A DNA stretch of 64,000 nt from NCBI RefSeq assembly GCF_000302595.1, contig NZ_JH947126.1:213213-277212 (forward strand), read 5' to 3'. Below the pieces are notes generated by a model. That model was given only the letters and a program-made list of their open reading frames with translations, was not told the DNA's origin and made no database searches. Made by a program: the position numbers and the translations under genes. Each line of letters starts with the position of its first letter. Positions within the stretch are counted from its first letter, which is position 1. This DNA comes from Pedobacter arcticus A12. GTDB taxonomy: Bacteria > Bacteroidota > Bacteroidia > Sphingobacteriales > Sphingobacteriaceae. Below, piece after piece: positions 1 to 64,000 of the stretch.

Positions 1-2
1 AA

Positions 3-1604
3 CCTTATTATAAGTTATTAGAGACGATTATAGAAGCCTGTCCAGATCCTGCATACCTAGCATACTTAGGAATTCTATTTTCTAGAAATAATGACGTTTT
101 ACGTGTAAATATAAAAAAATTACCATACTGCTCTGTAGTTCCTTTTTTACAGAAAACTGGTTATAAGTGGCTTAGTAAAGAGCTCGAGTATTGGCTGTCG
201 TTAATATATACTTACGCAGACCGTATAACTTTATGTATCGATATTGGCTCAGAAATTTATCCAAAAATTGGTTTTGAATGTTTTTGGAATGGGCAACCCA
301 GCACCGAAACTTATTGGAAGGATTTTATTGAAAAGCTGAAACTTGACAGTATACTTGAAAAAGACAAAATAAAAACAATACTAGAATGGAACGAAGATGT
401 TTTTCCGGGGAAGATTGAGAATTGGCCAAGTCATCTTTGGCTAGATTCATTAGGTAAATCCGAAAGTGAATTTACCTACTTAAAAAAGTGGATTTCTCAT
501 TTAAAACTATCTTACCAGCCAGAGAATGAAATTGAAATAAAGGCTTATCTCGCTTATGAAAGTTTATGGATGTCTCAGAATACGATTAATTTAGATAGCT
601 TACAAAAGCAAGAAAATCAAATTTACGATGAGCCTCAAGAACTAGAAAAAGTAATCGACAAAGGAATCGACTTTCTTTTATCAAACCAAACTCAAGCTGG
701 CTGGTGGAAAGATTTTCACCTAGAGCCAGGAACTAGCGATGAATGGGTAACAGCTTATGTTGCTTATTACCTTTCTAATTTAAAAACTCAAAAAACTCAA
801 AAATCACTAGAAAAAGCTTGGGATATATTAAAGACGAGATACCGCATGAATGAAGGTTGGGGTTATAATGCCTTAACACGAGGAGACGCGGATAGCACCA
901 CATGGGTTTTGCACTTTACTAACTCCGAGAACTTAATTGGCAACCTTGATATATGTTTTTTAAGTATAGTGGAAAAACATATTTCAGAGGATGGCGGTAT
1001 AGTTACATACGCAAAGCGTCGCTCTTTAGAAAAAGAAGCATTAGTTGCCACTAGTGTACTTTTCAACGGCTGGCAAATACCCCATAATTGCGTAACCGCA
1101 GCATATGCACTAACGGGAAAACAACATGCTATTGATTACCTAATTAATCAACAAGATAAAGACGGTTTTTGGTATGGTTACTGGTGGGATGGTTACGAGT
1201 ATGCGACAGGGCTCGCTACAGAAGCACTTTATAGTAAAAACGCAGAAAAATATAAGAAATCAATTGAAAGTGCTATAAACTGGGCAACGCATGAGGCAAA
1301 TAGAATATTAAATGCATCCTTTCCTAACACTTTCAAACTTGCTTTTCTATTGCGGATACTATTATGCGATAATTCCGAAAAAGAAAATTCTATACTGAAG
1401 CAGAAAATAACTACAGTACTAATCAATTCACAAGAACAGCAAGGATGTTGGAAGTCTGATGCGATATTGAGATCTCCAAATTCTAACGATCGGAATCATG
1501 AAAACGGTAAAAATATACCAGTCTTTAAGGATCAGATGAAAAATTTTACTACAGTTACAGTTTTAGATGCGTTGAACAAATATGCGCTATCTCTTATTAA
1601 ATAA
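3..1604 (+). CDS. Terpene-cyclase/prenyltransferase-repeat-like protein, 5' truncated
   Basis: Frame 3 is open from the window edge to the stop at 1604, about 533 codons, so the ATG at 570 is internal and the true start lies outside the window. The C-terminal half (from about residue 210 of the visible part) has Trp/Gly-rich helical repeats such as QAGWWKDFH, GWGYNAL, DGFWYGYWWDGYEYATG and QQGCWKSD, the pattern of alpha/alpha-toroid squalene-cyclase/prenyltransferase folds. I do not see the DxDD acid motif of squalene cyclases, although GDADSTTW lies in a comparable position. The N-terminal part (LCIDIGSEIYPKIGFECFW) is a separate domain that I do not recognise. The gene converges on the nucleotidyltransferase and overlaps its 3' end by 18 bp. 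Neighbouring Nif11-like and NTP_transf_5 genes suggest a peptide-natural-product locus. Catalytic function is unknown. Confidence 0.7.
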   Translation, partial: PYYKLLETIIEACPDPAYLAYLGILFSRNNDVLRVNIKKLPYCSVVPFLQKTGYKWLSKELEYWLSLIYTYADRITLCIDIGSEIYPKIGFECFWNGQPSTETYWKDFIEKLKLDSILEKDKIKTILEWNEDVFPGKIENWPSHLWLDSLGKSESEFTYLKKWISHLKLSYQPENEIEIKAYLAYESLWMSQNTINLDSLQKQENQIYDEPQELEKVIDKGIDFLLSNQTQAGWWKDFHLEPGTSDEWVTAYVAYYLSNLKTQKTQKSLEKAWDILKTRYRMNEGWGYNALTRGDADSTTWVLHFTNSENLIGNLDICFLSIVEKHISEDGGIVTYAKRRSLEKEALVATSVLFNGWQIPHNCVTAAYALTGKQHAIDYLINQQDKDGFWYGYWWDGYEYATGLATEALYSKNAEKYKKSIESAINWATHEANRILNASFPNTFKLAFLLRILLCDNSEKENSILKQKITTVLINSQEQQGCWKSDAILRSPNSNDRNHENGKNIPVFKDQMKNFTTVTVLDALNKYALSLIK

Positions 1605-2762
1605 AAAAGAATAAAAGAGTTTAAAAGACTTTGTTGGAATAATTAACGGGATAGCCCAAGCTGGTTTATCCGTAAGTGAAAGATCATTGGTATTTGGCAC
1701 AAGTAACCAGGAGTAAGCTTTAACCTTGAATTTTATCCGCTCTGTAAAATCTAGTTTTAGACCGATAAGTTTTATTTTCTTAAACAAATTTTCCCGGTCA
1801 TTTTTTGCTTTCATAAAAGAAAACAGATGATATTTGATAGCTGGTTTCTCAGATAATGGTATTTTGATACCAACTATTTCTTCTAACGCATTAACACCTG
1901 ACCAAAGAAAAGGCGAAAATTTATACCGTTTAAAACCTGCTGCTATCTCCTCCCAGTTTAGATTCTTACCAGATTTATCAATAATACATGCTAAATCAAT
2001 TAAATACTTAAACTTCAGTAAAGGTTCTCTGATTAAGTGATGAGAAGCGATACACAGAAAATCATAAGTTGGTGATAAGGCCATACTTATTGTTCCATTA
2101 CTATCGTGAGTTAAATGTTTGGCTAAGAAATCATATTCATAAAATTTACCAAAATAATTTTCCACTAGTTTCCATTGTAATTCTACAGAACAGTTTATGC
2201 CCAATTTATCTTTTGGAGACTTAAGCGATAGCTCACGCTGATACTTTTTCAAAAAACCAATTTGATGTTCTGAGACATCGTAAGTTGATATAAAATCGTT
2301 TGATAAAAGGCATTCTCTCAATTTACTCAAATCATCCTTTTTGATCAGGAAGTCTATATCAGCGCTTTCCCTCATAGATAATGATCTATAATAACGGTTG
2401 GCAAACCTTACACCTTTATAATTAATTACTCTTATTCCAAGATTACTAAATTGTTGACTTAAATGGTTAAGTAATTGTAATTGATATTTACCGAACAATA
2501 TAATACCTACGGTATCTTTTTTCAATGCATTAAAAACTGATTGGTCTATCGAGATGTTTGAGGTTATTACAATTTCATAGACAAAACCTCTGATATCATT
2601 TAATTGAACCAGTTTATAGAACAACAACCAGTTTATCTCTTCCTTTTCTAAGAAATCGTTCACTTCTCCCACGCTTTGCTTATCAAAATATAAGCGTGTT
2701 ATAAGAATTATCAACGTTTCCTCATTTCCATATATCGTTTTGAGGTGACCTATACTAAGCAT
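1587..2762 (-). CDS. Nucleotidyltransferase family protein (NTP_transf_5-like)
   Basis: This 391-residue protein has the layout of the uncharacterised NTP_transf_5 family. A central KGVRFANRYY segment is followed by RESADIDFLIKKDD (the expected metal-binding DxD-type site of a polymerase-beta-like nucleotidyltransferase), then CSVELQWKL (the family's DlelHW-like strand) and LCIASHHLIREPLLKFKYLIDLACII. Members of this family are often found in lasso-peptide, Nif11 and other RiPP clusters, where their substrate is usually unknown. The gene starts 12 bp downstream of the Nif11-like peptide gene on the same strand, so the two probably form an operon. Its 3' end overlaps the convergent cyclase-like gene. 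Family assignment is fairly confident; the substrate is not. Confidence 0.72.
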   Translation of the reverse strand: MLSIGHLKTIYGNEETLIILITRLYFDKQSVGEVNDFLEKEEINWLLFYKLVQLNDIRGFVYEIVITSNISIDQSVFNALKKDTVGIILFGKYQLQLLNHLSQQFSNLGIRVINYKGVRFANRYYRSLSMRESADIDFLIKKDDLSKLRECLLSNDFISTYDVSEHQIGFLKKYQRELSLKSPKDKLGINCSVELQWKLVENYFGKFYEYDFLAKHLTHDSNGTISMALSPTYDFLCIASHHLIREPLLKFKYLIDLACIIDKSGKNLNWEEIAAGFKRYKFSPFLWSGVNALEEIVGIKIPLSEKPAIKYHLFSFMKAKNDRENLFKKIKLIGLKLDFTERIKFKVKAYSWLLVPNTNDLSLTDKPAWAIPLIIPTKSFKLFYSFLFNKR

Positions 2763-2774
2763 ATCTTACCAAGT

Positions 2775-2969
2775 CTAAAACTTATTTGAGTGTTTAACCC
2801 ATCGCATCTTCCAATCTATTTGAAAAGCTGCTTCAAGATCATTCTCAGAACAAGGAAGACCTTTTGTATCGGATAGTATAACTAAATCTTCCATAGTAGA
2901 AATTTTCGAAGCCTTGTTTTTCGATTCCCTAATATCTTTAATAACTTTTAATGCATTCTGAATTGACAT
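2775..2969 (-). CDS. Small Nif11-like leader-type peptide
   Basis: This 64-residue protein has the Nif11-like helical pattern: an N-terminal NALKVIKDIRES, a middle TMEDLVILSDTKGLPCSENDLEAAF comparable to the family's GF.FT.EEL segment, and a short basic/aromatic tail (DWKMRWVKHSNKF). Nif11-type leaders direct processing enzymes to a C-terminal core in several RiPP classes. Here the tail after the Nif11 region is only about 15 residues, has no Cys, and shows no GG or GA cleavage motif, so it may be an atypical precursor or a stand-alone recognition peptide. It lies 12 bp upstream of the NTP_transf_5 gene on the same strand. That it is a real gene is likely; the family call is by eye. Confidence 0.6.
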   Translation of the reverse strand: MSIQNALKVIKDIRESKNKASKISTMEDLVILSDTKGLPCSENDLEAAFQIDWKMRWVKHSNKF

Positions 2970-3091
2970 TTCTTAGACAGATTAAAATGTAAAACATCCA
3001 GATTTGAGCCCGGTTTCTTTTCGTAATTTTTCTCCATAAGATAAACCTAGCTCTAACAAACTAGCTCCTAACAACCTAAGCACCTGAAAAA

Positions 3092-3463
3092 CTAATCATC
3101 CGCCAAGGCTTCCAAAATTAACTTAGCCGTTGCGGGATTTGTAGCAATTGGCACATTATGCACATCGCAGATACGCATCAACATTTGTACATCTGGTTCA
3201 TGAGGGTGTTTGCCTAGTGGGTCTCTGAAAAACAGAATGCCATCTAACAAATCTTCGGCGGCCATTGCAGCAATTTGTGCATCGCCACCGTTTGGTCCGC
3301 TCAGTTTTTTATTTACCTGTAAACCAGTTTGTTCCACATAGCCACCAGTAGTTCCTGTAGCTACTAGATCCATTCTCGATAAAATCTCTAAATGATCTTT
3401 TACAAAACCAACCATCTCTGCTTTTTTCCCGTCGTGGGCTATCAATGCAATTCTCTTTTTCAT
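3092..3463 (-). CDS. mgsA: Methylglyoxal synthase
   Basis: This 123-residue protein matches methylglyoxal synthase along its whole length. It has RIALIAHDGKK at the N terminus, the phosphate-binding GTTGGY, SGPNGGDAQIAA with the catalytic Asp region, and FFRDPLGKHPHEPDVQ with the active-site His. The enzyme converts dihydroxyacetone phosphate to methylglyoxal plus phosphate in the cytosol, a glycolytic overflow bypass that relieves sugar-phosphate stress. The length fits short bacterial MgsA proteins. It ends with TAG and is followed on the same strand, after 122 bp, by the RiPP-like locus; upstream (3464-3539) lies the 3' end of the SpmAB-like gene. No regulatory signal is evident. Confidence 0.95.
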   Translation of the reverse strand: MKKRIALIAHDGKKAEMVGFVKDHLEILSRMDLVATGTTGGYVEQTGLQVNKKLSGPNGGDAQIAAMAAEDLLDGILFFRDPLGKHPHEPDVQMLMRICDVHNVPIATNPATAKLILEALADD

Positions 3464-3539
3464 TTGTTTATTTAATTGTTTTTAATGGTAATGAAGCAAT
3501 CATATCCCCATGCACTTTGCCAAAACCATGATGGTTTCA

Positions 3540-4772
3540 TTATTTAAAAAATATATATGCGATAAATATAGCCGCTAAAACTCCTGCTAACTCCGCCAAA
3601 AGCGCAGCAGGTAAGGCATGTCTGGTTTTTTTAATGGAAACCGAACCGAAATAAATAGCTAAAACATAAAAAGTTGTTTCCGTAGAACCCTGTATTACAC
3701 AGGCAACCCGAGAAGCAAAACTATCAGCACCAGTAGTATTCATCAATTCCACCATCAACCCACGGGCACCACTCCCGCTCAAAGGTTTCATAAAGGCAAC
3801 AGGCAATGCCGGAACAAAACCTGTATCTAATCCAGCGAAAGCTACCAGATGTTTTATGGCCTCCACTAAAAAATCTAAAGCGCCAGAACCTCTAAACACA
3901 CCAACCGCAACCAAAATGGCCACCAAGTAAGGGATAATTTTTACGGCAATCTCAAACCCTTCTTTGGCACCTTCAATAAATGTTTCAAATACATTGATTT
4001 TTCTAAAAAGTGCCAGAATAATAAACGACAAAATAATACTGAACAGCAACACATTGCCCACCACACTAGAAACAATACTAATCTGATCTTGCGATAGCGT
4101 GGTAAAATAATATAATGTTCCGCCAATAACTGCGGCCGCAGAACCCAAATAAATAAGGATAGTTTTCTGGAAAAGATTGATTTTTTGATAGGTCGCTGTA
4201 ACCACTAATCCCACTAAAGTGGAAAAGAAAGTAGCTAATAAGCAAGGAACAAAAACATCTGACGGATCTACTGCTCCTGCCGCTTTACGAAAAGCCATAA
4301 TACTAGTGGGAATTAACACTAAACTCGATGCATTAAGCACCAAAAACATAATTTGGGCATTTGAAGCGGTATCTTTTTGCGGATTAATTTCTTGCAGTTC
4401 TTTCATCGCCTTTAAACCTAAAGGTGTTGCCGCATTATCTAAACCCAACATATTTGCCGAAAAGTTCATTAAAATAGAACCCATAGCAGGGTGGTTTTTT
4501 GGGATCTCTGGAAAAATTTTGCTGAAAAACGGACCAACAAGCTTAGCAAAGATATTGATCATCCCTCCTTTTTCGCCAATCTTCATAATACCCAACCAAA
4601 ACGTCATTAAACCAATTAAGCCTAAGGAAATCTCGGCTCCGGTTTTCGACATATCAAAGGTGCTGTTTACAATTTCTTGAAAAATCTGATAATCCTGAAA
4701 AAATATCAGCCTAAATAATGCAACCCCAAACGAGATTATGAAAAAACCGACCCAAACGTAATTTAATGCCAT
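3540..4772 (-). CDS. Nucleoside recognition (Gate) domain membrane protein, SpmA-SpmB fusion
   Basis: This 410-residue, very hydrophobic protein carries two Gate-type segments. The first, at about residues 45-160, includes LGLIGLMTFWLGIMKIGEKGG and the MGSILMNFSANMLGLDNAATPLG motif of spore maturation protein A. The second, in the last 170 residues, has GFEIAVKIIPYLVAILVAVGVF and FMKPLSGSGARG, typical of SpmB. Bacteroidetes, which do not sporulate, commonly carry the two halves fused in one polypeptide. The substrate and physiological role are not established; a transport or cell-envelope role is possible. It is transcribed with its own short intergenic regions on both sides, and mgsA lies downstream on the same strand. 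Confidence 0.85.
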   Translation of the reverse strand: MALNYVWVGFFIISFGVALFRLIFFQDYQIFQEIVNSTFDMSKTGAEISLGLIGLMTFWLGIMKIGEKGGMINIFAKLVGPFFSKIFPEIPKNHPAMGSILMNFSANMLGLDNAATPLGLKAMKELQEINPQKDTASNAQIMFLVLNASSLVLIPTSIMAFRKAAGAVDPSDVFVPCLLATFFSTLVGLVVTATYQKINLFQKTILIYLGSAAAVIGGTLYYFTTLSQDQISIVSSVVGNVLLFSIILSFIILALFRKINVFETFIEGAKEGFEIAVKIIPYLVAILVAVGVFRGSGALDFLVEAIKHLVAFAGLDTGFVPALPVAFMKPLSGSGARGLMVELMNTTGADSFASRVACVIQGSTETTFYVLAIYFGSVSIKKTRHALPAALLAELAGVLAAIFIAYIFFK

Positions 4773-4891
4773 GTAAAATTAAATATTGCTAAAGGTTATA
4801 ATTTTTTACAAAATAAAAACGCATAAAATGTTTTTGATGAATAAAAAAATCAAATTAACCTTATGCATCACAATTAATCAACAATTCTCTG

Positions 4892-7741
4892 TTAAGGTTT
4901 AATTAAATCGAAACCCCAATTTTTGCCTTTCTCGGTTGCTGGTACACCTTTCCCCATCCAAACAGGCATCAGCGCACCTTTCAAATAATGGTCAAAAAAC
5001 TGCTGTTCCCTAATAGAAATATCTTTACGGTTCTGGCGCTTCATCAAATTATGTTCGTCGCCATTATAATTAAGCATCCAAACGGGCTTTCCTAATCTGC
5101 GCAAAGCAGTAAACATTTCTATCCCTTGGTACCATGGCACAGCACCATCGCCATCATTAGCCATAATCACAACAGGGGTTTGCACATTTGGCATTCTAAA
5201 CAATGGAGAGTTTTCGGTGTATAATTCTGGTTTCTCCCAAATTGTTGCACCTATTCTACTTTGCGTTTTTTCGTATTGAAACTGCCTGTTCATACCTGTT
5301 TGCCAACGTATACCGCCATAAGCAGAAAACATATTGACCACCGGTGCGCCCGACCAGGCAGCAGCATATTTATCGGTTACGGTTATAAGGTGAGCGACTT
5401 GATAACCACCCCAGCTTTGCCCTTGTATGCCAATTTTGTTGCCGTTAACCCATGAGTTTTGTTTTAAATATTCAACGCCCGAATTAATAAATTCTTCGGC
5501 AGATTTGCCAGGATAGCCAATCTCGTAGCTGATATCTGGCGTAAAAACCAAATATCCATTGCTTACAAAATATGAAATATTTAATCGGGATGGCGTGGGC
5601 GCTGGTGCTTGATAGGCAAATAGCTTGTCCGACACTTTTTCATAAAAATAAACAATCATTGGGTAGCTCTTTTTAGGATCAAAATCCTCTGGCTTATACA
5701 ATACCCCAGTGGCTTTATAACCTTTCGGAGTTATCCAGTTCACCAACATGGCATTTCCCCATTTATAATTGGCTTGTTGAGGATTGATATTGCTTAACTT
5801 AAGTTCGTTTTTAAAATTTGTGCTTGCATACACATCAGGAGAGTTTTGGTAATTTTCTTTCTGATAAACCATCATTTTGCTGTTCTCCGCTTTAATGGGT
5901 TTAGAAAAACTATAGTTTTCCATCACCAATTTTATTGGATTACCAGGTTTGGCAATATCTTTTGTAAACCAGCCGTTTTGCTTAGTAAGCTGGTTAAAAG
6001 CACTTAACAATAGTTCACCTTTTTGGGGTACCGATTTTTTTTCTTTATCCAAAGCAGTGTAGCGAAACGTGGTTTTGTTTTGCTGGCCGAAAGCATTGGT
6101 CAAGTTTTTTCCAATACCTGTTTCGGGATTAAAAGACCAGATGTCGTATTTATCATAAATTAAAACCTGTTTTTCATCTTCCGTAAAACCTCCATAATTA
6201 TAAGATTTGGCATCATCGGGCACATCATTTTCATCATCGCCAAAAACACTACCTTTTTCTTGGATAATCTTGATCTTTCTATTTGTTAAAGCGCTGTAAG
6301 AAAACCAATTCTGTTCTTTTTCATCAAACCAAAGTACATGATTTCCTTTCGGAGAAAATTTATATTCTGTTTTGGTGTTGGAACTAACCAGTGTCTTTTT
6401 ACCAGTTTTCAAATTAATAAGATAGGCTGTTCTTAATGTTGCGCCATCCCACTGCATCGCAACCCTATTTCCAAAATCCGAAGAAAGCAAAGCGAAATCT
6501 TCATTTCCATCTTCTGGTAAATTAACAGTGTTTAGCTCCTCGGTGCCAAGCTGTAAAAACTTATTGTTTTTTAAGTCCACCATCGCCAAAAAACTCTCCT
6601 TTAGCTTTTTGCTCAAATTGGCTAATTGCATGGGTTGCAGATATTCATCCTGGTAGTTCCAAATGTCTACTTTCGCAACTTCAAAATCAACAATGGTGGT
6701 ATCCTTAGCTACAGGAATGGGCGCTGTTCCAAAAAACACCCGAGAACCATCTTTGCTAAAAAACACTTTCCCGTTTTCACTTACATGGTTATTTTGTGGC
6801 ATGCCCACCGTTTTTGTAGAAACCAAGATGCTTGCGCTATCAGTAGTGAAATTATAAAAATAAAGATCATGAGGCTTTACCAAAGCTTTTTCCTCACTTT
6901 TATTACCCGTAAAAGCTATTTGTTTAGTTTTCTCATCAAAAGCGAAATTTTTGTACAATCCCTTACCACCGGTTAAAAATGTAGTTTTCTTACTGCTAGT
7001 TTCAAAAAGGTACACGCCTGGTTTTACAGAAGAATCCTTTTTTATCCCCGAACAGCTATAAATTAAATACTGCCCGTCTTTACTCAGCAGGTAATCATTT
7101 ACACCTTTAAATTTAGCAGAATCTTTAGTTGCCAGATATTTTAAAACTAAAACACTACCTTCTTTAGCCTCGTTACTTTTCTCTTTCTCGTCTGCAAAAA
7201 AGTAAGCAGCATCTTGCAAACTTTCAGTCTTTTTAGTTTTGGTTGTGTCCTTTTTTTCTTTCTCTAAAAGATATGCCAATACATTACTGGCTTTATCTGG
7301 TAATGCAAAAGATTTCACTTGCGGTATTTTTTCCAACGTTTTGCTATTCAGGTTTAAAATACCCAACGAATCTTTTGGCATATCCACCGCTTTCTTTTTC
7401 TTGATTTTAGCCTGTCTGGTATCAGAAAATTTAGGAATAATAGAAAAAACCACAAAAGCCTCGTCTTGAGTAATTGTAAATTTTTGTGCGTGTGGATAAG
7501 AAAAAACAGTTGATCCATTTTTTACCGACTTAATCAATAAAGTGGTATCACCTGCCTGTGGCGCAATGGAATAGCCAATCCATTTACCGCTGGCACTAAT
7601 TTGTTTACTTCCTATACTTTCCCAAGAATCATAAACGCTGTGGTCTACCGGTTTTTTTTGAGAAAAGCAAACAAACGTAGTACAGGTAAATAGGAGAACG
7701 AGAAATGTTTTAGTTTTTAAGAAAGGTATATTAAATTTCAT
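4892..7741 (-). CDS. Secreted S9 family serine peptidase (prolyl oligopeptidase/DPP-like)
   Basis: This 949-residue protein starts with a cleavable signal peptide (TKTFLVLLFTCTTFVCFSQ), so it acts in the periplasm or outside the cell. Residues from about 30 to 640 form a beta-propeller-like region. The C-terminal alpha/beta-hydrolase has the nucleophile motif GQSWGG near residue 770, the acid in NDGDGAVPW and the His in GDEHNLMKR, a complete S9 triad. Such enzymes cleave short peptides, often after proline or as acylaminoacyl peptidases; the exact specificity cannot be read here. It begins 11 bp inside the 3' end of the DUF1801 gene upstream, so the two genes are probably cotranscribed. Confidence 0.9.
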   Translation of the reverse strand: MKFNIPFLKTKTFLVLLFTCTTFVCFSQKKPVDHSVYDSWESIGSKQISASGKWIGYSIAPQAGDTTLLIKSVKNGSTVFSYPHAQKFTITQDEAFVVFSIIPKFSDTRQAKIKKKKAVDMPKDSLGILNLNSKTLEKIPQVKSFALPDKASNVLAYLLEKEKKDTTKTKKTESLQDAAYFFADEKEKSNEAKEGSVLVLKYLATKDSAKFKGVNDYLLSKDGQYLIYSCSGIKKDSSVKPGVYLFETSSKKTTFLTGGKGLYKNFAFDEKTKQIAFTGNKSEEKALVKPHDLYFYNFTTDSASILVSTKTVGMPQNNHVSENGKVFFSKDGSRVFFGTAPIPVAKDTTIVDFEVAKVDIWNYQDEYLQPMQLANLSKKLKESFLAMVDLKNNKFLQLGTEELNTVNLPEDGNEDFALLSSDFGNRVAMQWDGATLRTAYLINLKTGKKTLVSSNTKTEYKFSPKGNHVLWFDEKEQNWFSYSALTNRKIKIIQEKGSVFGDDENDVPDDAKSYNYGGFTEDEKQVLIYDKYDIWSFNPETGIGKNLTNAFGQQNKTTFRYTALDKEKKSVPQKGELLLSAFNQLTKQNGWFTKDIAKPGNPIKLVMENYSFSKPIKAENSKMMVYQKENYQNSPDVYASTNFKNELKLSNINPQQANYKWGNAMLVNWITPKGYKATGVLYKPEDFDPKKSYPMIVYFYEKVSDKLFAYQAPAPTPSRLNISYFVSNGYLVFTPDISYEIGYPGKSAEEFINSGVEYLKQNSWVNGNKIGIQGQSWGGYQVAHLITVTDKYAAAWSGAPVVNMFSAYGGIRWQTGMNRQFQYEKTQSRIGATIWEKPELYTENSPLFRMPNVQTPVVIMANDGDGAVPWYQGIEMFTALRRLGKPVWMLNYNGDEHNLMKRQNRKDISIREQQFFDHYLKGALMPVWMGKGVPATEKGKNWGFDLIKP

Positions 7742-8111
7742 TTGGTTGTTTTTTCGATGGTTTTATTTGATTTTGGATCAATACGTATTTCGTAATCTCA
7801 GAAACTAATTTTAACGGCAATTCCTTATTGATTGGGAACTGAACAGCACCTTTAGAATGCTTGAATGCCAATATCTTACTTTTAAACTTAATTAACGCAT
7901 TTGGACCTGGATAAAAACCTATATGCTTTTTGTAGCCTGCAAAATGAACCAGATTCACATCCACCCTATAAGTTGGTATCCCATAACTAATTACCTCTAC
8001 AGCATCTGGAATTTCCAAAATTATTGTCGCTCTTAATAAGCGTAATAAGTTTTGCATTTCTGTAGGAAACTGTGCGATATATTCGTCAACTGAAAATATT
8101 TTTTGTTGCAT
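7731..8111 (-). CDS. DUF1801 domain protein
   Basis: The protein is about 126 residues. It has the features of the DUF1801 (YdhG-like) family: an N-terminal helix region (VDEYIAQFPTEMQNLLRLLR), the conserved EVISYGIPTYRVD, HFAGYKKHIGFYPGPNAL and a closing GAVQFPINKELPLKLVSEI. I choose the ATG at 8111 over the in-frame TTG at 8120, because the family normally begins a few residues before VDEYI. The family has been linked to iron handling or small-molecule binding, but its role is not settled. The stop overlaps the start of the S9 peptidase gene by 11 bp, suggesting translational coupling. Confidence 0.85.
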   Translation of the reverse strand: MQQKIFSVDEYIAQFPTEMQNLLRLLRATIILEIPDAVEVISYGIPTYRVDVNLVHFAGYKKHIGFYPGPNALIKFKSKILAFKHSKGAVQFPINKELPLKLVSEITKYVLIQNQIKPSKKQPNEI

Positions 8112-8171
8112 TGGTATCAAAACTGAATTATTAAACCCTAATCTTTTATAAATCTATTATTATTTTTTTTC

Positions 8172-8204
8172 TTTGACTATTTGTGACTAATTAAATTATA
8201 TTTG
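8172..8204 (+). promoter_or_regulatory. Bacteroidetes-type promoter for gatB
   Basis: TTTG at 8172-8175 and TATATTTG at 8197-8204 are separated by 21 nt, matching the Bacteroidetes -33 TTTG / -7 TAnnTTTG consensus. The -7 element lies 45 nt upstream of the gatB ATG, giving a short plausible leader. Confidence 0.7.
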
Positions 8205-8248
8205 AAAATCACAATAAAACAGGCCTTTTGGTAAATTTTTAATACAGA

Positions 8249-9718
8249 ATGAATCAAATCATAAACAATATTGAACAATTTGAAGCGGTTATAGGTTTAG
8301 AAGTTCATGTTCAATTATCTACCGCATCAAAAGCATTTTGTTCAGATTCAGCAACTTTCGGTAATTTACCAAATCAAAATATAAGTCCCGTTTCTTTAGG
8401 TTTACCGGGCGCATTGCCTTTAACCAATGAAAAAGCGGTAAAGTATGCCACCAAATTAGGTTTGGCTATCGACAGTAAAATCAACCAGTATAATTTCTTC
8501 GACCGTAAAAACTATTTTTATGCCGATTTGCCTAAAGGCTATCAAATTACGCAAGATAACGAGCCTATTTGTATCGGTGGAAAACTCAAAATAAGGTTAG
8601 AAACTGGTGAGGAAAAAGATATTATTCTAAATCGGATCCACATGGAAGAAGATGCTGGTAAAAGTATCCATGATTTAGATGCAGATTATTCTTATATCGA
8701 TTTAAACCGAGCTGGAGTAGCTTTGTTAGAGGTTGTTACAGAGCCCATGATCAGTTCTGGCGAAGAAGCTGCCGCATACCTAACGGAGTTGCGTAAATTA
8801 GTTCGTTACCTTGATATTTGCGATGGCAACATGGAAGAAGGCTCTATGCGCTGCGATGCCAATGTTTCTGTTCGGTTAAAAGGTGAAACTAAACTAGGGA
8901 ACCGTTGCGAGGTTAAAAACCTAAACTCGATCAAAAATGTTCAGCGAGCAATTGAGCATGAAATCCAACGTCAGATCGGTTTAATTAATAAAGGAAAAAC
9001 CATTGATCAAAATACCTTGAATTTTGATGCAGCAACTGGCAAAACCACGCCTTTGCGTTCTAAAGAAATGGCTAACGATTACCGTTATTTCCCCGAACCA
9101 GATTTATTGCCAATGGTGATTTCTGATGAGTATTTGGAGGCAATAAAAGCAGAAATGCCCGCTTTGCCCGAACAACTTTATCAGCAATTCACCAAAGAAA
9201 TGGGTTTACCCAGCTATGATGCCTTGGTGCTTACCGCTGATAAAGCCATGGCAGATTATTTTATAGCAATAACAAAGCACAGTACAAGTTATAAATTGGC
9301 ATCTAACTGGGTAATGGGTACGCTTAAATCATTTTTAAACGAAACACAACAAGGTTTTGCTGATTTGAGAATCCCTGCCGAAGAAATTGCTGCTATCATC
9401 AATTTGGTAGCGCATAAAGAGATCAACAATAGCCAGGCGAAAAACAAATTGTTTGCGGCCTTGGTTCTGCAACCAGAAGCTAAAGTTGCCAATTTGGTTG
9501 AGGAACTAAATCTGATCCATAAAAAATGTGACAATGAATTAGAGGGATTTATCATAACAGCGTTAGAAAAATTCCCAGATAAGGTTAAAGAATACCAGAA
9601 CGGTAAAAAAGGAGTTATAGGACTGTTTATGGGCGAAGTGATGAAATTATCTCATGGTAAAGTAGACCCTAAACAGGCAAATAAGTTAATTATCGAAAAA
9701 TTAGAAGGTATTAAATGA
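8249..9718 (+). CDS. gatB: Asp-tRNA(Asn)/Glu-tRNA(Gln) amidotransferase subunit B
   Basis: This 489-residue protein is a full-length GatB. The N terminus has AVIGLEVHVQLST, followed by FDRKNYFYADLPKGYQITQ, HMEEDAGKSIHD, SMRCDANVSVRLKG and KNLNSIKNVQRAIEHEIQRQ. The C-terminal GatB/YqeY helical domain ends near NGKKGVIGLFMGEVMK. Within the GatCAB complex it binds mischarged Glu-tRNA(Gln) or Asp-tRNA(Asn) and phosphorylates the acyl group before amidation, a cytosolic step of tRNA charging. gatA and gatC are not in the window, so the complex is encoded at separate loci. A good promoter lies just upstream. An inverted repeat begins at its stop codon. Confidence 0.97.
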   Translation: MNQIINNIEQFEAVIGLEVHVQLSTASKAFCSDSATFGNLPNQNISPVSLGLPGALPLTNEKAVKYATKLGLAIDSKINQYNFFDRKNYFYADLPKGYQITQDNEPICIGGKLKIRLETGEEKDIILNRIHMEEDAGKSIHDLDADYSYIDLNRAGVALLEVVTEPMISSGEEAAAYLTELRKLVRYLDICDGNMEEGSMRCDANVSVRLKGETKLGNRCEVKNLNSIKNVQRAIEHEIQRQIGLINKGKTIDQNTLNFDAATGKTTPLRSKEMANDYRYFPEPDLLPMVISDEYLEAIKAEMPALPEQLYQQFTKEMGLPSYDALVLTADKAMADYFIAITKHSTSYKLASNWVMGTLKSFLNETQQGFADLRIPAEEIAAIINLVAHKEINNSQAKNKLFAALVLQPEAKVANLVEELNLIHKKCDNELEGFIITALEKFPDKVKEYQNGKKGVIGLFMGEVMKLSHGKVDPKQANKLIIEKLEGIK

Positions 9719-9777
9719 ATCCATCCTGATTTTGCAGAAGCTCATAAGCTATTGCTAATCAAGTCATGATGGATTCA
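9716..9777 (+). repeat. Inverted repeat spanning the gatB stop and spacer
   Basis: TGAATCCATC at 9716-9725 (including the gatB TGA) is the perfect reverse complement of GATGGATTCA at 9768-9777, with a 42-nt interior. There is no T-run after the right arm, so this is not a typical intrinsic terminator. Function unknown. Confidence 0.5.
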
Positions 9778-9803
9778 TCACCCTTAAAAAATAAAATAAA
9801 TAG

Positions 9804-10925
9804 ATGAAAAAGCATTTTATTGTAGGATTATTTGGAGTAGCGCTGTTTGCAGTTTCATGTTCAAATAAAAGTGAGTTTAGCATTAAAGGTTCGTTTACAA
9901 ACATTGGCGATGCCAAAAAGGTTTATTTATTAGAACTAGATACTTTTGGACAAATGATTCCAATTGACTCCACTTTTTTAAATGAGGACAAGCAATTTAC
10001 TTTAAAATCCAAAAGTGTAGATCCAGAGTTTTATCAAGTGGCAGTTGGCCAAAGAGCGTTTTTTGTGATTGCCGAAAATGGCGACGAAGTTGAGCTTAAA
10101 GCTGATTTGAACAACCCAACTGGAAGTTACGAGATCAAGGGTTCTGAGGAAGCAGATAAAATCACCGAATACAATAAAATTACCGCAGTATACAGTCAAC
10201 AAAATGGAGCTTTAGCCGAACAGTATAGCAAAATGATTACGGCTAATCAAGAAAATAAAGACCAGATTATTGCAGAGTACAATGCAAAAGCAGGGGTTAT
10301 AGCTAAGCCATTTTTAGAGCAATCAATGGAATTCATCGAAAAAAATAAAAAATCGATGACTGCATTTTTTGCGGCAAATATCATGATGGGCATGCAACAT
10401 GACGATTATGAAAGTAAACTGATTGCTTATAGTAAAGAAGCAGCGGAAACATTCCCAAAAAACACTGCGATCACATCTTTTGCAAAACAAATGGAAGCTA
10501 CAAAAAAAGTAGCTGTTGGAAGTGTTGCGCCAACAATTTCGGCTTTAAGCACAAACGGAAAAGTTATCAACCTAGCCGATTTTAAAGGCAAATATGTCTT
10601 AGTAGATTTTTGGGCATCTTGGTGCGCACCGTGTCGTCAAGAAAACCCAAATTTAGTTGCTACATACCACCGCTTTAAAGATAAAAATTTTACGGTGTTG
10701 GGTTTTTCTTTGGATGATAACGAAGATGCGTGGAAGAAAGCAATTATTACCGATAAGTTAGATTGGGCACAAGTTTCGGAACTGAGACAATGGGACTCTC
10801 CTACTGCTTTGTCTTATAACGTAAGCGCAATTCCTGCTTCTTTTGTAATTGACCCAAGCGGAAAAATTATAGCTAAGAATTTGCGTGGAGAACAACTTAA
10901 TCAGTTTTTAGAGAAAACACTTTAA
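9804..10925 (+). CDS. TlpA-like thioredoxin lipoprotein with DUF4369-type N-terminal domain
   Basis: This 373-residue protein has a lipoprotein signal peptide whose lipobox Cys is at residue 19 (FAVSCS). Residues about 25-120 (FSIKGSFTNIGDAKKVYLLEL through SYEIKGSEEADKITEY) resemble the DUF4369 beta domain common in Bacteroidetes. The C-terminal half is a TlpA/AhpC-TSA thioredoxin fold with the redox motif WCAPC (Cys274 and Cys277), preceded by DFKGKYVLVDFWASW and followed by the cis-Pro segment SAIPASFVIDPSGKI. Such proteins reduce or isomerise disulfides in the periplasm, for instance in cytochrome c maturation, while membrane anchored. It stands as a single gene between gatB and a response regulator. 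Confidence 0.9.
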   Translation: MKKHFIVGLFGVALFAVSCSNKSEFSIKGSFTNIGDAKKVYLLELDTFGQMIPIDSTFLNEDKQFTLKSKSVDPEFYQVAVGQRAFFVIAENGDEVELKADLNNPTGSYEIKGSEEADKITEYNKITAVYSQQNGALAEQYSKMITANQENKDQIIAEYNAKAGVIAKPFLEQSMEFIEKNKKSMTAFFAANIMMGMQHDDYESKLIAYSKEAAETFPKNTAITSFAKQMEATKKVAVGSVAPTISALSTNGKVINLADFKGKYVLVDFWASWCAPCRQENPNLVATYHRFKDKNFTVLGFSLDDNEDAWKKAIITDKLDWAQVSELRQWDSPTALSYNVSAIPASFVIDPSGKIIAKNLRGEQLNQFLEKTL

Positions 10926-10975
10926 GCATTTTTTACCTATTTAATTACGTAAATTGGCTATAAGTTTAATCATCT

Positions 10976-10987
10976 GTTAATATTAAC
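10976..10987 (+). promoter_or_regulatory. Palindrome upstream of the OmpR-family regulator gene
   Basis: GTTAATATTAAC is a perfect 12-bp palindrome followed by a further TTAAC, 48 nt before the regulator ATG. It could be a binding site for a dimeric regulator, possibly the adjacent gene product, but AT-rich palindromes also arise by chance. Confidence 0.3.
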
Positions 10988-11035
10988 TTAACAATGCCGG
11001 TAAAAAAGCATGTAGATTCGTAACAAATAGATTTT

Positions 11036-11731
11036 ATGATTAGTAACAAACAAAAAATTCTTATTGTTGATGACGAACCAGACATTCTGGAACTGATTGC
11101 TTATAGCCTAAAAAAAGCAGGTTACACCATTTTCACCGCTAAAAACGGAAAAGAAGCTGTTCAAGAAGCAAAAAAATGCCTTCCAGATTTAATCATTTTA
11201 GATGTGATGATGCCGAAAATGGACGGTATTGAAGCTTGTAGGGTTTTAAGAACAATGCCTGAATTTAAAAACACCTTCATGGTTTTTTTGACTGCCAGAA
11301 GTGAAGAATACTCTGAAATTGCTGGTTTTAACGTTGGTGCTGATGATTATATCGCAAAACCTATTAAACCTAGGGCCTTACTAAGCAGGATTAACGCTAT
11401 TTTAAGACGTAACTTACAAGCAGAAGAAGTTACAGAAACAAAACTGGAAATTTCTAATTTGGTAATTGATAGAGAAGCTTTTTTAGTATTTCAAGACGGC
11501 AATAAGATAGTACTCGCAAAAAAAGAGTTTGAATTGTTATACTTATTAGCATCAAAACCTGGTAAAGTATATACCCGCGAAGCTATTTTAAGCAGTATTT
11601 GGGAAGACTCTGTGGTTGTAACCAACAGAACCATTGATGTACACATCAGAAAACTCCGCGAAAAGCTAGGAAACGACTATGTAACTACCGTTAAAGGCGT
11701 AGGTTATAAATTCGAGACTGTTGAAGCATAA
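11036..11731 (+). CDS. OmpR/PhoB-family response regulator
   Basis: This 231-residue protein is a complete two-domain regulator. The receiver domain has the acidic pocket VDDEPD, phospho-acceptor Asp56 in LIILDVMMP, Thr86 in FLTARSE, and Lys108 in YIAKPI. The C-terminal winged helix (ISNLVIDREAF through DVHIRKLREKLG and VKGVGYKF) is the OmpR/PhoB DNA-binding type. On phosphorylation it should dimerise and control transcription. No sensor kinase is adjacent; the histidine kinase at about 26.4-27.7 kb is soluble and not obviously its partner. A palindrome lies in the upstream spacer. Target genes cannot be read from this window. Confidence 0.93.
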   Translation: MISNKQKILIVDDEPDILELIAYSLKKAGYTIFTAKNGKEAVQEAKKCLPDLIILDVMMPKMDGIEACRVLRTMPEFKNTFMVFLTARSEEYSEIAGFNVGADDYIAKPIKPRALLSRINAILRRNLQAEEVTETKLEISNLVIDREAFLVFQDGNKIVLAKKEFELLYLLASKPGKVYTREAILSSIWEDSVVVTNRTIDVHIRKLREKLGNDYVTTVKGVGYKFETVEA

Positions 11732-11872
11732 ATTTGATTAAAAGTAATCCCTAAATTTACGTTCCTTAATTCTTTCTGGATTTACTGTAAAATTCGGTGT
11801 TGATTAGCTAAAAACCCACTTTAATATCCTAAATAAATATTCAAAACCGCTGTTTATATTTTAAACAATCCT

Positions 11873-11880
11873 TACTTTTG
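11873..11880 (+). promoter_or_regulatory. -7 promoter element immediately before lipA
   Basis: TACTTTTG matches TAnnTTTG but ends only 4 nt before the lipA ATG at 11885. If used, transcription would begin at or next to the start codon, giving a leaderless or nearly leaderless mRNA. No strong TTTG -33 partner is visible 19-21 nt upstream. Confidence 0.4.
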
Positions 11881-11884
11881 CTTT

Positions 11885-12766
11885 ATGATTGAACTTCCTG
11901 TGATTCCAGCAAATCAAGCACAACGCAAACCAGATTGGTTAAGAGTGAGATTACCTGTAGGCAAAGAATATGCTGAAGTAAGAGGGATTGTGGATGAGCA
12001 CAAGTTGCACACCATCTGCGAAAGCGGTAATTGTCCAAACATGGGCGAATGCTGGGGTGCCGGGACTGCTACATTTATGATTTTAGGTAATATATGTACA
12101 CGGTCTTGTTCTTTTTGTGCGGTTAAGACCGGCAGGCCATTAGCTGTAGATTTGGATGAACCAAATCGTGTAGCAAACTCCATTAAATTAATGACGGTTA
12201 AACACGCGGTAATTACTTCCGTAGATCGTGATGATTTAAAAGATGGCGGTTCTATTATTTGGGCAGAAACCATTAAGGCAATCCGCAGAGAAAGTCCGCA
12301 AACAACAATGGAAACTTTGATTCCTGATTTTAGAGGGATTTGGGATAATTTGTACCGAGTGTGTGAAGAAAAACCAGAAGTAGTTTCGCATAATATTGAA
12401 ACTGTTAGAAGGTTAACAAAAGAAGTGCGTGTACAGGCAAAGTACGATCGTAGTATGGAGTGCTTGCAACGTATTTCGGAATTTGGTTTACGCACCAAAT
12501 CGGGTATTATGTTGGGTTTAGGCGAAAACGAAGCTGACGTTTTAGAAACAATGCAGGATTTAAAAACAGCTGGTGTACATGTCCTTACGATAGGTCAATA
12601 TTTACAACCTACAAAAAACCATCACCCTGTCTTAGATTGGATTCATCCCGATCAATTTGCATTCTATAAAGAAAAAGGTAGAGAAATGGGATTTAAATAC
12701 GTGGAAAGTGGTCCTTTGGTACGGTCTTCGTATCATGCTGAAAAACACCTATTTGATTTTCAATAA
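11885..12766 (+). CDS. lipA: Lipoyl synthase
   Basis: This 293-residue protein is a complete radical-SAM lipoyl synthase. The auxiliary cluster Cys are C45, C50 and C56 ([12 protein letters not shown]); the radical-SAM cluster Cys are C71, C75 and C78 (CTRSCSFC). The terminal Ser ligand of the auxiliary cluster is in VRSSYHAE near the C terminus. It inserts two sulfurs at C6 and C8 of protein-bound octanoyl chains, making the lipoyl cofactor of pyruvate and 2-oxoglutarate dehydrogenases and the glycine cleavage system. lipB is not nearby. The start [18 protein letters not shown] fits the family. An ECF sigma gene follows 23 bp downstream and may share its transcript. Confidence 0.97.
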
Positions 12767-12789
12767 ATCATCTTTATCTTACGCCACTT

Positions 12790-13341
12790 GTGATAAAAGC
12801 CAACAAAGTATTTTTAGAAGAACCTGAACTGGTTATTGCCTTAAAACAGCAGAAAAAAATCGGAGCAGAAGCACTGTATAGTATGTATTCCGCATCTTTA
12901 ATGGGGATTATACAAAGAGTGATCACGGATAATGAAATAGCCGAAGACGTTTTACAGGAAGGACTGGTGAAAATCTGGAATTCTATTCAGCAATATGATG
13001 CTTCTAAAGGTCGTTTGTTTACTTGGATGGTAAATGTTGTACGTAACTTATCTATCGATAAGGTAAGATCCAAAGATTATAGAAATCATTCTAAAAACCA
13101 AGACTTAGAAAATCACGTAAATTCGATTGACATACAGCATAACTCTGAATATAAGCCAGAGTTAATGGGTGTTAAAGATCTTTTACAAAAACTTAAGCCA
13201 GAACAAAAAATCATTGTTGATATGATTTATTTTCAAGGCTACACACATGTAGAAGTTGCGGAGGAGTTAGCAATGCCATTAGGCACTGTTAAAACAAGAC
13301 TGAGAATGGGAATTATAGAATTGAGAAAATATTTTAAATAG
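12790..13341 (+). CDS. ECF-type RNA polymerase sigma factor
   Basis: This 183-residue protein has the two-domain ECF layout. Sigma region 2 (LYSMYSASLMGIIQRVI through EDVLQEGLVKIWNSI and GRLFTWMVNVVRNLSIDKVRSK) and region 4 (LKPEQKIIVDMIYFQGYTHVEVAEEL, then MPLGTVKTRLRMGI) are both present. It starts at GTG 12790, 23 bp after lipA. Its stop codon TAG is directly followed, with no gap, by the GTG of the anti-sigma gene, so the pair is translationally coupled. By analogy with SigK/RskA-type pairs it is probably held inactive by the next gene product at the membrane. The promoters it recognises are not evident. Confidence 0.93.
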   Translation: MIKANKVFLEEPELVIALKQQKKIGAEALYSMYSASLMGIIQRVITDNEIAEDVLQEGLVKIWNSIQQYDASKGRLFTWMVNVVRNLSIDKVRSKDYRNHSKNQDLENHVNSIDIQHNSEYKPELMGVKDLLQKLKPEQKIIVDMIYFQGYTHVEVAEELAMPLGTVKTRLRMGIIELRKYFK

Positions 13342-14181
13342 GTGGAAGACATTAAAACATATATCGAATCGGGCATTTTAGAACTTTACGTTTTAGGAGA
13401 CCTTAATGCTGAAGAAAAAGCAGCGGTTGAGGCGATGTCTAAGCTCCATCCTGAGGTAAAAGCCGAATTGGAGGAGATTGAGAAAGTGATGATGGATGTG
13501 TCGTTGAATTTGGCAATAGAACCATCGTTAAAAGTAAAAGAGAATTTCTTTAGCCAGCTTACGTTTTCTGACGAGGAACAAGTTGTAGAACCTGTAATTA
13601 AGTCGGTTGTTACTGAAGCTAAAGTTGTTCCGTTGAGCAAGGTGGCAAACTTTTATAAGTATTCTTTTGCAGCATGTTTAGCACTTTTGGTAGTGAGTAT
13701 TGTTGCGATTGTTAATTTATCAAGTAGCTTAAAAAACAGCAGAAAACAGATTGCTCAATTGCAGAGCAGCAACCAAACTTTTGCTAATCAGGTTAATTAT
13801 TTGGATAAAAAAGTTTACAGCACCAACCAATCTATAAAGGTTTTGACAAACCCAGATTTTAAAATGGTGAATTTAAAAGGTACAGACAATTCTCCAAGTT
13901 CAAATATTATGGTTGCTTTTAATTCAAAAGAGCAAAAGGTAATGTTAGATTTTACCAATATGAAAATGCCTAAAAATGATGAACAGCATCAATACCAGCT
14001 TTGGGCTTTAGTTGATGGTAAACCTGTGGATTTAGGTGTGTTTGATATGGAAGAGGGAGAAATTGGTCTTAAGGATATGAAATCAATTGGCACAGCACAA
14101 ACATTTGCTGTAACCTTAGAGCCACGAGGTGGCAGTGTTAGTCCAACTTTAGAAAAATTAATGGTAATCGGGAATATTTAG
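13342..14181 (+). CDS. Membrane anti-sigma factor (RskA-like)
   Basis: This 279-residue protein begins with a short zinc-finger-like/anti-sigma N-terminal region (IESGILELYVLGDLNAEEKAAVE, lacking the HxxxCxxC zinc motif). It has one transmembrane segment at about residues 105-128 (YSFAACLALLVVSIVAIVNL), a coiled-coil stretch (SSLKNSRKQIAQLQSSNQTF), and a C-terminal RskA-type extracytoplasmic domain ending in QYQLWALVDGKPVDLGVF and FAVTLEPRGGS. It should bind the sigma factor encoded just upstream and release it on signal-dependent proteolysis. It starts at GTG directly after the sigma stop codon. A strong intrinsic terminator follows, closing the unit. Confidence 0.9.
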   Translation: MEDIKTYIESGILELYVLGDLNAEEKAAVEAMSKLHPEVKAELEEIEKVMMDVSLNLAIEPSLKVKENFFSQLTFSDEEQVVEPVIKSVVTEAKVVPLSKVANFYKYSFAACLALLVVSIVAIVNLSSSLKNSRKQIAQLQSSNQTFANQVNYLDKKVYSTNQSIKVLTNPDFKMVNLKGTDNSPSSNIMVAFNSKEQKVMLDFTNMKMPKNDEQHQYQLWALVDGKPVDLGVFDMEEGEIGLKDMKSIGTAQTFAVTLEPRGGSVSPTLEKLMVIGNI

Positions 14182-14200
14182 TTTTTCATATCTACATCAT

Positions 14201-14239
14201 AAAAACCCAAAATCTGACAAACAGATTTTGGGTTTTTTG
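14201..14239 (+). terminator. Intrinsic terminator after sigma/anti-sigma genes
   Basis: AACCCAAAATCTG at the left pairs with CAGATTTTGGGTT at the right around a 5-nt loop (ACAAA), followed by TTTTGTTT. It sits 20 nt after the anti-sigma stop codon. Confidence 0.9.
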
Positions 14240-14279
14240 TTTAAATCCTATTGAAGGTTAGGCAACGCCTTTTGTCCAA

Positions 14280-14316
14280 GAAGGGTATCTCGCAGAGAGA
14301 CCCTTCGTTTTTTTTA
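14280..14316 (+). terminator. Second hairpin with T-run upstream of the his promoter
   Basis: GAAGGGT pairs with ACCCTTC, with an inner TCTC/GAGA stem around loop GCA, followed by G and a run of nine T. It is a good intrinsic terminator about 40 nt after the first one; it insulates the histidine promoter from upstream transcription. Confidence 0.7.
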
Positions 14317-14385
14317 CATCCATAAACAAACTTTCCCTTACAAATCCGTTTTCTACACATTTCTGATAAACATCCTTATAAAAAA

Positions 14386-14416
14386 CTTGATTATCCCCGT
14401 AAGCTTGCTATATTTG
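14386..14416 (+). promoter_or_regulatory. Promoter of the histidine operon
   Basis: CTTG at 14386-14389 and TATATTTG at 14409-14416 are separated by 19 nt, close to the Bacteroidetes -33/-7 consensus. The start site expected about 7 nt further lies some 35 nt before the His-rich leader ORF. Confidence 0.7.
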
Positions 14417-14457
14417 CGACATACATAATATCTCTCCGTAGAATTATTAAAAAAGAC

Positions 14458-14502
14458 ATGAAATTAATTTTGACACCTACACATCATTTACATCATCGCT
14501 AA
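14458..14502 (+). CDS. hisL: Histidine operon leader peptide
   Basis: ATG at 14458 opens a 14-codon ORF reading MKLILTPTHHLHHR and ending in TAA. Four of the last six codons are His (CAT CAT TTA CAT CAT), as expected of a ribosome-stalling leader that senses charged tRNA(His). It lies between the his promoter (14386-14416) and hisG (14584). The last His codon and the Arg codon form the left arm of a small hairpin (see the attenuator entry), so ribosome position would affect RNA folding. This follows the logic of the enterobacterial his attenuator; the sequence itself is unrelated. It was found by reading the spacer and is too short for standard gene callers. Confidence 0.75.
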   Translation: MKLILTPTHHLHHR

Positions 14503-14520
14503 GGCGATGTTATATTTTGT
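14494..14520 (+). promoter_or_regulatory. Candidate his attenuator hairpin
   Basis: CATCGC (14494-14499) pairs with GCGATG (14504-14509) around loop TAAG, followed by the U-rich TTATATTTTGT. The left arm contains the last leader His codon and the following Arg codon. The stem is only 6 bp, so it may be part of a larger fold or act with a pseudoknot; alternative pairings need RNA folding. Confidence 0.45.
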
Positions 14521-14583
14521 ATGTTTTGTACGTCAGAACTTTTTTATTCTCATTCTTTAGTCTTTTATTAATACCATAAAATC

Positions 14584-15435
14584 TTGAAAACTTTAAAAAT
14601 TGCTATTCAGAAATCTGGCAGGTTAAACGAAAAATCTGTAGAACTGTTAAAAAACTGTGGACTTTCTTTCGAAAACTATAAAAGCTCATTAATTACGCAA
14701 GTATCAAACTTTCCTTTAGAAATACTTTTCTTAAGAGATGATGATATTCCAGAATACGTACAAGACGGTATTGCGGATATTGGCATAGTTGGTGAAAACG
14801 GAATTGCCGAAACCGATGTTGATGTAAGTTACCTGCAACGTTTAGGTTTTGGAAAATGTAAATTAAAACTGGCTGTTCCAAACGACAGTGACATTCAAAC
14901 CGTTGCTGATTTACACGGAAAATCAATTGCAACCTCCTACCCTGTTATTTTAGAGAAATTTTTAACTAAACAAGGTGTAAAATCAGAGATTAAAATGATT
15001 TCGGGTTCTGTAGAAATTTCGCCAGGTTTAGGTTTAGCCGATGCTATTTTTGATATCGTTTCTACTGGCGGTACTTTACGTAGCAATGGGTTAAAGCCTT
15101 TTGCGGATGTAATGTCATCAGAAGCGATCCTAATCGGCAGAAAAGGAATTGAAAGTGACGCTTTGGTTGCAGAACTTTTACAGCGTATACAATCTGTAAT
15201 GCGAGCTAAAGAAACTAAATATGTAGTTTTAAACGTTGAAAAAGTAAATCTTGATAAAATCCTGGCTTTACTTCCTGGTGTTAAAAGTCCGTCTGTTTTG
15301 CCATTGGCAGAAGAAGGTTGGGTAGCTGTACACACCGTAATTCCAGAAAGAGATTTTTGGAGCCACATTAACGAGTTAAAAGCTGCTGGCGCACAAGGAA
15401 TTGTGGTGATGCCAATTGAGAAGATTATTTTGTAG
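14584..15435 (+). CDS. hisG: ATP phosphoribosyltransferase (long form)
   Basis: This 283-residue protein is a long-form HisG, with the phosphoribosyltransferase core followed by a C-terminal regulatory domain (ETKYVVLNVEKVNLDKILALLPGVKSPSVLPL). The core shows LKIAIQKSGRLNEKSVELLKNCGL, FLRDDDIPEYVQDGIADIGIVGENG and GLADAIFDIVSTGGTLRSNGL. It catalyses the first committed step, joining ATP and PRPP, and is normally feedback inhibited by histidine through the C-terminal domain; no HisZ is needed for this form. The start is TTG at 14584, giving MKTLKIAIQK, which fits the family; no better ATG exists. It heads the hisGDCBHAFIE operon, behind a His-codon leader. Confidence 0.97.
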   Translation: MKTLKIAIQKSGRLNEKSVELLKNCGLSFENYKSSLITQVSNFPLEILFLRDDDIPEYVQDGIADIGIVGENGIAETDVDVSYLQRLGFGKCKLKLAVPNDSDIQTVADLHGKSIATSYPVILEKFLTKQGVKSEIKMISGSVEISPGLGLADAIFDIVSTGGTLRSNGLKPFADVMSSEAILIGRKGIESDALVAELLQRIQSVMRAKETKYVVLNVEKVNLDKILALLPGVKSPSVLPLAEEGWVAVHTVIPERDFWSHINELKAAGAQGIVVMPIEKIIL

Positions 15436-15534
15436 AGTAGTATCTAGATTTTAGTAGCAAGTATCAAGAGCTTACAAAACGGCTCTGACTTTTGTAGACA
15501 AAATGGAAAACACAAAGGAAAACAACAACGCAAG

Positions 15535-15575
15535 TCAAAAGTCCTTCTCCCTCGGAGAAGGATTTAGGATGAGGC
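15535..15575 (+). repeat. Palindromic repeat at the 5' end of hisD
   Basis: TCCTTCTCC (15543-15551) and GGAGAAGGA (15554-15562) form a 9-bp hairpin with a short CT loop region, followed by TTTAGGATGAGG. From memory, this CTTCTCC..GGAGAAGGATTTAGGATGAGG-type element recurs in Pedobacter and related genomes. It lies over the likely hisD start codon (ATG at 15569 is part of the element). Confidence 0.6.
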
Positions 15576-16888
15576 AATATATCTTTTCTGATTTAAGCAA
15601 TTCTGACATTCAAAATCTTATTTCCCGCAACGCAGATTCAGGAAACGAGATAAGAGAAAAGGTGGAACAAATCATCAGCGAAGTAAAAATTAATGGAGAT
15701 TTAGCCTTAAAAAACTTTGCTTCACAATTTGATAAGGTTGAATTGGATTCTTTGTTTATTGGGATAGATGAAATTAACCACTTGGCCAGCGGAATTGAAG
15801 AAGATGTAAAAAAAGCAATTAACGTTGCTTATAAGAATATCAAAAAATTCCACGAAACACAGATTTCTAAAGAAGATAAAGTAGAAACTACTGCCGGTGT
15901 AACTTGCTGGAGAGAAGTTAGAGCAATTGAGAGAGTTGGATTGTATATCCCAGGTGGAACGGCAGTTTTACCGAGTACATTTTTGATGTTGGGCGTACCT
16001 GCAAAAATTGCTGGCTGTAAAGAAATTGTAGTTTGTTCTCCTCCGCAAAAATCTGCAACTGTAAACGGATACATTGCTTACGTTGCACAACTTTTAGGCG
16101 TAGAAAAAATTTTCTTAGCTGGAGGCGCACAAGCTGTTGCAGCTATGGCTTACGGAACAGAAAGTATCCCGAAAGTTGATAAAATTTTCGGTCCTGGAAA
16201 CCAGTTTGTTACCATGGCGAAAACCTTGATCCAATCGACCACAAACACGGCAATTGATATGCCTGCTGGCCCTTCAGAAGTTTTGATAATTGCTGATGAA
16301 ACCGCCAACCCAATTTTTGTTGCAGCAGATTTATTGGCACAATGTGAACACGGTATTGACAGTCAAGGAGTTTTATTATGTAACTCTGAATCAATTATTA
16401 AAGAAACATTAAGTGAAGTAGAAAAGCAATTAGCAGTTTTACCGCGGAAAGAAATTGCGGCAAAAGCAATTGACAATTCTTATATGGTTTTTGTAAAGGA
16501 TTTAGACCAAGCAATGACTTTTAGTAATGAATATGCGCCAGAACATTTAATTTTAGCAACAGATAATTGGCAACAAATTTCCGATAAAATCATTAACGCA
16601 GGTTCTGTTTTTGCAGGCAATTTAACTCCAGAAAGTGCTGGGGATTATGCAAGTGGAACAAACCACACTTTGCCTACAAGTGCTTATGCTCGTTCTTATT
16701 CTGGCGTGTCTTTGGATTCTTTTGTAAAAAAAATCACGTTCCAGCATATCAGCGAAAGCGGTATAAAAAATTTAGGACCAACTATTGAAATTTTAGCAGA
16801 AATTGAAGGGCTGCAGGCGCATAAAAATGCTGTATCTGTGAGACTTTTGCAGAGCCGAGAAACAAGTAGCAAGAATCAAGATTGTTGA
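15569..16888 (+). CDS. hisD: Histidinol dehydrogenase
   Basis: From ATG 15569 the protein is 439 residues and begins MRQYIFSDLSNSDI, the usual start for this family. An in-frame ATG at 15503 would add 22 residues encoded partly by a palindromic repeat (KSFSLGEGFR), which looks like non-protein sequence, so I prefer 15569. Family motifs include ERVGLYIPGGTAVLPSTFLML, FGPGNQFVTMAK, AIDMPAGPSEVLIIAD, LAQCEHGIDSQ and GDYASGTNHTLPT with the zinc and catalytic His/Glu residues. It oxidises histidinol to histidine in two NAD-dependent steps, the last reactions of the pathway. hisC follows after 62 bp of spacer containing short AT-rich repeats. Confidence 0.96.
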   Translation: MRQYIFSDLSNSDIQNLISRNADSGNEIREKVEQIISEVKINGDLALKNFASQFDKVELDSLFIGIDEINHLASGIEEDVKKAINVAYKNIKKFHETQISKEDKVETTAGVTCWREVRAIERVGLYIPGGTAVLPSTFLMLGVPAKIAGCKEIVVCSPPQKSATVNGYIAYVAQLLGVEKIFLAGGAQAVAAMAYGTESIPKVDKIFGPGNQFVTMAKTLIQSTTNTAIDMPAGPSEVLIIADETANPIFVAADLLAQCEHGIDSQGVLLCNSESIIKETLSEVEKQLAVLPRKEIAAKAIDNSYMVFVKDLDQAMTFSNEYAPEHLILATDNWQQISDKIINAGSVFAGNLTPESAGDYASGTNHTLPTSAYARSYSGVSLDSFVKKITFQHISESGIKNLGPTIEILAEIEGLQAHKNAVSVRLLQSRETSSKNQDC

Positions 16889-16950
16889 GCGTAATCTACT
16901 AATGACTAATAAACTCTTCCGAAAGGCTATCGGAACTAATGAACTAAAAA

Positions 16951-18003
16951 ATGTTTGACATAAACAAAATCATCCGACCAAACATCAAAACCTTAAAACC
17001 TTATTCTTCTGCAAGAGACGAGTTTAAAGGCGAAGCTTCTGTTTATTTAGATGCCAACGAAAACGCGTTTGGCTCTCCACTTCCTAAGGCGTATCATCGC
17101 TATCCGGATCCAATGCAATACGCAGTTAAAATGCGATTAAGTGCGATAAAAGGAGTTCCTGCAAGAAATATTTTCTTAGGTAATGGAAGTGACGAAGCCA
17201 TTGATATTTTGTTCAGAAGCTTTTGTAACCCAGGTTTGGACAATGTAATCATCGTACCGCCTACTTATGGTATGTACGAAGTTTCTGCAAACATCAATGA
17301 TGTTGAAATTAAACGTGTAAATCTTACCGAAGAGTTCCAACTGAATTTAGATGGAATTGCTGAAGCTATAAACGATAACACAAAATTGATTTTTATCTGT
17401 TCGCCAAATAACCCAACAGGTAACTCGATCAACCGTGAAGACATTGAAACGCTTTTAGCAAACTTTGATGGTATTGTGGTAGTTGACGAGGCGTATATCA
17501 ATTTCTCTCGTCAGAAAACATTTATACAGGAATTAACAGAATATTCCAACTTAGTGGTTTTGCAAACCTTATCAAAAGCTTGGGGTTTAGCTGCATTAAG
17601 AGTAGGAATGGCTTTCGCCAGCGAAGAAATTATCGAAGTTTTTAATCGGGTAAAACCACCTTATAACATCAACGAGGCTTCGCAAACTTTGGCATTAGAG
17701 GCTTTGAATAATGTTGACCAAGTAAATGGCTGGATTAAAGAGATTTTAAAAGAACGCGACGCTTTAGTATTAGCATTAAAGAATTTTGATTTTGTAATTG
17801 ACATTTATCCTTCAGATGCGAATTTTATTTTAGTAAAAACCGCGGATGCAGATAAGATTTATAAATACCTAACAGAAGAAGGAATTATTGTAAGAAACCG
17901 TAATAAGGTAGAACTTTGCGAAGGCTGCCTACGCATTACCATTGGTACAAACGGAGAAAATCAGGCTCTCATCAACAGCCTAAAAAAACTTAAAGATGAT
18001 TAA
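16951..18003 (+). CDS. hisC: Histidinol-phosphate aminotransferase
   Basis: This 350-residue fold-type I PLP enzyme shows [56 protein letters not shown] and the PLP-lysine motif [15 protein letters not shown], then ANFILVKT near the C terminus. It transaminates imidazole-acetol phosphate with glutamate to histidinol phosphate. The length matches bacterial HisC. Its 3' end overlaps the hisB start by 8 bp (ATG at 17996, TAA ending at 18003), indicating translational coupling within the his operon. Confidence 0.96.
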
Positions 18004-19132
18004 ATTACTTTTTATAGATAGAGACGGAACGCTGATTTTAGAGCCCGCAGATGAGCAGATAGACTCATTTGAAAAATTGGTTTTTTACCCAAATGCAATA
18101 AGCAACTTAGCTAAAATTGCTAAAGAAACAGATTTTGAGTTGGTAATGGTAACCAATCAAGACGGGCTAGGAACTTCCTGCCATCCCGAAGAAAATTTTT
18201 GGCCGGTACAAAACTTCATCATCCAAACTTTGAAAAATGAAGGCATCAACTTTAGCGAAATCATTATTGATAAAACTTTTGCAAAAGACAATGCGCCAAC
18301 CCGTAAACCAGGAACTGATTTACTAACTCATTTCTTTGATCAAGAGAAGTATGATTTGGTAAATTCTTTTGTAATTGGTGACCGATTGAATGATGTGGTT
18401 TTAGCTAAAAACTTAGGAGCAAAAGCCATTTGGTTAAATAACAATCCTGAATTAGGTGCTACCGAAGCGCAAAATAAGATCGAGAATCTCAACGAAGTTT
18501 TAGCTATCGAAACTTCTGACTGGAACGAAATCTACCGCTTTTTAAAAGTGGGCGACCGTAGAATCGAACACATCAGAAAAACCAACGAAACGGACATCCT
18601 CATTAAAATCAATTTAGATGGAAAAGGAAATTCAGATATCAAAACCGGTTTAAACTTCTTTGACCACATGTTAGATCAAATTGCCCGTCACGGCGGTATA
18701 GACTTAACTGTACACACCAAAGGTGATTTACATATTGACGAGCACCACACCATTGAAGATACTGGAATAGCTTTAGGTGAAGCTTTCGCTCTGGCGTTAG
18801 CCGATAAAAAAGGGATTGAACGTTATGGTTTCTGCTTACCAATGGATGATTGTTTGGCGCAAGTTGCTATAGATTTTGGTGGTAGAAACTGGATAGTTTG
18901 GGAAGCGGAGTTTAAACGCGAAAAAGTTGGTGATATGCCAACGGAAATGTTCTATCATTTCTTTAAATCTTTCTCTGATGCATCTAAATCAAATTTAAAC
19001 ATCAAAGTTGAAGGCGACAACGAGCATCATAAAATTGAAGCAATTTTTAAAGCCTTCGCAAAAGCCATTAAAATGTCCGTAAAACGCGATATCAATAATA
19101 TGAGATTGCCAAGTACAAAGGGATTATTATAA
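17996..19132 (+). CDS. hisB: Bifunctional histidinol-phosphatase / imidazoleglycerol-phosphate dehydratase
   Basis: This 378-residue protein is a fusion. The first 165 residues are an HAD-type histidinol phosphatase with FIDRDGTLI (nucleophile Asp and DxD), [10 protein letters not shown] and [17 protein letters not shown]. The remainder is the dehydratase with [47 protein letters not shown] and [19 protein letters not shown]. The two activities are steps 8 and 6 of the pathway. Such fusions occur in enterobacteria and Bacteroidetes. It overlaps hisC by 8 bp; 102 bp of spacer with short repeated ATACTTAAT-like words separates it from hisH. Confidence 0.96.
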
Positions 19133-19234
19133 GTAGAATGATTTTAGTATCAAGTAGAAAGACAACTAAATGAAAATTCCCTCAACCAAGCAAATTATCT
19201 TGATACTCATTACTTAATACTCAATACTTAATAA

Positions 19235-19825
19235 ATGATAGGTATAGTAAATTACGGCGCTGGGAATATTTTCTCGTTAACCGCTGCTTTAGGTCGTTTA
19301 AATCTTAATTACGGAATGATTAATTCTGAAGATGATTTTGATATATACGACAAAATAATTATTCCAGGGGTTGGTCATGCGGGAACTGCTATGCAAAAGC
19401 TTACCGATACAGGTTTGGTTCCAAAAATCAAAAGTTTAACAAAGCCAGTTTTAGGGATTTGTGTAGGTATGCAATTGCTTACAGGTTTTTCTGAAGAAGG
19501 AAACTACAATCTACTGGACATTTTACCATTAAAAACATTACGTTTTAAAGAGCTCGAATCAAAGAAAGTTCCACACATGGGTTGGAATCAGATTTCTCCG
19601 CAAAAAGAAAATCCCCTCTTCATTGGAATAGCAGATGAGACGTATTTTTATTTCGTTCACTCCTATTATATAGAATTTAATCCTAATTTTACCATCGCTT
19701 CCTGTAACTACGGAATTAAGTTTTCCGCAAGTGTTCAGAAAGACAACTTTTACGGAGTACAGTTCCATCCAGAAAAATCTGGTGAAGCTGGTGAATTGCT
19801 CCTTAAAAATTTCGCTAACTTATAA
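19235..19825 (+). CDS. hisH: Imidazole glycerol phosphate synthase glutaminase subunit
   Basis: This 196-residue class I glutamine amidotransferase shows GAGNIFSLTAALGRL and GVGHAGTAM, the nucleophile Cys in GICVGMQLLTG, and His/Glu in GVQFHPEKSGEAG. It releases ammonia from glutamine and channels it to HisF, with which it forms the synthase that makes IGP and AICAR. It is placed 9 bp upstream of hisA in the same operon. The start ATG 19235 gives MIGIVNYGAGN, the standard N terminus. Confidence 0.96.
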   Translation: MIGIVNYGAGNIFSLTAALGRLNLNYGMINSEDDFDIYDKIIIPGVGHAGTAMQKLTDTGLVPKIKSLTKPVLGICVGMQLLTGFSEEGNYNLLDILPLKTLRFKELESKKVPHMGWNQISPQKENPLFIGIADETYFYFVHSYYIEFNPNFTIASCNYGIKFSASVQKDNFYGVQFHPEKSGEAGELLLKNFANL

Positions 19826-19834
19826 AATCAAGAA

Positions 19835-20584
19835 ATGTATATTATCCCTGCTGTTGACGTATTAGACCAAAAAATCGTTCGTTTAGTTGAAGGCGACTAT
19901 AATCAAGTTACTCGTTACGAGGTTGCCCTTGAAGAACAAATTGAAATGTACCAGTCTAACGGGACTGAGATTGTCCATATCATAGATTTAAATGGTGCTA
20001 AAGGCGATTTCAGCAATCAAAAATACTTAGCCGACATCATCAAAAAAACCGACATGAAAGTGCAATACGGTGGTGGTGTAAGAAGTATTGATAAAGTTAA
20101 AGAGTTGATTGATGTTGGTATTTACCGCGTAATTGTGGGTACGCAGGCAATTACGAATCCTACATTTTTAGAGGATCTTGCAAAAGAAATGTGCAATAAA
20201 ACAAAATGCTCAGATCAAGTTGTGGTTGCAATTGATGTTTTGGACGAAGTAATTAAATACTCGGGTTGGATGGAAAGTTCACCAATTAAATTAATGGACT
20301 ACGTAGATAAATGCTTGCAATTAGGCTTTTTCCGTTTTTTATGCACAGACATTAATAAAGACGGAAAATTAGGTGGTGCAGGAGTAGAATTATACGAAAA
20401 ACTTTTAAGCCACTCCCCTTTCATTAAACTGATAGCATCCGGTGGTGTTAGCTCTATGGCAGATATTGAAGAGTTAAACAACCATAAAATTGAGTCTTGC
20501 GTAGTTGGTAAAGCCATCTATGAAAAAAGAATTTCAATCGAAGAAATCAAAAATTGGAATTTGCACAGACTGAGTTCTATTTAA
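19835..20584 (+). CDS. hisA: ProFAR isomerase
   Basis: This 249-residue TIM barrel has the HisA signatures MYIIPAVDVLDQKIVRLVEGDY (with catalytic Asp8), VQYGGGVRSIDKVKELIDVG, VVVAIDVLDE (second catalytic Asp region), CTDINKDGKLGGAGVELYEKL and LIASGGVSSMADIEEL. It performs an Amadori rearrangement converting ProFAR to PRFAR, the substrate of HisH/HisF. The gene is 9 bp after hisH and 11 bp before the inferred hisF start, so it is well inside the operon. Confidence 0.95.
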   Translation: MYIIPAVDVLDQKIVRLVEGDYNQVTRYEVALEEQIEMYQSNGTEIVHIIDLNGAKGDFSNQKYLADIIKKTDMKVQYGGGVRSIDKVKELIDVGIYRVIVGTQAITNPTFLEDLAKEMCNKTKCSDQVVVAIDVLDEVIKYSGWMESSPIKLMDYVDKCLQLGFFRFLCTDINKDGKLGGAGVELYEKLLSHSPFIKLIASGGVSSMADIEELNNHKIESCVVGKAIYEKRISIEEIKNWNLHRLSSI

Positions 20585-20595
20585 CCTCTAGCATT

Positions 20596-21351
20596 TTGTT
20601 AAGTAAACGTATCATCCCTTGTTTAGACGTCAAAGACGGAAGAACAGTAAAAGGCATTAATTTTGTCGATTTACGTGATGCAGGCGATCCAGTAGAATTG
20701 GCTTGGCAATATTCAAACCAAGGTGCAGATGAATTGGTTTTCCTAGATATCACTGCCACCCACGAAAAACGGAAAACCACCATTGAAATGGTAAAGTCCG
20801 TAGCTCGTCAAATCAATATTCCTTTCACCATTGGCGGAGGAATTAGTGAATTAAAAGATGCTGAAGCTTTATTAAATGCAGGTGCTGATAAGATTTCTAT
20901 CAATTCAGCCGCTGTAAGAAACCCGCAATTAATAGATGATCTCGCTAAAGCATTTGGTGTTCAATTTGTAGTTTTGGCAGTTGATACTAAACACTTAGTC
21001 CATGGAGATTTTGTTCATTTAAATGGCGGTCGAATCGCTACTGAGCTACAAACTCAAGATTGGATTAAAAATGCAGAGGAACGTGGAGCTGGAGAAATTC
21101 TACTCACGTCTATGGATAAAGACGGCACAAAATCAGGTTTTGACAACACACTATTGAAGCAAATTAATGATATGGTGTCTATTCCTGTTATCGCTTCTGG
21201 CGGTGCAGGTTCAAGTCAGGATTTTGTTGATGTATTCAAGAAAACCGATGTAGATGCCGCTTTAGCAGCGTCTGTATTCCATTATGGAGAAATTCTGATT
21301 CCAGAATTGAAACAATTATTAAAAGATAAAAATATAGAAATAAGAATCTGA
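20596..21351 (+). CDS. hisF: Imidazole glycerol phosphate synthase cyclase subunit
   Basis: From TTG at 20596 the product is 251 residues and begins [20 protein letters not shown], exactly the expected HisF start and length. The frame is open further upstream to an ATG at 20554, but that would overlap hisA by 31 bp and add 14 unsupported residues. Motifs include the catalytic Asp in [58 protein letters not shown] with the second catalytic Asp, and [13 protein letters not shown]. It closes the imidazole ring using ammonia from HisH. Its stop TGA overlaps the hisIE ATG. Confidence 0.95.
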
Positions 21352-21938
21352 TGAAAATAGATTTCGCAAAAAGTGACGGATTAGTGCCGGTTATCATTCA
21401 AGATGAAAAAACCTTAGAAGTTTTAATGTTAGGCTACATGAATGAAGAAGCTTACTTAAAAACCGAACAACAACAGAAAGTTACATTTTTCTCTCGTACC
21501 AAAAACAGACTATGGACAAAGGGCGAGGAAAGCGGTAATTTTCTTCACGTAAAATCCATCAGCATAGATTGCGACAACGATACTTTGTTAATTAAAGTAA
21601 AACCAGTCGGACCAACTTGTCATACTGGTTCTAGAAGTTGCTTTAATACTCCTTACAATCAAAATTTTATTTTCGAGTTAGAGAACATCATTACAGAACG
21701 CTACGAAAATCCGACTACAAAATCTTACGTGAACAGTTTAAGAGAAAAAGGCTTAAATAAAATAGCTCAAAAAGTAGGTGAAGAAGGTGTAGAAACCGTT
21801 ATAGCAGCATTAGCGGAAACAGAAACTGATTTAATCAATGAAGCTTCCGATTTAGTGTTCCATCTTTTAGTATTACTTAAAGAGAAAAACCTGTCTTTAG
21901 ATAACATTGCAAAAAACTTAGAATCTCGTCACCAATAA
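21351..21938 (+). CDS. hisI: Bifunctional phosphoribosyl-AMP cyclohydrolase / phosphoribosyl-ATP pyrophosphatase
   Basis: This 195-residue HisIE fusion has an N-terminal PRA-CH domain (PVIIQDEKTLEVLMLGYMNEEAYLKT, FFSRTKNRLWTKGEESGN, and the metal site DCDNDTLLIKVKPVGPTCHTG). The C-terminal PRA-PH domain (KGLNKIAQKVGEEGVETVIAAL, EASDLVFHLLVLLKEKNLSL) has the MazG-like EE..E..D metal ligands. It catalyses steps 2 and 3 of the pathway. It is the last gene of the his operon, its ATG overlapping the hisF stop, and is followed by a palindromic repeat element that may also act as the operon's 3' stem-loop. Confidence 0.96.
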   Translation: MKIDFAKSDGLVPVIIQDEKTLEVLMLGYMNEEAYLKTEQQQKVTFFSRTKNRLWTKGEESGNFLHVKSISIDCDNDTLLIKVKPVGPTCHTGSRSCFNTPYNQNFIFELENIITERYENPTTKSYVNSLREKGLNKIAQKVGEEGVETVIAALAETETDLINEASDLVFHLLVLLKEKNLSLDNIAKNLESRHQ

Positions 21939-21948
21939 TTTCTAATTT

Positions 21949-22034
21949 TGGGCGTTCGGGGACGGGCTTTATGTTTCAATCTTTATCAGCAGAAAAAGCT
22001 GATAAAGGATTTACACTGCAATCCCTAACGCAAA
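21949..22034 (+). repeat. Dispersed palindromic repeat element downstream of hisIE
   Basis: The stretch starts with TTGGGCGTTCGGGGACGGGC and ends with CTGCAATCCCTAACGCAA. Inside it CTTTATCAGC (21981-21990) and GCTGATAAAG (21998-22007) form a perfect 10-bp hairpin with a 7-nt loop. From memory, GGGCGTT..CGGGCT..ATCCCTAACGC elements are dispersed in Sphingobacteria and Flavobacteria intergenic regions. A related, more diverged copy is at 52066-52148. Confidence 0.65.
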
Positions 22035-22045
22035 AAATGTAAAAG

Positions 22046-22945
22046 ATGAAAACCACCACCCTCTCCGGGCACAGCAACCCGATATACGCAGTAATCAGTC
22101 ACCCAACCGAATCTCTTTTTTATACAGCCGGTAACGACAAGGGAATTGTAGAATGGGATTTAAATAGTAAATCACATAAAAGAGTATTCAAAAATGTAAA
22201 ACGTACGGTTTATGCTTTAGAAATCATTCCTGAGCTTAACACTTTATACGCAGGTTGCAATGATGGAAATCTCTTAATCTTTGATTTAGAGACTACCGCT
22301 CTAAAAACAACACTTAGCTTAGGTTCTGCTATATTTTCCTTAAAATATATTTCGGAAAAAGAGGAGTTGATCTGCACAACAGAAAAAGGGCTAATCTTCA
22401 TCATTTCAACTACCGAAAATGAATTAGTACACCAATTCCAATCCGGATATTCCAAAGTCCGTTCAGCTGCTATACATGAAAAATTAAATCTTTTAGCTAC
22501 GGTATCAAACGACGAATACGTTCGGATTTACAATTTGGATGATTTTACGTTGATTCAAGAGTTTCAAGCCCATGAAAACGGAATTGGTTCAGTAAAGTTC
22601 TCGCCAGATGGCGCTAAGCTAATTACGGGAGGTCGAGATGCACACCTAAATAGCTATAATGTTTTTGACTGCTCACTAATACAGAAATTCCCCGCACATC
22701 TATTTGCAATATATCAGATTGTATTTCATCCTTCTGAACCTTTTTTTGCTACCGCCAGCAGAGACAAGTCTATAAAAATCTGGCGCTCGGCAGATTCATC
22801 TCTTTTTAAAGTACTAAGTATAGATAAAGCCAAAGAAGGTCATATTTTATCTGTAAATGATATTGCATGGAGCAACGATGGTCAGTATCTTTTATCTGTT
22901 GGCGATGATAAATTTGTTAAAATCTGGGAGTTTAACGACAAATAG
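22046..22945 (+). CDS. WD40 repeat protein
   Basis: This 299-residue protein consists of WD40 blades and little else. Repeats include LSGHSNPIYAVISHPTESLFYTAGNDKGIVEWDL, KLNLLATVSNDEYVRIYNLDD, HENGIGSVKFSPDGAKLITGGRDAHLNSYNV, HLFAIYQIVFHPSEPFFATASRDKSIKIWR and a closing DIAWSNDGQYLLSVGDDKFVKIWEF, enough for a single seven-bladed propeller. It has no signal peptide and should be a cytosolic interaction scaffold. It lies downstream of the his operon but is separated from it by a repeat element, so a functional link to histidine synthesis is not implied. Partners are unknown. Confidence 0.9.
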   Translation: MKTTTLSGHSNPIYAVISHPTESLFYTAGNDKGIVEWDLNSKSHKRVFKNVKRTVYALEIIPELNTLYAGCNDGNLLIFDLETTALKTTLSLGSAIFSLKYISEKEELICTTEKGLIFIISTTENELVHQFQSGYSKVRSAAIHEKLNLLATVSNDEYVRIYNLDDFTLIQEFQAHENGIGSVKFSPDGAKLITGGRDAHLNSYNVFDCSLIQKFPAHLFAIYQIVFHPSEPFFATASRDKSIKIWRSADSSLFKVLSIDKAKEGHILSVNDIAWSNDGQYLLSVGDDKFVKIWEFNDK

Positions 22946-23095
22946 AAAACTTAATAACATTCGCCGATCTCCGCTACAACCTGATTTTTTTAAGACCCAT
23001 CTCTGCTTTACACGGGTAAACACGATATAAAAGTAGATGTAAACGCAGAGTCCCTGAAAAAGGAGATTCCTGAGGGCGCTAAGACAACAGAATAT

Positions 23096-23165
23096 CCACG
23101 CCGTCATTTCGAACGATAGAGAGAAATCTCACAAATTAGGTGTTCAATTCGAAAAGGAGATTTAC
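23096..23165 (+). repeat. Intergenic repeat-like sequence
   Basis: CGTCATTTCGAACGATAGAG followed by AGAAATCTC resembles, from memory, a short dispersed element (GTCATTTCGAACG..GAGAAATCT) seen in many Bacteroidetes intergenic regions. The 221-bp spacer between the WD40 gene and the NlpC gene holds no convincing ORF. Confidence 0.4.
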
Positions 23166-23166
23166 C

Positions 23167-23730
23167 TTATCTTACGCTTCCACCCCTCGAAAAATATTTA
23201 TAAGTATAAGGATTTCTCAACTTCTCCAACATTACCCCTCGCCTAGTGCTAGCATGCACATAATAGCCGTTTTGCAGGTAAATCCCTACATGGCTAAACT
23301 TTTTACCATCAAAATCAAAAAATACCAAGTCGCCTTCTTTTAACTGGTTTTCGTATTTTCTTTTGATGATATCTACTTGCTGGCTGGTCATCCTTGGAAT
23401 TTCTTTTCCGTAGATATCTTTATAAATCAGATATACCAAGCCAGAGCAATCTATTCCTCGCTTACTTAAGCCACCGAATTGATATTTAGTACCTTCCCAA
23501 TCATCAATAAAGCTATATAAACCACCATTCTTAATATGTTTTTTTGAAACATCCATAGCCTCAGCATATTTATTCGCTATTTTATTTGATGGTTTTTCAA
23601 AATTAGCTTTTGGCGAGCTTGGTAAATTCTTTTTTGATTTACAGGCAGTGAAAGAAAGTGAGAAAAGAAGTATTGCGTATAGCGTAATGGGTAGTGAGAC
23701 CTTGCTTGATTTATACCTATTTATCTTCAT
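23167..23730 (-). CDS. NlpC/P60 family cell-wall hydrolase lipoprotein
   Basis: This 187-residue protein has a lipoprotein signal peptide (ILLFSLSFTACKS, lipobox Cys near residue 30). After a short linker the C-terminal NlpC/P60 domain has the catalytic Cys in RGIDCSGLVYLIYK, the His in KFSHVGIYL and a third polar residue in YYVHASTRRG. It should cut peptide stems of peptidoglycan (gamma-D-Glu-diamino acid bonds) in the periplasm, where it is anchored to a membrane. The gene starts 1 bp after the mutS stop codon on the same strand, so it is likely cotranscribed with mutS without an obvious functional link. Confidence 0.92.
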   Translation of the reverse strand: MKINRYKSSKVSLPITLYAILLFSLSFTACKSKKNLPSSPKANFEKPSNKIANKYAEAMDVSKKHIKNGGLYSFIDDWEGTKYQFGGLSKRGIDCSGLVYLIYKDIYGKEIPRMTSQQVDIIKRKYENQLKEGDLVFFDFDGKKFSHVGIYLQNGYYVHASTRRGVMLEKLRNPYTYKYFSRGGSVR

Positions 23731-23731
23731 G

Positions 23732-26344
23732 TTAAGATTTTTTTAAAACCTTCTGAATTTCGTCCAGTTTCATTAAAGCTTCTACAGGAGTTAACGTATT
23801 TACATCTAAATTATTTAAAACATCTCTAATTTTTATTAAAACAGGATCGTCTAAGGAAAACATTTGCAATTGCACAGGTTGCTTTTGCATTTTCATTAAA
23901 CTGGCTTTTACATGTTCTCCACCGGTACGTTCGTTTTCTAAACGGAGTAAAATTTCATTCGCTCTTTTTAAAACCGACGATGGCATTCCAGCCATTTTAG
24001 CAACATGAATTCCAAAGCTATGTTCGCTACCACCTGGCACCAGTTTACGCAAGAAAATCACTTTATTGCCTACTTCCTTCACGGAAACGTTGAAGTTTTT
24101 AATTCGGTTAAAAGAATTGCTCAGCTCGTTCAACTCATGGTAATGCGTAGCAAACAAGGTTTTGGCTTTCGCCGATGGATGGTTGTGCAAGTATTCGGCA
24201 ATGGACCATGCAATGGAAATACCATCATAAGTTGATGTCCCTCGTCCAATTTCATCCAATAAAATCAAACTCCTATCCGAAAGGTTATTTAAGATGCTCG
24301 CCGTTTCGTTCATCTCTACCATAAACGTTGATTCGCCCGACGATAAATTATCCGATGCACCTACCCTAGTGAAAATTTTATCTACAATCCCAATTGAAGC
24401 TTCTTTTGCAGGCACAAAGCTTCCCATCTGCGCCATCAAAACAATTAAACCGGTTTGACGTAGCAAAGCAGATTTACCCGCCATGTTTGGTCCGGTAATA
24501 ATAATAATCTGTTGCGAGTCATTATCCAAATAAACGTTATTGGTGATGTAATCTTCGCCCAAAGGTAGATGTTGTTCAATTACAGGATGTCGCCCACCTT
24601 TGATATCCAATAACTTATCACCACTTACTTTAGGTTTTACATAATGGTTTTTTTGTGCCGTTTCGGCAAAGCAAAGCAAAACATCTAGCTGTGCAATTAA
24701 ATATGCGTTTAACTGAATGGGCTTAATAAAATCGGCTATACTGGTAACTAAATCCGTAAACAAACGGGTTTCAATAGCCAATATTTTTTCTTCGGCACCT
24801 AAAATCTGGTCTTCGTATTCTTTAAGTTCTGGCGTAATGTAACGTTCGGCATTTACCAAAGTTTGTTTGCGAATCCATTCTTGTGGCACTTTATCTTTAT
24901 GCGTATTTGAAACTTCTAAGTAGTACCCAAAAACATTGTTAAATGCTATTTTTAACGATGTAATACCTGTAATACCAGCCTCTCGTTTTTGTAATTCCAA
25001 TAAATAATCTTTACCGCCAAAAGCAATTTTTCGCAATCGATCTAAATCTTCATTTAAACCATCGGCCATTACTTTACCTTTGTTTAAAGCAATAGGTGGA
25101 TCCGTGTATAACTCGGTTTCTATTTTATTTTTAATAGAAGCGCAGGGGTTTATCTGCTCGGCAATTCGTTTTACCGCATCTTGATCTACATTTTCACAAA
25201 TATTTTTTACTTCCGCAATGGCAATCAAAGCTTTTTTAAGCTGTATAATTTCTCTCGGATTGGTTTTTTGCAATCCGATTTTCGAAATCAAACGTTCTAA
25301 ATCGCCAATTTGTCTGATATAACCTTGCAACTGGTTCCTTAGCTCGGTATTTTTATAAAAAAACTCAACAACGGCCAGCCTTTCTTGAATAGGCTTTTCG
25401 TTTTTAAGTGGCATTACCATCCATTTGCGCAACATTCTGGCACCCATAGCACAAGAAGTATGGTCCAAAACATCAATTAAGGTTTTGGCGTTTTCGTTGT
25501 TGGAGCCAATGAGTTCGAGGTTTCTTATGGTAAATTTATCCAACCACATATAACGTTCTTCCTCAATACGGGAGATATTGCTAATGTGCAGCAACTGCCT
25601 ATGCTCGGTTTCGCCCAAATAATGTAAAGCCACGCCTGCGGCCACAATACCTAATTGCAAACGCTCAATACCAAAACCTTTTAGTGATTTTACTTCAAAA
25701 TGTTTAAGTAGTGTTTCCTGTGCGTAATCTGTTGTAAAAGCCCAATCATCAAGCGTATAGGTATAAAAACCACTCCCAAACGTTTCTGTAAAGTCTTTCG
25801 ATTTTGCTTTCGAAAATATCACTTCACTAGGCTTAAAACTTTGCAAAAGTTTATCAATATACTCGGCATTACCTTGTGCTACCAAAAACTCGCCCGTAGA
25901 AATATCTAAAAAAGAAGCACCAATGGTTTGTTTTTCAAAATGCAAACAGGCTAAATAGTTATTGGATTTTTGATTAACAATATTATCGCTGTAAGCTACT
26001 CCAGGCGTAACTAATTCGGTTACACCGCGTTTAACAATTCCTTTAACGTTTTTAGGGTCCTCTAATTGATCGCAAATAGCTACTCTTTGGCCTGCCCTAA
26101 CTAATTTAGGCAAATAAGTTTCTATGGAATGATGAGGAAAACCTGCCAGTTCAATATGAGAGGCAGAACCGTTTGCTCTTTTGGTTAGTACAATGCCTAA
26201 AATTTGGGAAGCTTTAATAGCATCTTCACCAAAAGTTTCGTAAAAATCTCCGACCCTAAACAGCAATAACGCACCCGGATATTTAACCTTTATCTGGTTA
26301 TATTGCGTCATAAGAGGTGTCTCTTTATCTTTTATTTTTGCCAA
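23732..26344 (-). CDS. mutS: DNA mismatch repair protein MutS
   Basis: This 870-residue protein is a full MutS1. The mismatch-reading Phe-X-Glu is in [13 protein letters not shown] near residue 33. The connector, lever and clamp regions follow, with [41 protein letters not shown] and [19 protein letters not shown]. The ATPase has Walker [14 protein letters not shown] near residue 616, the signature [11 protein letters not shown], Walker [14 protein letters not shown] and ATHYHEL. It binds mispairs and small loops and recruits MutL. The NlpC/P60 gene follows by 1 bp. The 3' end carries the usual C-terminal helical tail ([13 protein letters not shown]). Confidence 0.97.
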
Positions 26345-26447
26345 GGAATCTAGATTTTTTGAAATGCAAAGTTAAAAATTAAAGTTAGCCGTTCTAAATT
26401 GTGGATAATTTAGCTAATGTGGAAAGGAAGAGTTGTAGATAAGATAA

Positions 26448-27689
26448 TTAAACAGCAAAAGGTAGATGTACTTTAAAAGTACTGCCTTTTCCCAACTCGC
26501 TTTCTACTGTTATTTCGCCCCCAATTTTTTTAAGGAGCTCTTTAACTATAAACAATCCTAAGCCAGAAGAACTTTCTGAATTTGTTGGTCGGTTGTGGAG
26601 CTTTACAAATTTCTGAAAAAGCAAAGAGAGTTCTCCATCACCAATACCCGGACCTTCATCTTTAATTGCGATTAGAAAATGAGTGTCGGTACAGCTTAAT
26701 GTTACGTAGATTTGTTTTTGAAACGGAGAAAACTTTAGCGCATTAGAAATTAGGTTGTAAAGTATCCGTTTCAAGAAATTTATATCTGTTTTAACGATAG
26801 ATTTTGTGCCGTCAAACTTATAATTGAAATTTATTGATTTAGCTTCGGCAGTTTTTGCAAAGTCTTTCAAATTAGCTTGTACAAATTCATCTAAATCTAA
26901 ATCCTCGATATAACTACTGGTAGATAATGTCTCCATATTGTTTAGCGTCTCCATCTGATCTATCAAATGAAAAACGTAGTCTAAACTTTTATTAAAAATA
27001 CTAATCAATTCTTCGCTATCTGCATCCTGAGCAAAATCCTGAAAGAGATAAGAAAGCATTTTGATATTACTCAAAGGTGATTTTAAATCATGAACCAATA
27101 TCTGTGTCAGCTGGTTGTTTTCTTCCATCAACACTTCTAGTGCTCTGTTTTTAGCCTCCAATTCTTCGTACTGGCTCTGTAAAGTTTCTTTGTAGTAGTT
27201 TCGGTTAAGGTATTGACTTACCCACTGGTTAAGGTAAATCAATAAATCGAGTTCTTTTTTGCTATAACCGTCACTCCTAACTTCTCTTGATGAAAAGTTT
27301 ATAGTCCCAACATCTTTATTGTCAAACTTTAAAGGAATGCCTATATAGCTTTTCACCTTTAAAACATCGCAACAGATCAAATTGTTATATTTAGAGTTAC
27401 CAATATCTGGCAATTCCAAAATCTTACCTTCTTTGATGGCGTGATAACAAAATGTCTCATCTAACCTTGGTATAGCAATAACATCAACTACATAAGGTAA
27501 TTGTGAATATATGCTTGTTACGATATATCTGTCATCTTTTAACAAACAGATTACGCCTAACTCAGCTTTAAAAATTTTGCAAGCTGCTTTTAACAACTGT
27601 TCTAGAGAATCTTCTTCGTTTTTTAAAAGAATAGAAGTTAAATTATAAATATCATCAATTTGTTCTACTTCTGCTATTATGGAAGCCAT
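26448..27689 (-). CDS. Soluble GAF-domain sensor histidine kinase
   Basis: This 413-residue protein has no transmembrane segment. Residues about 15-165 form a GAF domain (LEQLLKAACKIFKAELGVICLL, then LKVKSYIGIPLKFDNKDVGTINFSS). A coiled-coil linker (EELEAKNRALEVLMEENNQL) leads to the dimerisation helix with phospho-acceptor His in LVHDLKSPLSNIKML near residue 199. The catalytic domain has the N box NLISNALKFSPF, G1 DEGPGIG and G2 GLGLFIVKELL. It should autophosphorylate in response to a cytosolic signal or bound ligand. No cognate regulator is next to it. A possible promoter is at 27736-27743 on the same strand. Confidence 0.92.
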   Translation of the reverse strand: MASIIAEVEQIDDIYNLTSILLKNEEDSLEQLLKAACKIFKAELGVICLLKDDRYIVTSIYSQLPYVVDVIAIPRLDETFCYHAIKEGKILELPDIGNSKYNNLICCDVLKVKSYIGIPLKFDNKDVGTINFSSREVRSDGYSKKELDLLIYLNQWVSQYLNRNYYKETLQSQYEELEAKNRALEVLMEENNQLTQILVHDLKSPLSNIKMLSYLFQDFAQDADSEELISIFNKSLDYVFHLIDQMETLNNMETLSTSSYIEDLDLDEFVQANLKDFAKTAEAKSINFNYKFDGTKSIVKTDINFLKRILYNLISNALKFSPFQKQIYVTLSCTDTHFLIAIKDEGPGIGDGELSLLFQKFVKLHNRPTNSESSSGLGLFIVKELLKKIGGEITVESELGKGSTFKVHLPFAV

Positions 27690-28029
27690 TAATCGGTAAA
27701 TTTGGTATATGATGCTTTTAGCATTGCTAATATATCAAATATATATTATTGATTTAATAATTAGTTAATTATTTGAAATACATTTAATTAACATGCTTTT
27801 AAATAGTATAAAACATTGTTGCAATACCATTTTTGGTAAATATTGATAGCTAAACATATAAACGTTTTTTGTCCAAAAAATGTTTGCCGTTTTTTAAATA
27901 CTATTAGGTATGATATTAAAAACTGAATAGACTTTATTAGATTTGAAAATCATTTTAGTGTTAATTAGGCTATCTAAAACCCAACAAGCATTAATAAATT
28001 TATTAAAATCACAATTAATTAAATAAACT
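27690..28029. other. AT-rich divergent spacer between the kinase gene and ribE
   Basis: This 340-bp region separates divergent genes. On the minus strand TATATTTG (27736-27743) is a perfect -7 element for the kinase gene. On the plus strand TAGATTTG (27938-27945) could serve ribE. No clear TTTG -33 partner is seen for either. No FMN riboswitch motif and no convincing ORF are visible. Confidence 0.4.
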
Positions 28030-28614
28030 TTGTTTACAGGAATTATTGAAACACTAGGGAAAATTACAAAGCTTAAAGAAGAGCAAAGTAATTTACACAT
28101 CACAGTTAAATCTACCATTTCAAAAGATTTAAAGATAGACCAATCTTTGGCGCATAATGGCGTTTGTTTAACAGTGGTTGGTTTAAAAGACGATGAACAT
28201 AACGTAACTGCTATTTGGGAAACCTTAAAGAAAACCAACATTGGCGATCTAAAAGTTGGTGATCTGGTAAACTTAGAACGCTGCATGCAAATGAACGGCC
28301 GTTTAGACGGACACATTGTGCAAGGACATGTAGATCAAACAGCAAAATGCATCAATTTAAAAGAAACAGATGGGAGCTGGATTTTTACTTTTGAGTATGA
28401 TGCCGACAAGGGAAATGTAACTGTAGAAAAAGGATCGGTATGCGTGAACGGGATAAGCTTAACGGTTGTAAATTCTTGTGATAATACTTTTTCTGTAGCG
28501 ATTATCCCTTATACTTTTGAGTACACCAACCTACAAAACGTTAAAATTGGCGATTTTGTAAATATCGAGTTTGATATTATTGGGAAGTATGTTGCCAAGA
28601 TGATGGGAAAATAA
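28030..28614 (+). CDS. ribE: Riboflavin synthase, alpha subunit
   Basis: This 194-residue protein starts at TTG 28030 with MFTGIIETLGKI, the invariant riboflavin synthase N terminus, so the TTG start is well supported. It has two tandem lumazine-binding barrels; the first contains SLAHNGVCLTVV, and the link region LERCMQMNGRLDGHIVQGHVDQTA leads into the second with VEKGSVCVNGISLTVV. It dismutates two 6,7-dimethyl-8-ribityllumazine molecules into riboflavin and its precursor. The gene stands alone; other rib genes are elsewhere. The convergent gene at 28646 ends 31 bp downstream. Confidence 0.96.
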   Translation: MFTGIIETLGKITKLKEEQSNLHITVKSTISKDLKIDQSLAHNGVCLTVVGLKDDEHNVTAIWETLKKTNIGDLKVGDLVNLERCMQMNGRLDGHIVQGHVDQTAKCINLKETDGSWIFTFEYDADKGNVTVEKGSVCVNGISLTVVNSCDNTFSVAIIPYTFEYTNLQNVKIGDFVNIEFDIIGKYVAKMMGK

Positions 28615-28645
28615 CCCAAAGTAAGTTTGAGTTGATGAAAAATCA

Positions 28646-29080
28646 TCAACCCAAACTATAAGTTAGTACCGTACTTAAAACTTTACCATCAAAGTCATCA
28701 ATATCCGCTACCTCTTCTAAAAACAGATCCCAATCGCCATCGGCAAAAAGATTCCCTTCATACTCTTTAGTATCATCATGGTAATGAAAAAACCATTCAT
28801 CGGTTTCATCTAAACCATCCACAGTATAAGAACGTACAGAAAACCCATCATCAGATATTTGAATAAGCCAATTGTTTTCAAATCCCTCAACTGCACTACT
28901 TATACCCAATTCAATCTCAAATTCAGATTCAAAATCGGGCAGGTTTTCTAAAAACTTTTTAATTGCTGTTGCTTTTACTGCATCTTCGGCAACAATTACT
29001 TCTTTATCTTCTATCAATTGATAAAACTCTAAAAGGTAATTCTGGTAACGCAACAATAAACTTCTGTAAGTAGAATTCAT
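28646..29080 (-). CDS. Hypothetical acidic protein
   Basis: A protein of about 144 residues from ATG 29080 (a TTG at 29089 is in frame but less likely). It is strongly acidic and aromatic: ENLPDFESEFEIELGIS, DETDEWFFHYHDDTKEYEGNLFADGDWDLFLEEVADIDDFDGK. No signal peptide, transmembrane segment or known motif is recognised. It is convergent with ribE. Its composition and compact size suggest a soluble cytosolic protein. I do not recognise the family. Confidence 0.75.
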   Translation of the reverse strand: MNSTYRSLLLRYQNYLLEFYQLIEDKEVIVAEDAVKATAIKKFLENLPDFESEFEIELGISSAVEGFENNWLIQISDDGFSVRSYTVDGLDETDEWFFHYHDDTKEYEGNLFADGDWDLFLEEVADIDDFDGKVLSTVLTYSLG

Positions 29081-29272
29081 ATTCAACAAATTTAAGATAA
29101 AAACAATCTAGTATTTTATTTATTACACTTATAAATTTAAACTACTTGCCATAATAAAAGTTTAACTACGGCAAATCAAAGCATTAGCGAAACTGAGGAT
29201 ATAAAAAGGAGAAATAAACCAATTCCTTTTAAAATTCATATGCTTTGATAGTTCAAAATCAAAAAATAAACC

Positions 29273-29280
29273 TAATTTTG
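29273..29280 (+). promoter_or_regulatory. -7 promoter element upstream of pyrG
   Basis: TAATTTTG matches TAnnTTTG, 74 nt before the pyrG ATG. A TTTG at 29244-29247 is 25 nt upstream of it, longer than the usual 19-21 nt spacing, so the promoter is only tentative. Confidence 0.4.
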
Positions 29281-29354
29281 CATCCCGTACAAACACATTA
29301 AAAAAGCACTATTCTTTTTTTCTTTTTAGGTGTTTAAAAACAACAAAATCCAAC

Positions 29355-30968
29355 ATGACTAAGTATATTTTTGTTACGGGGGGCGTTACATCGTCTTTAG
29401 GAAAAGGTATTATTTCCGCATCATTAGCTAAACTTTTACAAGCCCGAGGTTACCGCGTAACTATTCAAAAGTTTGATCCATATATTAATATTGATCCAGG
29501 AACTTTAAATCCTTATGAGCATGGCGAGTGTTATGTGACAGAAGATGGAGCAGAGACAGACTTGGATTTAGGCCATTACGAGCGTTTCTTAAACGTACCC
29601 ACCACTCAGGCCAACAACATTACAACCGGAAGAATTTACCAAAACGTAATTAATAAGGAACGAGAAGGCGCTTATTTAGGTAAAACCGTACAAGTTGTAC
29701 CTCATATTACCGATGAAATTAAGCGCAACATGCGTTTATTGGGCGAAACAGGCGATTACGATATTGTAATTACAGAACTTGGTGGAACTGTTGGTGATAT
29801 CGAATCGTTACCCTTTATAGAAGCAGTTCGTCAATTCAAGTGGGAAGCTGGTTCAAACAATGCTATTGTAATCCACCTAACTTTAATTCCATACTTGGCT
29901 GCAGCCGGAGAATTAAAAACTAAACCCACACAACACTCGGTTAAGATGTTGCTGGAATACGGTATACAGCCGGATATTTTGGTTTGTCGCACAGAACACC
30001 ACATCAATCAAGAAATCAAAAAGAAAATTGCGCTGTTTTGTAACGTAAATATCAATGCTGTAATTGAATCTGCTGATGCAAAAACGATATATGATGTACC
30101 GCTTTTGATGCTAAAAGAGCAGTTAGACCGTACGGTACTTTCTAAATTAAAACTTCCATTAAAAAACGAACCAGATTTAGAAAGTTGGAAAGAATTTTTA
30201 GGTCATTTAAAAAATCCAACTTCAGAAATTAAAGTTGGGCTTGTTGGTAAATATGTTGAACTACCGGATGCCTACAAATCTATTATAGAAGCTTTTATAC
30301 ATGCTGGTGCACAAAATGAGTGTAAGGTTAGGGTTGAGTTTATCCATTCAGAAGGGCTTACGCAAGACAATGTAAAAGCAAAACTTGGTAATTTAGATGG
30401 TGTTTTAGTTGCTCCCGGCTTTGGCGCTCGGGGTATTGAAGGTAAAATTACCGCTATACAATATATTAGAGAGAACAATATTCCGTTTTTTGGGATTTGT
30501 TTGGGGATGCAATGTGCAGTAATTGAATTTGGTAGAAATGTTTTAGGTTTAAAAAACGCCCATAGTACAGAAATGGACGAAAACACCGAAGACGATGTGA
30601 TTTCTATTATGGAAGAGCAAAAGAAAGTAACATTAAAAGGTGGCACCATGCGCTTAGGATCTTACACTTGTGAACTTAAGAAAGGCACTAAAGCACATGC
30701 TATTTACGGGAAATCAAAAATCACCGAACGCCACAGACACCGCTACGAGTTTAACAATAAGTTTTTGAAGGCTTACGAAGACGCCGGAATGATTGCTTCT
30801 GGTATAAATCCAGAAAACAACTTGGTAGAGATTATAGAGCTTAAGAGTCACCCATATTTTGTTGCATCACAGTTTCACCCAGAATTAAAATCAACTGTTG
30901 CAAATCCACACCCACTTTTTGTTAAATTTGTCGCCGCTTCAATTGAACACTCAAAAAAGAAAGTTTAA
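29355..30968 (+). CDS. pyrG: CTP synthase
   Basis: This 537-residue protein has the synthetase domain first ([22 protein letters not shown] with the P-loop, [40 protein letters not shown]). The C-terminal class I amidotransferase follows, with the nucleophile Cys in [18 protein letters not shown], and His/Glu in [10 protein letters not shown]. It aminates UTP to CTP using ATP and glutamine; it is cytosolic. The yidC gene follows after 22 bp on the same strand, so both are probably one transcript. Length and motifs are those of a normal bacterial PyrG. Confidence 0.98.
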
Positions 30969-30990
30969 AAAGAAGTATTAATAATAACTA

Positions 30991-32775
30991 ATGGATAGAA
31001 ATACGTTTACAGGATTATTCCTAATTTTAGTAATCTTAGTAGGTTCTACTTTTCTTTTAAAACCTTCATCAGAAGAAATAAAGAGAGAGAAATTTACACA
31101 AGATTCAATCGCAACAACAAAAAAGAATCCCCAAACAATTGCAAAAAAAACAGCCGTTTTAACAGATAGCGCAACAGTAACAAATACAGATACTGCACTT
31201 TCATCTGATTTATTTAAGGAGGAATTGAGCGTTTTAGAAAATAAGGCGATTAAAGTAACCTTATCAAATAAAGGTGGAAAAATAGTTAGCGTACAGGTTA
31301 AAGACGAAAAAACGTTTGATGGCAAACCGCTTATCCTTTTTAAAGCTGAAGATACCAATTTCGGTTTCGAGTATAAATCAGGAAGCCAAAACCTTAACAC
31401 TTCTGATCAAGCTTTTAAAGTTGTAAGCCAAGATGCAGCAAACATTGTAATGCAGATGGCAAATAGCGATGGTTCATCTCTAAATTACACGTACACTTTA
31501 GCGGCTGATTCCAATAAAGTAGGTTTTAAAGTTGATGCCAAAGGATTTGAAAACAAAGTATCTGGCGATCAAATGGTTTTGGACTGGAACACTAAATTGT
31601 TACAACAAGAAAAAGACCTACATAACGAACGTTTAGGTTCAACCACCTATTTTCAGAAAGGTGATGGCGAGGTTGACTACTTAAGTGAAAGTAAGGACGA
31701 TGAAAAAGTTTTAAATGAAGGAAAAACAAATTGGGTTTCATTTAAAGAACACTTCTTTTCTGCGGCGTTAATCGCCAAAGACGGTTTTAGCAAAGCACAT
31801 ATAAAAATCACCACCTTAGCAGATAGCTCTGCTGTTAAGTCTTATTCGGCACAATTATCTGTTCCGTACAAAAACAATCAGGTTAACACTTATGACCTTC
31901 AATTTTACTTTGGCTCTAATAAATTTAGCCAGTTAAAAGCTCAAGGACATGATTTAGATAAGCAAGTGAAAATGGGTTGGGGTCCTTTAAAATGGATCAA
32001 TCGCTTTTTGGTACTTCCAATTTTCAACTTCTTTGAAAGCATGAATTTGGGTTACGGCTTAATCATCTTGTTGCTTACCATTATTCTTAAAACGGTACTA
32101 TTGCCGTTCACTTATAAGTCATACTTATCTATGGCTAAAATGAGAGTTCTAAAGCCAGAAATGGACGAGATAAAAGCTAAGGTAGGCGAAGGTAACCAAG
32201 CGTTGGTACAACAAGAGTACATGAAACTGTACAAACAGGCTGGCGTTAACCCTTTAGGTGGTTGTTTGCCTATGGTTTTCCAGATGCCGTTTATTTTAGC
32301 CTTCTTTTATTTTTTCCCGAACTTGTTTGAGTTAAGACAAGAAAGCTTTCTTTGGATGCATGATTTATCTACTTATGATGAGTTGATTAAATTCCCAACC
32401 ATTCCGCTTTTAGGCTGGAACCATATTAGCTTAATGTGTTTATTAATGACAATCTCTACATTAATTTATACCTACTTTAATAACCAAATTTCGGGTGTAC
32501 AGGGGCAAATGAAGTACATTGGCTACATTACACCAATCATCTTTTTTGGCGTGTTAAATAGCTACCCAGCAGGTTTAAACTATTATTATTTCTGTGCAAA
32601 TATTTTAACGTTCTCTCAGCAGTACTTCATCAGAAAGTTTGTTGATGATGATAAGATTCATGCTCAAATACAGGAAAATAAAAAGAAACCGGAAGCTAAG
32701 AAAAAAGGTGGTTTCCAAAAAAAGATGGAAGAGATGATGAGGCAACAACAGTTGAATCAACAGAAGAAGAAATAA
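30991..32775 (+). CDS. yidC: Membrane protein insertase YidC
   Basis: This 594-residue protein has an N-terminal membrane anchor (FTGLFLILVILVGSTFLL) and a large periplasmic P1 domain (about residues 60-340). The conserved insertase core of five membrane segments starts at WINRFLVLPIFNFFESMNLGYG. Signatures include LLPFTYKSYLSMAKMRVLKPEM, YKQAGVNPLGGCLPMVFQMPFILAFFYFF and NSYPAGLNYYYFCANIL. The C-terminal tail is rich in Lys and Gln (KKPEAKKKGGFQKKMEEMM), as seen in Bacteroidetes YidC, and may bind ribosomes. It inserts and folds inner-membrane proteins with or without SecYEG. It is preceded by pyrG (22 bp) and followed by an intrinsic terminator. Confidence 0.97.
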   Translation: MDRNTFTGLFLILVILVGSTFLLKPSSEEIKREKFTQDSIATTKKNPQTIAKKTAVLTDSATVTNTDTALSSDLFKEELSVLENKAIKVTLSNKGGKIVSVQVKDEKTFDGKPLILFKAEDTNFGFEYKSGSQNLNTSDQAFKVVSQDAANIVMQMANSDGSSLNYTYTLAADSNKVGFKVDAKGFENKVSGDQMVLDWNTKLLQQEKDLHNERLGSTTYFQKGDGEVDYLSESKDDEKVLNEGKTNWVSFKEHFFSAALIAKDGFSKAHIKITTLADSSAVKSYSAQLSVPYKNNQVNTYDLQFYFGSNKFSQLKAQGHDLDKQVKMGWGPLKWINRFLVLPIFNFFESMNLGYGLIILLLTIILKTVLLPFTYKSYLSMAKMRVLKPEMDEIKAKVGEGNQALVQQEYMKLYKQAGVNPLGGCLPMVFQMPFILAFFYFFPNLFELRQESFLWMHDLSTYDELIKFPTIPLLGWNHISLMCLLMTISTLIYTYFNNQISGVQGQMKYIGYITPIIFFGVLNSYPAGLNYYYFCANILTFSQQYFIRKFVDDDKIHAQIQENKKKPEAKKKGGFQKKMEEMMRQQQLNQQKKK

Positions 32776-32797
32776 TAATTTCTAAGCTATAAAATTG

Positions 32798-32828
32798 AAG
32801 TTCCAGACCAAAAATCTGGAACTTTTTC
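32798..32828 (+). terminator. Intrinsic terminator after yidC
   Basis: AAGTTCCAGA pairs perfectly with TCTGGAACTT around a 7-nt loop, followed by TTTC. It lies 22 nt after the yidC stop and ends the pyrG-yidC unit. Confidence 0.85.
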
Positions 32829-33210
32829 AGTTAGTTACGGTGTGTGAAAATTCGGGAATCTGGGAAAGATATTCCGCTTTTAGGAAACAATTTCCCCATG
32901 TTTTACAGGTTGTTTAAAATTCCTAAAAATATTTAAAAATAAAATAAAATAAAAAAGTCCGAGTATTAAAATATATCGTAATAACTTTTAACAGCTGATG
33001 TACGTATAACTTTATTAAAGTAAGTCTTGATTAGGGTTTCAAGCTTACATCGGCAATGATTTTAAACGTTCGATTAAATGAGGCTTAAATTTGATTGTTA
33101 TAAATTTTAATCCGAAGGCTAGTTAGTTTAGTATGATTAGATTTGAAAAGTTTATTGAGCATGATTCGGCATCCTTTCTGTTTAATGGTTAGTATAAAAG
33201 ATATAGAATT
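32829..33210. other. Spacer upstream of the response regulator gene
   Basis: This 382-bp AT-rich region contains two -7-like elements, TAAATTTG at 33086-33093 and TAGATTTG at 33138-33145, either of which could start transcription of the response-regulator/sugar-transferase pair. Neither has a clear TTTG at the expected distance. No ORF or RNA structure is convincing. Confidence 0.35.
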
Positions 33211-33606
33211 ATGGTATCGTTAGAGAAAAATAAAGAGGTGGTAAAGAAAAGGATTCTGCTAGTTGATGATGAGATTGCTATTTTAAAACTTTTGGAATTT
33301 ATTTTAAAAAAGGATTATGAATTAGTAATCAAAAATAACGGATTTGATGCTTTAACTTGGTTAGATAATGGAAACATCCCTGATTTAATTATCTCTGATA
33401 TGGAAATGCCTTATTTTGATGGTGCTGATTTTGTACGCTCATTAAAAGTAAGTGGATATTTTAGAGATGTACCTGTAATTGTGCTTTCCGGTTCAGATTC
33501 ATTAGAAAATATTAAAACGCGAATCCCCTATCCTATCAACGATTTAATATCAAAGCCATTTAATCCTTCAATTTTAAAAGATAAAATTAAAATTATACTA
33601 AATTAG
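33211..33606 (+). CDS. Single-domain response regulator
   Basis: This 131-residue protein is a receiver domain only, with acidic pocket LLVDDE, phospho-acceptor Asp63 in LIISDMEMP, the Ser/Thr position in VIVLSGSDS and Lys115 in ISKPFNPS. It has no output domain, so it should act by protein contact. It sits 3 bp upstream of a sugar transferase gene whose N-terminal region is itself receiver-like, and the two are almost certainly cotranscribed. This suggests phosphorylation-dependent control of an exopolysaccharide or capsule priming enzyme. The kinase is not adjacent. Confidence 0.9.
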   Translation: MVSLEKNKEVVKKRILLVDDEIAILKLLEFILKKDYELVIKNNGFDALTWLDNGNIPDLIISDMEMPYFDGADFVRSLKVSGYFRDVPVIVLSGSDSLENIKTRIPYPINDLISKPFNPSILKDKIKIILN

Positions 33607-33609
33607 CGA

Positions 33610-34692
33610 ATGCAATTTACGAATGTTAACGTTGAAGACCACTTCAAATCAAATTCTTCGATTAATATTCTTTATTATGGCATTAGCTTTAAAGAAGGAA
33701 TTGAATCATTTTTCTCGAATACAGAATTCACGATAAACCAAGCTGATACTTTATCAGAGTTAAAAAAACGCACACACGCTATTTCTTTTGATGATATCAA
33801 TACCATTATTTTATTAGAAGTGGAACCAACCACTTTTGAAGATATACAAACTTACGTATCGGCACTCAAAAGCAATTTCCTTACAAAAAACTTAATAACT
33901 ATCTTTTTGTTAACAGAACCTAGCCCTGCTATTGTTAAAAAAGCAATGGAGCTTGGCATAAGTGACTGTTATATTAATCCTGTGCCTTTTGATGATTTAA
34001 AAGAGCGGTTAAAATTCTTAAGTTTTTATAAACTGCTAAGATCTCAAGTCAACCAGTTATCACAAGTGCCCGTTATCGAGTATTATATGCCCGTAAGTAA
34101 AAGGCTTTTGGATATTTTACTCTCCAGTATATCGTTAATTATATTATTTCCTTTTTTTTTAATCGTCTCGATATTAATCAAGTTAGATTCTAAAGGGCCA
34201 GTTTTTTACACCAGCAAAAGAGTTGGAACGGGTTATAAAATATTTGATTTCTATAAATTTAGATCAATGCGAGTTGGTGCAGATGCTGAAATAGCTAGCC
34301 TAGCTCATAAAAATCAATATAGTGATGCCTCATTTTTTAAGATAGAAAATGATCCTCGGGTTACCAAACTTGGTGCATTTTTAAGAAACAGCAGTATCGA
34401 CGAACTCCCTCAGCTTTTAAATGTATTAAAAGGTGATATGTCTTTGGTTGGCAATCGTCCGCTCCCACTTTACGAAGCAGAACAATTAACCACTAACGAA
34501 TGGTCAATGCGATTTTTAGGTCCGGCCGGGCTTACTGGGCTATGGCAAATCAGTAAACGTGGTAAAAAAGAAATGTCTGACCATGAACGTAAAAAACTCG
34601 ACAATTTTTACGCAAAAAACTACTCTATGTGGTTAGATCTAAAAATTATTTTAAAAACGGTACCAGCATTGGTTCAAAAAGAAAAGGTTTAA
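33610..34692 (+). CDS. Sugar transferase (undecaprenyl-phosphate sugar phosphotransferase) with degenerate receiver domain
   Basis: In this 360-residue protein, residues about 18-140 have a receiver-like alternation of strands and helices, but the phospho-acceptor position is Glu70 (IILLEVEP) and the conserved Lys is Asn123 (YINPVP), so it probably cannot be phosphorylated. The C-terminal half is a bacterial sugar transferase: PVSKRLLDILLSSISLIILFPFF membrane hairpin, GPVFYTSKRVG, FDFYKFRSM, DPRVTKLGAFLRNSSIDELPQLLNVLKGDMSLVGNRPLP and GLTGLWQISKRG. It should transfer a sugar-1-phosphate onto undecaprenyl phosphate at the inner membrane to start a surface glycan. No other glycan genes are nearby. 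It follows a single-domain regulator by 3 bp. Confidence 0.88.
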   Translation: MQFTNVNVEDHFKSNSSINILYYGISFKEGIESFFSNTEFTINQADTLSELKKRTHAISFDDINTIILLEVEPTTFEDIQTYVSALKSNFLTKNLITIFLLTEPSPAIVKKAMELGISDCYINPVPFDDLKERLKFLSFYKLLRSQVNQLSQVPVIEYYMPVSKRLLDILLSSISLIILFPFFLIVSILIKLDSKGPVFYTSKRVGTGYKIFDFYKFRSMRVGADAEIASLAHKNQYSDASFFKIENDPRVTKLGAFLRNSSIDELPQLLNVLKGDMSLVGNRPLPLYEAEQLTTNEWSMRFLGPAGLTGLWQISKRGKKEMSDHERKKLDNFYAKNYSMWLDLKIILKTVPALVQKEKV

Positions 34693-34763
34693 GAAATTAA
34701 CCGTTCCAAACGAATTTATTCCATAAAAAATAACGTACAGCTTCCTATCTACAACTAATTTTA

Positions 34764-34771
34764 TAGGTTTG
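34764..34771 (+). promoter_or_regulatory. -7 promoter element upstream of the CobW-like gene
   Basis: TAGGTTTG matches the TAnnTTTG consensus 39 nt before the ATG at 34811. No good -33 TTTG is visible at the right spacing. Confidence 0.35.
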
Positions 34772-34810
34772 CCTAATAAATATTAGTTTAAAGAATTCAA
34801 CATCTAAAAA

Positions 34811-35800
34811 ATGTCCATAAAATCAGTACCAGTAACCATACTTACCGGATTTTTAGGTTCTGGAAAAACAACACTCCTTAATCATATTATCAAAGAAAAC
34901 CCCGGAACTAAATTTGCCATTATTGAAAATGAGTTTGGAGAAATCAACATTGATAGCGAATTGGTAGTAAAAACAGATGAAAATATCTTTGAATTATCAA
35001 ACGGATGTATCTGCTGTTCGTTAAACGGCGATCTGTTCGAGGTGCTCAATAAATTGGTTATAGGCCCTTATGATTATGATCATTTAATTATTGAAACCAC
35101 GGGTATTGCAGATCCTTCGGCAGTTGCTGCCACTTTTTTAACCGACTATAATATACAAACGGCCTTTAAACTTGATGGAACTGTTTGTTTAATAGACGCT
35201 GTAAATGTTTTAGAGGTTATTGGTACCGAAGAAGAAGCTGCAAAACAAGTTTTATTTTCGGATTATATTATATTCAATAAATCAACCAATGTTGATGAAA
35301 ATACATTAAAAACTATTGGCCAAACCATAAAACAGATTAACCCTTTAGCAGATTACGAATTTACAGATTATGCAAAGGTTAATACTCATAAGATACTTGA
35401 CTTAAAAGCTTACGATAAAAAGAGGACAGCGCTAAAACTTAGTTTCTCCAGCCCTCAAAACAATAACATCTTCAATATCCCAACGGAATATAAGCATCAC
35501 GAAATTGTGTCGCAAAGCTTTATTTTTAAGCAAAGTTTCGATCTATTAAAGCTTAGGCACTATTTCGCAGTGATGTTAGCTATACAAGGAGCATGGTTTT
35601 ATAGAATAAAAGGTATTTTATACATCGAAGGATTAAATAGAAAGTTGATTATACAGTCTGTTAAAGGCTCGCCCGTATTTACCGACGGTGACGAATGGAA
35701 CCCCGATGAACCCAGAGAAACTAAGCTTGTTTTTATCGGTAAAAAACTTAAACGAGAGGTATTAGAAAAAGGATTAGCGCAGTGTTTTTTTAAATCGTAG
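34811..35800 (+). CDS. CobW/G3E-family metallochaperone GTPase
   Basis: This 329-residue protein has the G3E GTPase layout: Walker [14 protein letters not shown] near the start, [11 protein letters not shown], the metal-binding CxCC motif in [14 protein letters not shown], Walker B-like [13 protein letters not shown] and the NKxD-like FNKST. The CobW C-terminal domain ([43 protein letters not shown]) follows. Members (YjiA, ZNG1/YeiR, CobW) deliver zinc, cobalt or other metals to client proteins. No metal-related neighbour or Zur-type site is obvious, so the metal is unknown. A TAnnTTTG element lies 39 nt upstream of the ATG. Confidence 0.9.
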
Positions 35801-35926
35801 ATTGAGCACATTAAATTAATCGACTTTTTAAGAAAATTTGAAAAGCTTTGCTTAGTGTTGCGTGTACAATAAGTAAATTTTACTATTTTTATCCTAAAAT
35901 AAATCCTAAACTCACAAAAGAAGATA

Positions 35927-36790
35927 ATGATACTAATTGCAGACGGGGGCTCCACAAAAACCAGTTGGACACTAATTCAAGATGATGGAAAAAAGGTAAT
36001 GTTTAATACTGAGGGCTATAATCCATATTTTTCTAATACGGAATATATTATAGATTCTATGAAAAAGAATATGCCCTCTGATTTACCAGTAGCAAAAATC
36101 AAAGAAGTTAACTACTATGGGGCCGGAGTGCACAACGACGAAAAGGCTGCGATAGTTGCAAGTGCAATGAAAGTGATTTTTCCGGTTGCTAAAATTAACA
36201 TCGGACATGATTTGTTAGCAGCCGCTAGAGCTTTATTAGGAAACAAAAGAGGCTTTGCCGCAATTTTGGGTACAGGAACAAATACTTGTATTTACGACGG
36301 TGAAGGTATTGAAATGAGTATCGATTCTTTAGCATTTATTTTAGGTGATGAAGGTAGCGGTTGTTACATCGGAAAAAAACTTTTAGGTGATTATATAAGA
36401 GGCTATATGCCGAAAAACGTGAGAGACTCTTTTTGGGAGACTTTTAAACTAACACCCGATGATATTTTAGAGGCAGTTTACACACAGCCTTTGCCAAACA
36501 GATTCTGTGCAAGCTTCAGTAAATTTGTATATGATATAACACTAAATCTTGAATACTCAAGAGGTCTGGTAAGAACATCTTTTGAAGATTTTTTCAAAAA
36601 CTTGGTAAGCCATTATCCAAACTATAAAGAACTTGAATTCAATTGTATTGGATCAGTTGCCTATAACTTTAGAAATGTTTTAGAAGAGGTTGCTACAGAG
36701 TACGGAATGAAGGTTGGAAAAATCATCCGTTCTCCTATAGATGATTTAGTGAAATTTCACTTAGAAAACTTTAATCAGAAACAGGCTTAA
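35927..36790 (+). CDS. BadF/BadG-type sugar kinase (N-acetylglucosamine kinase-like)
   Basis: This 287-residue ASKHA-fold ATPase has the phosphate-1 loop LIADGGSTKTSWTLI, the catalytic-region VNYYGAGVHND, phosphate-2 loop FAAILGTGTNTCIYDG and the adenosine-loop region FILGDEGSGCYIGKKLLGDY. These are the hallmarks of the BadF/BadG/BcrA family branch that includes eukaryotic-type N-acetylglucosamine kinase. It probably phosphorylates GlcNAc or another amino sugar recovered from cell wall. It is monocistronic, with a strong terminator after it. Substrate is inferred from the family only. Confidence 0.85.
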   Translation: MILIADGGSTKTSWTLIQDDGKKVMFNTEGYNPYFSNTEYIIDSMKKNMPSDLPVAKIKEVNYYGAGVHNDEKAAIVASAMKVIFPVAKINIGHDLLAAARALLGNKRGFAAILGTGTNTCIYDGEGIEMSIDSLAFILGDEGSGCYIGKKLLGDYIRGYMPKNVRDSFWETFKLTPDDILEAVYTQPLPNRFCASFSKFVYDITLNLEYSRGLVRTSFEDFFKNLVSHYPNYKELEFNCIGSVAYNFRNVLEEVATEYGMKVGKIIRSPIDDLVKFHLENFNQKQA

Positions 36791-36804
36791 AAATTTTAAA
36801 AAGC

Positions 36805-36840
36805 AAACGGGCTGCAAATAATTTAGCAGCCCGTTTTGGG
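36805..36840 (+). terminator. Intrinsic terminator after the BadF-type kinase
   Basis: AAACGGGCTGC (36805-36815) and GCAGCCCGTTT (36826-36836) form a perfect 11-bp stem with a 10-nt AT-rich loop, followed by TGGG. With A-rich and T-rich flanks it could also serve the convergent DUF4397 gene. Confidence 0.8.
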
Positions 36841-36863
36841 TTAATCATAGTTTATATTTTCAA

Positions 36864-37559
36864 TTAGTTCCTTTGAATTTTAAGTCCTAATTTAAGGCTA
36901 TCAACAGTGGTGGCATTGTTATAAAATCCTTTTGCCCAAATGGTATAAATTTTACCACTTTCAATCATCACGCCGTTTTCTGCTCCAGTATTTCCAGAAC
37001 CTGTTTGGGTAGTTACACTAAAATTATATTTCTTGCCTCCAGGGATCTCAACAAATTTAGAATGCTTTTTGTAAGCTACATCACTAACTAAAGTTGAATC
37101 TACACCGTAGTTAAGCTTTAAAGCAGGTGCACCCACACTTAAATTTAAAAAACGTATTTGTGCTTTTCCTGTTGTAGGATTTGTTAAAGAGTCGGTTATC
37201 GTTAAAAATTCATGGCTGGGAGCCTCTCCTACTACATATACCGAATAAATTTCTCCCGGCTTTGCCAACAAAGTTCCTGTTCTTAGCGTATCTGTTGTTT
37301 CGTCTTTGTAAATCCCGATACGGCGTGAGCCAGTGTAAATGTCGAAATATGGTAAACGCTCAGTAAAACTAAATGAATCATTGTTCACCAATCTGTTATC
37401 AATAACAAAATCAAAATTTTCTAAATTTGGTGATGCATTAATTACGGATAGCCATGCAGAATTGGGCGCAGTATTATTATCTTTCAAACAAGAAGTCAAG
37501 GAAAATACGGCCAATAATATCGCTAATACACCAATCTTTCTATTTCTCAAACTTTTCAT
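36864..37559 (-). CDS. DUF4397-domain lipoprotein
   Basis: From ATG 37559 the product is 231 residues with a lipoprotein signal peptide (RKIGVLAILLAVFSLTSCLKD). The frame is open upstream to 37631, but that extension lacks signal-peptide character. The mature part shows DUF4397-type repeats: AWLSVINASPNLENFDFVIDNRLVN and IRFLNLSVGAPALKLNYG, with KPGEIYSVYVVGEA and ESGKIYTIWAKGF in between and after. It should be a lipid-anchored periplasmic or outer-membrane protein with beta-sandwich domains; its role is unknown. It is convergent with the kinase gene. Confidence 0.85.
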   Translation of the reverse strand: MKSLRNRKIGVLAILLAVFSLTSCLKDNNTAPNSAWLSVINASPNLENFDFVIDNRLVNNDSFSFTERLPYFDIYTGSRRIGIYKDETTDTLRTGTLLAKPGEIYSVYVVGEAPSHEFLTITDSLTNPTTGKAQIRFLNLSVGAPALKLNYGVDSTLVSDVAYKKHSKFVEIPGGKKYNFSVTTQTGSGNTGAENGVMIESGKIYTIWAKGFYNNATTVDSLKLGLKIQRN

Positions 37560-37852
37560 AACTGTTAATTTTAAATTTTTAATCATTATTAATTCCTGTG
37601 TTCTAACTACCTTAACGCAGCAAGTGTACAATACGCTACAAAAAAAAACAATTTAAATTAACACTAGTAAAATATCCCTAGACCATACGCTGCTATAACC
37701 ATGTTTACCATATTAATTTATGTTTAACATGATATTTCTTAAAGTATTGTTACGTCCTATCTTAATTGCACTCAAAATAAAATAAAAAGCTATTGCGATT
37801 AATATTTTTTAACGATACATTTAAATACAACCTAAATAGTTAAAACAATAAG

Positions 37853-38608
37853 ATGATTAAACGTAGAGATTTCTTGAAAACCACAGCCTTGACCACCACG
37901 TTAGCAGTTGGTTTACCTCAAATTGTAAGTGCTGCAATACCAGAAACTGCAACATCAAGACTAAAACTAAGTACAGATGAAATAATCCTTTTCCAAGGAG
38001 ATTCTATCACCGATGCCGGAAGAAAGAAGGCCAATACAGATTTTAGTACTATGGATAACTTAGGCTATGGCTACGCTTTGCATGCTGGCGCAACTTTACT
38101 TAACAACCAGCCATCAAAAAACCTGCATATTTATAATAAAGGAATTAGTGGAAACAAAGTTTACCAACTGGCAGAACGTTGGGATAGCGATTGTTTGGAC
38201 TTAAATCCAAGTTTATTAAGCATTTTGATAGGAGTTAATGATTATTGGCATAAACACAGCGGAAAATACGATGGTACAGTTAAGGTTTATGAAAACGATT
38301 TAACAGCACTGTTACAACGGACTATAAAAAAGCTTTCTAATGTAAAGCTGGTAATTGGCGAGCCGTTCGCAGTGAAGGGTGTAAAGGCGGTAGATGATTC
38401 TTGGTATCCAGAATTTGACGAATACAGAGCTTCAGCTAAAAAAATCGCCAAAGAATTTAACGCTATTTTTGTTCCATACCAAGCAGTATTTGACGAGGCA
38501 TTAAAAAGTGCTCCTGGAACTTATTGGACCAAAGACGGTGTTCATCCAAGTTTAGCAGGTGCTAAATTAATGGCTGAAGCATGGCTTAAAGCCACCAAGT
38601 TAGGTTAG
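37853..38608 (+). CDS. SGNH/GDSL hydrolase with Tat signal
   Basis: This 251-residue protein starts with a twin-arginine-type signal (KRRDFLKTTALTTTLAVGLP) and is probably exported folded. The hydrolase has the four SGNH blocks: the nucleophile Ser in FQGDSITDAG, Gly in GISGNKV, Asn in LIGVNDYWH and Asp/His in KDGVHPSLAGAKL. Such enzymes are lipases, acetyl-xylan esterases or carbohydrate esterases; Tat-exported versions in Bacteroidetes are often rhamnogalacturonan acetylesterase-like. Substrate cannot be read here. marC follows after 31 bp on the same strand. Confidence 0.92.
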   Translation: MIKRRDFLKTTALTTTLAVGLPQIVSAAIPETATSRLKLSTDEIILFQGDSITDAGRKKANTDFSTMDNLGYGYALHAGATLLNNQPSKNLHIYNKGISGNKVYQLAERWDSDCLDLNPSLLSILIGVNDYWHKHSGKYDGTVKVYENDLTALLQRTIKKLSNVKLVIGEPFAVKGVKAVDDSWYPEFDEYRASAKKIAKEFNAIFVPYQAVFDEALKSAPGTYWTKDGVHPSLAGAKLMAEAWLKATKLG

Positions 38609-38639
38609 TAAAGAAAATCAGATTTAATCCTACCAGCTA

Positions 38640-39215
38640 ATGATCGAAAAATTGAATTTTAAAGAAATCCTTTCAGTAACCATGGTGCTGTTCGCGATTA
38701 TTGATATTTTAGGTTCAATCCCATTGATTATTGATTTACGACGTAAAGCTGGCGGACATATTCAATCAGAAAAAGCAACTTTAGTATCATTATTACTGAT
38801 GTTGCTTTTTTTATTTTTAGGAGAAGCCTTATTGAAAGTCATAGGGTTAGATATCTCATCCTTTGCCATCGCCGGATCCATTGTTATTTTCATTATTGCC
38901 ATGGAAATGGTTCTTGGAATCAATTTTTTTAAGGAAGAAATCCCAGAAACAATTTCTATTGTTCCTTTGGCATTTCCACTTATAGCAGGTGCGGGAACAA
39001 TGACCACGCTGTTGTCTCTTAAGGCAGAATATGCCACCATAAATATAGTTATCGGCATATTTGTAAATCTTCTGTTTGTATATGCCGTTTTAAAAAACTC
39101 TCAACGAATAGAAAGGCTATTTGGCCCAACTGGGCTACATATTCTTAGAAAAGCGTTTGGAATCATTTTACTAGCTATTGCCGTTAAAATGTTCAGAAAC
39201 AACACTGGATTTTAA
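38640..39215 (+). CDS. MarC family integral membrane protein
   Basis: This 191-residue, highly hydrophobic protein has about six membrane segments. MarC/UPF0056 signatures include the N-terminal FAIIDILGSIPLIIDLRRKAGG, GLDISSFAIAGSIVIFIIAMEMVLG, the VPLAFPLIAGAGTMTTLLSL loop and the C-terminal GLHILRKAFGIILLAIAVKM. Function is not established for the family; the original link to multiple antibiotic resistance was not confirmed. It follows the SGNH hydrolase by 31 bp and may share its transcript. A weak hairpin with T-run follows at 39243-39278. Confidence 0.92.
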   Translation: MIEKLNFKEILSVTMVLFAIIDILGSIPLIIDLRRKAGGHIQSEKATLVSLLLMLLFLFLGEALLKVIGLDISSFAIAGSIVIFIIAMEMVLGINFFKEEIPETISIVPLAFPLIAGAGTMTTLLSLKAEYATINIVIGIFVNLLFVYAVLKNSQRIERLFGPTGLHILRKAFGIILLAIAVKMFRNNTGF

Positions 39216-39242
39216 TTTATTACAATACCAATCAACTTCACT

Positions 39243-39278
39243 CCAAAGCTCGCTCTTTGGTTTGCTAATTTTTTTTAT
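39243..39278 (+). terminator. Weak intrinsic terminator after marC
   Basis: CCAAAG and CTTTGG form a 6-bp stem around loop CTCGCT, followed by TTTGCTAA and a run of eight T. Short stem, so moderate at best. Confidence 0.45.
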
Positions 39279-39431
39279 TTCACAGCAGTCTTAAAATCAA
39301 AGGAATGGTTTTTTGCTTCTGTTCAAACCTAGCATCTCTTTAGATTAAGCCCAGTGCTTAAACATATCCACATTTAGCTATTTATCCACCTTATTTAAAG
39401 CATCGCATTAAATTAACGAAATTAGCTTTCC

Positions 39432-40106
39432 ATGCTCGTTTCAATCACTTTAGTTAGGTATTCAAAAGCACTTGTACCCTTTGCTTTTATAGCAATGGCA
39501 ATACACCGTTTACCGCTGTATTTCAATTCGAAAATTAGCTTTTGGAAACTTTTAGGTTGTGGTAAAAACGGAACTTTCGACATTAATCCAGATTTTCAAC
39601 AATGGGGTTTATTGGCTGTTTGGCAAACAAAAGCTGACTTTGACGAATTTCAAGAAAAATCACTCATTGCAAAATGGTGGAGAATATTTTGTTTTGACCA
39701 ATCTTATATCCTTTTAGAACCTACTTCTTCTCATGGAAAATGGAGTGGGAAAGAACCTTTTGGCAACCCAAAAATCAGACAAGCAAAAGGAAGACTTGCA
39801 GTACTTACAAGAGCTACAATTAGACCAAATAAATTAAAAAACTTCTGGAGAAACGTTCCGCCAGTTGCTTCAATTATGGGCAAATCCAAAGGCTTTATTA
39901 CATCAATTGGAATTGGAGAGGCGCCATTTTTTATGCAGGCAACTTTCTCTATTTGGGAAACTGTAGACGACGTTGTGAAGTTCGCTTACAAAGATGAAGA
40001 ACACGCGAAAGTAGTAAAGCTAACTCGTGATGAAGGTTGGTATAGCGAAGAGCTTTTTGCGAGATTCATTATCCTTGAAACACATGGAAAACTGATAAAA
40101 GCATAA
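39432..40106 (+). CDS. CrtA-like (spheroidene monooxygenase family) protein
   Basis: This 224-residue protein resembles the CrtA/spheroidene-monooxygenase-like family: MAIHRLPLYFNSKISFWKLLGCGKNGTF, then GNPKIRQAKGRLAVLTRATIRPNKLKNFW, GFITSIGIGEAPFFMQATFSIWET and KLTRDEGWYSEELFARF, consistent with a ferredoxin-like alpha/beta barrel. In phototrophs CrtA oxygenates carotenoids. Here there are no crt genes around it, so a carotenoid substrate is not supported by context, and many non-phototroph homologues have no assigned role. It is a single gene; a small conserved-looking ORF follows 70 bp downstream. Confidence 0.75.
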   Translation: MLVSITLVRYSKALVPFAFIAMAIHRLPLYFNSKISFWKLLGCGKNGTFDINPDFQQWGLLAVWQTKADFDEFQEKSLIAKWWRIFCFDQSYILLEPTSSHGKWSGKEPFGNPKIRQAKGRLAVLTRATIRPNKLKNFWRNVPPVASIMGKSKGFITSIGIGEAPFFMQATFSIWETVDDVVKFAYKDEEHAKVVKLTRDEGWYSEELFARFIILETHGKLIKA

Positions 40107-40176
40107 AAAAAATTGAGGTAATAACATTGAAACAAAAACACCTTAGTGTATTTTATTTTTAAAATATTTACAAATT

Positions 40177-40422
40177 ATGAGAATTGTTGCAGAATTACCA
40201 CACCCAGAATGTAAGATCACCATCTTTTCTATGAACAATAAATACATCATCAAATTTGAGCAAGGCGCTATTGAGCAAACATACAAATTAGCCGAGATGG
40301 ATATTTTAAATGGTATCGATGGGGTGTTTGAAGTTATTGATGAAGCGTTCATAAAATCGGTAATAGAAAACTTCAAGACAATGAGGTCTGAATTTATAGC
40401 TACTTACAATAGACATAACTAA
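40177..40422 (+). CDS. Small hypothetical protein
   Basis: This 81-residue protein (VAELPHPECKITIFSMNNKYIIKFEQ, then IEQTYKLAEMDILNGIDGVFEVIDEAFI) has no signal peptide or membrane segment. The alternating beta pattern at the start and amphipathic helices after suggest a small folded domain. It resembles conserved small proteins of Bacteroidetes with no assigned function. It is followed by a long, gene-poor AT-rich spacer. Confidence 0.75.
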   Translation: MRIVAELPHPECKITIFSMNNKYIIKFEQGAIEQTYKLAEMDILNGIDGVFEVIDEAFIKSVIENFKTMRSEFIATYNRHN

Positions 40423-40983
40423 ACAATTAGATAAAGTACATAAAATACTTAAAAATAGATAGTTAAATTTTATTTAATGTTTTATCAGAATATAATTTGG
40501 GAATACTGAAATTATCTTACGAATACAAACAGGAATATACTAAACATTAGATTGAGATAAAACTTATAAATTCCTAATAAATAGACTATTGATTATTAGA
40601 TAAAAATATTATTTGGCTTAGGATAACTGCGAAATATAAACTAAGTCTAGCGTAAAACACCGTTCATAGCTATTGGTTGATAACTATAGTTAAAGATTAA
40701 GATTTAACGCTCGAACATTTTAACAGAGCATTCACAAATAGAATTAACAAGAAAATAAACACATGTTAAATACTGGTTTTTCATTATAAAAAAACCGATG
40801 GCCAAGGTTTATATAATTTTAGCTTTGTTGCCCCTATTTTATGATGAGCAAAATAATTTGACAAAACAAACTTCATAGCTAGCGGCAATCTAAAACAACC
40901 TTAGTGTGTTTTTTTTATATTAATTTAAAAACTAAGTACTTATCTAATAGGATTAATAAAATACCGAAAAACTATTTTATAAA
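40423..40983. other. Long AT-rich spacer without a convincing gene
   Basis: This 561-bp stretch holds a -7-like TAGCTTTG at 40820-40827 but no good -33 partner. A 27-codon ORF begins at ATG 40798 (MAKVYIILALLPLFYDEQNN) and is hydrophobic at its start, but nothing else supports it. GGTTTTT and AAAAAACC near 40772-40793 could form a weak hairpin. Confidence 0.3.
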
Positions 40984-41598
40984 ATGGCGAATAAAAATAT
41001 TTACCTAATTAGGCACACGGAAACCTACAACCCAAACAAGCTATGTTTTGGTCAATCGGAAATGCCTTTAGAGGAAAATTTCACTGTACAGTTTGATTGG
41101 ATTAGAGAGCGATTACAACTTAATAATAATACGATTTATTACAGCAGCAATTTAAGGAGGTGCGCCAAATTAGCTAGCTATTTAAGTGACGATAAATTCA
41201 CAGTTGACCAACGAGTTTCGGATTTAAATTACGGCGTATGGGAGATGATGGAATGGGCTAAAATCCCCACAAAAGAATTAACCGCTTGGAACGGAGATTT
41301 TGTAAATTATAGGATCAAAAAAGGAGAATCATTTTTAGATTTACACGAAAGAGCTATTGATTTTTACGAGGAGACAGTTTCCAATAACGAATCAGAAAAT
41401 ATTGTACTGGTAACGCATGCTGGAGTAATTCGCTCTATTGTTTCATATGTTTTGGAATTTCCGTTAGAAAAGGTTTTTAACCTACAGATTGATTATAGCA
41501 GTTTATCTAAGTTAAGCTACAGCGAAGAATTAGCATTAAGCAGTATCTCATTTCTAAATCTCACGGCAGAACATTTAAAAACCGTTACTAAAGATTAA
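40984..41598 (+). CDS. Histidine phosphatase family protein (alpha-ribazole phosphatase/phosphoglycerate-mutase-like)
   Basis: This 204-residue protein has the phospho-His motif LIRHTET near the start and, after it, FGQSEMPLEE, YYSSNLRRCAKLASYL with the second Arg, DLNYGVWEMMEW and the second His in VTHAGVIRSIV. The pattern is closest to CobC-type (alpha-ribazole phosphatase) members, but no cobalamin gene is adjacent, so the substrate remains open. Its stop overlaps the convergent rpiA stop by 4 bp. Confidence 0.88.
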   Translation: MANKNIYLIRHTETYNPNKLCFGQSEMPLEENFTVQFDWIRERLQLNNNTIYYSSNLRRCAKLASYLSDDKFTVDQRVSDLNYGVWEMMEWAKIPTKELTAWNGDFVNYRIKKGESFLDLHERAIDFYEETVSNNESENIVLVTHAGVIRSIVSYVLEFPLEKVFNLQIDYSSLSKLSYSEELALSSISFLNLTAEHLKTVTKD

Positions 41599-42260
41599 CC
41601 GATTTTAAGCGTACTACCCTTTCCATCTTCGCTTATGATTACGTTCGCCATATTTGCAAACAAACCATTTTCTACAACACCAGGAATTGCATTCATTTTT
41701 ACAGATAATTCAGCGGGATTTTCAATTTTATAAAACTTACAGTCCACAATATAATTCTGATTATCTGTCACTAACAATTCATCGTCCTTATAACGCAGTT
41801 TAGGCACACAACCCAAGGCTTTAAGTTGAAAGATGGTGATTTCCTTTCCGAAAGGCGTAACTTCAACCGGAACAGCGAAATCACCTAAGTAATCCGACCC
41901 TTTGGCCGCATCGGCGATGATTACATAAAATTCGGTTACAGAAGCAATAATTTTTTCTCGCAACAAGGCGGCGCCACCACCTTTGACTAGGTTTTTACGA
42001 GCGTCAAACTCATCCGCACCGTCAATGGTAACGTCAATTTTAACAACGTCTTCAATAGGCAATAATGGGATATTTAATGAAATTGCTAATTCTTCAGTTG
42101 ATTTAGAAGTGGGAACTCCTTTTATGTGCAAACCATTTTTAACCATTTCACCAATCTTCATAATAGCGAAATAGGCTGTTGAACCGGTCCCTAAACCTAC
42201 AATCATTCCTTCTTTAACGTACTTTGTTGCTTCTTCGCCTATTAATTGTTTTGGATTCAT
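41595..42260 (-). CDS. rpiA: Ribose-5-phosphate isomerase A
   Basis: This 221-residue protein is a complete RpiA: VGLGTGSTAYFAIMKIGE (substrate phosphate loop), GVPTSKSTEELA, DVTIDGADEFDARKNLVKGGGAALLREKIIAS with the catalytic Asp/Glu/Lys, and IPGVVENGLFANMAN near the C terminus. It interconverts ribose 5-phosphate and ribulose 5-phosphate in the non-oxidative pentose phosphate pathway. It overlaps the convergent phosphatase gene by 4 bp and has a GNAT gene upstream on the same strand, about 96 bp away. Confidence 0.96.
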   Translation of the reverse strand: MNPKQLIGEEATKYVKEGMIVGLGTGSTAYFAIMKIGEMVKNGLHIKGVPTSKSTEELAISLNIPLLPIEDVVKIDVTIDGADEFDARKNLVKGGGAALLREKIIASVTEFYVIIADAAKGSDYLGDFAVPVEVTPFGKEITIFQLKALGCVPKLRYKDDELLVTDNQNYIVDCKFYKIENPAELSVKMNAIPGVVENGLFANMANVIISEDGKGSTLKIG

Positions 42261-42356
42261 TTCTTTTAGCTTTTTAGGGGTTAGGTTTTTAGGTGGTCAG
42301 TTTACTGAGTTTTCAAATGGTCTAAGTAAAATCTTGATTATTTGTATTTTTATCGA

Positions 42357-42839
42357 CTACAAAGCAATTGTCATTTTTAATATATCGTAGGATTTTCCTT
42401 TATGGTTAATTTGGAAATCGTTTTTCACGAATTCGAAACCATATTTAAGATAACATTTTTCTGCCGCCAAATTATTCTGAAGTAAAAACAAATCCATCCT
42501 TTTAATAGCTAGCATACGTTTCGCTTCGTGGTTCAGTAGTTCTATCAAAGTTTGTCCTAAACCTTTTCCCCTACGTTCGCTTTCACCGATGATTAAATGA
42601 CCTAATCTTGCTGAATCAGCATCTTGAGGGATAATTTCACCGTAAGCAACTGGTTTTTCGTTTTCGTCAATTCCTAAATAAATAAGTCTATCAGGATGTT
42701 TGAGGATATAATTCTCCAGCTGATCTGTTGAAAGTGGATATTTAAAACCAATCCCAGCGAATTTCAGCATGGTATCCTCGTCAATAATCCAATCAACCAG
42801 TATCTGAAAATGTTCTTTTTTAAACTGAACTAACCTCAT
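42357..42839 (-). CDS. GNAT-family N-acetyltransferase
   Basis: From ATG 42839 the product is 160 residues beginning MRLVQFKKEHFQILVDWI, the normal GNAT start; the frame is open upstream to 42875 without support. The acetyl-CoA binding motif is in LGHLIIGESERRGKGLGQTLIELLNHEAK, and the C-terminal strand LFLLQNNLAAEKCYLKYGFEFVKND is typical. It transfers an acetyl group from acetyl-CoA to an unknown amine. It may be in one minus-strand unit with rpiA. Confidence 0.88.
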   Translation of the reverse strand: MRLVQFKKEHFQILVDWIIDEDTMLKFAGIGFKYPLSTDQLENYILKHPDRLIYLGIDENEKPVAYGEIIPQDADSARLGHLIIGESERRGKGLGQTLIELLNHEAKRMLAIKRMDLFLLQNNLAAEKCYLKYGFEFVKNDFQINHKGKSYDILKMTIAL

Positions 42840-42931
42840 TAAACCTATTTGTGAGATGCTCCCTATCGTCAACATGACGGCTTCTTTTTATGAAAATCAT
42901 CCCGATGAACTAAAACAACACATACATAAGA

Positions 42932-43918
42932 CTAATGAACTAAATCACTTGGCCTTCCGTTTTTAAATGCTTTACGAGTACTTAAGCCCAAAAGCTCAAA
43001 CATCGCCATGTCGTCTTTAAAATCAGGATTTGGAGTAGTTAACAGTTTATCGCCGGCAAAAATAGAGTTTGCACCTGCCATAAAGCAAAAAGCTTGCTCT
43101 AAAACACTCATTTCATTTCGTCCTGCGGATAAACGCACTGCACTGTTAGGCATAATAATTCTTGCAGTAGCAATCATACGCACCATATCCCAAATCTCTA
43201 CTCTTGGCTGATCTGCCAATGGCGTACCTTTTACCGGAACCAAAGCGTTTACCGGAACAGATTCTGGGTGTTGTGGCATATTTGCTAAAACCTGCAACAT
43301 GGCTACCCTATCGTTAACAGTTTCACCCAAACCAATAATTCCGCCACTGCAAACTGTTAAATTTGCTTTACGCACATTTTCAATAGTCTGCAACCTGTCG
43401 TCGTAAGTACGGGTTGAAATAATCCTGCTATAATCCTCTTCAGACGTATCTAAATTGTGGTTATAAGCATATAAACCCGCATCAGATAAACGTTGTGCTT
43501 GGTGCGCATTCAACATCCCTAAAGTACAGCAAACCTCCATATCCATGTTGTTTACGGCGGTAACCATATCAATAACCTTATCAAAATCACGGTTGTCTCT
43601 AACCTCTCTCCAGGCTGCTCCCATACACAATCTTGATGCGCCGCCGTCTTTAGCTTTCTGTGCTAAATCAATCACCTCCTCAACCTTCATCATTGATTGC
43701 ACTTCCACGTCTGTATGGTAACGAGCTGCTTGTGGACAATACGAACAATCTTCCGGACAACCACCTGTTTTAATAGAGATTAGGGAGCTTATTTGAACTT
43801 CCGAATAATCTTTATTTTCACGTTGTATGGTAGCAGCTTCATAAACTAAATCTAAAAATGGTTTATTATAAATAGCTAGAATTTCTTCTTTGGTCCAGTT
43901 GTGTTTTGTTGTTTGCAT
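42932..43918 (-). CDS. bioB: Biotin synthase
   Basis: This 328-residue radical-SAM enzyme has the cluster motif CPEDCSYC (C54, C58, C61) in [17 protein letters not shown]. Other BioB signatures are [37 protein letters not shown] and [10 protein letters not shown] with the conserved Arg ligand of the [2Fe-2S] cluster. It inserts sulfur into dethiobiotin. The remaining bio genes are not adjacent. Upstream, the 64-bp spacer to mgtE contains a short TCAATGG-type repeat (43936-43972). Confidence 0.97.
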
Positions 43919-43982
43919 GTGTTAAGTTGTTGAAAAGTCAAGGGACAATGGTCATTAGTCCATTGACTTATTATTAAAGCAA

Positions 43983-45332
43983 TTATAGTAATAATTTAGA
44001 GGCTAAACCCAATAAAAGTAAAAATCCGAAAACATCGGTAAACGTTGTAATAATAATAGACGAAGCAATTGCAGGATCAATCCCTACCCTTTTTAAAATT
44101 AAAGGGATGCCAGCTCCCGTTATACCTGCAATCAACAAATTACCGGTCATGGCTATAAATATCACCATCCCCAGCATCAAATTATCATCATAAAAATAGG
44201 CAAAAAGACAAACGATAAATCCGTTAATAGCACCGTTAATTAGTCCAACCGTAAGTTCTTTTACAACGGTACGGTAAGCTTGGTGATCTGTCAAATCACT
44301 TAAAGTAATTCTACGGATGGTAACCGCAAGCGCCTGTGTGGCAGCGTTACCTCCCATTCCAGCAATAATAGTCATGTAGCCTGCTAAAACCACAATTTTA
44401 GTAACGGTAGGCTCAAAATATCTAATCACGGAAGACGCTAAAAAAGCAGTCCCTAAATTTAAAACAAGCCAAGGCAAACGAGATTTTACCGCATCAACCC
44501 AGTTACCACTTAACTCCTCGTCTTCAGAAACACCAGAAAACTTTAAAATATCTTCTGTATTTTCTTCTTCCATAACGTCAATCACGTCATCAAAGGTTAC
44601 TCGCCCCAGCAGTCTCATATTTATATCTACAACTGGGATACTGGTTAGGTTATACTGAGAAATTAAATCGGCCACCTCTTCCTGGTCTGTATCGGCTTTA
44701 ACATAAACAAATTCAGAATTTACCAGATCAGAAACTTTAGCGCTAACCTTGCTTTTAATAATATCTTTTAATGACACGATGCCTTTCAAAACATCGAAAT
44801 GATCGACAACGTAAATGGTATAAAACTCCTCTATTTCTTCACTTTGTAGGATAATTTGATCGATTGCCTGTTTTTTGGTCATTTCGGCATCCACCTTAAT
44901 TACCTGCGTGTTCATTAACCCACCCGCGGTATCTTCTGCATAAGTCATCAGGTTACGGATATGAACCGCGTCCTCTTTGTCCATGTCTTCCAGAATCTCA
45001 TGCTGATCGTCTTTATGCATCTGCGAGATGATGTCTGTAGCATCGTCGTAATCGAGTTCTTCTACAATTTCTTGACGCTTTTCTGGTTCTAGATCAACTA
45101 AAAGTTCTGCGGGATGCGCCTCTTGGCTCATTTCAGAAATCACATCTGAAGCAACGTCTACAGGCAGTAGGTTGATGATTCTTTTTTGAGCTTCTAGCGG
45201 AATTGACTCAAATAAAATTGCAATTTCTGATGCATGATAATCCTGAACCAACAACAAAAGTTCCTGCTCATCTCCCTCCAATGCCTGTTTGATCTTCAGG
45301 ATGTCGGTTTTGTCAATATCAAAGGATTGCAT
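43983..45332 (-). CDS. mgtE: Magnesium transporter MgtE
   Basis: This 449-residue protein has the complete MgtE layout. The cytosolic N domain (residues about 1-130, ending in QHEILEDMDKEDAVHIRNLMTY) and two CBS domains (EFYTIYVVDHFDVLKGIVSLKDI and SEFVYVKADTDQEEVADLISQYNLTSIPVVD) precede the membrane domain. That domain contains ASSVIRYFEPTV, MGGNAATQALAVTIRR and GAGIPLILKRVGIDPAIASSIIITTFTDVFGF. It is a Mg2+-gated Mg2+ channel/transporter. No magnesium riboswitch is evident upstream. A decayed fragment of a second mgtE is present at about 52.4-52.7 kb. Confidence 0.96.
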   Translation of the reverse strand: MQSFDIDKTDILKIKQALEGDEQELLLLVQDYHASEIAILFESIPLEAQKRIINLLPVDVASDVISEMSQEAHPAELLVDLEPEKRQEIVEELDYDDATDIISQMHKDDQHEILEDMDKEDAVHIRNLMTYAEDTAGGLMNTQVIKVDAEMTKKQAIDQIILQSEEIEEFYTIYVVDHFDVLKGIVSLKDIIKSKVSAKVSDLVNSEFVYVKADTDQEEVADLISQYNLTSIPVVDINMRLLGRVTFDDVIDVMEEENTEDILKFSGVSEDEELSGNWVDAVKSRLPWLVLNLGTAFLASSVIRYFEPTVTKIVVLAGYMTIIAGMGGNAATQALAVTIRRITLSDLTDHQAYRTVVKELTVGLINGAINGFIVCLFAYFYDDNLMLGMVIFIAMTGNLLIAGITGAGIPLILKRVGIDPAIASSIIITTFTDVFGFLLLLGLASKLLL

Positions 45333-45513
45333 GAACGCGAAATTAAATTTAATGGTTTAGAAATTTGCATTTTTTAGAATTTAAATTTCGGTTACAAACG
45401 CTATTTTTTTGCGTTAACTAATCTAGTACTGTAAGAAAATCGTCATATCCGTTTAAATCAGGGCGTCGTGGAACACCTCAGCCCTATTACTCAAACATTT
45501 ATCCAAATAATAT

Positions 45514-45545
45514 TTTGTTTTTAATAGATTTAGCCCCTATATTCG
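45514..45545 (+). promoter_or_regulatory. Promoter of the S-box/metY transcript
   Basis: TTTG at 45514-45517 and TATATTCG at 45538-45545 (one mismatch to TAnnTTTG) are 20 nt apart. The expected start near 45552 would place the S-box aptamer about 45 nt into the transcript. Confidence 0.6.
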
Positions 45546-45596
45546 CAACATCATTTGGTTGAGATACCAAAATCAATGCCTCTAACACAGGTCTTG

Positions 45597-45697
45597 ATTT
45601 ATAAAGAAGTGGCGAGAGATTAGGCTCACAGACCCACTGGCAACCCTTAGCATAAAAGAGAAGGTGCCAATTCCTAGCCCGAAAGGGGGATATAAAT
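45597..45697 (+). promoter_or_regulatory. SAM-I (S-box) riboswitch
   Basis: The sequence contains the S-box core: AAGAAGTGGCGAGAGATTAG after the first stem, GACCCACTGGCAACCC, and AAGGTGCCAATTCC. ATTTATA (45597-45603) and TATAAAT (45691-45697) pair as stem P1. The GGCAACC and AAGGTGCCAATTCC blocks are hallmarks of the family. S-adenosylmethionine binding normally shuts off methionine genes; here metY and homoserine dehydrogenase lie downstream, which fits. I do not see a clear intrinsic terminator directly after P1, so control may act by another mechanism. Confidence 0.93.
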
Positions 45698-45706
45698 TTT
45701 TGAGAC

Positions 45707-45814
45707 ATGAAAAAAAACAACATTCCATCTCTGTTAAGTACCTTACTTAAAGGTCTACGACTTAAAATGCTACAATCGGTTAGTTCTTGTTGTATGTGTT
45801 TTTCTATGTGTTAA
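45707..45814 (+). CDS. Candidate Cys/Met-rich leader peptide downstream of the S-box
   Basis: ATG at 45707 opens a 35-codon ORF (MKKNNIPSLLSTLLKGLRLK, then a tail ending SSCCMCFSMC) with a TAA stop at 45812-45814. It starts 10 nt after the riboswitch P1 stem. Its last eight codons include four Cys and two Met codons, which are exactly the amino acids whose supply would matter for metY. That suggests a translated leader that senses cysteine or methionine status, added to SAM sensing. Short Cys-rich leader peptides with similar logic are known upstream of sulfur genes in Actinobacteria. No Shine-Dalgarno is obvious. It could instead be a chance ORF in a 200-nt leader. Confidence 0.45.
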   Translation: MKKNNIPSLLSTLLKGLRLKMLQSVSSCCMCFSMC

Positions 45815-45817
45815 TAT

Positions 45818-45825
45818 TATATTTG
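45818..45825 (+). promoter_or_regulatory. Possible second promoter element before metY
   Basis: TATATTTG is a perfect -7 element, 73 nt before the metY ATG and downstream of the riboswitch and leader ORF. A -33 TTTG at the correct spacing is not clear. If active it would give riboswitch-independent basal expression. Confidence 0.35.
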
Positions 45826-45886
45826 GCTTTAAGCCGATTTAAAATTGCACACCCATCAAATTAACTTCAAATTATTCATCTTTTAA

Positions 45887-47203
<1,317 letters not shown>

Positions 47204-47237
47204 TTGGTTAAACAATTTTAGAGAAATTCATAGAACT

Positions 47238-47268
47238 AAAAGCTGTGAGGTTACTTACAGCTTTTTAA
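47238..47268 (+). terminator. Hairpin with T-run between metY and hom
   Basis: AAAAGCTGT (47238-47246) and ACAGCTTTT (47257-47265) pair perfectly around a 10-nt loop and are followed by one more T and AAAT. It may reduce read-through into the homoserine dehydrogenase gene. Confidence 0.6.
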
Positions 47269-47309
47269 ATCCTTTTGATATACGCTAAATAAAATTCAAG
47301 AATAGCATA

Positions 47310-48548
47310 ATGAGTAAAAAATTAAATATAGGTTTGTTTGGGTTTGGCGTAGTGGGACAAGGTTTGTACGACATCACCGTAAGCCGGAATTTAAACTTAG
47401 AGTTCAAGAAAATTGCGATTAAAGATCCTTCTAAAAAAAGAACCTTACCTGCCGAACTTTTCACAACCGACCAGTGGGAAATACTGAATGACCCAGAAAT
47501 CAATACCATTATTGAGTTGATCAACGATGCAGATGCGGCTTACGAAATTGTGTCTTTTGCACTAAAAAACGGTAAAAATGTAGTATCGGCCAATAAAAAA
47601 ATGATTGCCCTGCATTTGGAGGAATTGGTTCAAATACAGCGAGATAATGGCACTTCGCTACTTTACGAAGGTGCAGTTTGTGGCAGTATCCCCATTATTA
47701 GAAATTTAGAGGAATATTATAACAACGAATTATTGTACGCCGTAAGTGGTATTTTCAACGGTTCGTCTAATTACATACTTTCTAAGGTATTTAACGAAAA
47801 CCAAAGCTATAATGACGCGTTAAAAAAAGCTCAGGAATTGGGTTTTGCCGAAACTGACCCTACATTGGATGTTGGGGGTTATGATGCCAAATACAAAGTT
47901 GCCATTGCTACTGCTCATGCTTATGGTTTATTTGTAAATCCAGATGATATCTTAAATATCGGTATCCAAAACTTACAGAACAGCGATTTACAATATGCGA
48001 AGGAAAAAGGTCAGAAACTAAAATTGGTTCCAGTTGCAAAAAAACAGAACGATAGCGAAGTGAGCATTTACGTTTTGCCCAAATTGGTTAAGAAAGAAGA
48101 TTTTCTGTTCAACGTAGAAAACGAATACAATGGAGTAAGCGTACAGGCTGCTTTCGCCGATCAACAGTTTTTCTTCGGAAAAGGCGCTGGAGGTCATCCA
48201 ACAGGTGCGGCGGTTTTTTCTGATATTTCTGCGCTCCGTTATGATTACCGTTACGAGTACAAAAAATCATTGATTGAAGAAAAGATAAAATTCAATAATG
48301 AGGAAATTATTCAGGTTTATTTAAGATTTAATGCAGAAAGTTTAGTTAAAAAACTGCCATTTATTGATATTGAAGAACGTTTCTCTTGTAAACAGTATCA
48401 TTATGTAGTAGGTTCTATTAAGTTGGACGATATCTTTAAAGCAAAAAGACTGATTTTAGATGACGGTGCTTTTATTGCCGATACCGGAAATTATGTTTCG
48501 GAAAAAGCGGTGGAAGTTATTGAAGAAGTATGCAGTAATATAGATTAA
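47310..48548 (+). CDS. hom: Homoserine dehydrogenase
   Basis: This 412-residue protein has the NAD(P)-binding GLFGFGVVGQGLYD, VVSANKKMIALHLEEL with the catalytic Lys, LYEGAVCGSIPIIRNLEEYYNN, GIFNGSSNYILSKV and FAETDPTLDVGGYDAKYK, plus the C-terminal GKGAGGHPTGAAVFSDI motif. A short segment at the C terminus may be a reduced ACT-like domain. It reduces aspartate semialdehyde to homoserine, supplying methionine and threonine synthesis. It follows metY by 106 bp and is closed by a strong terminator. Confidence 0.94.
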   Translation: MSKKLNIGLFGFGVVGQGLYDITVSRNLNLEFKKIAIKDPSKKRTLPAELFTTDQWEILNDPEINTIIELINDADAAYEIVSFALKNGKNVVSANKKMIALHLEELVQIQRDNGTSLLYEGAVCGSIPIIRNLEEYYNNELLYAVSGIFNGSSNYILSKVFNENQSYNDALKKAQELGFAETDPTLDVGGYDAKYKVAIATAHAYGLFVNPDDILNIGIQNLQNSDLQYAKEKGQKLKLVPVAKKQNDSEVSIYVLPKLVKKEDFLFNVENEYNGVSVQAAFADQQFFFGKGAGGHPTGAAVFSDISALRYDYRYEYKKSLIEEKIKFNNEEIIQVYLRFNAESLVKKLPFIDIEERFSCKQYHYVVGSIKLDDIFKAKRLILDDGAFIADTGNYVSEKAVEVIEEVCSNID

Positions 48549-48573
48549 TATCTTTCATTTTTATGATGATGAG

Positions 48574-48610
48574 CCCCTTTGTTATTTTTAACAGAGGGGT
48601 TTGTTTTTTA
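48574..48610 (+). terminator. Intrinsic terminator after hom
   Basis: CCCCTTTGTTA and TAACAGAGGGG pair (one T-G/A mismatch) around a TTTT loop region and are followed by TTTGTTTTTT. It separates the methionine genes from the satD operon. Confidence 0.88.
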
Positions 48611-48660
48611 TGCATAATCGCAAAGCAAAATGGTGGGTAACAGTTTTTTCGACAACTTCT

Positions 48661-48710
48661 AATAGGCTTATTTCAGCCATTTTTGATGAATTGGCTGAAA
48701 TAAGCCTATT
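48661..48710. repeat. Perfect 19-bp inverted repeat upstream of satD
   Basis: AATAGGCTTATTTCAGCCA (48661-48679) is the exact reverse complement of the sequence at 48692-48710, with a 12-nt spacer TTTTTGATGAAT. It could form a strong hairpin in RNA or two inverted protein sites in DNA. Each arm contains the motif GGCTTATTTCAGCCA (or its complement), shared with the direct repeats that follow. Confidence 0.8.
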
Positions 48711-48760
48711 CTCTTTAAAGTAATTTCGCTAACATCTTTAAAAAATAAGTCTAAAACAAT

Positions 48761-48810
48761 AATTGGTCAAAATAAGCCAATTTCAATAAATTGGTCAAAA
48801 TAAGCCAATT
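48761..48810. repeat. Two 22-bp direct repeats (candidate operators) upstream of satD
   Basis: Two identical 22-bp copies (48761-48782 and 48789-48810), 28 bp apart start to start, share the core TTGGTCAAAATAAGCCAA. Each copy is itself an interrupted palindrome (AATTGG..CCAATT). The second ends 35 bp before the satD ATG. Their core (TGG, three variable bases, AAATAAGCC) is also in both arms of the 48661-48710 inverted repeat, giving four motif copies. They likely bind a regulator, possibly the C-terminal helix-turn-helix of SatD. Confidence 0.75.
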
Positions 48811-48845
48811 ATTAAAAAAAATGTATCTTTATAAAAAAGAATAAT

Positions 48846-49451
48846 ATGGTAGCGGTAATAACAGGAGATATCATCGACTCCAAAAAGGTTAAACCAGAAA
48901 TTTGGCAACAAAGGTTAAAAGAATATTTTTCCACAACTACAAAAGATGCTACAAAATGGGAAATATACCGAGGAGATAGTTTCCAAATAGAAGTACCTGT
49001 GGAAAAAGCATTAGAAGTAGCCTTGTGTATAAAGTCGTTGATCAAGTCTAGCAGCTTAATTGATGTACGAATGTCGATTGGAATTGGAGATAAAAGTTTT
49101 AAAGGAAAAAAAGTGACCGAATCCTCTGGTACAGCACATATCAATTCGGGCGAAAGTTTTGAGAAATTAAAAAACCATACGCTGATCATCAAAAGTCCAT
49201 TCCTAGAATTTGACGAATACTTCAACTCTATATTAAAATTGGTAAGTTTTATCAGCAATAGCTGGAAACCAGCCACTTCAGAAACCATATTTTTCTCGTT
49301 AGTCAACAGAAGTTTGATGCAGAAAGAGATTGCAAAAAAGCTACAGAAAGATAATACCACTATAAATAAGGCTCTTAAAAGAGGTGCTTATGATGAGATG
49401 ATTGAAATTGTAGATTTATTTGCAAAAAAGATTACAAAATGTTTGAATTAA
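48846..49451 (+). CDS. SatD family protein with C-terminal helix-turn-helix
   Basis: This 201-residue protein matches SatD-like proteins: AVITGDIIDSKKVKPEIWQQRLKEYF at the start, then WEIYRGDSFQIEVPVEKALEVALCIKSLIK, VRMSIGIGDKSFKG and SSGTAHINSGESFEKLK, an arrangement resembling a nucleotidyl-cyclase-like fold. The last 50 residues form a helix-turn-helix (LMQKEIAKKLQKDNTTINKALKRGAYDEM). SatD was named from a streptococcal acid-tolerance operon; its biochemical role is unknown. It overlaps the DUF3307 gene by 13 bp, so the two are cotranslated. An array of repeated motifs precedes it, suggesting autoregulation. Confidence 0.88.
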   Translation: MVAVITGDIIDSKKVKPEIWQQRLKEYFSTTTKDATKWEIYRGDSFQIEVPVEKALEVALCIKSLIKSSSLIDVRMSIGIGDKSFKGKKVTESSGTAHINSGESFEKLKNHTLIIKSPFLEFDEYFNSILKLVSFISNSWKPATSETIFFSLVNRSLMQKEIAKKLQKDNTTINKALKRGAYDEMIEIVDLFAKKITKCLN

Positions 49452-50152
49452 TATTGAAAATCACACTAGCGCATTTATTGGGAGATTTTGTATTTCAAAC
49501 CAATAAAATGGTGCAAGATATCCAAGATAAAAAATTCAGATCACTGTATCTTTATGCCCACATTGTAATCCATTTACTTTTAATTTTAATTGCAACAGGT
49601 TTCGATAAAAAGTACATCATAGCTTCAATAATATTGGCGTTATCGCATTTTGCAATAGATGTTATTACAAAAGTTTTTCTCAAAAACAGCATCAGTACCA
49701 TCAGTAATTTTTTATTAGATCAGTTTTTACACGTTATTGCAATTGCTGTTTTTATTAAGCATTTTTATAACTACAATATCGATTTAAACCAGATATTTAG
49801 CAACCAAAACTACCTGCTCGTTATAGCTTTGATAAGCTTAACCTATGTATCGTCCATATTAATTAAAAAAATAATTGAGATTTTTAACTATCCATTACCC
49901 AACGGCGGATTAAAAAACGCAGGTAAATACATAGGCATGTTAGAGCGCTTATTTGTATTCGGTTTTATTGTGACTTCCTTTTGGGAAGGAATTGGATTTT
50001 TATTGGCTGCAAAGTCAATATTTAGATTTGGAGATCTAAAAGAAAACAAAGACATTAAGTTAACGGAGTACATATTAATTGGCACCTTATTAAGTTTTGG
50101 AGTTGCCATATTAATCGGCTTGCTTTACTTAAAGATAAAAGTAATCTTATAA
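49439..50152 (+). CDS. DUF3307 integral membrane protein
   Basis: This 237-residue protein has about seven membrane segments. The N terminus LILKITLAHLLGDFVFQTNKMVQDIQDKKFRSLYLYAHIVIH and the later ASIILALSHFAIDVITKVF are the DUF3307 signature with conserved His and Asp. The middle FLLDQFLHVIAIAVFI and the closing GGLKNAGKYIGMLERLFVFGFIVTSFWEGIGFLLAAKSIFRF are also typical. The conserved His/Asp within membrane helices suggest metal binding or catalysis in the membrane, but the role is unknown. It overlaps satD by 13 bp; SatD-DUF3307 pairs recur across bacteria, implying joint function. Confidence 0.88.
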   Translation: MFELILKITLAHLLGDFVFQTNKMVQDIQDKKFRSLYLYAHIVIHLLLILIATGFDKKYIIASIILALSHFAIDVITKVFLKNSISTISNFLLDQFLHVIAIAVFIKHFYNYNIDLNQIFSNQNYLLVIALISLTYVSSILIKKIIEIFNYPLPNGGLKNAGKYIGMLERLFVFGFIVTSFWEGIGFLLAAKSIFRFGDLKENKDIKLTEYILIGTLLSFGVAILIGLLYLKIKVIL

Positions 50153-50316
50153 AATCAATTTAATTAAACAATCAATCCACCACAATAATGAAGGACTCTG
50201 CATCCCTTCCTATAGCAATAGTTTTAATTCAATCCTCTGAACTTTCGTTCCTAACCTAACATTAAATAATATCTACTTTTCTAAAAACTATCGTAAAAAA
50301 ATATTTCTTAAACAGA

Positions 50317-50364
50317 ATTGCTATTCTAGAAATTAAAACTATCTTTGTTAGTGAACGCTAACTA
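50317..50364 (+). promoter_or_regulatory. Promoter with overlapping operator palindrome for the TetR-lipoprotein-cytochrome operon
   Basis: ATTG (50317-50320), 19 nt, and TATCTTTG (50340-50347) form a Bacteroidetes-type promoter. TTAGTGAACGCTAACTAA (50348-50365) directly follows and overlaps the start region; its ends TTAGT/ACTAA and the inner GTTAG/CTAAC are symmetric. Position and symmetry suit autorepression by the TetR-family regulator encoded 25 nt downstream. Confidence 0.6.
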
Positions 50365-50389
50365 ATAGTTTTATCTATTTAATATCTAT

Positions 50390-50983
50390 ATGGGAAATTT
50401 TACGGATAGGCAAATAGAAATTATAGAAGCCGCAACAGCCCGAATTGATAAATACGGCATCCAAAACCTTACTATAAAAAACTTGGCAGCCGATATAGGC
50501 TTGTCAGAACCGGCCCTATATCGTCATTTTGCAAGTAAAAATGAGATCTTACTGGGTTTGCTAAACTATTTCATCGCAGAAATGAAAAACCGTATCCAAG
50601 GCATTGCTATGAATCCAAACAACACGGAAGGAAATAATTTAAGAGCCATTTTTAATTCTCAATTACTGGCGTTCACAAATAAACCAGCGATAGTAAGTGT
50701 GATTTTTGCAGAAAGCATTTTCCATTTTGATGATGGCCTGAGTGCTAAAGTAGCCGAGATTATGGACCTCATGCACAAATACGTTAGCGATAATATTAAA
50801 AGCGGACAAGAATCTGGTAAATACAGCAAGCTCATCGGTGTTTCCACACTTACCACTATAATTATCGGTTCCATACGCTTAACCGTTCTCAAATGGAAAT
50901 TGTCCGGACATAAATCTAATCTACTAAAAGAAGGAAACGCTGTTTTAGACGGCATCTTAAAAATGATTGAAAACAAAAACTAA
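50390..50983 (+). CDS. TetR/AcrR family transcriptional regulator
   Basis: This 197-residue protein has a TetR N-terminal DNA-binding domain (FTDRQIEIIEAATARIDKYGIQNLTIKNLAADIGLSEPALYRHFASKNEILLGLL) and a helical ligand domain (FHFDDGLSAKVAEIMDLMHKYVSDNIKSG). It probably represses its own operon through the palindrome next to the promoter, with release on ligand binding. It is followed by a His-rich lipoprotein gene after 6 bp and a cytochrome b561-type gene, so the ligand may relate to redox, heme or metal stress. Ligand identity is not readable. Confidence 0.92.
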   Translation: MGNFTDRQIEIIEAATARIDKYGIQNLTIKNLAADIGLSEPALYRHFASKNEILLGLLNYFIAEMKNRIQGIAMNPNNTEGNNLRAIFNSQLLAFTNKPAIVSVIFAESIFHFDDGLSAKVAEIMDLMHKYVSDNIKSGQESGKYSKLIGVSTLTTIIIGSIRLTVLKWKLSGHKSNLLKEGNAVLDGILKMIENKN

Positions 50984-50989
50984 AAAATC

Positions 50990-51445
50990 ATGAAAAAAGT
51001 ATTTTTATTAGCGTTAAGCGCTATCATTTTGTCGAGCTGTGGTAACAACTCGACAAAATCACAAAACAACCAAGAAAAAGTAAGTAGCGAAGAACATCAC
51101 CATGATGAAGAAGCTAATGCTATTCAATTAAATCATGGCGAAAAATGGGTGGTAAATAACGAAATGAAACCTTTTGTTTTAGAAGGAGAAAACCTCGTAA
51201 ATGGTTATTTGGAGAATAACGATACAGATCACAAAATACTTGCGGAAGAAATAAAGGCACAAAATAGCATGTTGGTAAAAAGTTGCACCATGAAAGGCGA
51301 AAGTCATGAAGCACTACACAAATGGCTTCATCCGCACTTAGAACTGGTAAAAACCTTAAAAACAGAGACTGATAAAGCGAAAGCGTCAGAAATCATTCTT
51401 CAACTGCAACAATCCTATCAAACATACCGTCAGTACTTCAATTAA
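50990..51445 (+). CDS. His-rich lipoprotein, hypothetical
   Basis: This 151-residue protein has a lipoprotein signal peptide (VFLLALSAIILSSCGNN, lipobox Cys17). The mature part starts with a polar linker holding the His/acid cluster EEHHHDEE, then a helical domain (LNHGEKWVVNNEMKPFVLEGENLVNGYLENND, MLVKSCTMKGESHEALHKWLHPHLELVKTLK). The many His, one Cys and Met residues suggest heme, copper or another metal as ligand; this is inference. It is the middle gene of the TetR-lipoprotein-cytochrome b operon and would be membrane anchored facing the periplasm. Confidence 0.8.
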   Translation: MKKVFLLALSAIILSSCGNNSTKSQNNQEKVSSEEHHHDEEANAIQLNHGEKWVVNNEMKPFVLEGENLVNGYLENNDTDHKILAEEIKAQNSMLVKSCTMKGESHEALHKWLHPHLELVKTLKTETDKAKASEIILQLQQSYQTYRQYFN

Positions 51446-51461
51446 CTAATACCTTAAAACA

Positions 51462-52028
51462 ATGGAAAAGCAAAAGAAATTTTCCGTACTACACCGAGTT
51501 CTGCATTGGGTAATGGCTATAGCAATGCCTGTGTTATTTATCACTGGGTTTTTGCGGATGTATTGGATGAACAAAAATGGCATCGTGTCTATCATCCAAA
51601 GTAAAACAGAAACCACTCCCCTTTCAAAAGATCAAATGGTTAGTATCACAAAAGCAATTCGTGAGCCTATGTGGCAATGGCATGAGCTGTTTGCGCACAT
51701 CATGATCATCGCTTTTGTTATCCGTATATTGTATATGCTGGTTAAGGGAATCCGCTTCCCAAACCCATTTAAAAGCAACACTAGCTTTAAAGAACGTTTG
51801 CAAGGTTTAAGTTATGTGTATTTTTACGTATTCGTTTTCATTTCCGCATTTACCGGAATCTGTATTGAAAAAGGCTTCTTAGAGCAGTGGAAAGATGGAA
51901 TAGAAACCGTTCACAAGTGGGGGATTTACTGGTTCCCAATTTTTATTGTTTTACACATGGTTGGACTTATTATCGCAGAACATTCTAATAAAAAGGGTAT
52001 CGTCTCAAAAATGATTGGGGGAGACTAG
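51462..52028 (+). CDS. Cytochrome b561-type membrane protein
   Basis: This 188-residue protein has four membrane segments with His ligands for b-type hemes: SVLHRVLHWVMAIAMPVLFITGF, WQWHELFAHIMIIAFVIRILYMLV, LSYVYFYVFVFISAFTGICIEKG and TVHKWGIYWFPIFIVLHMVGLII. It belongs to the cytochrome b561 / NiFe-hydrogenase-type cytochrome b group and should move electrons across or within the inner membrane, possibly to the upstream lipoprotein. It is 16 bp after the lipoprotein gene. The stop is followed directly by a repeat element. Confidence 0.9.
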   Translation: MEKQKKFSVLHRVLHWVMAIAMPVLFITGFLRMYWMNKNGIVSIIQSKTETTPLSKDQMVSITKAIREPMWQWHELFAHIMIIAFVIRILYMLVKGIRFPNPFKSNTSFKERLQGLSYVYFYVFVFISAFTGICIEKGFLEQWKDGIETVHKWGIYWFPIFIVLHMVGLIIAEHSNKKGIVSKMIGGD

Positions 52029-52062
52029 GTTCTTCTCCACTTAATGGATTTTGATTGTTTAA

Positions 52063-52150
52063 GACTTGGGCATTTTCCCGAGCTATCGGGACTTGCCTGC
52101 GCCGGTTGCCACAAAGCGTTATTCCTCCGTTGCTATCAATAACGCAACAC
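52063..52150 (+). repeat. Diverged copy of the dispersed repeat element
   Basis: The stretch begins TTGGGCATTTTCCCGAGCTA and ends GCTATCAATAACGCAAC, matching the ends of the element at 21949-22034 (TTGGGCGTT...GCAATCCCTAACGCAA). It contains two inverted repeats: CCCGA/TCGGG (52077-52090, 4-nt loop) and GCGTTATT/AATAACGC (52116-52145). Confidence 0.55.
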
Positions 52151-52349
52151 CAACTAAATATATAATACAATTTCACAAGGTTATATCTCAAAAAACCCTT
52201 ATAACTATTGAAACGCATTCTTTTATTTTCGATATTCTCTCGTTCTAGTTCTAAATAGTATTGCAACAACTTCAAAAAGGCTGTGCTTATAAAGCTTTGT
52301 GATTTAGAAGTTTTTTCACCCATTAAGATTCAACCAACTTCCCAAGCGA

Positions 52350-52736
52350 TTAAATTTTTTTAATCTTCTTAAAGATTGGCGGTACCTGATGCAAAAAGAA
52401 GTGCTTTCTGGTTTGTTGTTAAGTACAATTTTGGGCGTTATCGAGTTCGTTAGAATTTTTGTTTGGCAGAAGCTGGCTTTTATGATTATGGTGAGTTTTG
52501 GTTTTCCATTGCTTTAAGTATCCGTTTCGTTGGTATTTATTGTGCTCTGGGGAACACTTTCGGGTTCGTTAATTCCCTTTATCTTGAGAAAAGCAGGTTC
52601 AGATCCGGCAACAGCTTCTGCACCTTTTGGGACAACTTTGACAGACCTCACTGGACTTGTTATTTGTTTTCGGTTGCAGCGTTCTCTTTTAACCGGAAAA
52701 TCATTGTAAGTTTTAATGTTTTAAAAACCTTCTAAA
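52350..52736 (+). pseudogene. mgtE: Remnant of a second magnesium transporter (mgtE C-terminal domain)
   Basis: Reading the frame from ATG 52389 gives MQKEVLSGLLLSTILGVIEF, an in-frame TAA at 52515, then WGTLSGSLIPFILRKAGSDP and ATASAPFGTTLTDLTGLVI. This is the MgtE membrane-domain signature (G..IP...rk.G.DPA..SaPf.TT.tDltG..iyF). After GLVI the expected YFSVAAF continues in the next frame, so there is also a frameshift near 52660. Only the last third of the transporter is left, with no start region. The intact mgtE at 43983-45332 has a different sequence in the same motif (GIPLILKRVGIDPAIASS), so this is a distinct paralogue, not a recent duplicate. Confidence 0.8.
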
Positions 52737-52772
52737 ACCAACAAGCCACCCAATATGAGTGGCTTTGTTGGT
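52737..52772 (-). terminator. Intrinsic terminator for the lipoprotein gene at 52793
   Basis: ACCAACAAGCCAC (52737-52749) pairs with GTGGCTTTGTTGGT (52759-52772) with one bulged base. On the minus strand the stem is followed by TTTTAGAAGG and more T residues, so it terminates the minus-strand lipoprotein gene. Confidence 0.7.
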
Positions 52773-52792
52773 AAAACTAGTTGGACAACTAA

Positions 52793-53362
52793 TTATCTTT
52801 TTGGATTGATTACTGATGAAACCGCTTCAGTATCGTACTGATTAACTGTGAAGTTAAATGGTGTGAAATTATACATTATTGAAGCCTGCTCGTAAATCAA
52901 ACAGTTTTTTCCTTTTGGTTGTATAGCGTACATTACATATAAGCCACCTCCAGAATTAGGACAAGTAATACATGTTACGTAAGGCTTACAAGTTTCGTTA
53001 GCAATTGCTTGCCAAGACTGGATATGCTCGTTGTAATAAGTATTGATTTCTTCCCAGCAAAAATCAATTGGCTCTGGATCTACTACTGGACCTGTGGTTC
53101 CAACAACTGGACGGAATAAATTATTTTTTTCTGACGCTTTTTTCAAAAAAACTCTGTCTTTTTTACCGCTGAACAAGGCTTCCAGTTCAGACTTAGATCC
53201 TACTACTATTGCATTTTCATTTTCTCCTTTGAAAGAGCTTTTTTGCATCGCTACTGAAAATTGTTCTTTTGTGTCTAACTTTGCTTCTTTCTCTTTTTTG
53301 CATCCAAAAGTAACTAAAAGAATAAAGCTTAATGCTCCGATGATGGTTCTTGAATTTTTCAT
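52793..53362 (-). CDS. Hypothetical lipoprotein with Cys-containing C-terminal domain
   Basis: This 189-residue protein has a lipoprotein signal peptide (RTIIGALSFILLVTFGCKKEK). After a low-complexity Lys/Glu linker and a Pro/Gly segment (VGTTGPVVDPEPIDFCWEEI) comes a C-terminal part with several Cys (FCWEEI, NETCKPYVTCITCPNSGGG, KGKNCLIYEQ), spaced to form disulfides in the periplasm. No family is recognised. It is single, divergent from 53718 and with its own terminator downstream. Confidence 0.75.
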   Translation of the reverse strand: MKNSRTIIGALSFILLVTFGCKKEKEAKLDTKEQFSVAMQKSSFKGENENAIVVGSKSELEALFSGKKDRVFLKKASEKNNLFRPVVGTTGPVVDPEPIDFCWEEINTYYNEHIQSWQAIANETCKPYVTCITCPNSGGGLYVMYAIQPKGKNCLIYEQASIMYNFTPFNFTVNQYDTEAVSSVINPKR

Positions 53363-53717
53363 GATGTATTTGTTTTAAAGGTTAAATAATTATGTTGTTT
53401 CCTTTATATAAACTCATCTCAAAAATTGTTACCCCTCCCTTTAGAAGTTAATTAGCGAAAAGCGAACTTTATTTTCATAAAAGCTCAACGTACCATCTTA
53501 CAACTACGTTTATATCATCTAAAAATAATTTTTATTCTATTTAAAAAAGTTAAAATCCAGTGGCATTTGCAATACAGCGTAGTGAAAAACCAGCTTATTT
53601 AAAGCATCAGTTTATTATTTCCATGGATAATTTGTGTAATTTATTGTAATGTTAAAAAACGTAGCAGAATTGCACAGAACTACGTATTACACATAATATA
53701 TCACTAATTTTACTCTT
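53363..53717. other. Divergent spacer
   Basis: This 355-bp AT-rich region separates two divergent lipoprotein genes. ACGTAG (53659-53664) and CTACGT (53680-53685) form a 6-bp inverted repeat about 35 nt before the 53718 start. No TAnnTTTG promoter match and no ORF are visible. Confidence 0.3.
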
Positions 53718-54089
53718 ATGAAGATTTTTTTAATAATTATGTCTCTATTTATAATGGGATGCACTAAAAACAAAGGCACTATTCAGGCCGTTGGTCAAAT
53801 AACAGAAATTGAATCGTTGAGCGAAATCTCTTTAGGACAAACAGATACTGTGGTGGTCATATTTAACGGCGGTACAAATGGTTGTGCAATAGCAGATCAT
53901 TTAGAAACAAAAGTGACCGACAATTCAGTCAGTATAAAAGCGTATTATAATTACCCTAAAGCGCAGGAAATTTGCACTACGAATATTCCGGTGCATACTT
54001 TGAAGTACACTTTTAAACCCACGAAAAAAGGGCTGTATACTTACAAATCTTTTGATGGGGAGATTACCGTTACAACGTTGGTCAAATAA
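53718..54089 (+). CDS. Small hypothetical lipoprotein
   Basis: This 123-residue protein has a short lipoprotein signal peptide (IFLIIMSLFIMGCTKNK, lipobox Cys15). The mature domain is predicted beta-rich: GQTDTVVVIFNGGTNGCAIADHLETKV, SVSIKAYYNYPKAQEICTTNIPVHTLKYTFKPTKKG, LYTYKSFDGEITVTTLV, which looks like an immunoglobulin-type sandwich with one Cys pair. The family is not recognised. A terminator follows at once. Confidence 0.78.
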   Translation: MKIFLIIMSLFIMGCTKNKGTIQAVGQITEIESLSEISLGQTDTVVVIFNGGTNGCAIADHLETKVTDNSVSIKAYYNYPKAQEICTTNIPVHTLKYTFKPTKKGLYTYKSFDGEITVTTLVK

Positions 54090-54100
54090 TCTTAAAATAA

Positions 54101-54138
54101 AAAAGCCTCTAGACAGCAAATCGAGAGGCTTTATTTTT
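54101..54138 (+). terminator. Intrinsic terminator after 53718-54089
   Basis: AAAGCCTCT (54102-54110) and AGAGGCTTT (54124-54132) pair perfectly, followed by ATTTTTAT. It may work in both directions, since the convergent small gene at 54157 ends nearby. Confidence 0.85.
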
Positions 54139-54156
54139 ATAGCGTTCTGTTAATTA

Positions 54157-54462
54157 TTATATAATCAATAATATAACAATGATTACTAATAAGGCAGTAA
54201 CAGAAAGATAAATCCCACCATTGCTAATTGCGTTTGCTTCACTCTTCATCTGCTTTAGCTCTGTTCTTAAAGCTCTTTTCTCTTGTCTGTTCAGCTCACT
54301 TTTATCCATATTTCTAATTTGCTCAACCCTGCTAGTTAGCTGTTCTAGTTTAACCTGTTGAGTAGCTGATAAAGCTTTGTCATTCTTTTCATTTGCTGAT
54401 GCGATGTTCACTGTTGAGATTAGCATAACAAAAGAAAACGCGATGTACATTAATTTTTTCAT
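54157..54462 (-). CDS. Small secreted protein with coiled coil and C-terminal membrane segment
   Basis: This 101-residue protein has a signal peptide (LMYIAFSFVMLISTVNIASA), a charged helical segment with coiled-coil heptads (LSATQQVKLEQLTSRVEQIRNMDKSELNRQEKRALRTELKQMKSEA), then a hydrophobic C terminus (GGIYLSVTALLVIIVILLII) that should insert into the inner membrane. This architecture is very common among short uncharacterised Bacteroidetes proteins. Topology places the coiled coil in the periplasm. Function is unknown. Confidence 0.85.
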   Translation of the reverse strand: MKKLMYIAFSFVMLISTVNIASANEKNDKALSATQQVKLEQLTSRVEQIRNMDKSELNRQEKRALRTELKQMKSEANAISNGGIYLSVTALLVIIVILLII

Positions 54463-54610
54463 GTGTTTGATTTTTGGTGAATAATAAATATATGATTAAA
54501 AACTGAGCCAAAATCAAGAAATACGCATGAGCCACAGATTCCTACATTCCTTAGCTAAAACGACATCAATTTTAAAACAAACCCTCAATAGTGTAGCTAT
54601 TTAAGTACAC

Positions 54611-55990
54611 CTAATTAAGTAAAACTTGTTTCTGCGGATGGTTTGCCACAAAATCTGAAAGTAGTTTCTCAATAGCCAAATAAGAAGGATAAGGCGTTAG
54701 TTTTAATTTTGCGATTTCTAAATCTGTAGGAACTTCTTTTTCGGTAACATAACCCATTCCACAAAGAGCACCTTTTTCTACCAAAATACAACTCTTTTCA
54801 AATTTATTTCGACCTTGATCAACAATCAAATAGCTAGGCAATTCTTTCATTACTTCTTTAATCATCAGGTTTACCCTTTGATTATAAAGCTCAACAGCTT
54901 CTTGCAATATACAAGCACCTTTGCAAACCTTGTTTTCCAAGCCAATGCAACCTATATTACTTTTCTGCAAATCGCAAAATATGTTACATAAAGTAAATTT
55001 TTCGCACCATAAACGCATTAATCGTTGCGCTTCTGCAATAGAGCTGAAAAGAAATACGGAGTCTACATATTTGTTTTTTTTACCGATAGCTAAACGCAGA
55101 TAACCATTTTGATCTTCATATTTATATAACGCAAATCTTTTTTCGGGATGTTTGGCTGCTTTATTCTTCTCGGGCCAAAGCCTTTTAATTTCAACATTCT
55201 CTAAAATCAGCGCTTGTAACTCTGTGCCACAAACTTGGTGAGATATCTTGCGGATCTCTCGCAAAAAATCCTGCTTGTTTTTATGGGTATCGTTATTAGA
55301 GAAATGACTTAAAATACGTTTATACAGGTTTTTTGCTTTCCCAACGTAAATAATCTTATCCTTTTTATCTTTAAAATAGTAAACGCCGGGCTGTCTGGGA
55401 ATTCCTTCCAATTGCAAACGAGAAATATAAGGAGGCAAAACCTCTTCTTTAGTTTTAGCGTTTAACGCTTCATCAATATATTGATGCTCATCCGCATCAA
55501 CCATCATTTTAAAAAGTACAGTAGTAGCTAATGCATCGCCAGCGGCTCTATGTCGGTTCTCGATAGTTATATTTAAACTTCGGCAAAGCTTACCCAAACT
55601 GTAAGACGGCAAACCTGGTAATATTTTACGGGCTAAGCGCACCGTACATAATTTTTTGCTATTGAGCGTAAACCCTTCTCGTTTTAAATGATGATTAATA
55701 AAAGAGTAGTCGAAATTTACGTTATGGGCAACAAACACTCTACCATCAAGATAATCGAAAATAATTGGTGCAACTTCTTCAAAAGTAGGTGCACTCTTCA
55801 CCATTTCATCGTTAATACCTGTAAGGCTTTGTATAAAAACAGGAATTTCTTGTTTTGGATTAATAAGCGTTTGGTATTCGTCCACAACGTTTTCACCGTC
55901 GTGGATATAAATTGCAATCTCCGTGATTCCATTTGCGTTTGCATGGCTTCCGGTAGTTTCAATATCAACAATTGCATAAAGACGGCTCAT
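54611..55990 (-). CDS. DnaQ-like exonuclease fused to a UvrC/Cho-like GIY-YIG nuclease
   Basis: From ATG 55990 the product is 459 residues (TTG 55999 is in frame but less likely). The N terminus is a DEDDh exonuclease: YAIVDIETTGSHANANGITEIAI (Exo I), VAHNVNFDYSFI (Exo II) and HRAAGDALATTVLF (Exo III, His/Asp). From about residue 200 there is a GIY-YIG domain (GIPRQPGVYYFKDKKDKIIYVGKAKNLYKRILSHF) like the N-terminal nuclease of UvrC/Cho, followed by a helical region. It lacks the UvrC C-terminal half. It may act in nucleotide excision or DNA end processing; such fusions are known, but the role is not clear. It is transcribed alone. Confidence 0.9.
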   Translation of the reverse strand: MSRLYAIVDIETTGSHANANGITEIAIYIHDGENVVDEYQTLINPKQEIPVFIQSLTGINDEMVKSAPTFEEVAPIIFDYLDGRVFVAHNVNFDYSFINHHLKREGFTLNSKKLCTVRLARKILPGLPSYSLGKLCRSLNITIENRHRAAGDALATTVLFKMMVDADEHQYIDEALNAKTKEEVLPPYISRLQLEGIPRQPGVYYFKDKKDKIIYVGKAKNLYKRILSHFSNNDTHKNKQDFLREIRKISHQVCGTELQALILENVEIKRLWPEKNKAAKHPEKRFALYKYEDQNGYLRLAIGKKNKYVDSVFLFSSIAEAQRLMRLWCEKFTLCNIFCDLQKSNIGCIGLENKVCKGACILQEAVELYNQRVNLMIKEVMKELPSYLIVDQGRNKFEKSCILVEKGALCGMGYVTEKEVPTDLEIAKLKLTPYPSYLAIEKLLSDFVANHPQKQVLLN

Positions 55991-56106
55991 TAGGCACAAA
56001 AGTAAACATATTTACTAATATTATTAGCAGAACCAGTGAGTGAAAATGAAATTTATTTAGTGAGTATCCTAGGTGTTTCGGTAAACACAATACGCTAAAT
56101 TGGCGA

Positions 56107-57303
56107 TTAAGCTAAAATAGCTACAAAAACTTTAATAAAAACATTGTTTATAATGTCAACAAAAAAAGCCCCAACCATGGGTACAATTAAAAATGCTTTG
56201 TGAGACGGGCCATATTTATCGGTAATAGCCTGCATATTCGCAACAGCAGTTGGCGTGGCTCCTAAGCCAAAACCGCAGTGGCCAGCGCTTAGAACAATAG
56301 CATCGTAATCACCTCCCATAAATTTAAAGGTTATAAACCTTGCAAAAGCTATTAGTAAAACAGTTTGCAACAGTAGTATAATTAAAACCTGGGTTGCTAA
56401 TCCCTGAAGTTGCCATAGTTGCAAAGACATGATTGCGATTGTTAAGAACAGATATAACCCGGTATTTCCAATAATATCTACCGCATGCTCATTAACAATG
56501 TAACTAGAAAATCGGGTAACGGTATTTCTTATAATAACGCCAATAAACAAACACCATACAAAATTTGGCAATTCGAATGATGTACTTTTAAAAGCTTCGT
56601 ACAGATACAAACCTACCGCTATTGATATCGCAACCATTGTAAGCGTTTCAATCATATTACGCACATTTATCCTTCTTTTTGATAATGGGCTTTCAAATGT
56701 TTCAATTGGTTGCTCGGTTTCCATCATATGGTGCGGCTTTATCTTCTTTTTTTTGATAAGTACTTTTGCAACAGGCCCACCAATTAGCCCTCCCATCACT
56801 AGTCCATAAGTAGCACAAGCCATGGCAAGCTCCATAGCACCTTCAATATGAAATACCTCTGTAAGGTTTTCCGCCCAAGCCGCACCAGTTCCATGCCCAC
56901 CGGTGAGTGTTACTGAGCCAGCAATTAAGCCATAACTAGGATTGATGCCTAATAATTTTGCAAGCGAAACTCCGAAGATGTTTTGTAAAAAGATAAAGGC
57001 ACCTGTAATGGCAACAAAAACAATTAAAGGTTTACCACCTTTTTTTAACCTTGCAAAATCTGCACTTAAACCTATAGACGTAAAGAAAACAAGCATCATT
57101 GCCGTTTGTAACGAAGTTTCGAAATTGAAACTTAAGCCCATGGTATAATAAAATAGGTATAGGATAATGGCAACACAGAATCCGCCAACTACAGGTTCGG
57201 GGATATTGTAATCACTTAGAAACCTAATTTTTTTAACAAGAAAAAATCCTAACAATAGAACAATGCAGGCAAAAGCTAGGGTCTCAAAAATTCCAAACGA
57301 CAT
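56107..57303 (-). CDS. gltS: Sodium/glutamate symporter
   Basis: From ATG 57303 the product is 398 residues, close to E. coli GltS (about 400), and begins SFGIFETLAFACIVLLLGFFLVKKIRFLSDYNIPEPVVGG. The frame is open to ATG 57360, adding 19 residues that do not look like the family start. Signatures include the reentrant-loop regions GSVTLTGGHGTGAAWAENL and DAIVLSAGHCGFGLGATPTAVANM, typical for ESS-family Na+/glutamate carriers. It should import glutamate with sodium at the inner membrane. No neighbouring glutamate gene suggests a special role. Confidence 0.92.
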   Translation of the reverse strand: MSFGIFETLAFACIVLLLGFFLVKKIRFLSDYNIPEPVVGGFCVAIILYLFYYTMGLSFNFETSLQTAMMLVFFTSIGLSADFARLKKGGKPLIVFVAITGAFIFLQNIFGVSLAKLLGINPSYGLIAGSVTLTGGHGTGAAWAENLTEVFHIEGAMELAMACATYGLVMGGLIGGPVAKVLIKKKKIKPHHMMETEQPIETFESPLSKRRINVRNMIETLTMVAISIAVGLYLYEAFKSTSFELPNFVWCLFIGVIIRNTVTRFSSYIVNEHAVDIIGNTGLYLFLTIAIMSLQLWQLQGLATQVLIILLLQTVLLIAFARFITFKFMGGDYDAIVLSAGHCGFGLGATPTAVANMQAITDKYGPSHKAFLIVPMVGAFFVDIINNVFIKVFVAILA

Positions 57304-57381
57304 AAAATTGATTAGTTTAGGTTTAATCAGTGAAGTAGCCGAAGTTAATAATAATAACATTTACTCCTATTTGTTAACCCT

Positions 57382-57389
57382 ATTTTTGC
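57382..57389 (+). promoter_or_regulatory. -7 promoter element upstream of the FKBP gene
   Basis: TATTTTTG matches TAnnTTTG, 67 nt before the ATG at 57457. No TTTG is found at the expected 19-21 nt spacing. Confidence 0.35.
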
Positions 57390-57456
57390 GTTAATTGTTA
57401 ATCTTTTATCAAATTCATATCTTATTTTTTATCTTCATCGGATTTATTTTTTAATT

Positions 57457-58176
57457 ATGATTCAGAAAGCACTATTAACAATTGGCATAACGGCGTTTGT
57501 ATTATCAGCAAATGCACAAACTGCAAAAAAAACAACGGCAAAAAAAATTGCTCCTATTGCAAAAACAACCGTAAAACCGATGACCCAGCTTGACTCTGCA
57601 AGTTATTCTTTTGGGATGAAGATTGCGCAGGGTTTAAAATCTGATGGCGTTACAAGCCTAAACTACGATTTGATCAAACAAGCCATGCATGATGTATTTA
57701 CAGATCAAACATTAGTTGTAAACGATGAGCTTGCAGGCAAAACAATTGGTCAGTTTTTACAGAAAATCAGTAAAGCAAAATATGCCGTTGCCGAAGAAGC
57801 TGGCAAAAAGTTTTTAGAAGACAACAAGAAAAACCCAAAAATAACCACAACAGCCAGTGGTTTACAGTACGAAGTAATTACAATGGGAACTGGCGTTAAA
57901 CCCGCCGATACAGATACCGTTACTGTACATTATAAGGGGTCTTTAGTTGATGGTAAGCAATTCGATAGTTCTTATGATAGAGGAGAACCAATATCATTAC
58001 CTTTAAACGGTGTAATCCCAGGCTGGACAGAAGGTGTGCAATTAATGCCTGTTGGTTCTAAATTCCGCTTTTACATCCCTTACCAATTAGGTTATGGCGA
58101 AAGAGGTGCTGGACAAGACATTCCTCCTTTCAGCACTTTAGTGTTTGATATTGAATTGATGAAAATCGGCAGTTAG
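57457..58176 (+). CDS. Secreted FKBP-type peptidyl-prolyl isomerase
   Basis: This 239-residue protein has a signal peptide ending at NAQ (LLTIGITAFVLSANAQ), a Lys/Thr/Ala-rich linker, the N-terminal dimerisation domain of MIP/FkpA-type proteins (SASYSFGMKIAQGLKSDGVTSLNYDLIKQAMHDVF) and a C-terminal FKBP domain (TVTVHYKGSLVDGKQFDSSYDRGEPISLPL, GVIPGWTEGVQLMPVGSKFRFYIP, LGYGERGAGQDIPPFSTLVFDIEL) with the expected aromatic active-site residues. It should assist protein folding in the periplasm. It has its own terminator and a -7 element upstream. Confidence 0.95.
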   Translation: MIQKALLTIGITAFVLSANAQTAKKTTAKKIAPIAKTTVKPMTQLDSASYSFGMKIAQGLKSDGVTSLNYDLIKQAMHDVFTDQTLVVNDELAGKTIGQFLQKISKAKYAVAEEAGKKFLEDNKKNPKITTTASGLQYEVITMGTGVKPADTDTVTVHYKGSLVDGKQFDSSYDRGEPISLPLNGVIPGWTEGVQLMPVGSKFRFYIPYQLGYGERGAGQDIPPFSTLVFDIELMKIGS

Positions 58177-58198
58177 TCGATTAAAATTGAGGATTAAA

Positions 58199-58234
58199 AA
58201 AGGCTGTAAATCAAATGATTTACAGCTTTTTTTG
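58199..58234 (+). terminator. Intrinsic terminator after the FKBP gene
   Basis: GCTGTAAAT (58203-58211) and ATTTACAGC (58218-58226) pair perfectly around a 6-nt loop, followed by TTTTTTTG. Confidence 0.88.
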
Positions 58235-58519
58235 TGGATAATGCTTTTTTTTATCACACGCTACCATCAAAACAGCAAACAACGTTACAGTGTATCCTTA
58301 GTTTATAGAAATTTAAAAACTTCTTTCCATATTTTATTTAAGCTTCTTAGCTTTGTTTAAACAGCGATTAGTAATTAAAAGGTATCCTAATCACAAAAAA
58401 AACCTTACTTTGTTAGATTATTCATCATCCTAAATTATTGGAATTATTGCCAACGTTTAGGTTTTTAATCTTTATACCTTAAACGCCTTGCGTTTAAATT
58501 TTAATAGTTCAATTATATC
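58235..58519. other. Spacer upstream of the transaminase gene
   Basis: This 285-bp AT-rich region contains TAGCTTTG at 58348-58355, a TAnnTTTG match that could serve the transaminase operon but is 165 nt away from the GTG start. No ORF, repeat or RNA element is evident. Confidence 0.3.
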
Positions 58520-59665
58520 GTGATCAATTTTTCTTCTAAATTACCTCAAACACCAAATAATATTTTTTCAGAAATGACCGCCCTGGCAAATCAGCATCAG
58601 GCAATTAACTTATCCCAAGGCTTTCCTGATTATGATATCGACCCTGCTCTGATAAAACTGGTTAATCAAGAAATGCTCAAAGGAAACAACCAGTACGCAC
58701 CTATGCCGGGTATTTTAAGTTTAAGAGAAAGTGTTTCCGAGAAAATGCAAGCCTTGCATAACTCTTACTATTCACCAGAAACTGAAATTACGATTACTGC
58801 AGGTGGCACTCAAGCAATTTACACTGCAATTGCTGCTGTAATCAAACCTAACGATGAAGCAATTATTTTTGAACCAGCTTACGATTGTTATGCACCCACG
58901 GTAAGAGCTTTTGGTGGTTTGGTTAAACCTTACGAAATGACTCCTCCTTTTTATGATATTGAATGGAGCATGGTAAAAAGGTTGGTAACGGCAAATACAA
59001 AACTCATTATTATCAATTCGCCACAAAACCCTTGCGGTAGAATTTTAAAAGAGGAAGACATCAAACAACTAAAAATTATTACCGAAAACACAGATATCTT
59101 AATTATTAGCGATGAGGTTTATGAACATATTATTTTTGATGGTCAGCAGCATTTAAGTTTATCGCAATTTCCAGAACTTAAGGAACGCACTTTTATTACG
59201 GCAAGTTTTGGTAAGCTATTCCATTGCACCGGCTGGAAGGTTGGTTACTGTTTAGCACCAGAAATGTTGATGAAAGAATTCAGAAAAATCCATCAGTTTT
59301 TAGTTTTTAGCGTTAACACGCCGATACAACATGCACTTCACTCCTATTTAAATAGCAATCAATCGTACTTAGAACTTGCTAGTTTTTTCCAAAACAAACG
59401 AGATCTGTTTAGATCCTTATTAAAACCATCAAAATTTACCTTGCTACGGTGTGAAGGTTCATACTTCCAAAACGTGAGCTACGAAAATATATCGGCTGAG
59501 AAAGACGTTGATATTGCGGTTCGTATTGCAAAAGACTATAAAGTTGCCTGCATACCTAACTCAAGTTTTTACGCGAGAAGTACCGATTTTAAGACCTTAA
59601 GGTTCTGCTTCGCCAAAAAAGACGAGACTTTAGAAAAAGCAGCCGAATTGTTAAACAAAATATAA
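58520..59665 (+). CDS. PLP-dependent aminotransferase (YbdL-type methionine/glutamine transaminase)
   Basis: This 381-residue class I/II aminotransferase shows FSEMTALANQHQAINLSQGFPDYDID, ITAGGTQAIYTAIAAV, NSPQNPCGRIL, ISDEVYEHIIFDGQ and the PLP Lys in ASFGKLFHCTGWKVGY, typical of the YbdL/kynurenine-aminotransferase branch. The start is GTG 58520, giving MINFSSKLPQTPNNIF as in the family. Such enzymes transaminate methionine or glutamine with keto acids. It lies 35 bp upstream of an omega-amidase-type gene, fitting a glutamine transaminase/omega-amidase unit that salvages keto acids such as the methionine keto acid. Confidence 0.92.
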   Translation: MINFSSKLPQTPNNIFSEMTALANQHQAINLSQGFPDYDIDPALIKLVNQEMLKGNNQYAPMPGILSLRESVSEKMQALHNSYYSPETEITITAGGTQAIYTAIAAVIKPNDEAIIFEPAYDCYAPTVRAFGGLVKPYEMTPPFYDIEWSMVKRLVTANTKLIIINSPQNPCGRILKEEDIKQLKIITENTDILIISDEVYEHIIFDGQQHLSLSQFPELKERTFITASFGKLFHCTGWKVGYCLAPEMLMKEFRKIHQFLVFSVNTPIQHALHSYLNSNQSYLELASFFQNKRDLFRSLLKPSKFTLLRCEGSYFQNVSYENISAEKDVDIAVRIAKDYKVACIPNSSFYARSTDFKTLRFCFAKKDETLEKAAELLNKI

Positions 59666-59700
59666 TTTTTAATTTAGCATAATCTACAAATACCGAAAAT

Positions 59701-60477
59701 ATGAATGCATTAAAAGTGACGCTTCTACAGGCTTATTTGTTTTGGGAAAACATTGATAAAAACCTGCATAACCTAAGTTTAAAACTTTCTACAATTCAAG
59801 AAAAAACAGATATCATTATCTTACCAGAGATGTTTACCACCGGCTTTAGTATGAACGCTAAAACCTTGGCTGAGGAAATGGACGGTAAAACCATGAAATG
59901 GATGCATGAGAAAGCAAACCGTTATGATGCCGTGGTTACGGGTTCTATAATTATAAAGGAAAACGAGAATTTTTACAATAGGTTAATATGGATGAACCCA
60001 GATGGGACTTATCAATATTATGATAAAAAACACCTCTTTACAATGGCCAAAGAAGATGAGGTTTATACTGCTGGCGATAAAAAACTAATCATTGATTTTA
60101 AGGGCTGGAAAATTATGCCTGTGATCTGTTACGATTTGCGTTTTCCGGTTTGGCTACGAAATCGTGGCGAACTTTACGATTTACTGTTGGTCGTTGCAAG
60201 TTGGCCAGAAAAAAGAGAACAACACTGGAATACCTTAATACCAGCAAGAGCTATTGAAAACCAAAGTTATATCATCGCTTTAAACCGCGTTGGGCATGAT
60301 GGTAATGAGATTTATTACTGCGGAGATACAACCTGCTTAGATCCAAACGGCCGTGTGGTTTATTACAAAAGAGATGACGAAGACCTTTACACCTTCACTA
60401 TTTTTAAAAACGAAGTGGAAAAAACCCGTCAACAAATGCCCTTTTTAAAAGATGGCGATGATTTTATGCTCACTTAA
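59701..60477 (+). CDS. Nitrilase-family omega-amidase (YafV-like)
   Basis: This 258-residue carbon-nitrogen hydrolase has the Glu-Lys-Cys triad: ILPEMFTTGFSM (Glu), YYDKKHLFTMAKEDE (Lys) and MPVICYDLRFPVWLRN (Cys). The remaining NRVGHDGNEIYYCGDTTCLDPNGRVV is typical of the YafV/NIT2 branch, which hydrolyses alpha-ketoglutaramate and alpha-ketosuccinamate. Its position directly behind a YbdL-type transaminase supports the omega-amidase role: the transaminase would produce ketoglutaramate, and this enzyme makes the reaction irreversible. Confidence 0.92.
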   Translation: MNALKVTLLQAYLFWENIDKNLHNLSLKLSTIQEKTDIIILPEMFTTGFSMNAKTLAEEMDGKTMKWMHEKANRYDAVVTGSIIIKENENFYNRLIWMNPDGTYQYYDKKHLFTMAKEDEVYTAGDKKLIIDFKGWKIMPVICYDLRFPVWLRNRGELYDLLLVVASWPEKREQHWNTLIPARAIENQSYIIALNRVGHDGNEIYYCGDTTCLDPNGRVVYYKRDDEDLYTFTIFKNEVEKTRQQMPFLKDGDDFMLT

Positions 60478-60591
60478 TAAAGCAAAATAAACAACCTAAC
60501 TAGGTTTTGTTTTTTGGTCAGATTAAAATTGTTAAATAGTGTTAAATTGGCAATAACCGCCTATTTATCCAATTATCTAAAAAACAAAATT

Positions 60592-60599
60592 TATATTTG
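60592..60599 (+). promoter_or_regulatory. -7 promoter element upstream of the PBP gene
   Basis: TATATTTG is a perfect -7 element 63 nt before the ATG at 60663. No clear -33 TTTG lies 19-21 nt upstream. Confidence 0.45.
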
Positions 60600-60662
60600 C
60601 TTAACCTTTTTATTCTGTTTTTAGTTACTTATTTCGTGGCTAAATGGCACTAATATTCTTAT

Positions 60663-63143
60663 ATGTTCAGAGAAATACAGCTTAAAGCAATTAGATATCC
60701 GCTTATCGTTATTTATTTTGTTATCCTGTTTTTTTGTGCCTTAGAAGTTAATTTCTTAGGCTTATTCGGCTTCTCACCCGCAAAAAAAGACATTAAATTC
60801 CCCTCCTTAAATATCTCATCCGAAGTTTACACTGCCGATAGCGTTTTAATAGGCAAATACTACACAGAAAACAGAACGCCGGTTGTTTTTAAAGAGATTG
60901 ATAAAAATCTGATAAATGCCTTAGTAGCTACCGAAGATGTACGTTTTTTCAAACATAATGGCGTTGATTTTTATTCGGTGTTTTCTGGCTTGATATCTAC
61001 CGCAACCGGTGATAAAAGAGGCGGAAGCACCATTACCCAACAATTGGCTAAAAACCTATATCGTACCCGAGTTAACAAATCACAAGGGTTAACCAGTAAA
61101 ATACCTTTGGTGCGCACTTTAGTTTCTAAAATAAAAGAATGGGTTACCGCCTATAAATTAGAAGGCAATTATACCAAGGAAGATTTAATAACCATGTACC
61201 TTAATACTGTTCCTTTTGGCAACAACTCTTATGGTATAAATACGGCTTCAAAGCATTATTTCAACAAATCCGTTAGTGAAATTAACCTTCAGGAATCTGC
61301 TACCTTGGTGGGGATGTTAAAGGCAACTTCTACTTATAATCCAATAAAAAACCCAGAAAACTCAAGAAAGCGCCGAAATGTTGTTTTGTCGCAAATGCAG
61401 AAATATAATTTCATTACCGAGGCGCAGTATAAAGAAGCTTCAGCTACAAAAATTGTATTGGATTTAGGCAAAGATGTTGGCAAGAACGATGGAAGCTCGT
61501 ACTTAAGGGCAGCCGTTGCAAAATGGTTGGATAAATGGTGCGATGAAAACGACTATAACCTTTATGAAGATGGTTTGAAGATTTACACTACCATTGATTC
61601 AAAACTGCAAAAATACGCCGAAGAAGCTGTTCATGAGCAGATGACTATCCTCCAAAAGAGGTTTTATAATGTTTGGGGCAATGAGGATCCTTGGCGGGAT
61701 TCTAACGATAACATTATCGAAGATTTTGTACAAAAGAATTTAGATAGATTGCCTTGGTACAAAGGCGTAGTACGCGTACTGGATAATAACCCCGATTCTT
61801 TAGCTGCATTTTTAAACAAAAAGAAGAAGATGACGGTTTTTTCTTGGGATGGAAATAAAGAAGTCGAATTTTCTACCATTGATTCTATAAAATACTACGC
61901 AAAAATCCTAAACACAGGGATGATGACTTTAGATCCCTTTAGCGGAAAAATTAAAGTTTGGGTAGGTGGAATTAATCATACGTATTTTAAATACGACCAC
62001 GTAAACCAGTCAAAGAGGCAAGCGGGCTCTACTTTTAAACCTTTCGCCTATTTAGCAGCAATTGAAAGTGGAATTGATCCTTGTGATAAATTCACCGATA
62101 AACCCGTTAGCATTAAATACCAGGTTGGCAACAAAACCGAAGTTTGGGAGCCTAAAAATGCTGACTGGAATTTCTCGTATCGCGAGATGTCTTTACGTTG
62201 GGCTATGGCAAAATCTGTAAATTCTATTACCGCACAAATTACCGAGAAGGTAGGTTGGGACAAAGTTGTAGAATATGCGCATAAATGTGGTATCGAAAGT
62301 AAGCTACAGTCCGTACCGTCTGTAAGTTTAGGCCCTAATGATGTTTCAGTATATGAAATGGTCAGAGCCTACGGAACGTTCTTAAATCAAGGTAAAAAGG
62401 TAGATCCTATTTTAGTTGAGCGAATTACCGATCAAGACGGGCGGATAATTGAAACCTTTAAAGCCAAACAAACAGAAGTATTGAGTAAAGAAATCGCTTG
62501 GTTAATGCTTTACATGTTTAGAGGCGGTATGGAGGAGCCGGGTGGAACTTCGCAAGCCTTATGGGAATGGGATTTATGGAAGAAAAACAATCAGATTGGC
62601 GGAAAAACAGGAACCTCATCAGACTATGTTGACGGCTGGTATATGGGAATTACTAAAGATTTAGTGACTGGTGTTTGGGTTGGTGCTGATGACCGTAGCG
62701 TACATTTTAAAACTTCGGAAACAGGCGAAGGGTCTAGAACCGCTTTACCAATTTTTGCAAAATTTATGGAAAAGGTTTATAAAGACCCGAGTACTGGAAT
62801 TACACAGGGTCCGTTTCCAAAACCCGAAGTAGAAATAACTCGTAAATACAATTGCGTATCGCCACGTATTGTTGTTGATACAACCGCAGCAGATAGCACA
62901 ATGGTTGACTCCCTAAATATGCTTGATAAGCCTACAGAAAACGAATTAACGGATCCGCAGTTAGAGATTAACCCACCAGTGGGCGGTTCTACGGATAAAA
63001 ACACGGATGCAAAAAAAGATAAGAAAAACCCAACAGAGGTAAATAAAGAAAATAAAAATAAGCCTGCCGAAACGGAAGAACTTTCTAAACGTGAGCTTCG
63101 GAAGCTAAAAAGAGAGCAAGAAAAAGAAAATCGAGGAAACTGA
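60663..63143 (+). CDS. Class A penicillin-binding protein (PBP1a-like)
   Basis: This 826-residue bifunctional peptidoglycan synthase has an N-terminal membrane anchor (PLIVIYFVILFFCALEVNF). The glycosyltransferase domain has catalytic Glu near residue 90 in TEDVRFFKHNGVD, then RGGSTITQQLAKNLYR and YLNTVPFGNNSYGI. The transpeptidase domain has the Ser of SxxK in AGSTFKPFAYLAAIE (near residue 457), SVN in MAKSVNSITAQ and KTG in IGGKTGTSSDYVDGW near residue 646. The C-terminal tail from about residue 740 is disordered and Lys/Glu-rich (NKENKNKPAETEELSKRELRKLKREQ). It polymerises and cross-links glycan in the periplasm. The peptidase gene follows by about 13-50 bp, depending on its start. Confidence 0.95.
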   Translation: MFREIQLKAIRYPLIVIYFVILFFCALEVNFLGLFGFSPAKKDIKFPSLNISSEVYTADSVLIGKYYTENRTPVVFKEIDKNLINALVATEDVRFFKHNGVDFYSVFSGLISTATGDKRGGSTITQQLAKNLYRTRVNKSQGLTSKIPLVRTLVSKIKEWVTAYKLEGNYTKEDLITMYLNTVPFGNNSYGINTASKHYFNKSVSEINLQESATLVGMLKATSTYNPIKNPENSRKRRNVVLSQMQKYNFITEAQYKEASATKIVLDLGKDVGKNDGSSYLRAAVAKWLDKWCDENDYNLYEDGLKIYTTIDSKLQKYAEEAVHEQMTILQKRFYNVWGNEDPWRDSNDNIIEDFVQKNLDRLPWYKGVVRVLDNNPDSLAAFLNKKKKMTVFSWDGNKEVEFSTIDSIKYYAKILNTGMMTLDPFSGKIKVWVGGINHTYFKYDHVNQSKRQAGSTFKPFAYLAAIESGIDPCDKFTDKPVSIKYQVGNKTEVWEPKNADWNFSYREMSLRWAMAKSVNSITAQITEKVGWDKVVEYAHKCGIESKLQSVPSVSLGPNDVSVYEMVRAYGTFLNQGKKVDPILVERITDQDGRIIETFKAKQTEVLSKEIAWLMLYMFRGGMEEPGGTSQALWEWDLWKKNNQIGGKTGTSSDYVDGWYMGITKDLVTGVWVGADDRSVHFKTSETGEGSRTALPIFAKFMEKVYKDPSTGITQGPFPKPEVEITRKYNCVSPRIVVDTTAADSTMVDSLNMLDKPTENELTDPQLEINPPVGGSTDKNTDAKKDKKNPTEVNKENKNKPAETEELSKRELRKLKREQEKENRGN

Positions 63144-63192
63144 TTTATAAAAATCAATGATTAAAAATCGTTTTGATGATAATAATAGCGCT

Positions 63193-64000
63193 ATGAAACT
63201 ATACTTAAATAATCTTTACAGAATCACAGCAGTTTTAAGCCTGGTAACTGTGCTTATGCTTTGTGTTTCCTCATCAGTAAAGGCTCAGTACTTTGGGCAA
63301 AATAAGGTAAGATATAAAAATTTACAATTTAAGGTTTATGAAACGCCCCACTTTAACCTGTATTATTATACCAAAAACGATAGTTTGATTAAAGCTTTCG
63401 CAAAAGAAAGTGAAGCTTGGTACTCTATGCATCAGCAGGTTTTTAGAGATACTTTTAGAAGAAAAAATCCAATTATTTTATACGGAAACGCTCCGGAATT
63501 TCAACAGACTACGGTAATTGATGGTGAAATTGGTGTGGGTACCGGAGGTGTTACTGAAGGGTTGAAAAATCGTGTAATTATGCCTTTACAGGAGATTAAT
63601 GCGCAAACCCGCCACGTATTAGGTCATGAACTCGTACATGCGTTCCAGTACCATTCGTTGATTGAGGGAGACTCCACACAGTTAGAAAACATTGGTAATT
63701 TACCTTTGTGGATGATAGAAGGTATGGCCGAATATCTTTCTTTAGGAAAGGTTGATGCAAATACCGCCATGTGGATGCGTGACGCGGTGCTAAATAAAGA
63801 CATTCCTACCTTAAAAGACTTAACAACCAATAGCAAATACTTCCCTTATCGTTACGGACAGGCTTTTTGGTCTTTCATCGGTTCTACAAGAGAACTCTCC
63901 TGCCCTAAGTATCTCAAAAGATAACGATATTGTTTACTCCTACTATCGCTCGCAACGCTATACTTTGTACAATGCTAAAAGCACTGAGTTTACAGCTAAG
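63193..64000 (+). pseudogene. HELVH metallopeptidase/beta-propeller protein gene broken by an apparent internal deletion
   Basis: From ATG 63193 the product has a signal peptide (RITAVLSLVTVLMLCVSSSVKA); ATG 63157 is an alternative. The N-terminal domain carries the zinc site GHELVHAFQYHS and WMIEGMAEYLSLG, as in Bacteroidetes proteins joining a peptidase domain to a TolB-like propeller of several hundred residues. Translation stops at 63922-63924, soon after RYGQAFWSFIGSTR. From 63894 another frame reads NSPALSISKDNDIVYSYYRS then QRYTLYNA, and stays open to the window end; this looks like a later propeller repeat (PALS.D...SYYR.GRY.LY). So part of the gene seems deleted and the frame shifted near 63890. 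It could be a true pseudogene or an assembly error. Confidence 0.7.

Follow-up and report, generated by a model that had tools for sequence, protein, structure and literature searches.

The SatD protein of Pedobacter arcticus A12 probably binds 22-bp palindromes located before its own gene and controls, most probably represses, the operon formed by satD and a DUF3307 membrane protein gene. The operon lies in a stretch of 64,000 nucleotides from contig NZ_JH947126.1, which is referred to here as the window. More specifically, the DNA-reading part of SatD changes in step with the palindromes, and SatD is therefore very probably the reader of its own array, as judged from sequence comparison. An earlier note on this DNA had proposed a self-regulated unit; the present analysis supports the core of that proposal and extends it. 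What is new is a variant of known autoregulated two-gene modules. SatD and DUF3307 have been family names without an established function, and the pair now makes up a testable system in which the regulator, the site and the exchangeable residues are named.

The satD gene (48846-49451, forward strand) overlaps the DUF3307 gene (49439-50152, forward strand) by 13 bp, as had been noted before. A terminator-like hairpin with a T-run, read from the sequence by eye at the 3' side of the homoserine dehydrogenase gene (48574-48609, forward strand), parts the operon from that upstream gene. The intergenic region before satD spans 297 bp with 27% G+C. A 22-mer that occurs twice in identical form (48761-48782, 48789-48810) had been noticed in it, together with a perfect 19-bp inverted repeat (arms 48661-48679 and 48692-48710), and both were found again at these places. 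They represent the longest direct and inverted repeats of the region, with lengths of 22 and 19; 1,000 dinucleotide shuffles reached no more than 16 and 14.

Read in register, the region contains four imperfect 22-bp palindromes arranged as two pairs, with a spacing of exactly 28 bp within each pair. The distal pair consists of unit 1 (AATAGGCTTATTTCAGCCATTT, 48661-48682) and unit 2 (AATTGGCTGAAATAAGCCTATT, 48689-48710), and the proximal pair of unit 3 (AATTGGTCAAAATAAGCCAATT, 48761-48782) and unit 4 (48789-48810), all given on the forward strand; the unit centers lie at -174, -146, -74 and -46 relative to the satD ATG. The inverted repeat thus exists but is no separate object, since its arms are parts of units 1 and 2, which start at 48661 and 48689 and show the 28-bp spacing as well. 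Across the 4.23-Mb genome, the pattern TTGGYYNAAATAAGCC has three exact matches and one one-mismatch match at the array and four scattered one-mismatch matches elsewhere, and at up to two mismatches it comes near background (80 matches versus 59 for the reversed pattern). The fuller palindrome ATTGGYY-N6-RRCCAAT matches exactly at the window array only, with one-mismatch matches also elsewhere in the genome and near-background numbers at up to two mismatches (254 versus 224 per strand).

Downstream of unit 4 we find TATCTTTA (48824-48831, forward strand), which we take to be a putative Bacteroidota -7 promoter element on the assumption of a TAnnTTTG consensus; it matches the looser TAnnTTTA form only. 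This position places unit 4 where the -33 element would be expected, given the box-to-element spacing that we assume. With three box forms allowed, a promoter-like box was located downstream of the last unit in all 13 operons scanned (the window and 12 others), and the distance from box start to last unit center was 14-24 bp in 12 of them and 44 bp in L283. Six operons share the two-block layout of the window type, namely the window itself, F. enshiense (L039), L276, L278, L279 and L282, where the distal pair precedes the proximal one by 64-108 bp. The one-block layout occurs in L040, L280, L283, L285, L286, L287 and L292, where L285 and L287 carry extra out-of-register matches in addition to the block.

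To place this arrangement in a wider context, loci were collected via DUF3307 (76 from named genomes) and via SatD searches, together with extra stretches, which left 201 non-redundant satD loci, nearly all from Bacteroidota, after identical proteins had been dropped. With the window SatD as query, 74 of these 76 DUF3307-collected loci showed a SatD next to DUF3307, and one of the two missed loci, Amphibacillus L114, contains a divergent SatD-like ORF. Conversely, DUF3307 adjoins satD in 200/201 loci, in 128/129 outside the DUF3307-collected set and in 27/27 later loci, and the two reading frames overlap in 60 of 72 pairs for which this was measured. The earlier note had named the absence of its motif before orthologous satD genes as an outcome that would speak against self-regulation. 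Instead, palindrome arrays of the same geometry, with a 28-bp period, precede satD in 176 of the 201 loci, compared with 0/201 composition shuffles, and in 26 of the 27 loci fetched later.

The same period emerged from a shift test free of any motif model, in which at least 15 matches within 20 bp counted as a score. At a shift of 28 bp, 164 of 200 satD upstream regions scored, as opposed to 11 of 2,759 control windows taken from other parts of these loci; a shift of 29 scored in 20/200 upstream regions, and shifts of 25-27, 30 and 31 in 0-2/200 each. In most loci, the unit is composed of a TATNNN half-site, 8 bp, the reverse complement and another 8 bp, so that half-sites recur every 14 bp and switch orientation each time. 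A contiguous array contains 2-7 units, most commonly three (109/172). The half-site letters vary by lineage: TATCGG, TATCTG, TATCGT, TATCGC, TATCAT, TATCAC, TATTAG, TATTAC, TATATG and TATAAC were all seen, next to the window-type ATTGG[CT].

Among 20 genomes belonging to one genus, sites away from satD were found in only 3. At locus L247, a second two-unit TATCGG array (G187:C18:124595-124642) is remote from satD and sits between response-regulator-like and SRAP-like ORFs, named by reading their translations; it is a possible extra SatD target in this genome. Another genome, G492, holds two divergent satD copies (L222 and L273), both preceded by GTTGATT/AATCAAC-like repeats with 28-bp shift scores of 16 and 14 of 20, which indicates that paralogues need not be mutually insulated.

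SatD and the array are linked by covariation. The predicted recognition helix, assigned by DSSP on the model, comprises residues 170-179 (49353-49382, forward strand), and residues 170, 172 and 175, as well as residue 169 just before the helix, covary with the operator. When half-site bases 4-6 were compared with 201 SatD columns over 172 loci (effective number 87), the highest normalized mutual information was obtained for K175 (0.54), T172 (0.41) and D169 (0.40), all on or at the edge of this helix, with the next column at 0.34; the best of 239 DUF3307 columns reached 0.325. The same three columns still lead after pooling with the later loci (198). In a test on 85 independent pairs, 27 of them differing in bases 4-6, with relatedness controlled by identity strata, K175 (z 4.6), T171 (3.4) and T172 (3.4) ranked above all other columns, followed by A55 (3.1).

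The coupling also carries predictive information. With whole clades left out, residues 169, 172 and 175 gave bases 4-6 at a rate of 0.88 against a majority baseline of 0.25, for SatD proteins less than 50% identical and with an exact residue match required (effective n 36 of about 87). At less than 40% identity the rate was 0.67, with an effective n of 6.6. Residues 172 and 175 alone gave 0.62, whereas column pairs drawn at random outside the HTH gave 0.12, and the best of 200 such pairs 0.35. Individual correspondences were counted in the 198 pooled loci: S or T at residue 172 goes with G at base 5 in 97/102 cases, Q with A in 27/28 and R with T in 4/4. An E or Q at residue 175 is matched by G at base 6 (96/103) and an R by C (15/16). 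Other residues give a less clear picture, e.g., A172 (21 A, 6 G, 2 C). Q170 accompanies TA at bases 1-2 in 185/185 cases, and other residues accompany A at base 1 in 13/13, mostly of the window type. Genome G193, in which the SatD helix is altered, has TATCTG units and contains no TATCGG-type site within one mismatch.

As a held-out set, we used 27 new SatD proteins from a later search, with nearest identities of 41-88% to those already used and hence some close relatives. Base 5 was right in 23/26 (majority letter 17/26) and base 6 in 17/26 (majority letter 13/26), and the exact triplet was right in only 1 of 7 predictable cases. These results indicate that the coupling is real for each base, but that the code is no reliable predictor yet for new lineages.

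The SatD model (pLDDT 96) consists of an N-terminal palm domain of the nucleotidyl-cyclase/Cas10 type (about residues 1-120) and a C-terminal HTH. The cyclase-like core that had been read from the letters is backed by this predicted fold, with Cas10/Cmr2, class III cyclases, GTP cyclohydrolase III and GGDEF domains high among the Foldseek and VIA matches, which span residues of about 1-135; the HTH is backed by the model and by Pfam. The codons of Asp8 (48867-48869) and Asp44 (48975-48977, in the RGDSFQ hairpin), both on the forward strand, encode the predicted first and second metal ligands. Both residues are invariant in 55/55 aligned SatD proteins and lie on the first strand and the hairpin of the model, where such ligands would be expected, and D8, S12, G43 and D44 are invariant in 20/20 SatD proteins from Bacteroidota, Proteobacteria, Fusobacteriota, Bacillota and haloarchaea. 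The window protein scores 28.4 bits against the SatD family PF16264 (gathering score 29), and 46/55 aligned SatD proteins match at E<=0.5. The database entry P0001, identical to the window SatD, carries PF16264.12; when the P. arcticus A12 genome was searched with PF16264, nothing scored above the family cut-off.

The partner protein matches PF11750 (DUF3307) over residues 6-125 with 81.1 bits, above the gathering score of 23 bits. The protein is polar and, in its model (pLDDT 93), all-helical; the seven helices of the earlier description are not confirmed as such, the model having ten of at least 4 residues. Invariant His, Asp, Gln, Lys, Arg and Glu residues are present, among them H12, D16, Q20, H41, H45, H70, D74, K78, D94, Q95 and H98, and the C-terminal half is strongly conserved. 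A structure search returned no solved fold resembling the model, and PADLOC gave no match at E<=1 for this protein and none for any other DUF3307 protein scanned. The DUF3307-family proteins found in phages, e.g., BFVD A0A1L7N193 of Ralstonia phage RP12, have about 115-128 residues, roughly half the bacterial length and corresponding in length to the N-terminal part.

The name of the SatD family presumably originates from the sat operon of S. mutans. It stands for 'secretion and acid tolerance' according to PMC10326533; the likeness is one of family name, and an acid-tolerance role is unsupported by the present analysis. In the open-licence literature searched, SatD and DUF3307 appear in two papers, a Fusobacterium annotation list and a phage gene table, neither mentioning the array in the passages concerned, and looser searches gave no work on this pair among the matches listed.

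Among known systems, class III cyclases and the Cas10 palm (Ma1120, Rv1625c, Cmr2) share the predicted palm fold with SatD, mostly at 10-22% identity, whereas SatD has in addition an HTH and an operator array. Panoptes (mCpol/OptS with 2TM-beta/OptE), as portrayed in the excerpt of PMC12657230, likewise pairs a Cas10-like palm protein with a membrane protein in a two-gene operon, and the mCpol structure 9mnr is among the weaker Foldseek matches of SatD (rank 39). In contrast, that description contains no DNA-binding domain or operator array, and its effector has two TM segments, while DUF3307 is larger, with ten model helices and no PADLOC match, and hence does not qualify as a 2TM-beta protein. 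PucR regulators, according to the accessible part of PMC11617747, combine a GGDEF-like domain (PF17853) with a C-terminal HTH (PF13556), and the PucR-family MabR resembles SatD in this combination of a cyclase-type domain and a C-terminal HTH. The GGDEF fold of MabR lacks catalytic and inhibitory motifs (PMC11617747, same part), whereas SatD retains two invariant Asp, and neither PF17853, PF13556 nor another PucR family is among the five Pfam matches (E<=1) of the window SatD.

Outside the main collection, we examined 17 loci, consisting of 13 plasmid-collection records from other taxa, three viral contigs and Amphibacillus. Out of 27 shifts tried, the best was 28 or 29 bp in 12/17 of these loci, which are partly dependent, as the members of the Pseudoalteromonas, Salinivibrio and haloarchaeal pairs are alike. 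The loci with 28 as their best shift came from Vibrio lentus, Pseudoalteromonas (two), Salinivibrio (two) and a viral contig; those with 29 came from E. coli pEC34A, Enterobacter, two haloarchaeal genera and two viral contigs. The best of 60 shuffles was exceeded in Vibrio, Pseudoalteromonas, the haloarchaea and two viral contigs; Salinivibrio, pEC34A, Enterobacter and one viral contig reached at most 15/20, no better than that best. A 4.4-kb Klebsiella plasmid gave an ambiguous result, and the shift test revealed no palindrome array in front of the genes from Sphingomonas, Fusobacterium, P. fragi and Amphibacillus. That Bacteroidota have this geometry in common with some Gammaproteobacteria and with haloarchaea suggests that the assembly is old and constrained.

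Several of these replicons were inspected individually. On plasmids of Haloplanus and Halorientalis (L264, L268), the pair comes with two palindromes resembling TTCGCC-N6-GGCGAA at a spacing of 29 bp. The E. coli plasmid pEC34A (L236, 3,770 bp) bears the pair next to Rop, MobA and one small hypothetical gene as its other annotated genes, with statistically marginal palindromes about 29 bp apart upstream; Klebsiella plasmids of the same size bear the pair as well. On a Sphingomonas insulae plasmid (L265, NZ_CP048421.1, 2201-6648), SatD-DUF3307 lies directly beside a Pycsar locus, identified by PADLOC through PycC (E 3e-182), a PycTM-type effector and an E2-like protein. In Fusobacterium (L266), a SatD-like gene likewise precedes the DUF3307 gene.

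As a working model, SatD dimers would occupy successive half-sites, 14 bp apart and in alternating orientation. The palm domain, with two invariant Asp predicted to sit where class III cyclases, GGDEF domains and Cas10 palms hold metals, would bind a nucleotide-metal ligand or make a product. This event would release SatD from the array or report on the membrane partner and thereby set the level of DUF3307. In this model the palm would be the switch, and DUF3307 the membrane effector under control. That SatD reads the array but activates the operon, or uses the array as a DNA sensor or assembly platform, e.g., for a tandem filament, appears unlikely. Arrays of 2-7 units with a rigid 28-bp period and alternating 14-bp half-sites exceed the needs of a simple repressor, and the distal pairs of the six window-type operons lie 64-108 bp farther upstream; against this, the nearest unit is in the usual place of a repressor, 14-24 bp upstream of the box in 12/13 operons. 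Binding by another regulator, such as a global factor, with the SatD covariation reflecting shared ancestry, is very improbable. SatD, DUF3307 and the array do share one history, which leaves many columns somewhat correlated, the best outside the helix at a normalized mutual information of about 0.3. Yet the top columns follow each other at intervals of three residues along the recognition helix and outrank every other column of SatD and DUF3307, and helix columns also lead the independent-pair test; few matching sites occur elsewhere in the genomes scanned. Still harder to credit are RNA hairpins or attenuators in the leader: the units are inverted repeats, but they equal their own reverse complement at only 14-16 of 22 positions and precede the putative -7 box in all 13 operons scanned, the window's included, and neither a rigid 28-bp period nor HTH covariation would be expected of such elements.

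A toxin-antitoxin-like or defense module, in which SatD neutralizes or restrains a membrane-damaging DUF3307 and also autoregulates, is a possibility that we regard as tentative. Like autoregulated toxin-antitoxin operons, the pair has the regulator first, an overlapping second gene and palindromic operators at the promoter, although here the regulator is cyclase-like and the partner a multi-helix membrane protein. The position beside replication and mobilization genes on the 3.77-kb pEC34A and on the same-size Klebsiella plasmids, the adjoining PADLOC-confirmed Pycsar locus in S. insulae, the proximity to Xre/MbcA- and RelE/ParE-type genes on the P. fragi plasmid and the patchy distribution (47/395 class genomes) are consistent with it. 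On the other hand, a single Pycsar neighbor is an anecdote, neighborhoods are conserved among related genera in a housekeeping-like manner, and PADLOC yielded no convincing match for the pairs scanned, with weak SatD matches only, mostly in the HTH region. A bolder and doubtful extension of operon control by SatD would see the pair as a stand-alone nucleotide-signaling guard across bacteria and archaea: a palm enzyme that holds its own 28/29-bp array and checks the membrane effector via a nucleotide signal, Panoptes-like, wired to its own transcription and with a code drifting by lineage. The combination of a palm domain with a membrane partner, the tiny plasmids and the one Pycsar neighbor make nucleotide signaling and defense worth testing.

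SatD is present in 106/201 genomes of the window's own family, in 47/395 of the class sample and in 113/249 of a group drawn around F. enshiense, which is not one ordinary genus since it includes the Myroides genome G802. When an order sample of 400 genomes was queried with a window-type protein (E<=1e-40), the window's own copy was found at 71%, and a further 81 matches reached at most 47%. Gene neighborhoods are conserved inside groups of related genera. The tree places the window SatD with proteins of Flavobacterium, Myroides, Empedobacter and Pelobium. Within the genus of G000 (18 genomes), no SatD was found in 12, and five other members bear a different SatD type with 38-40% identity and other half-sites.
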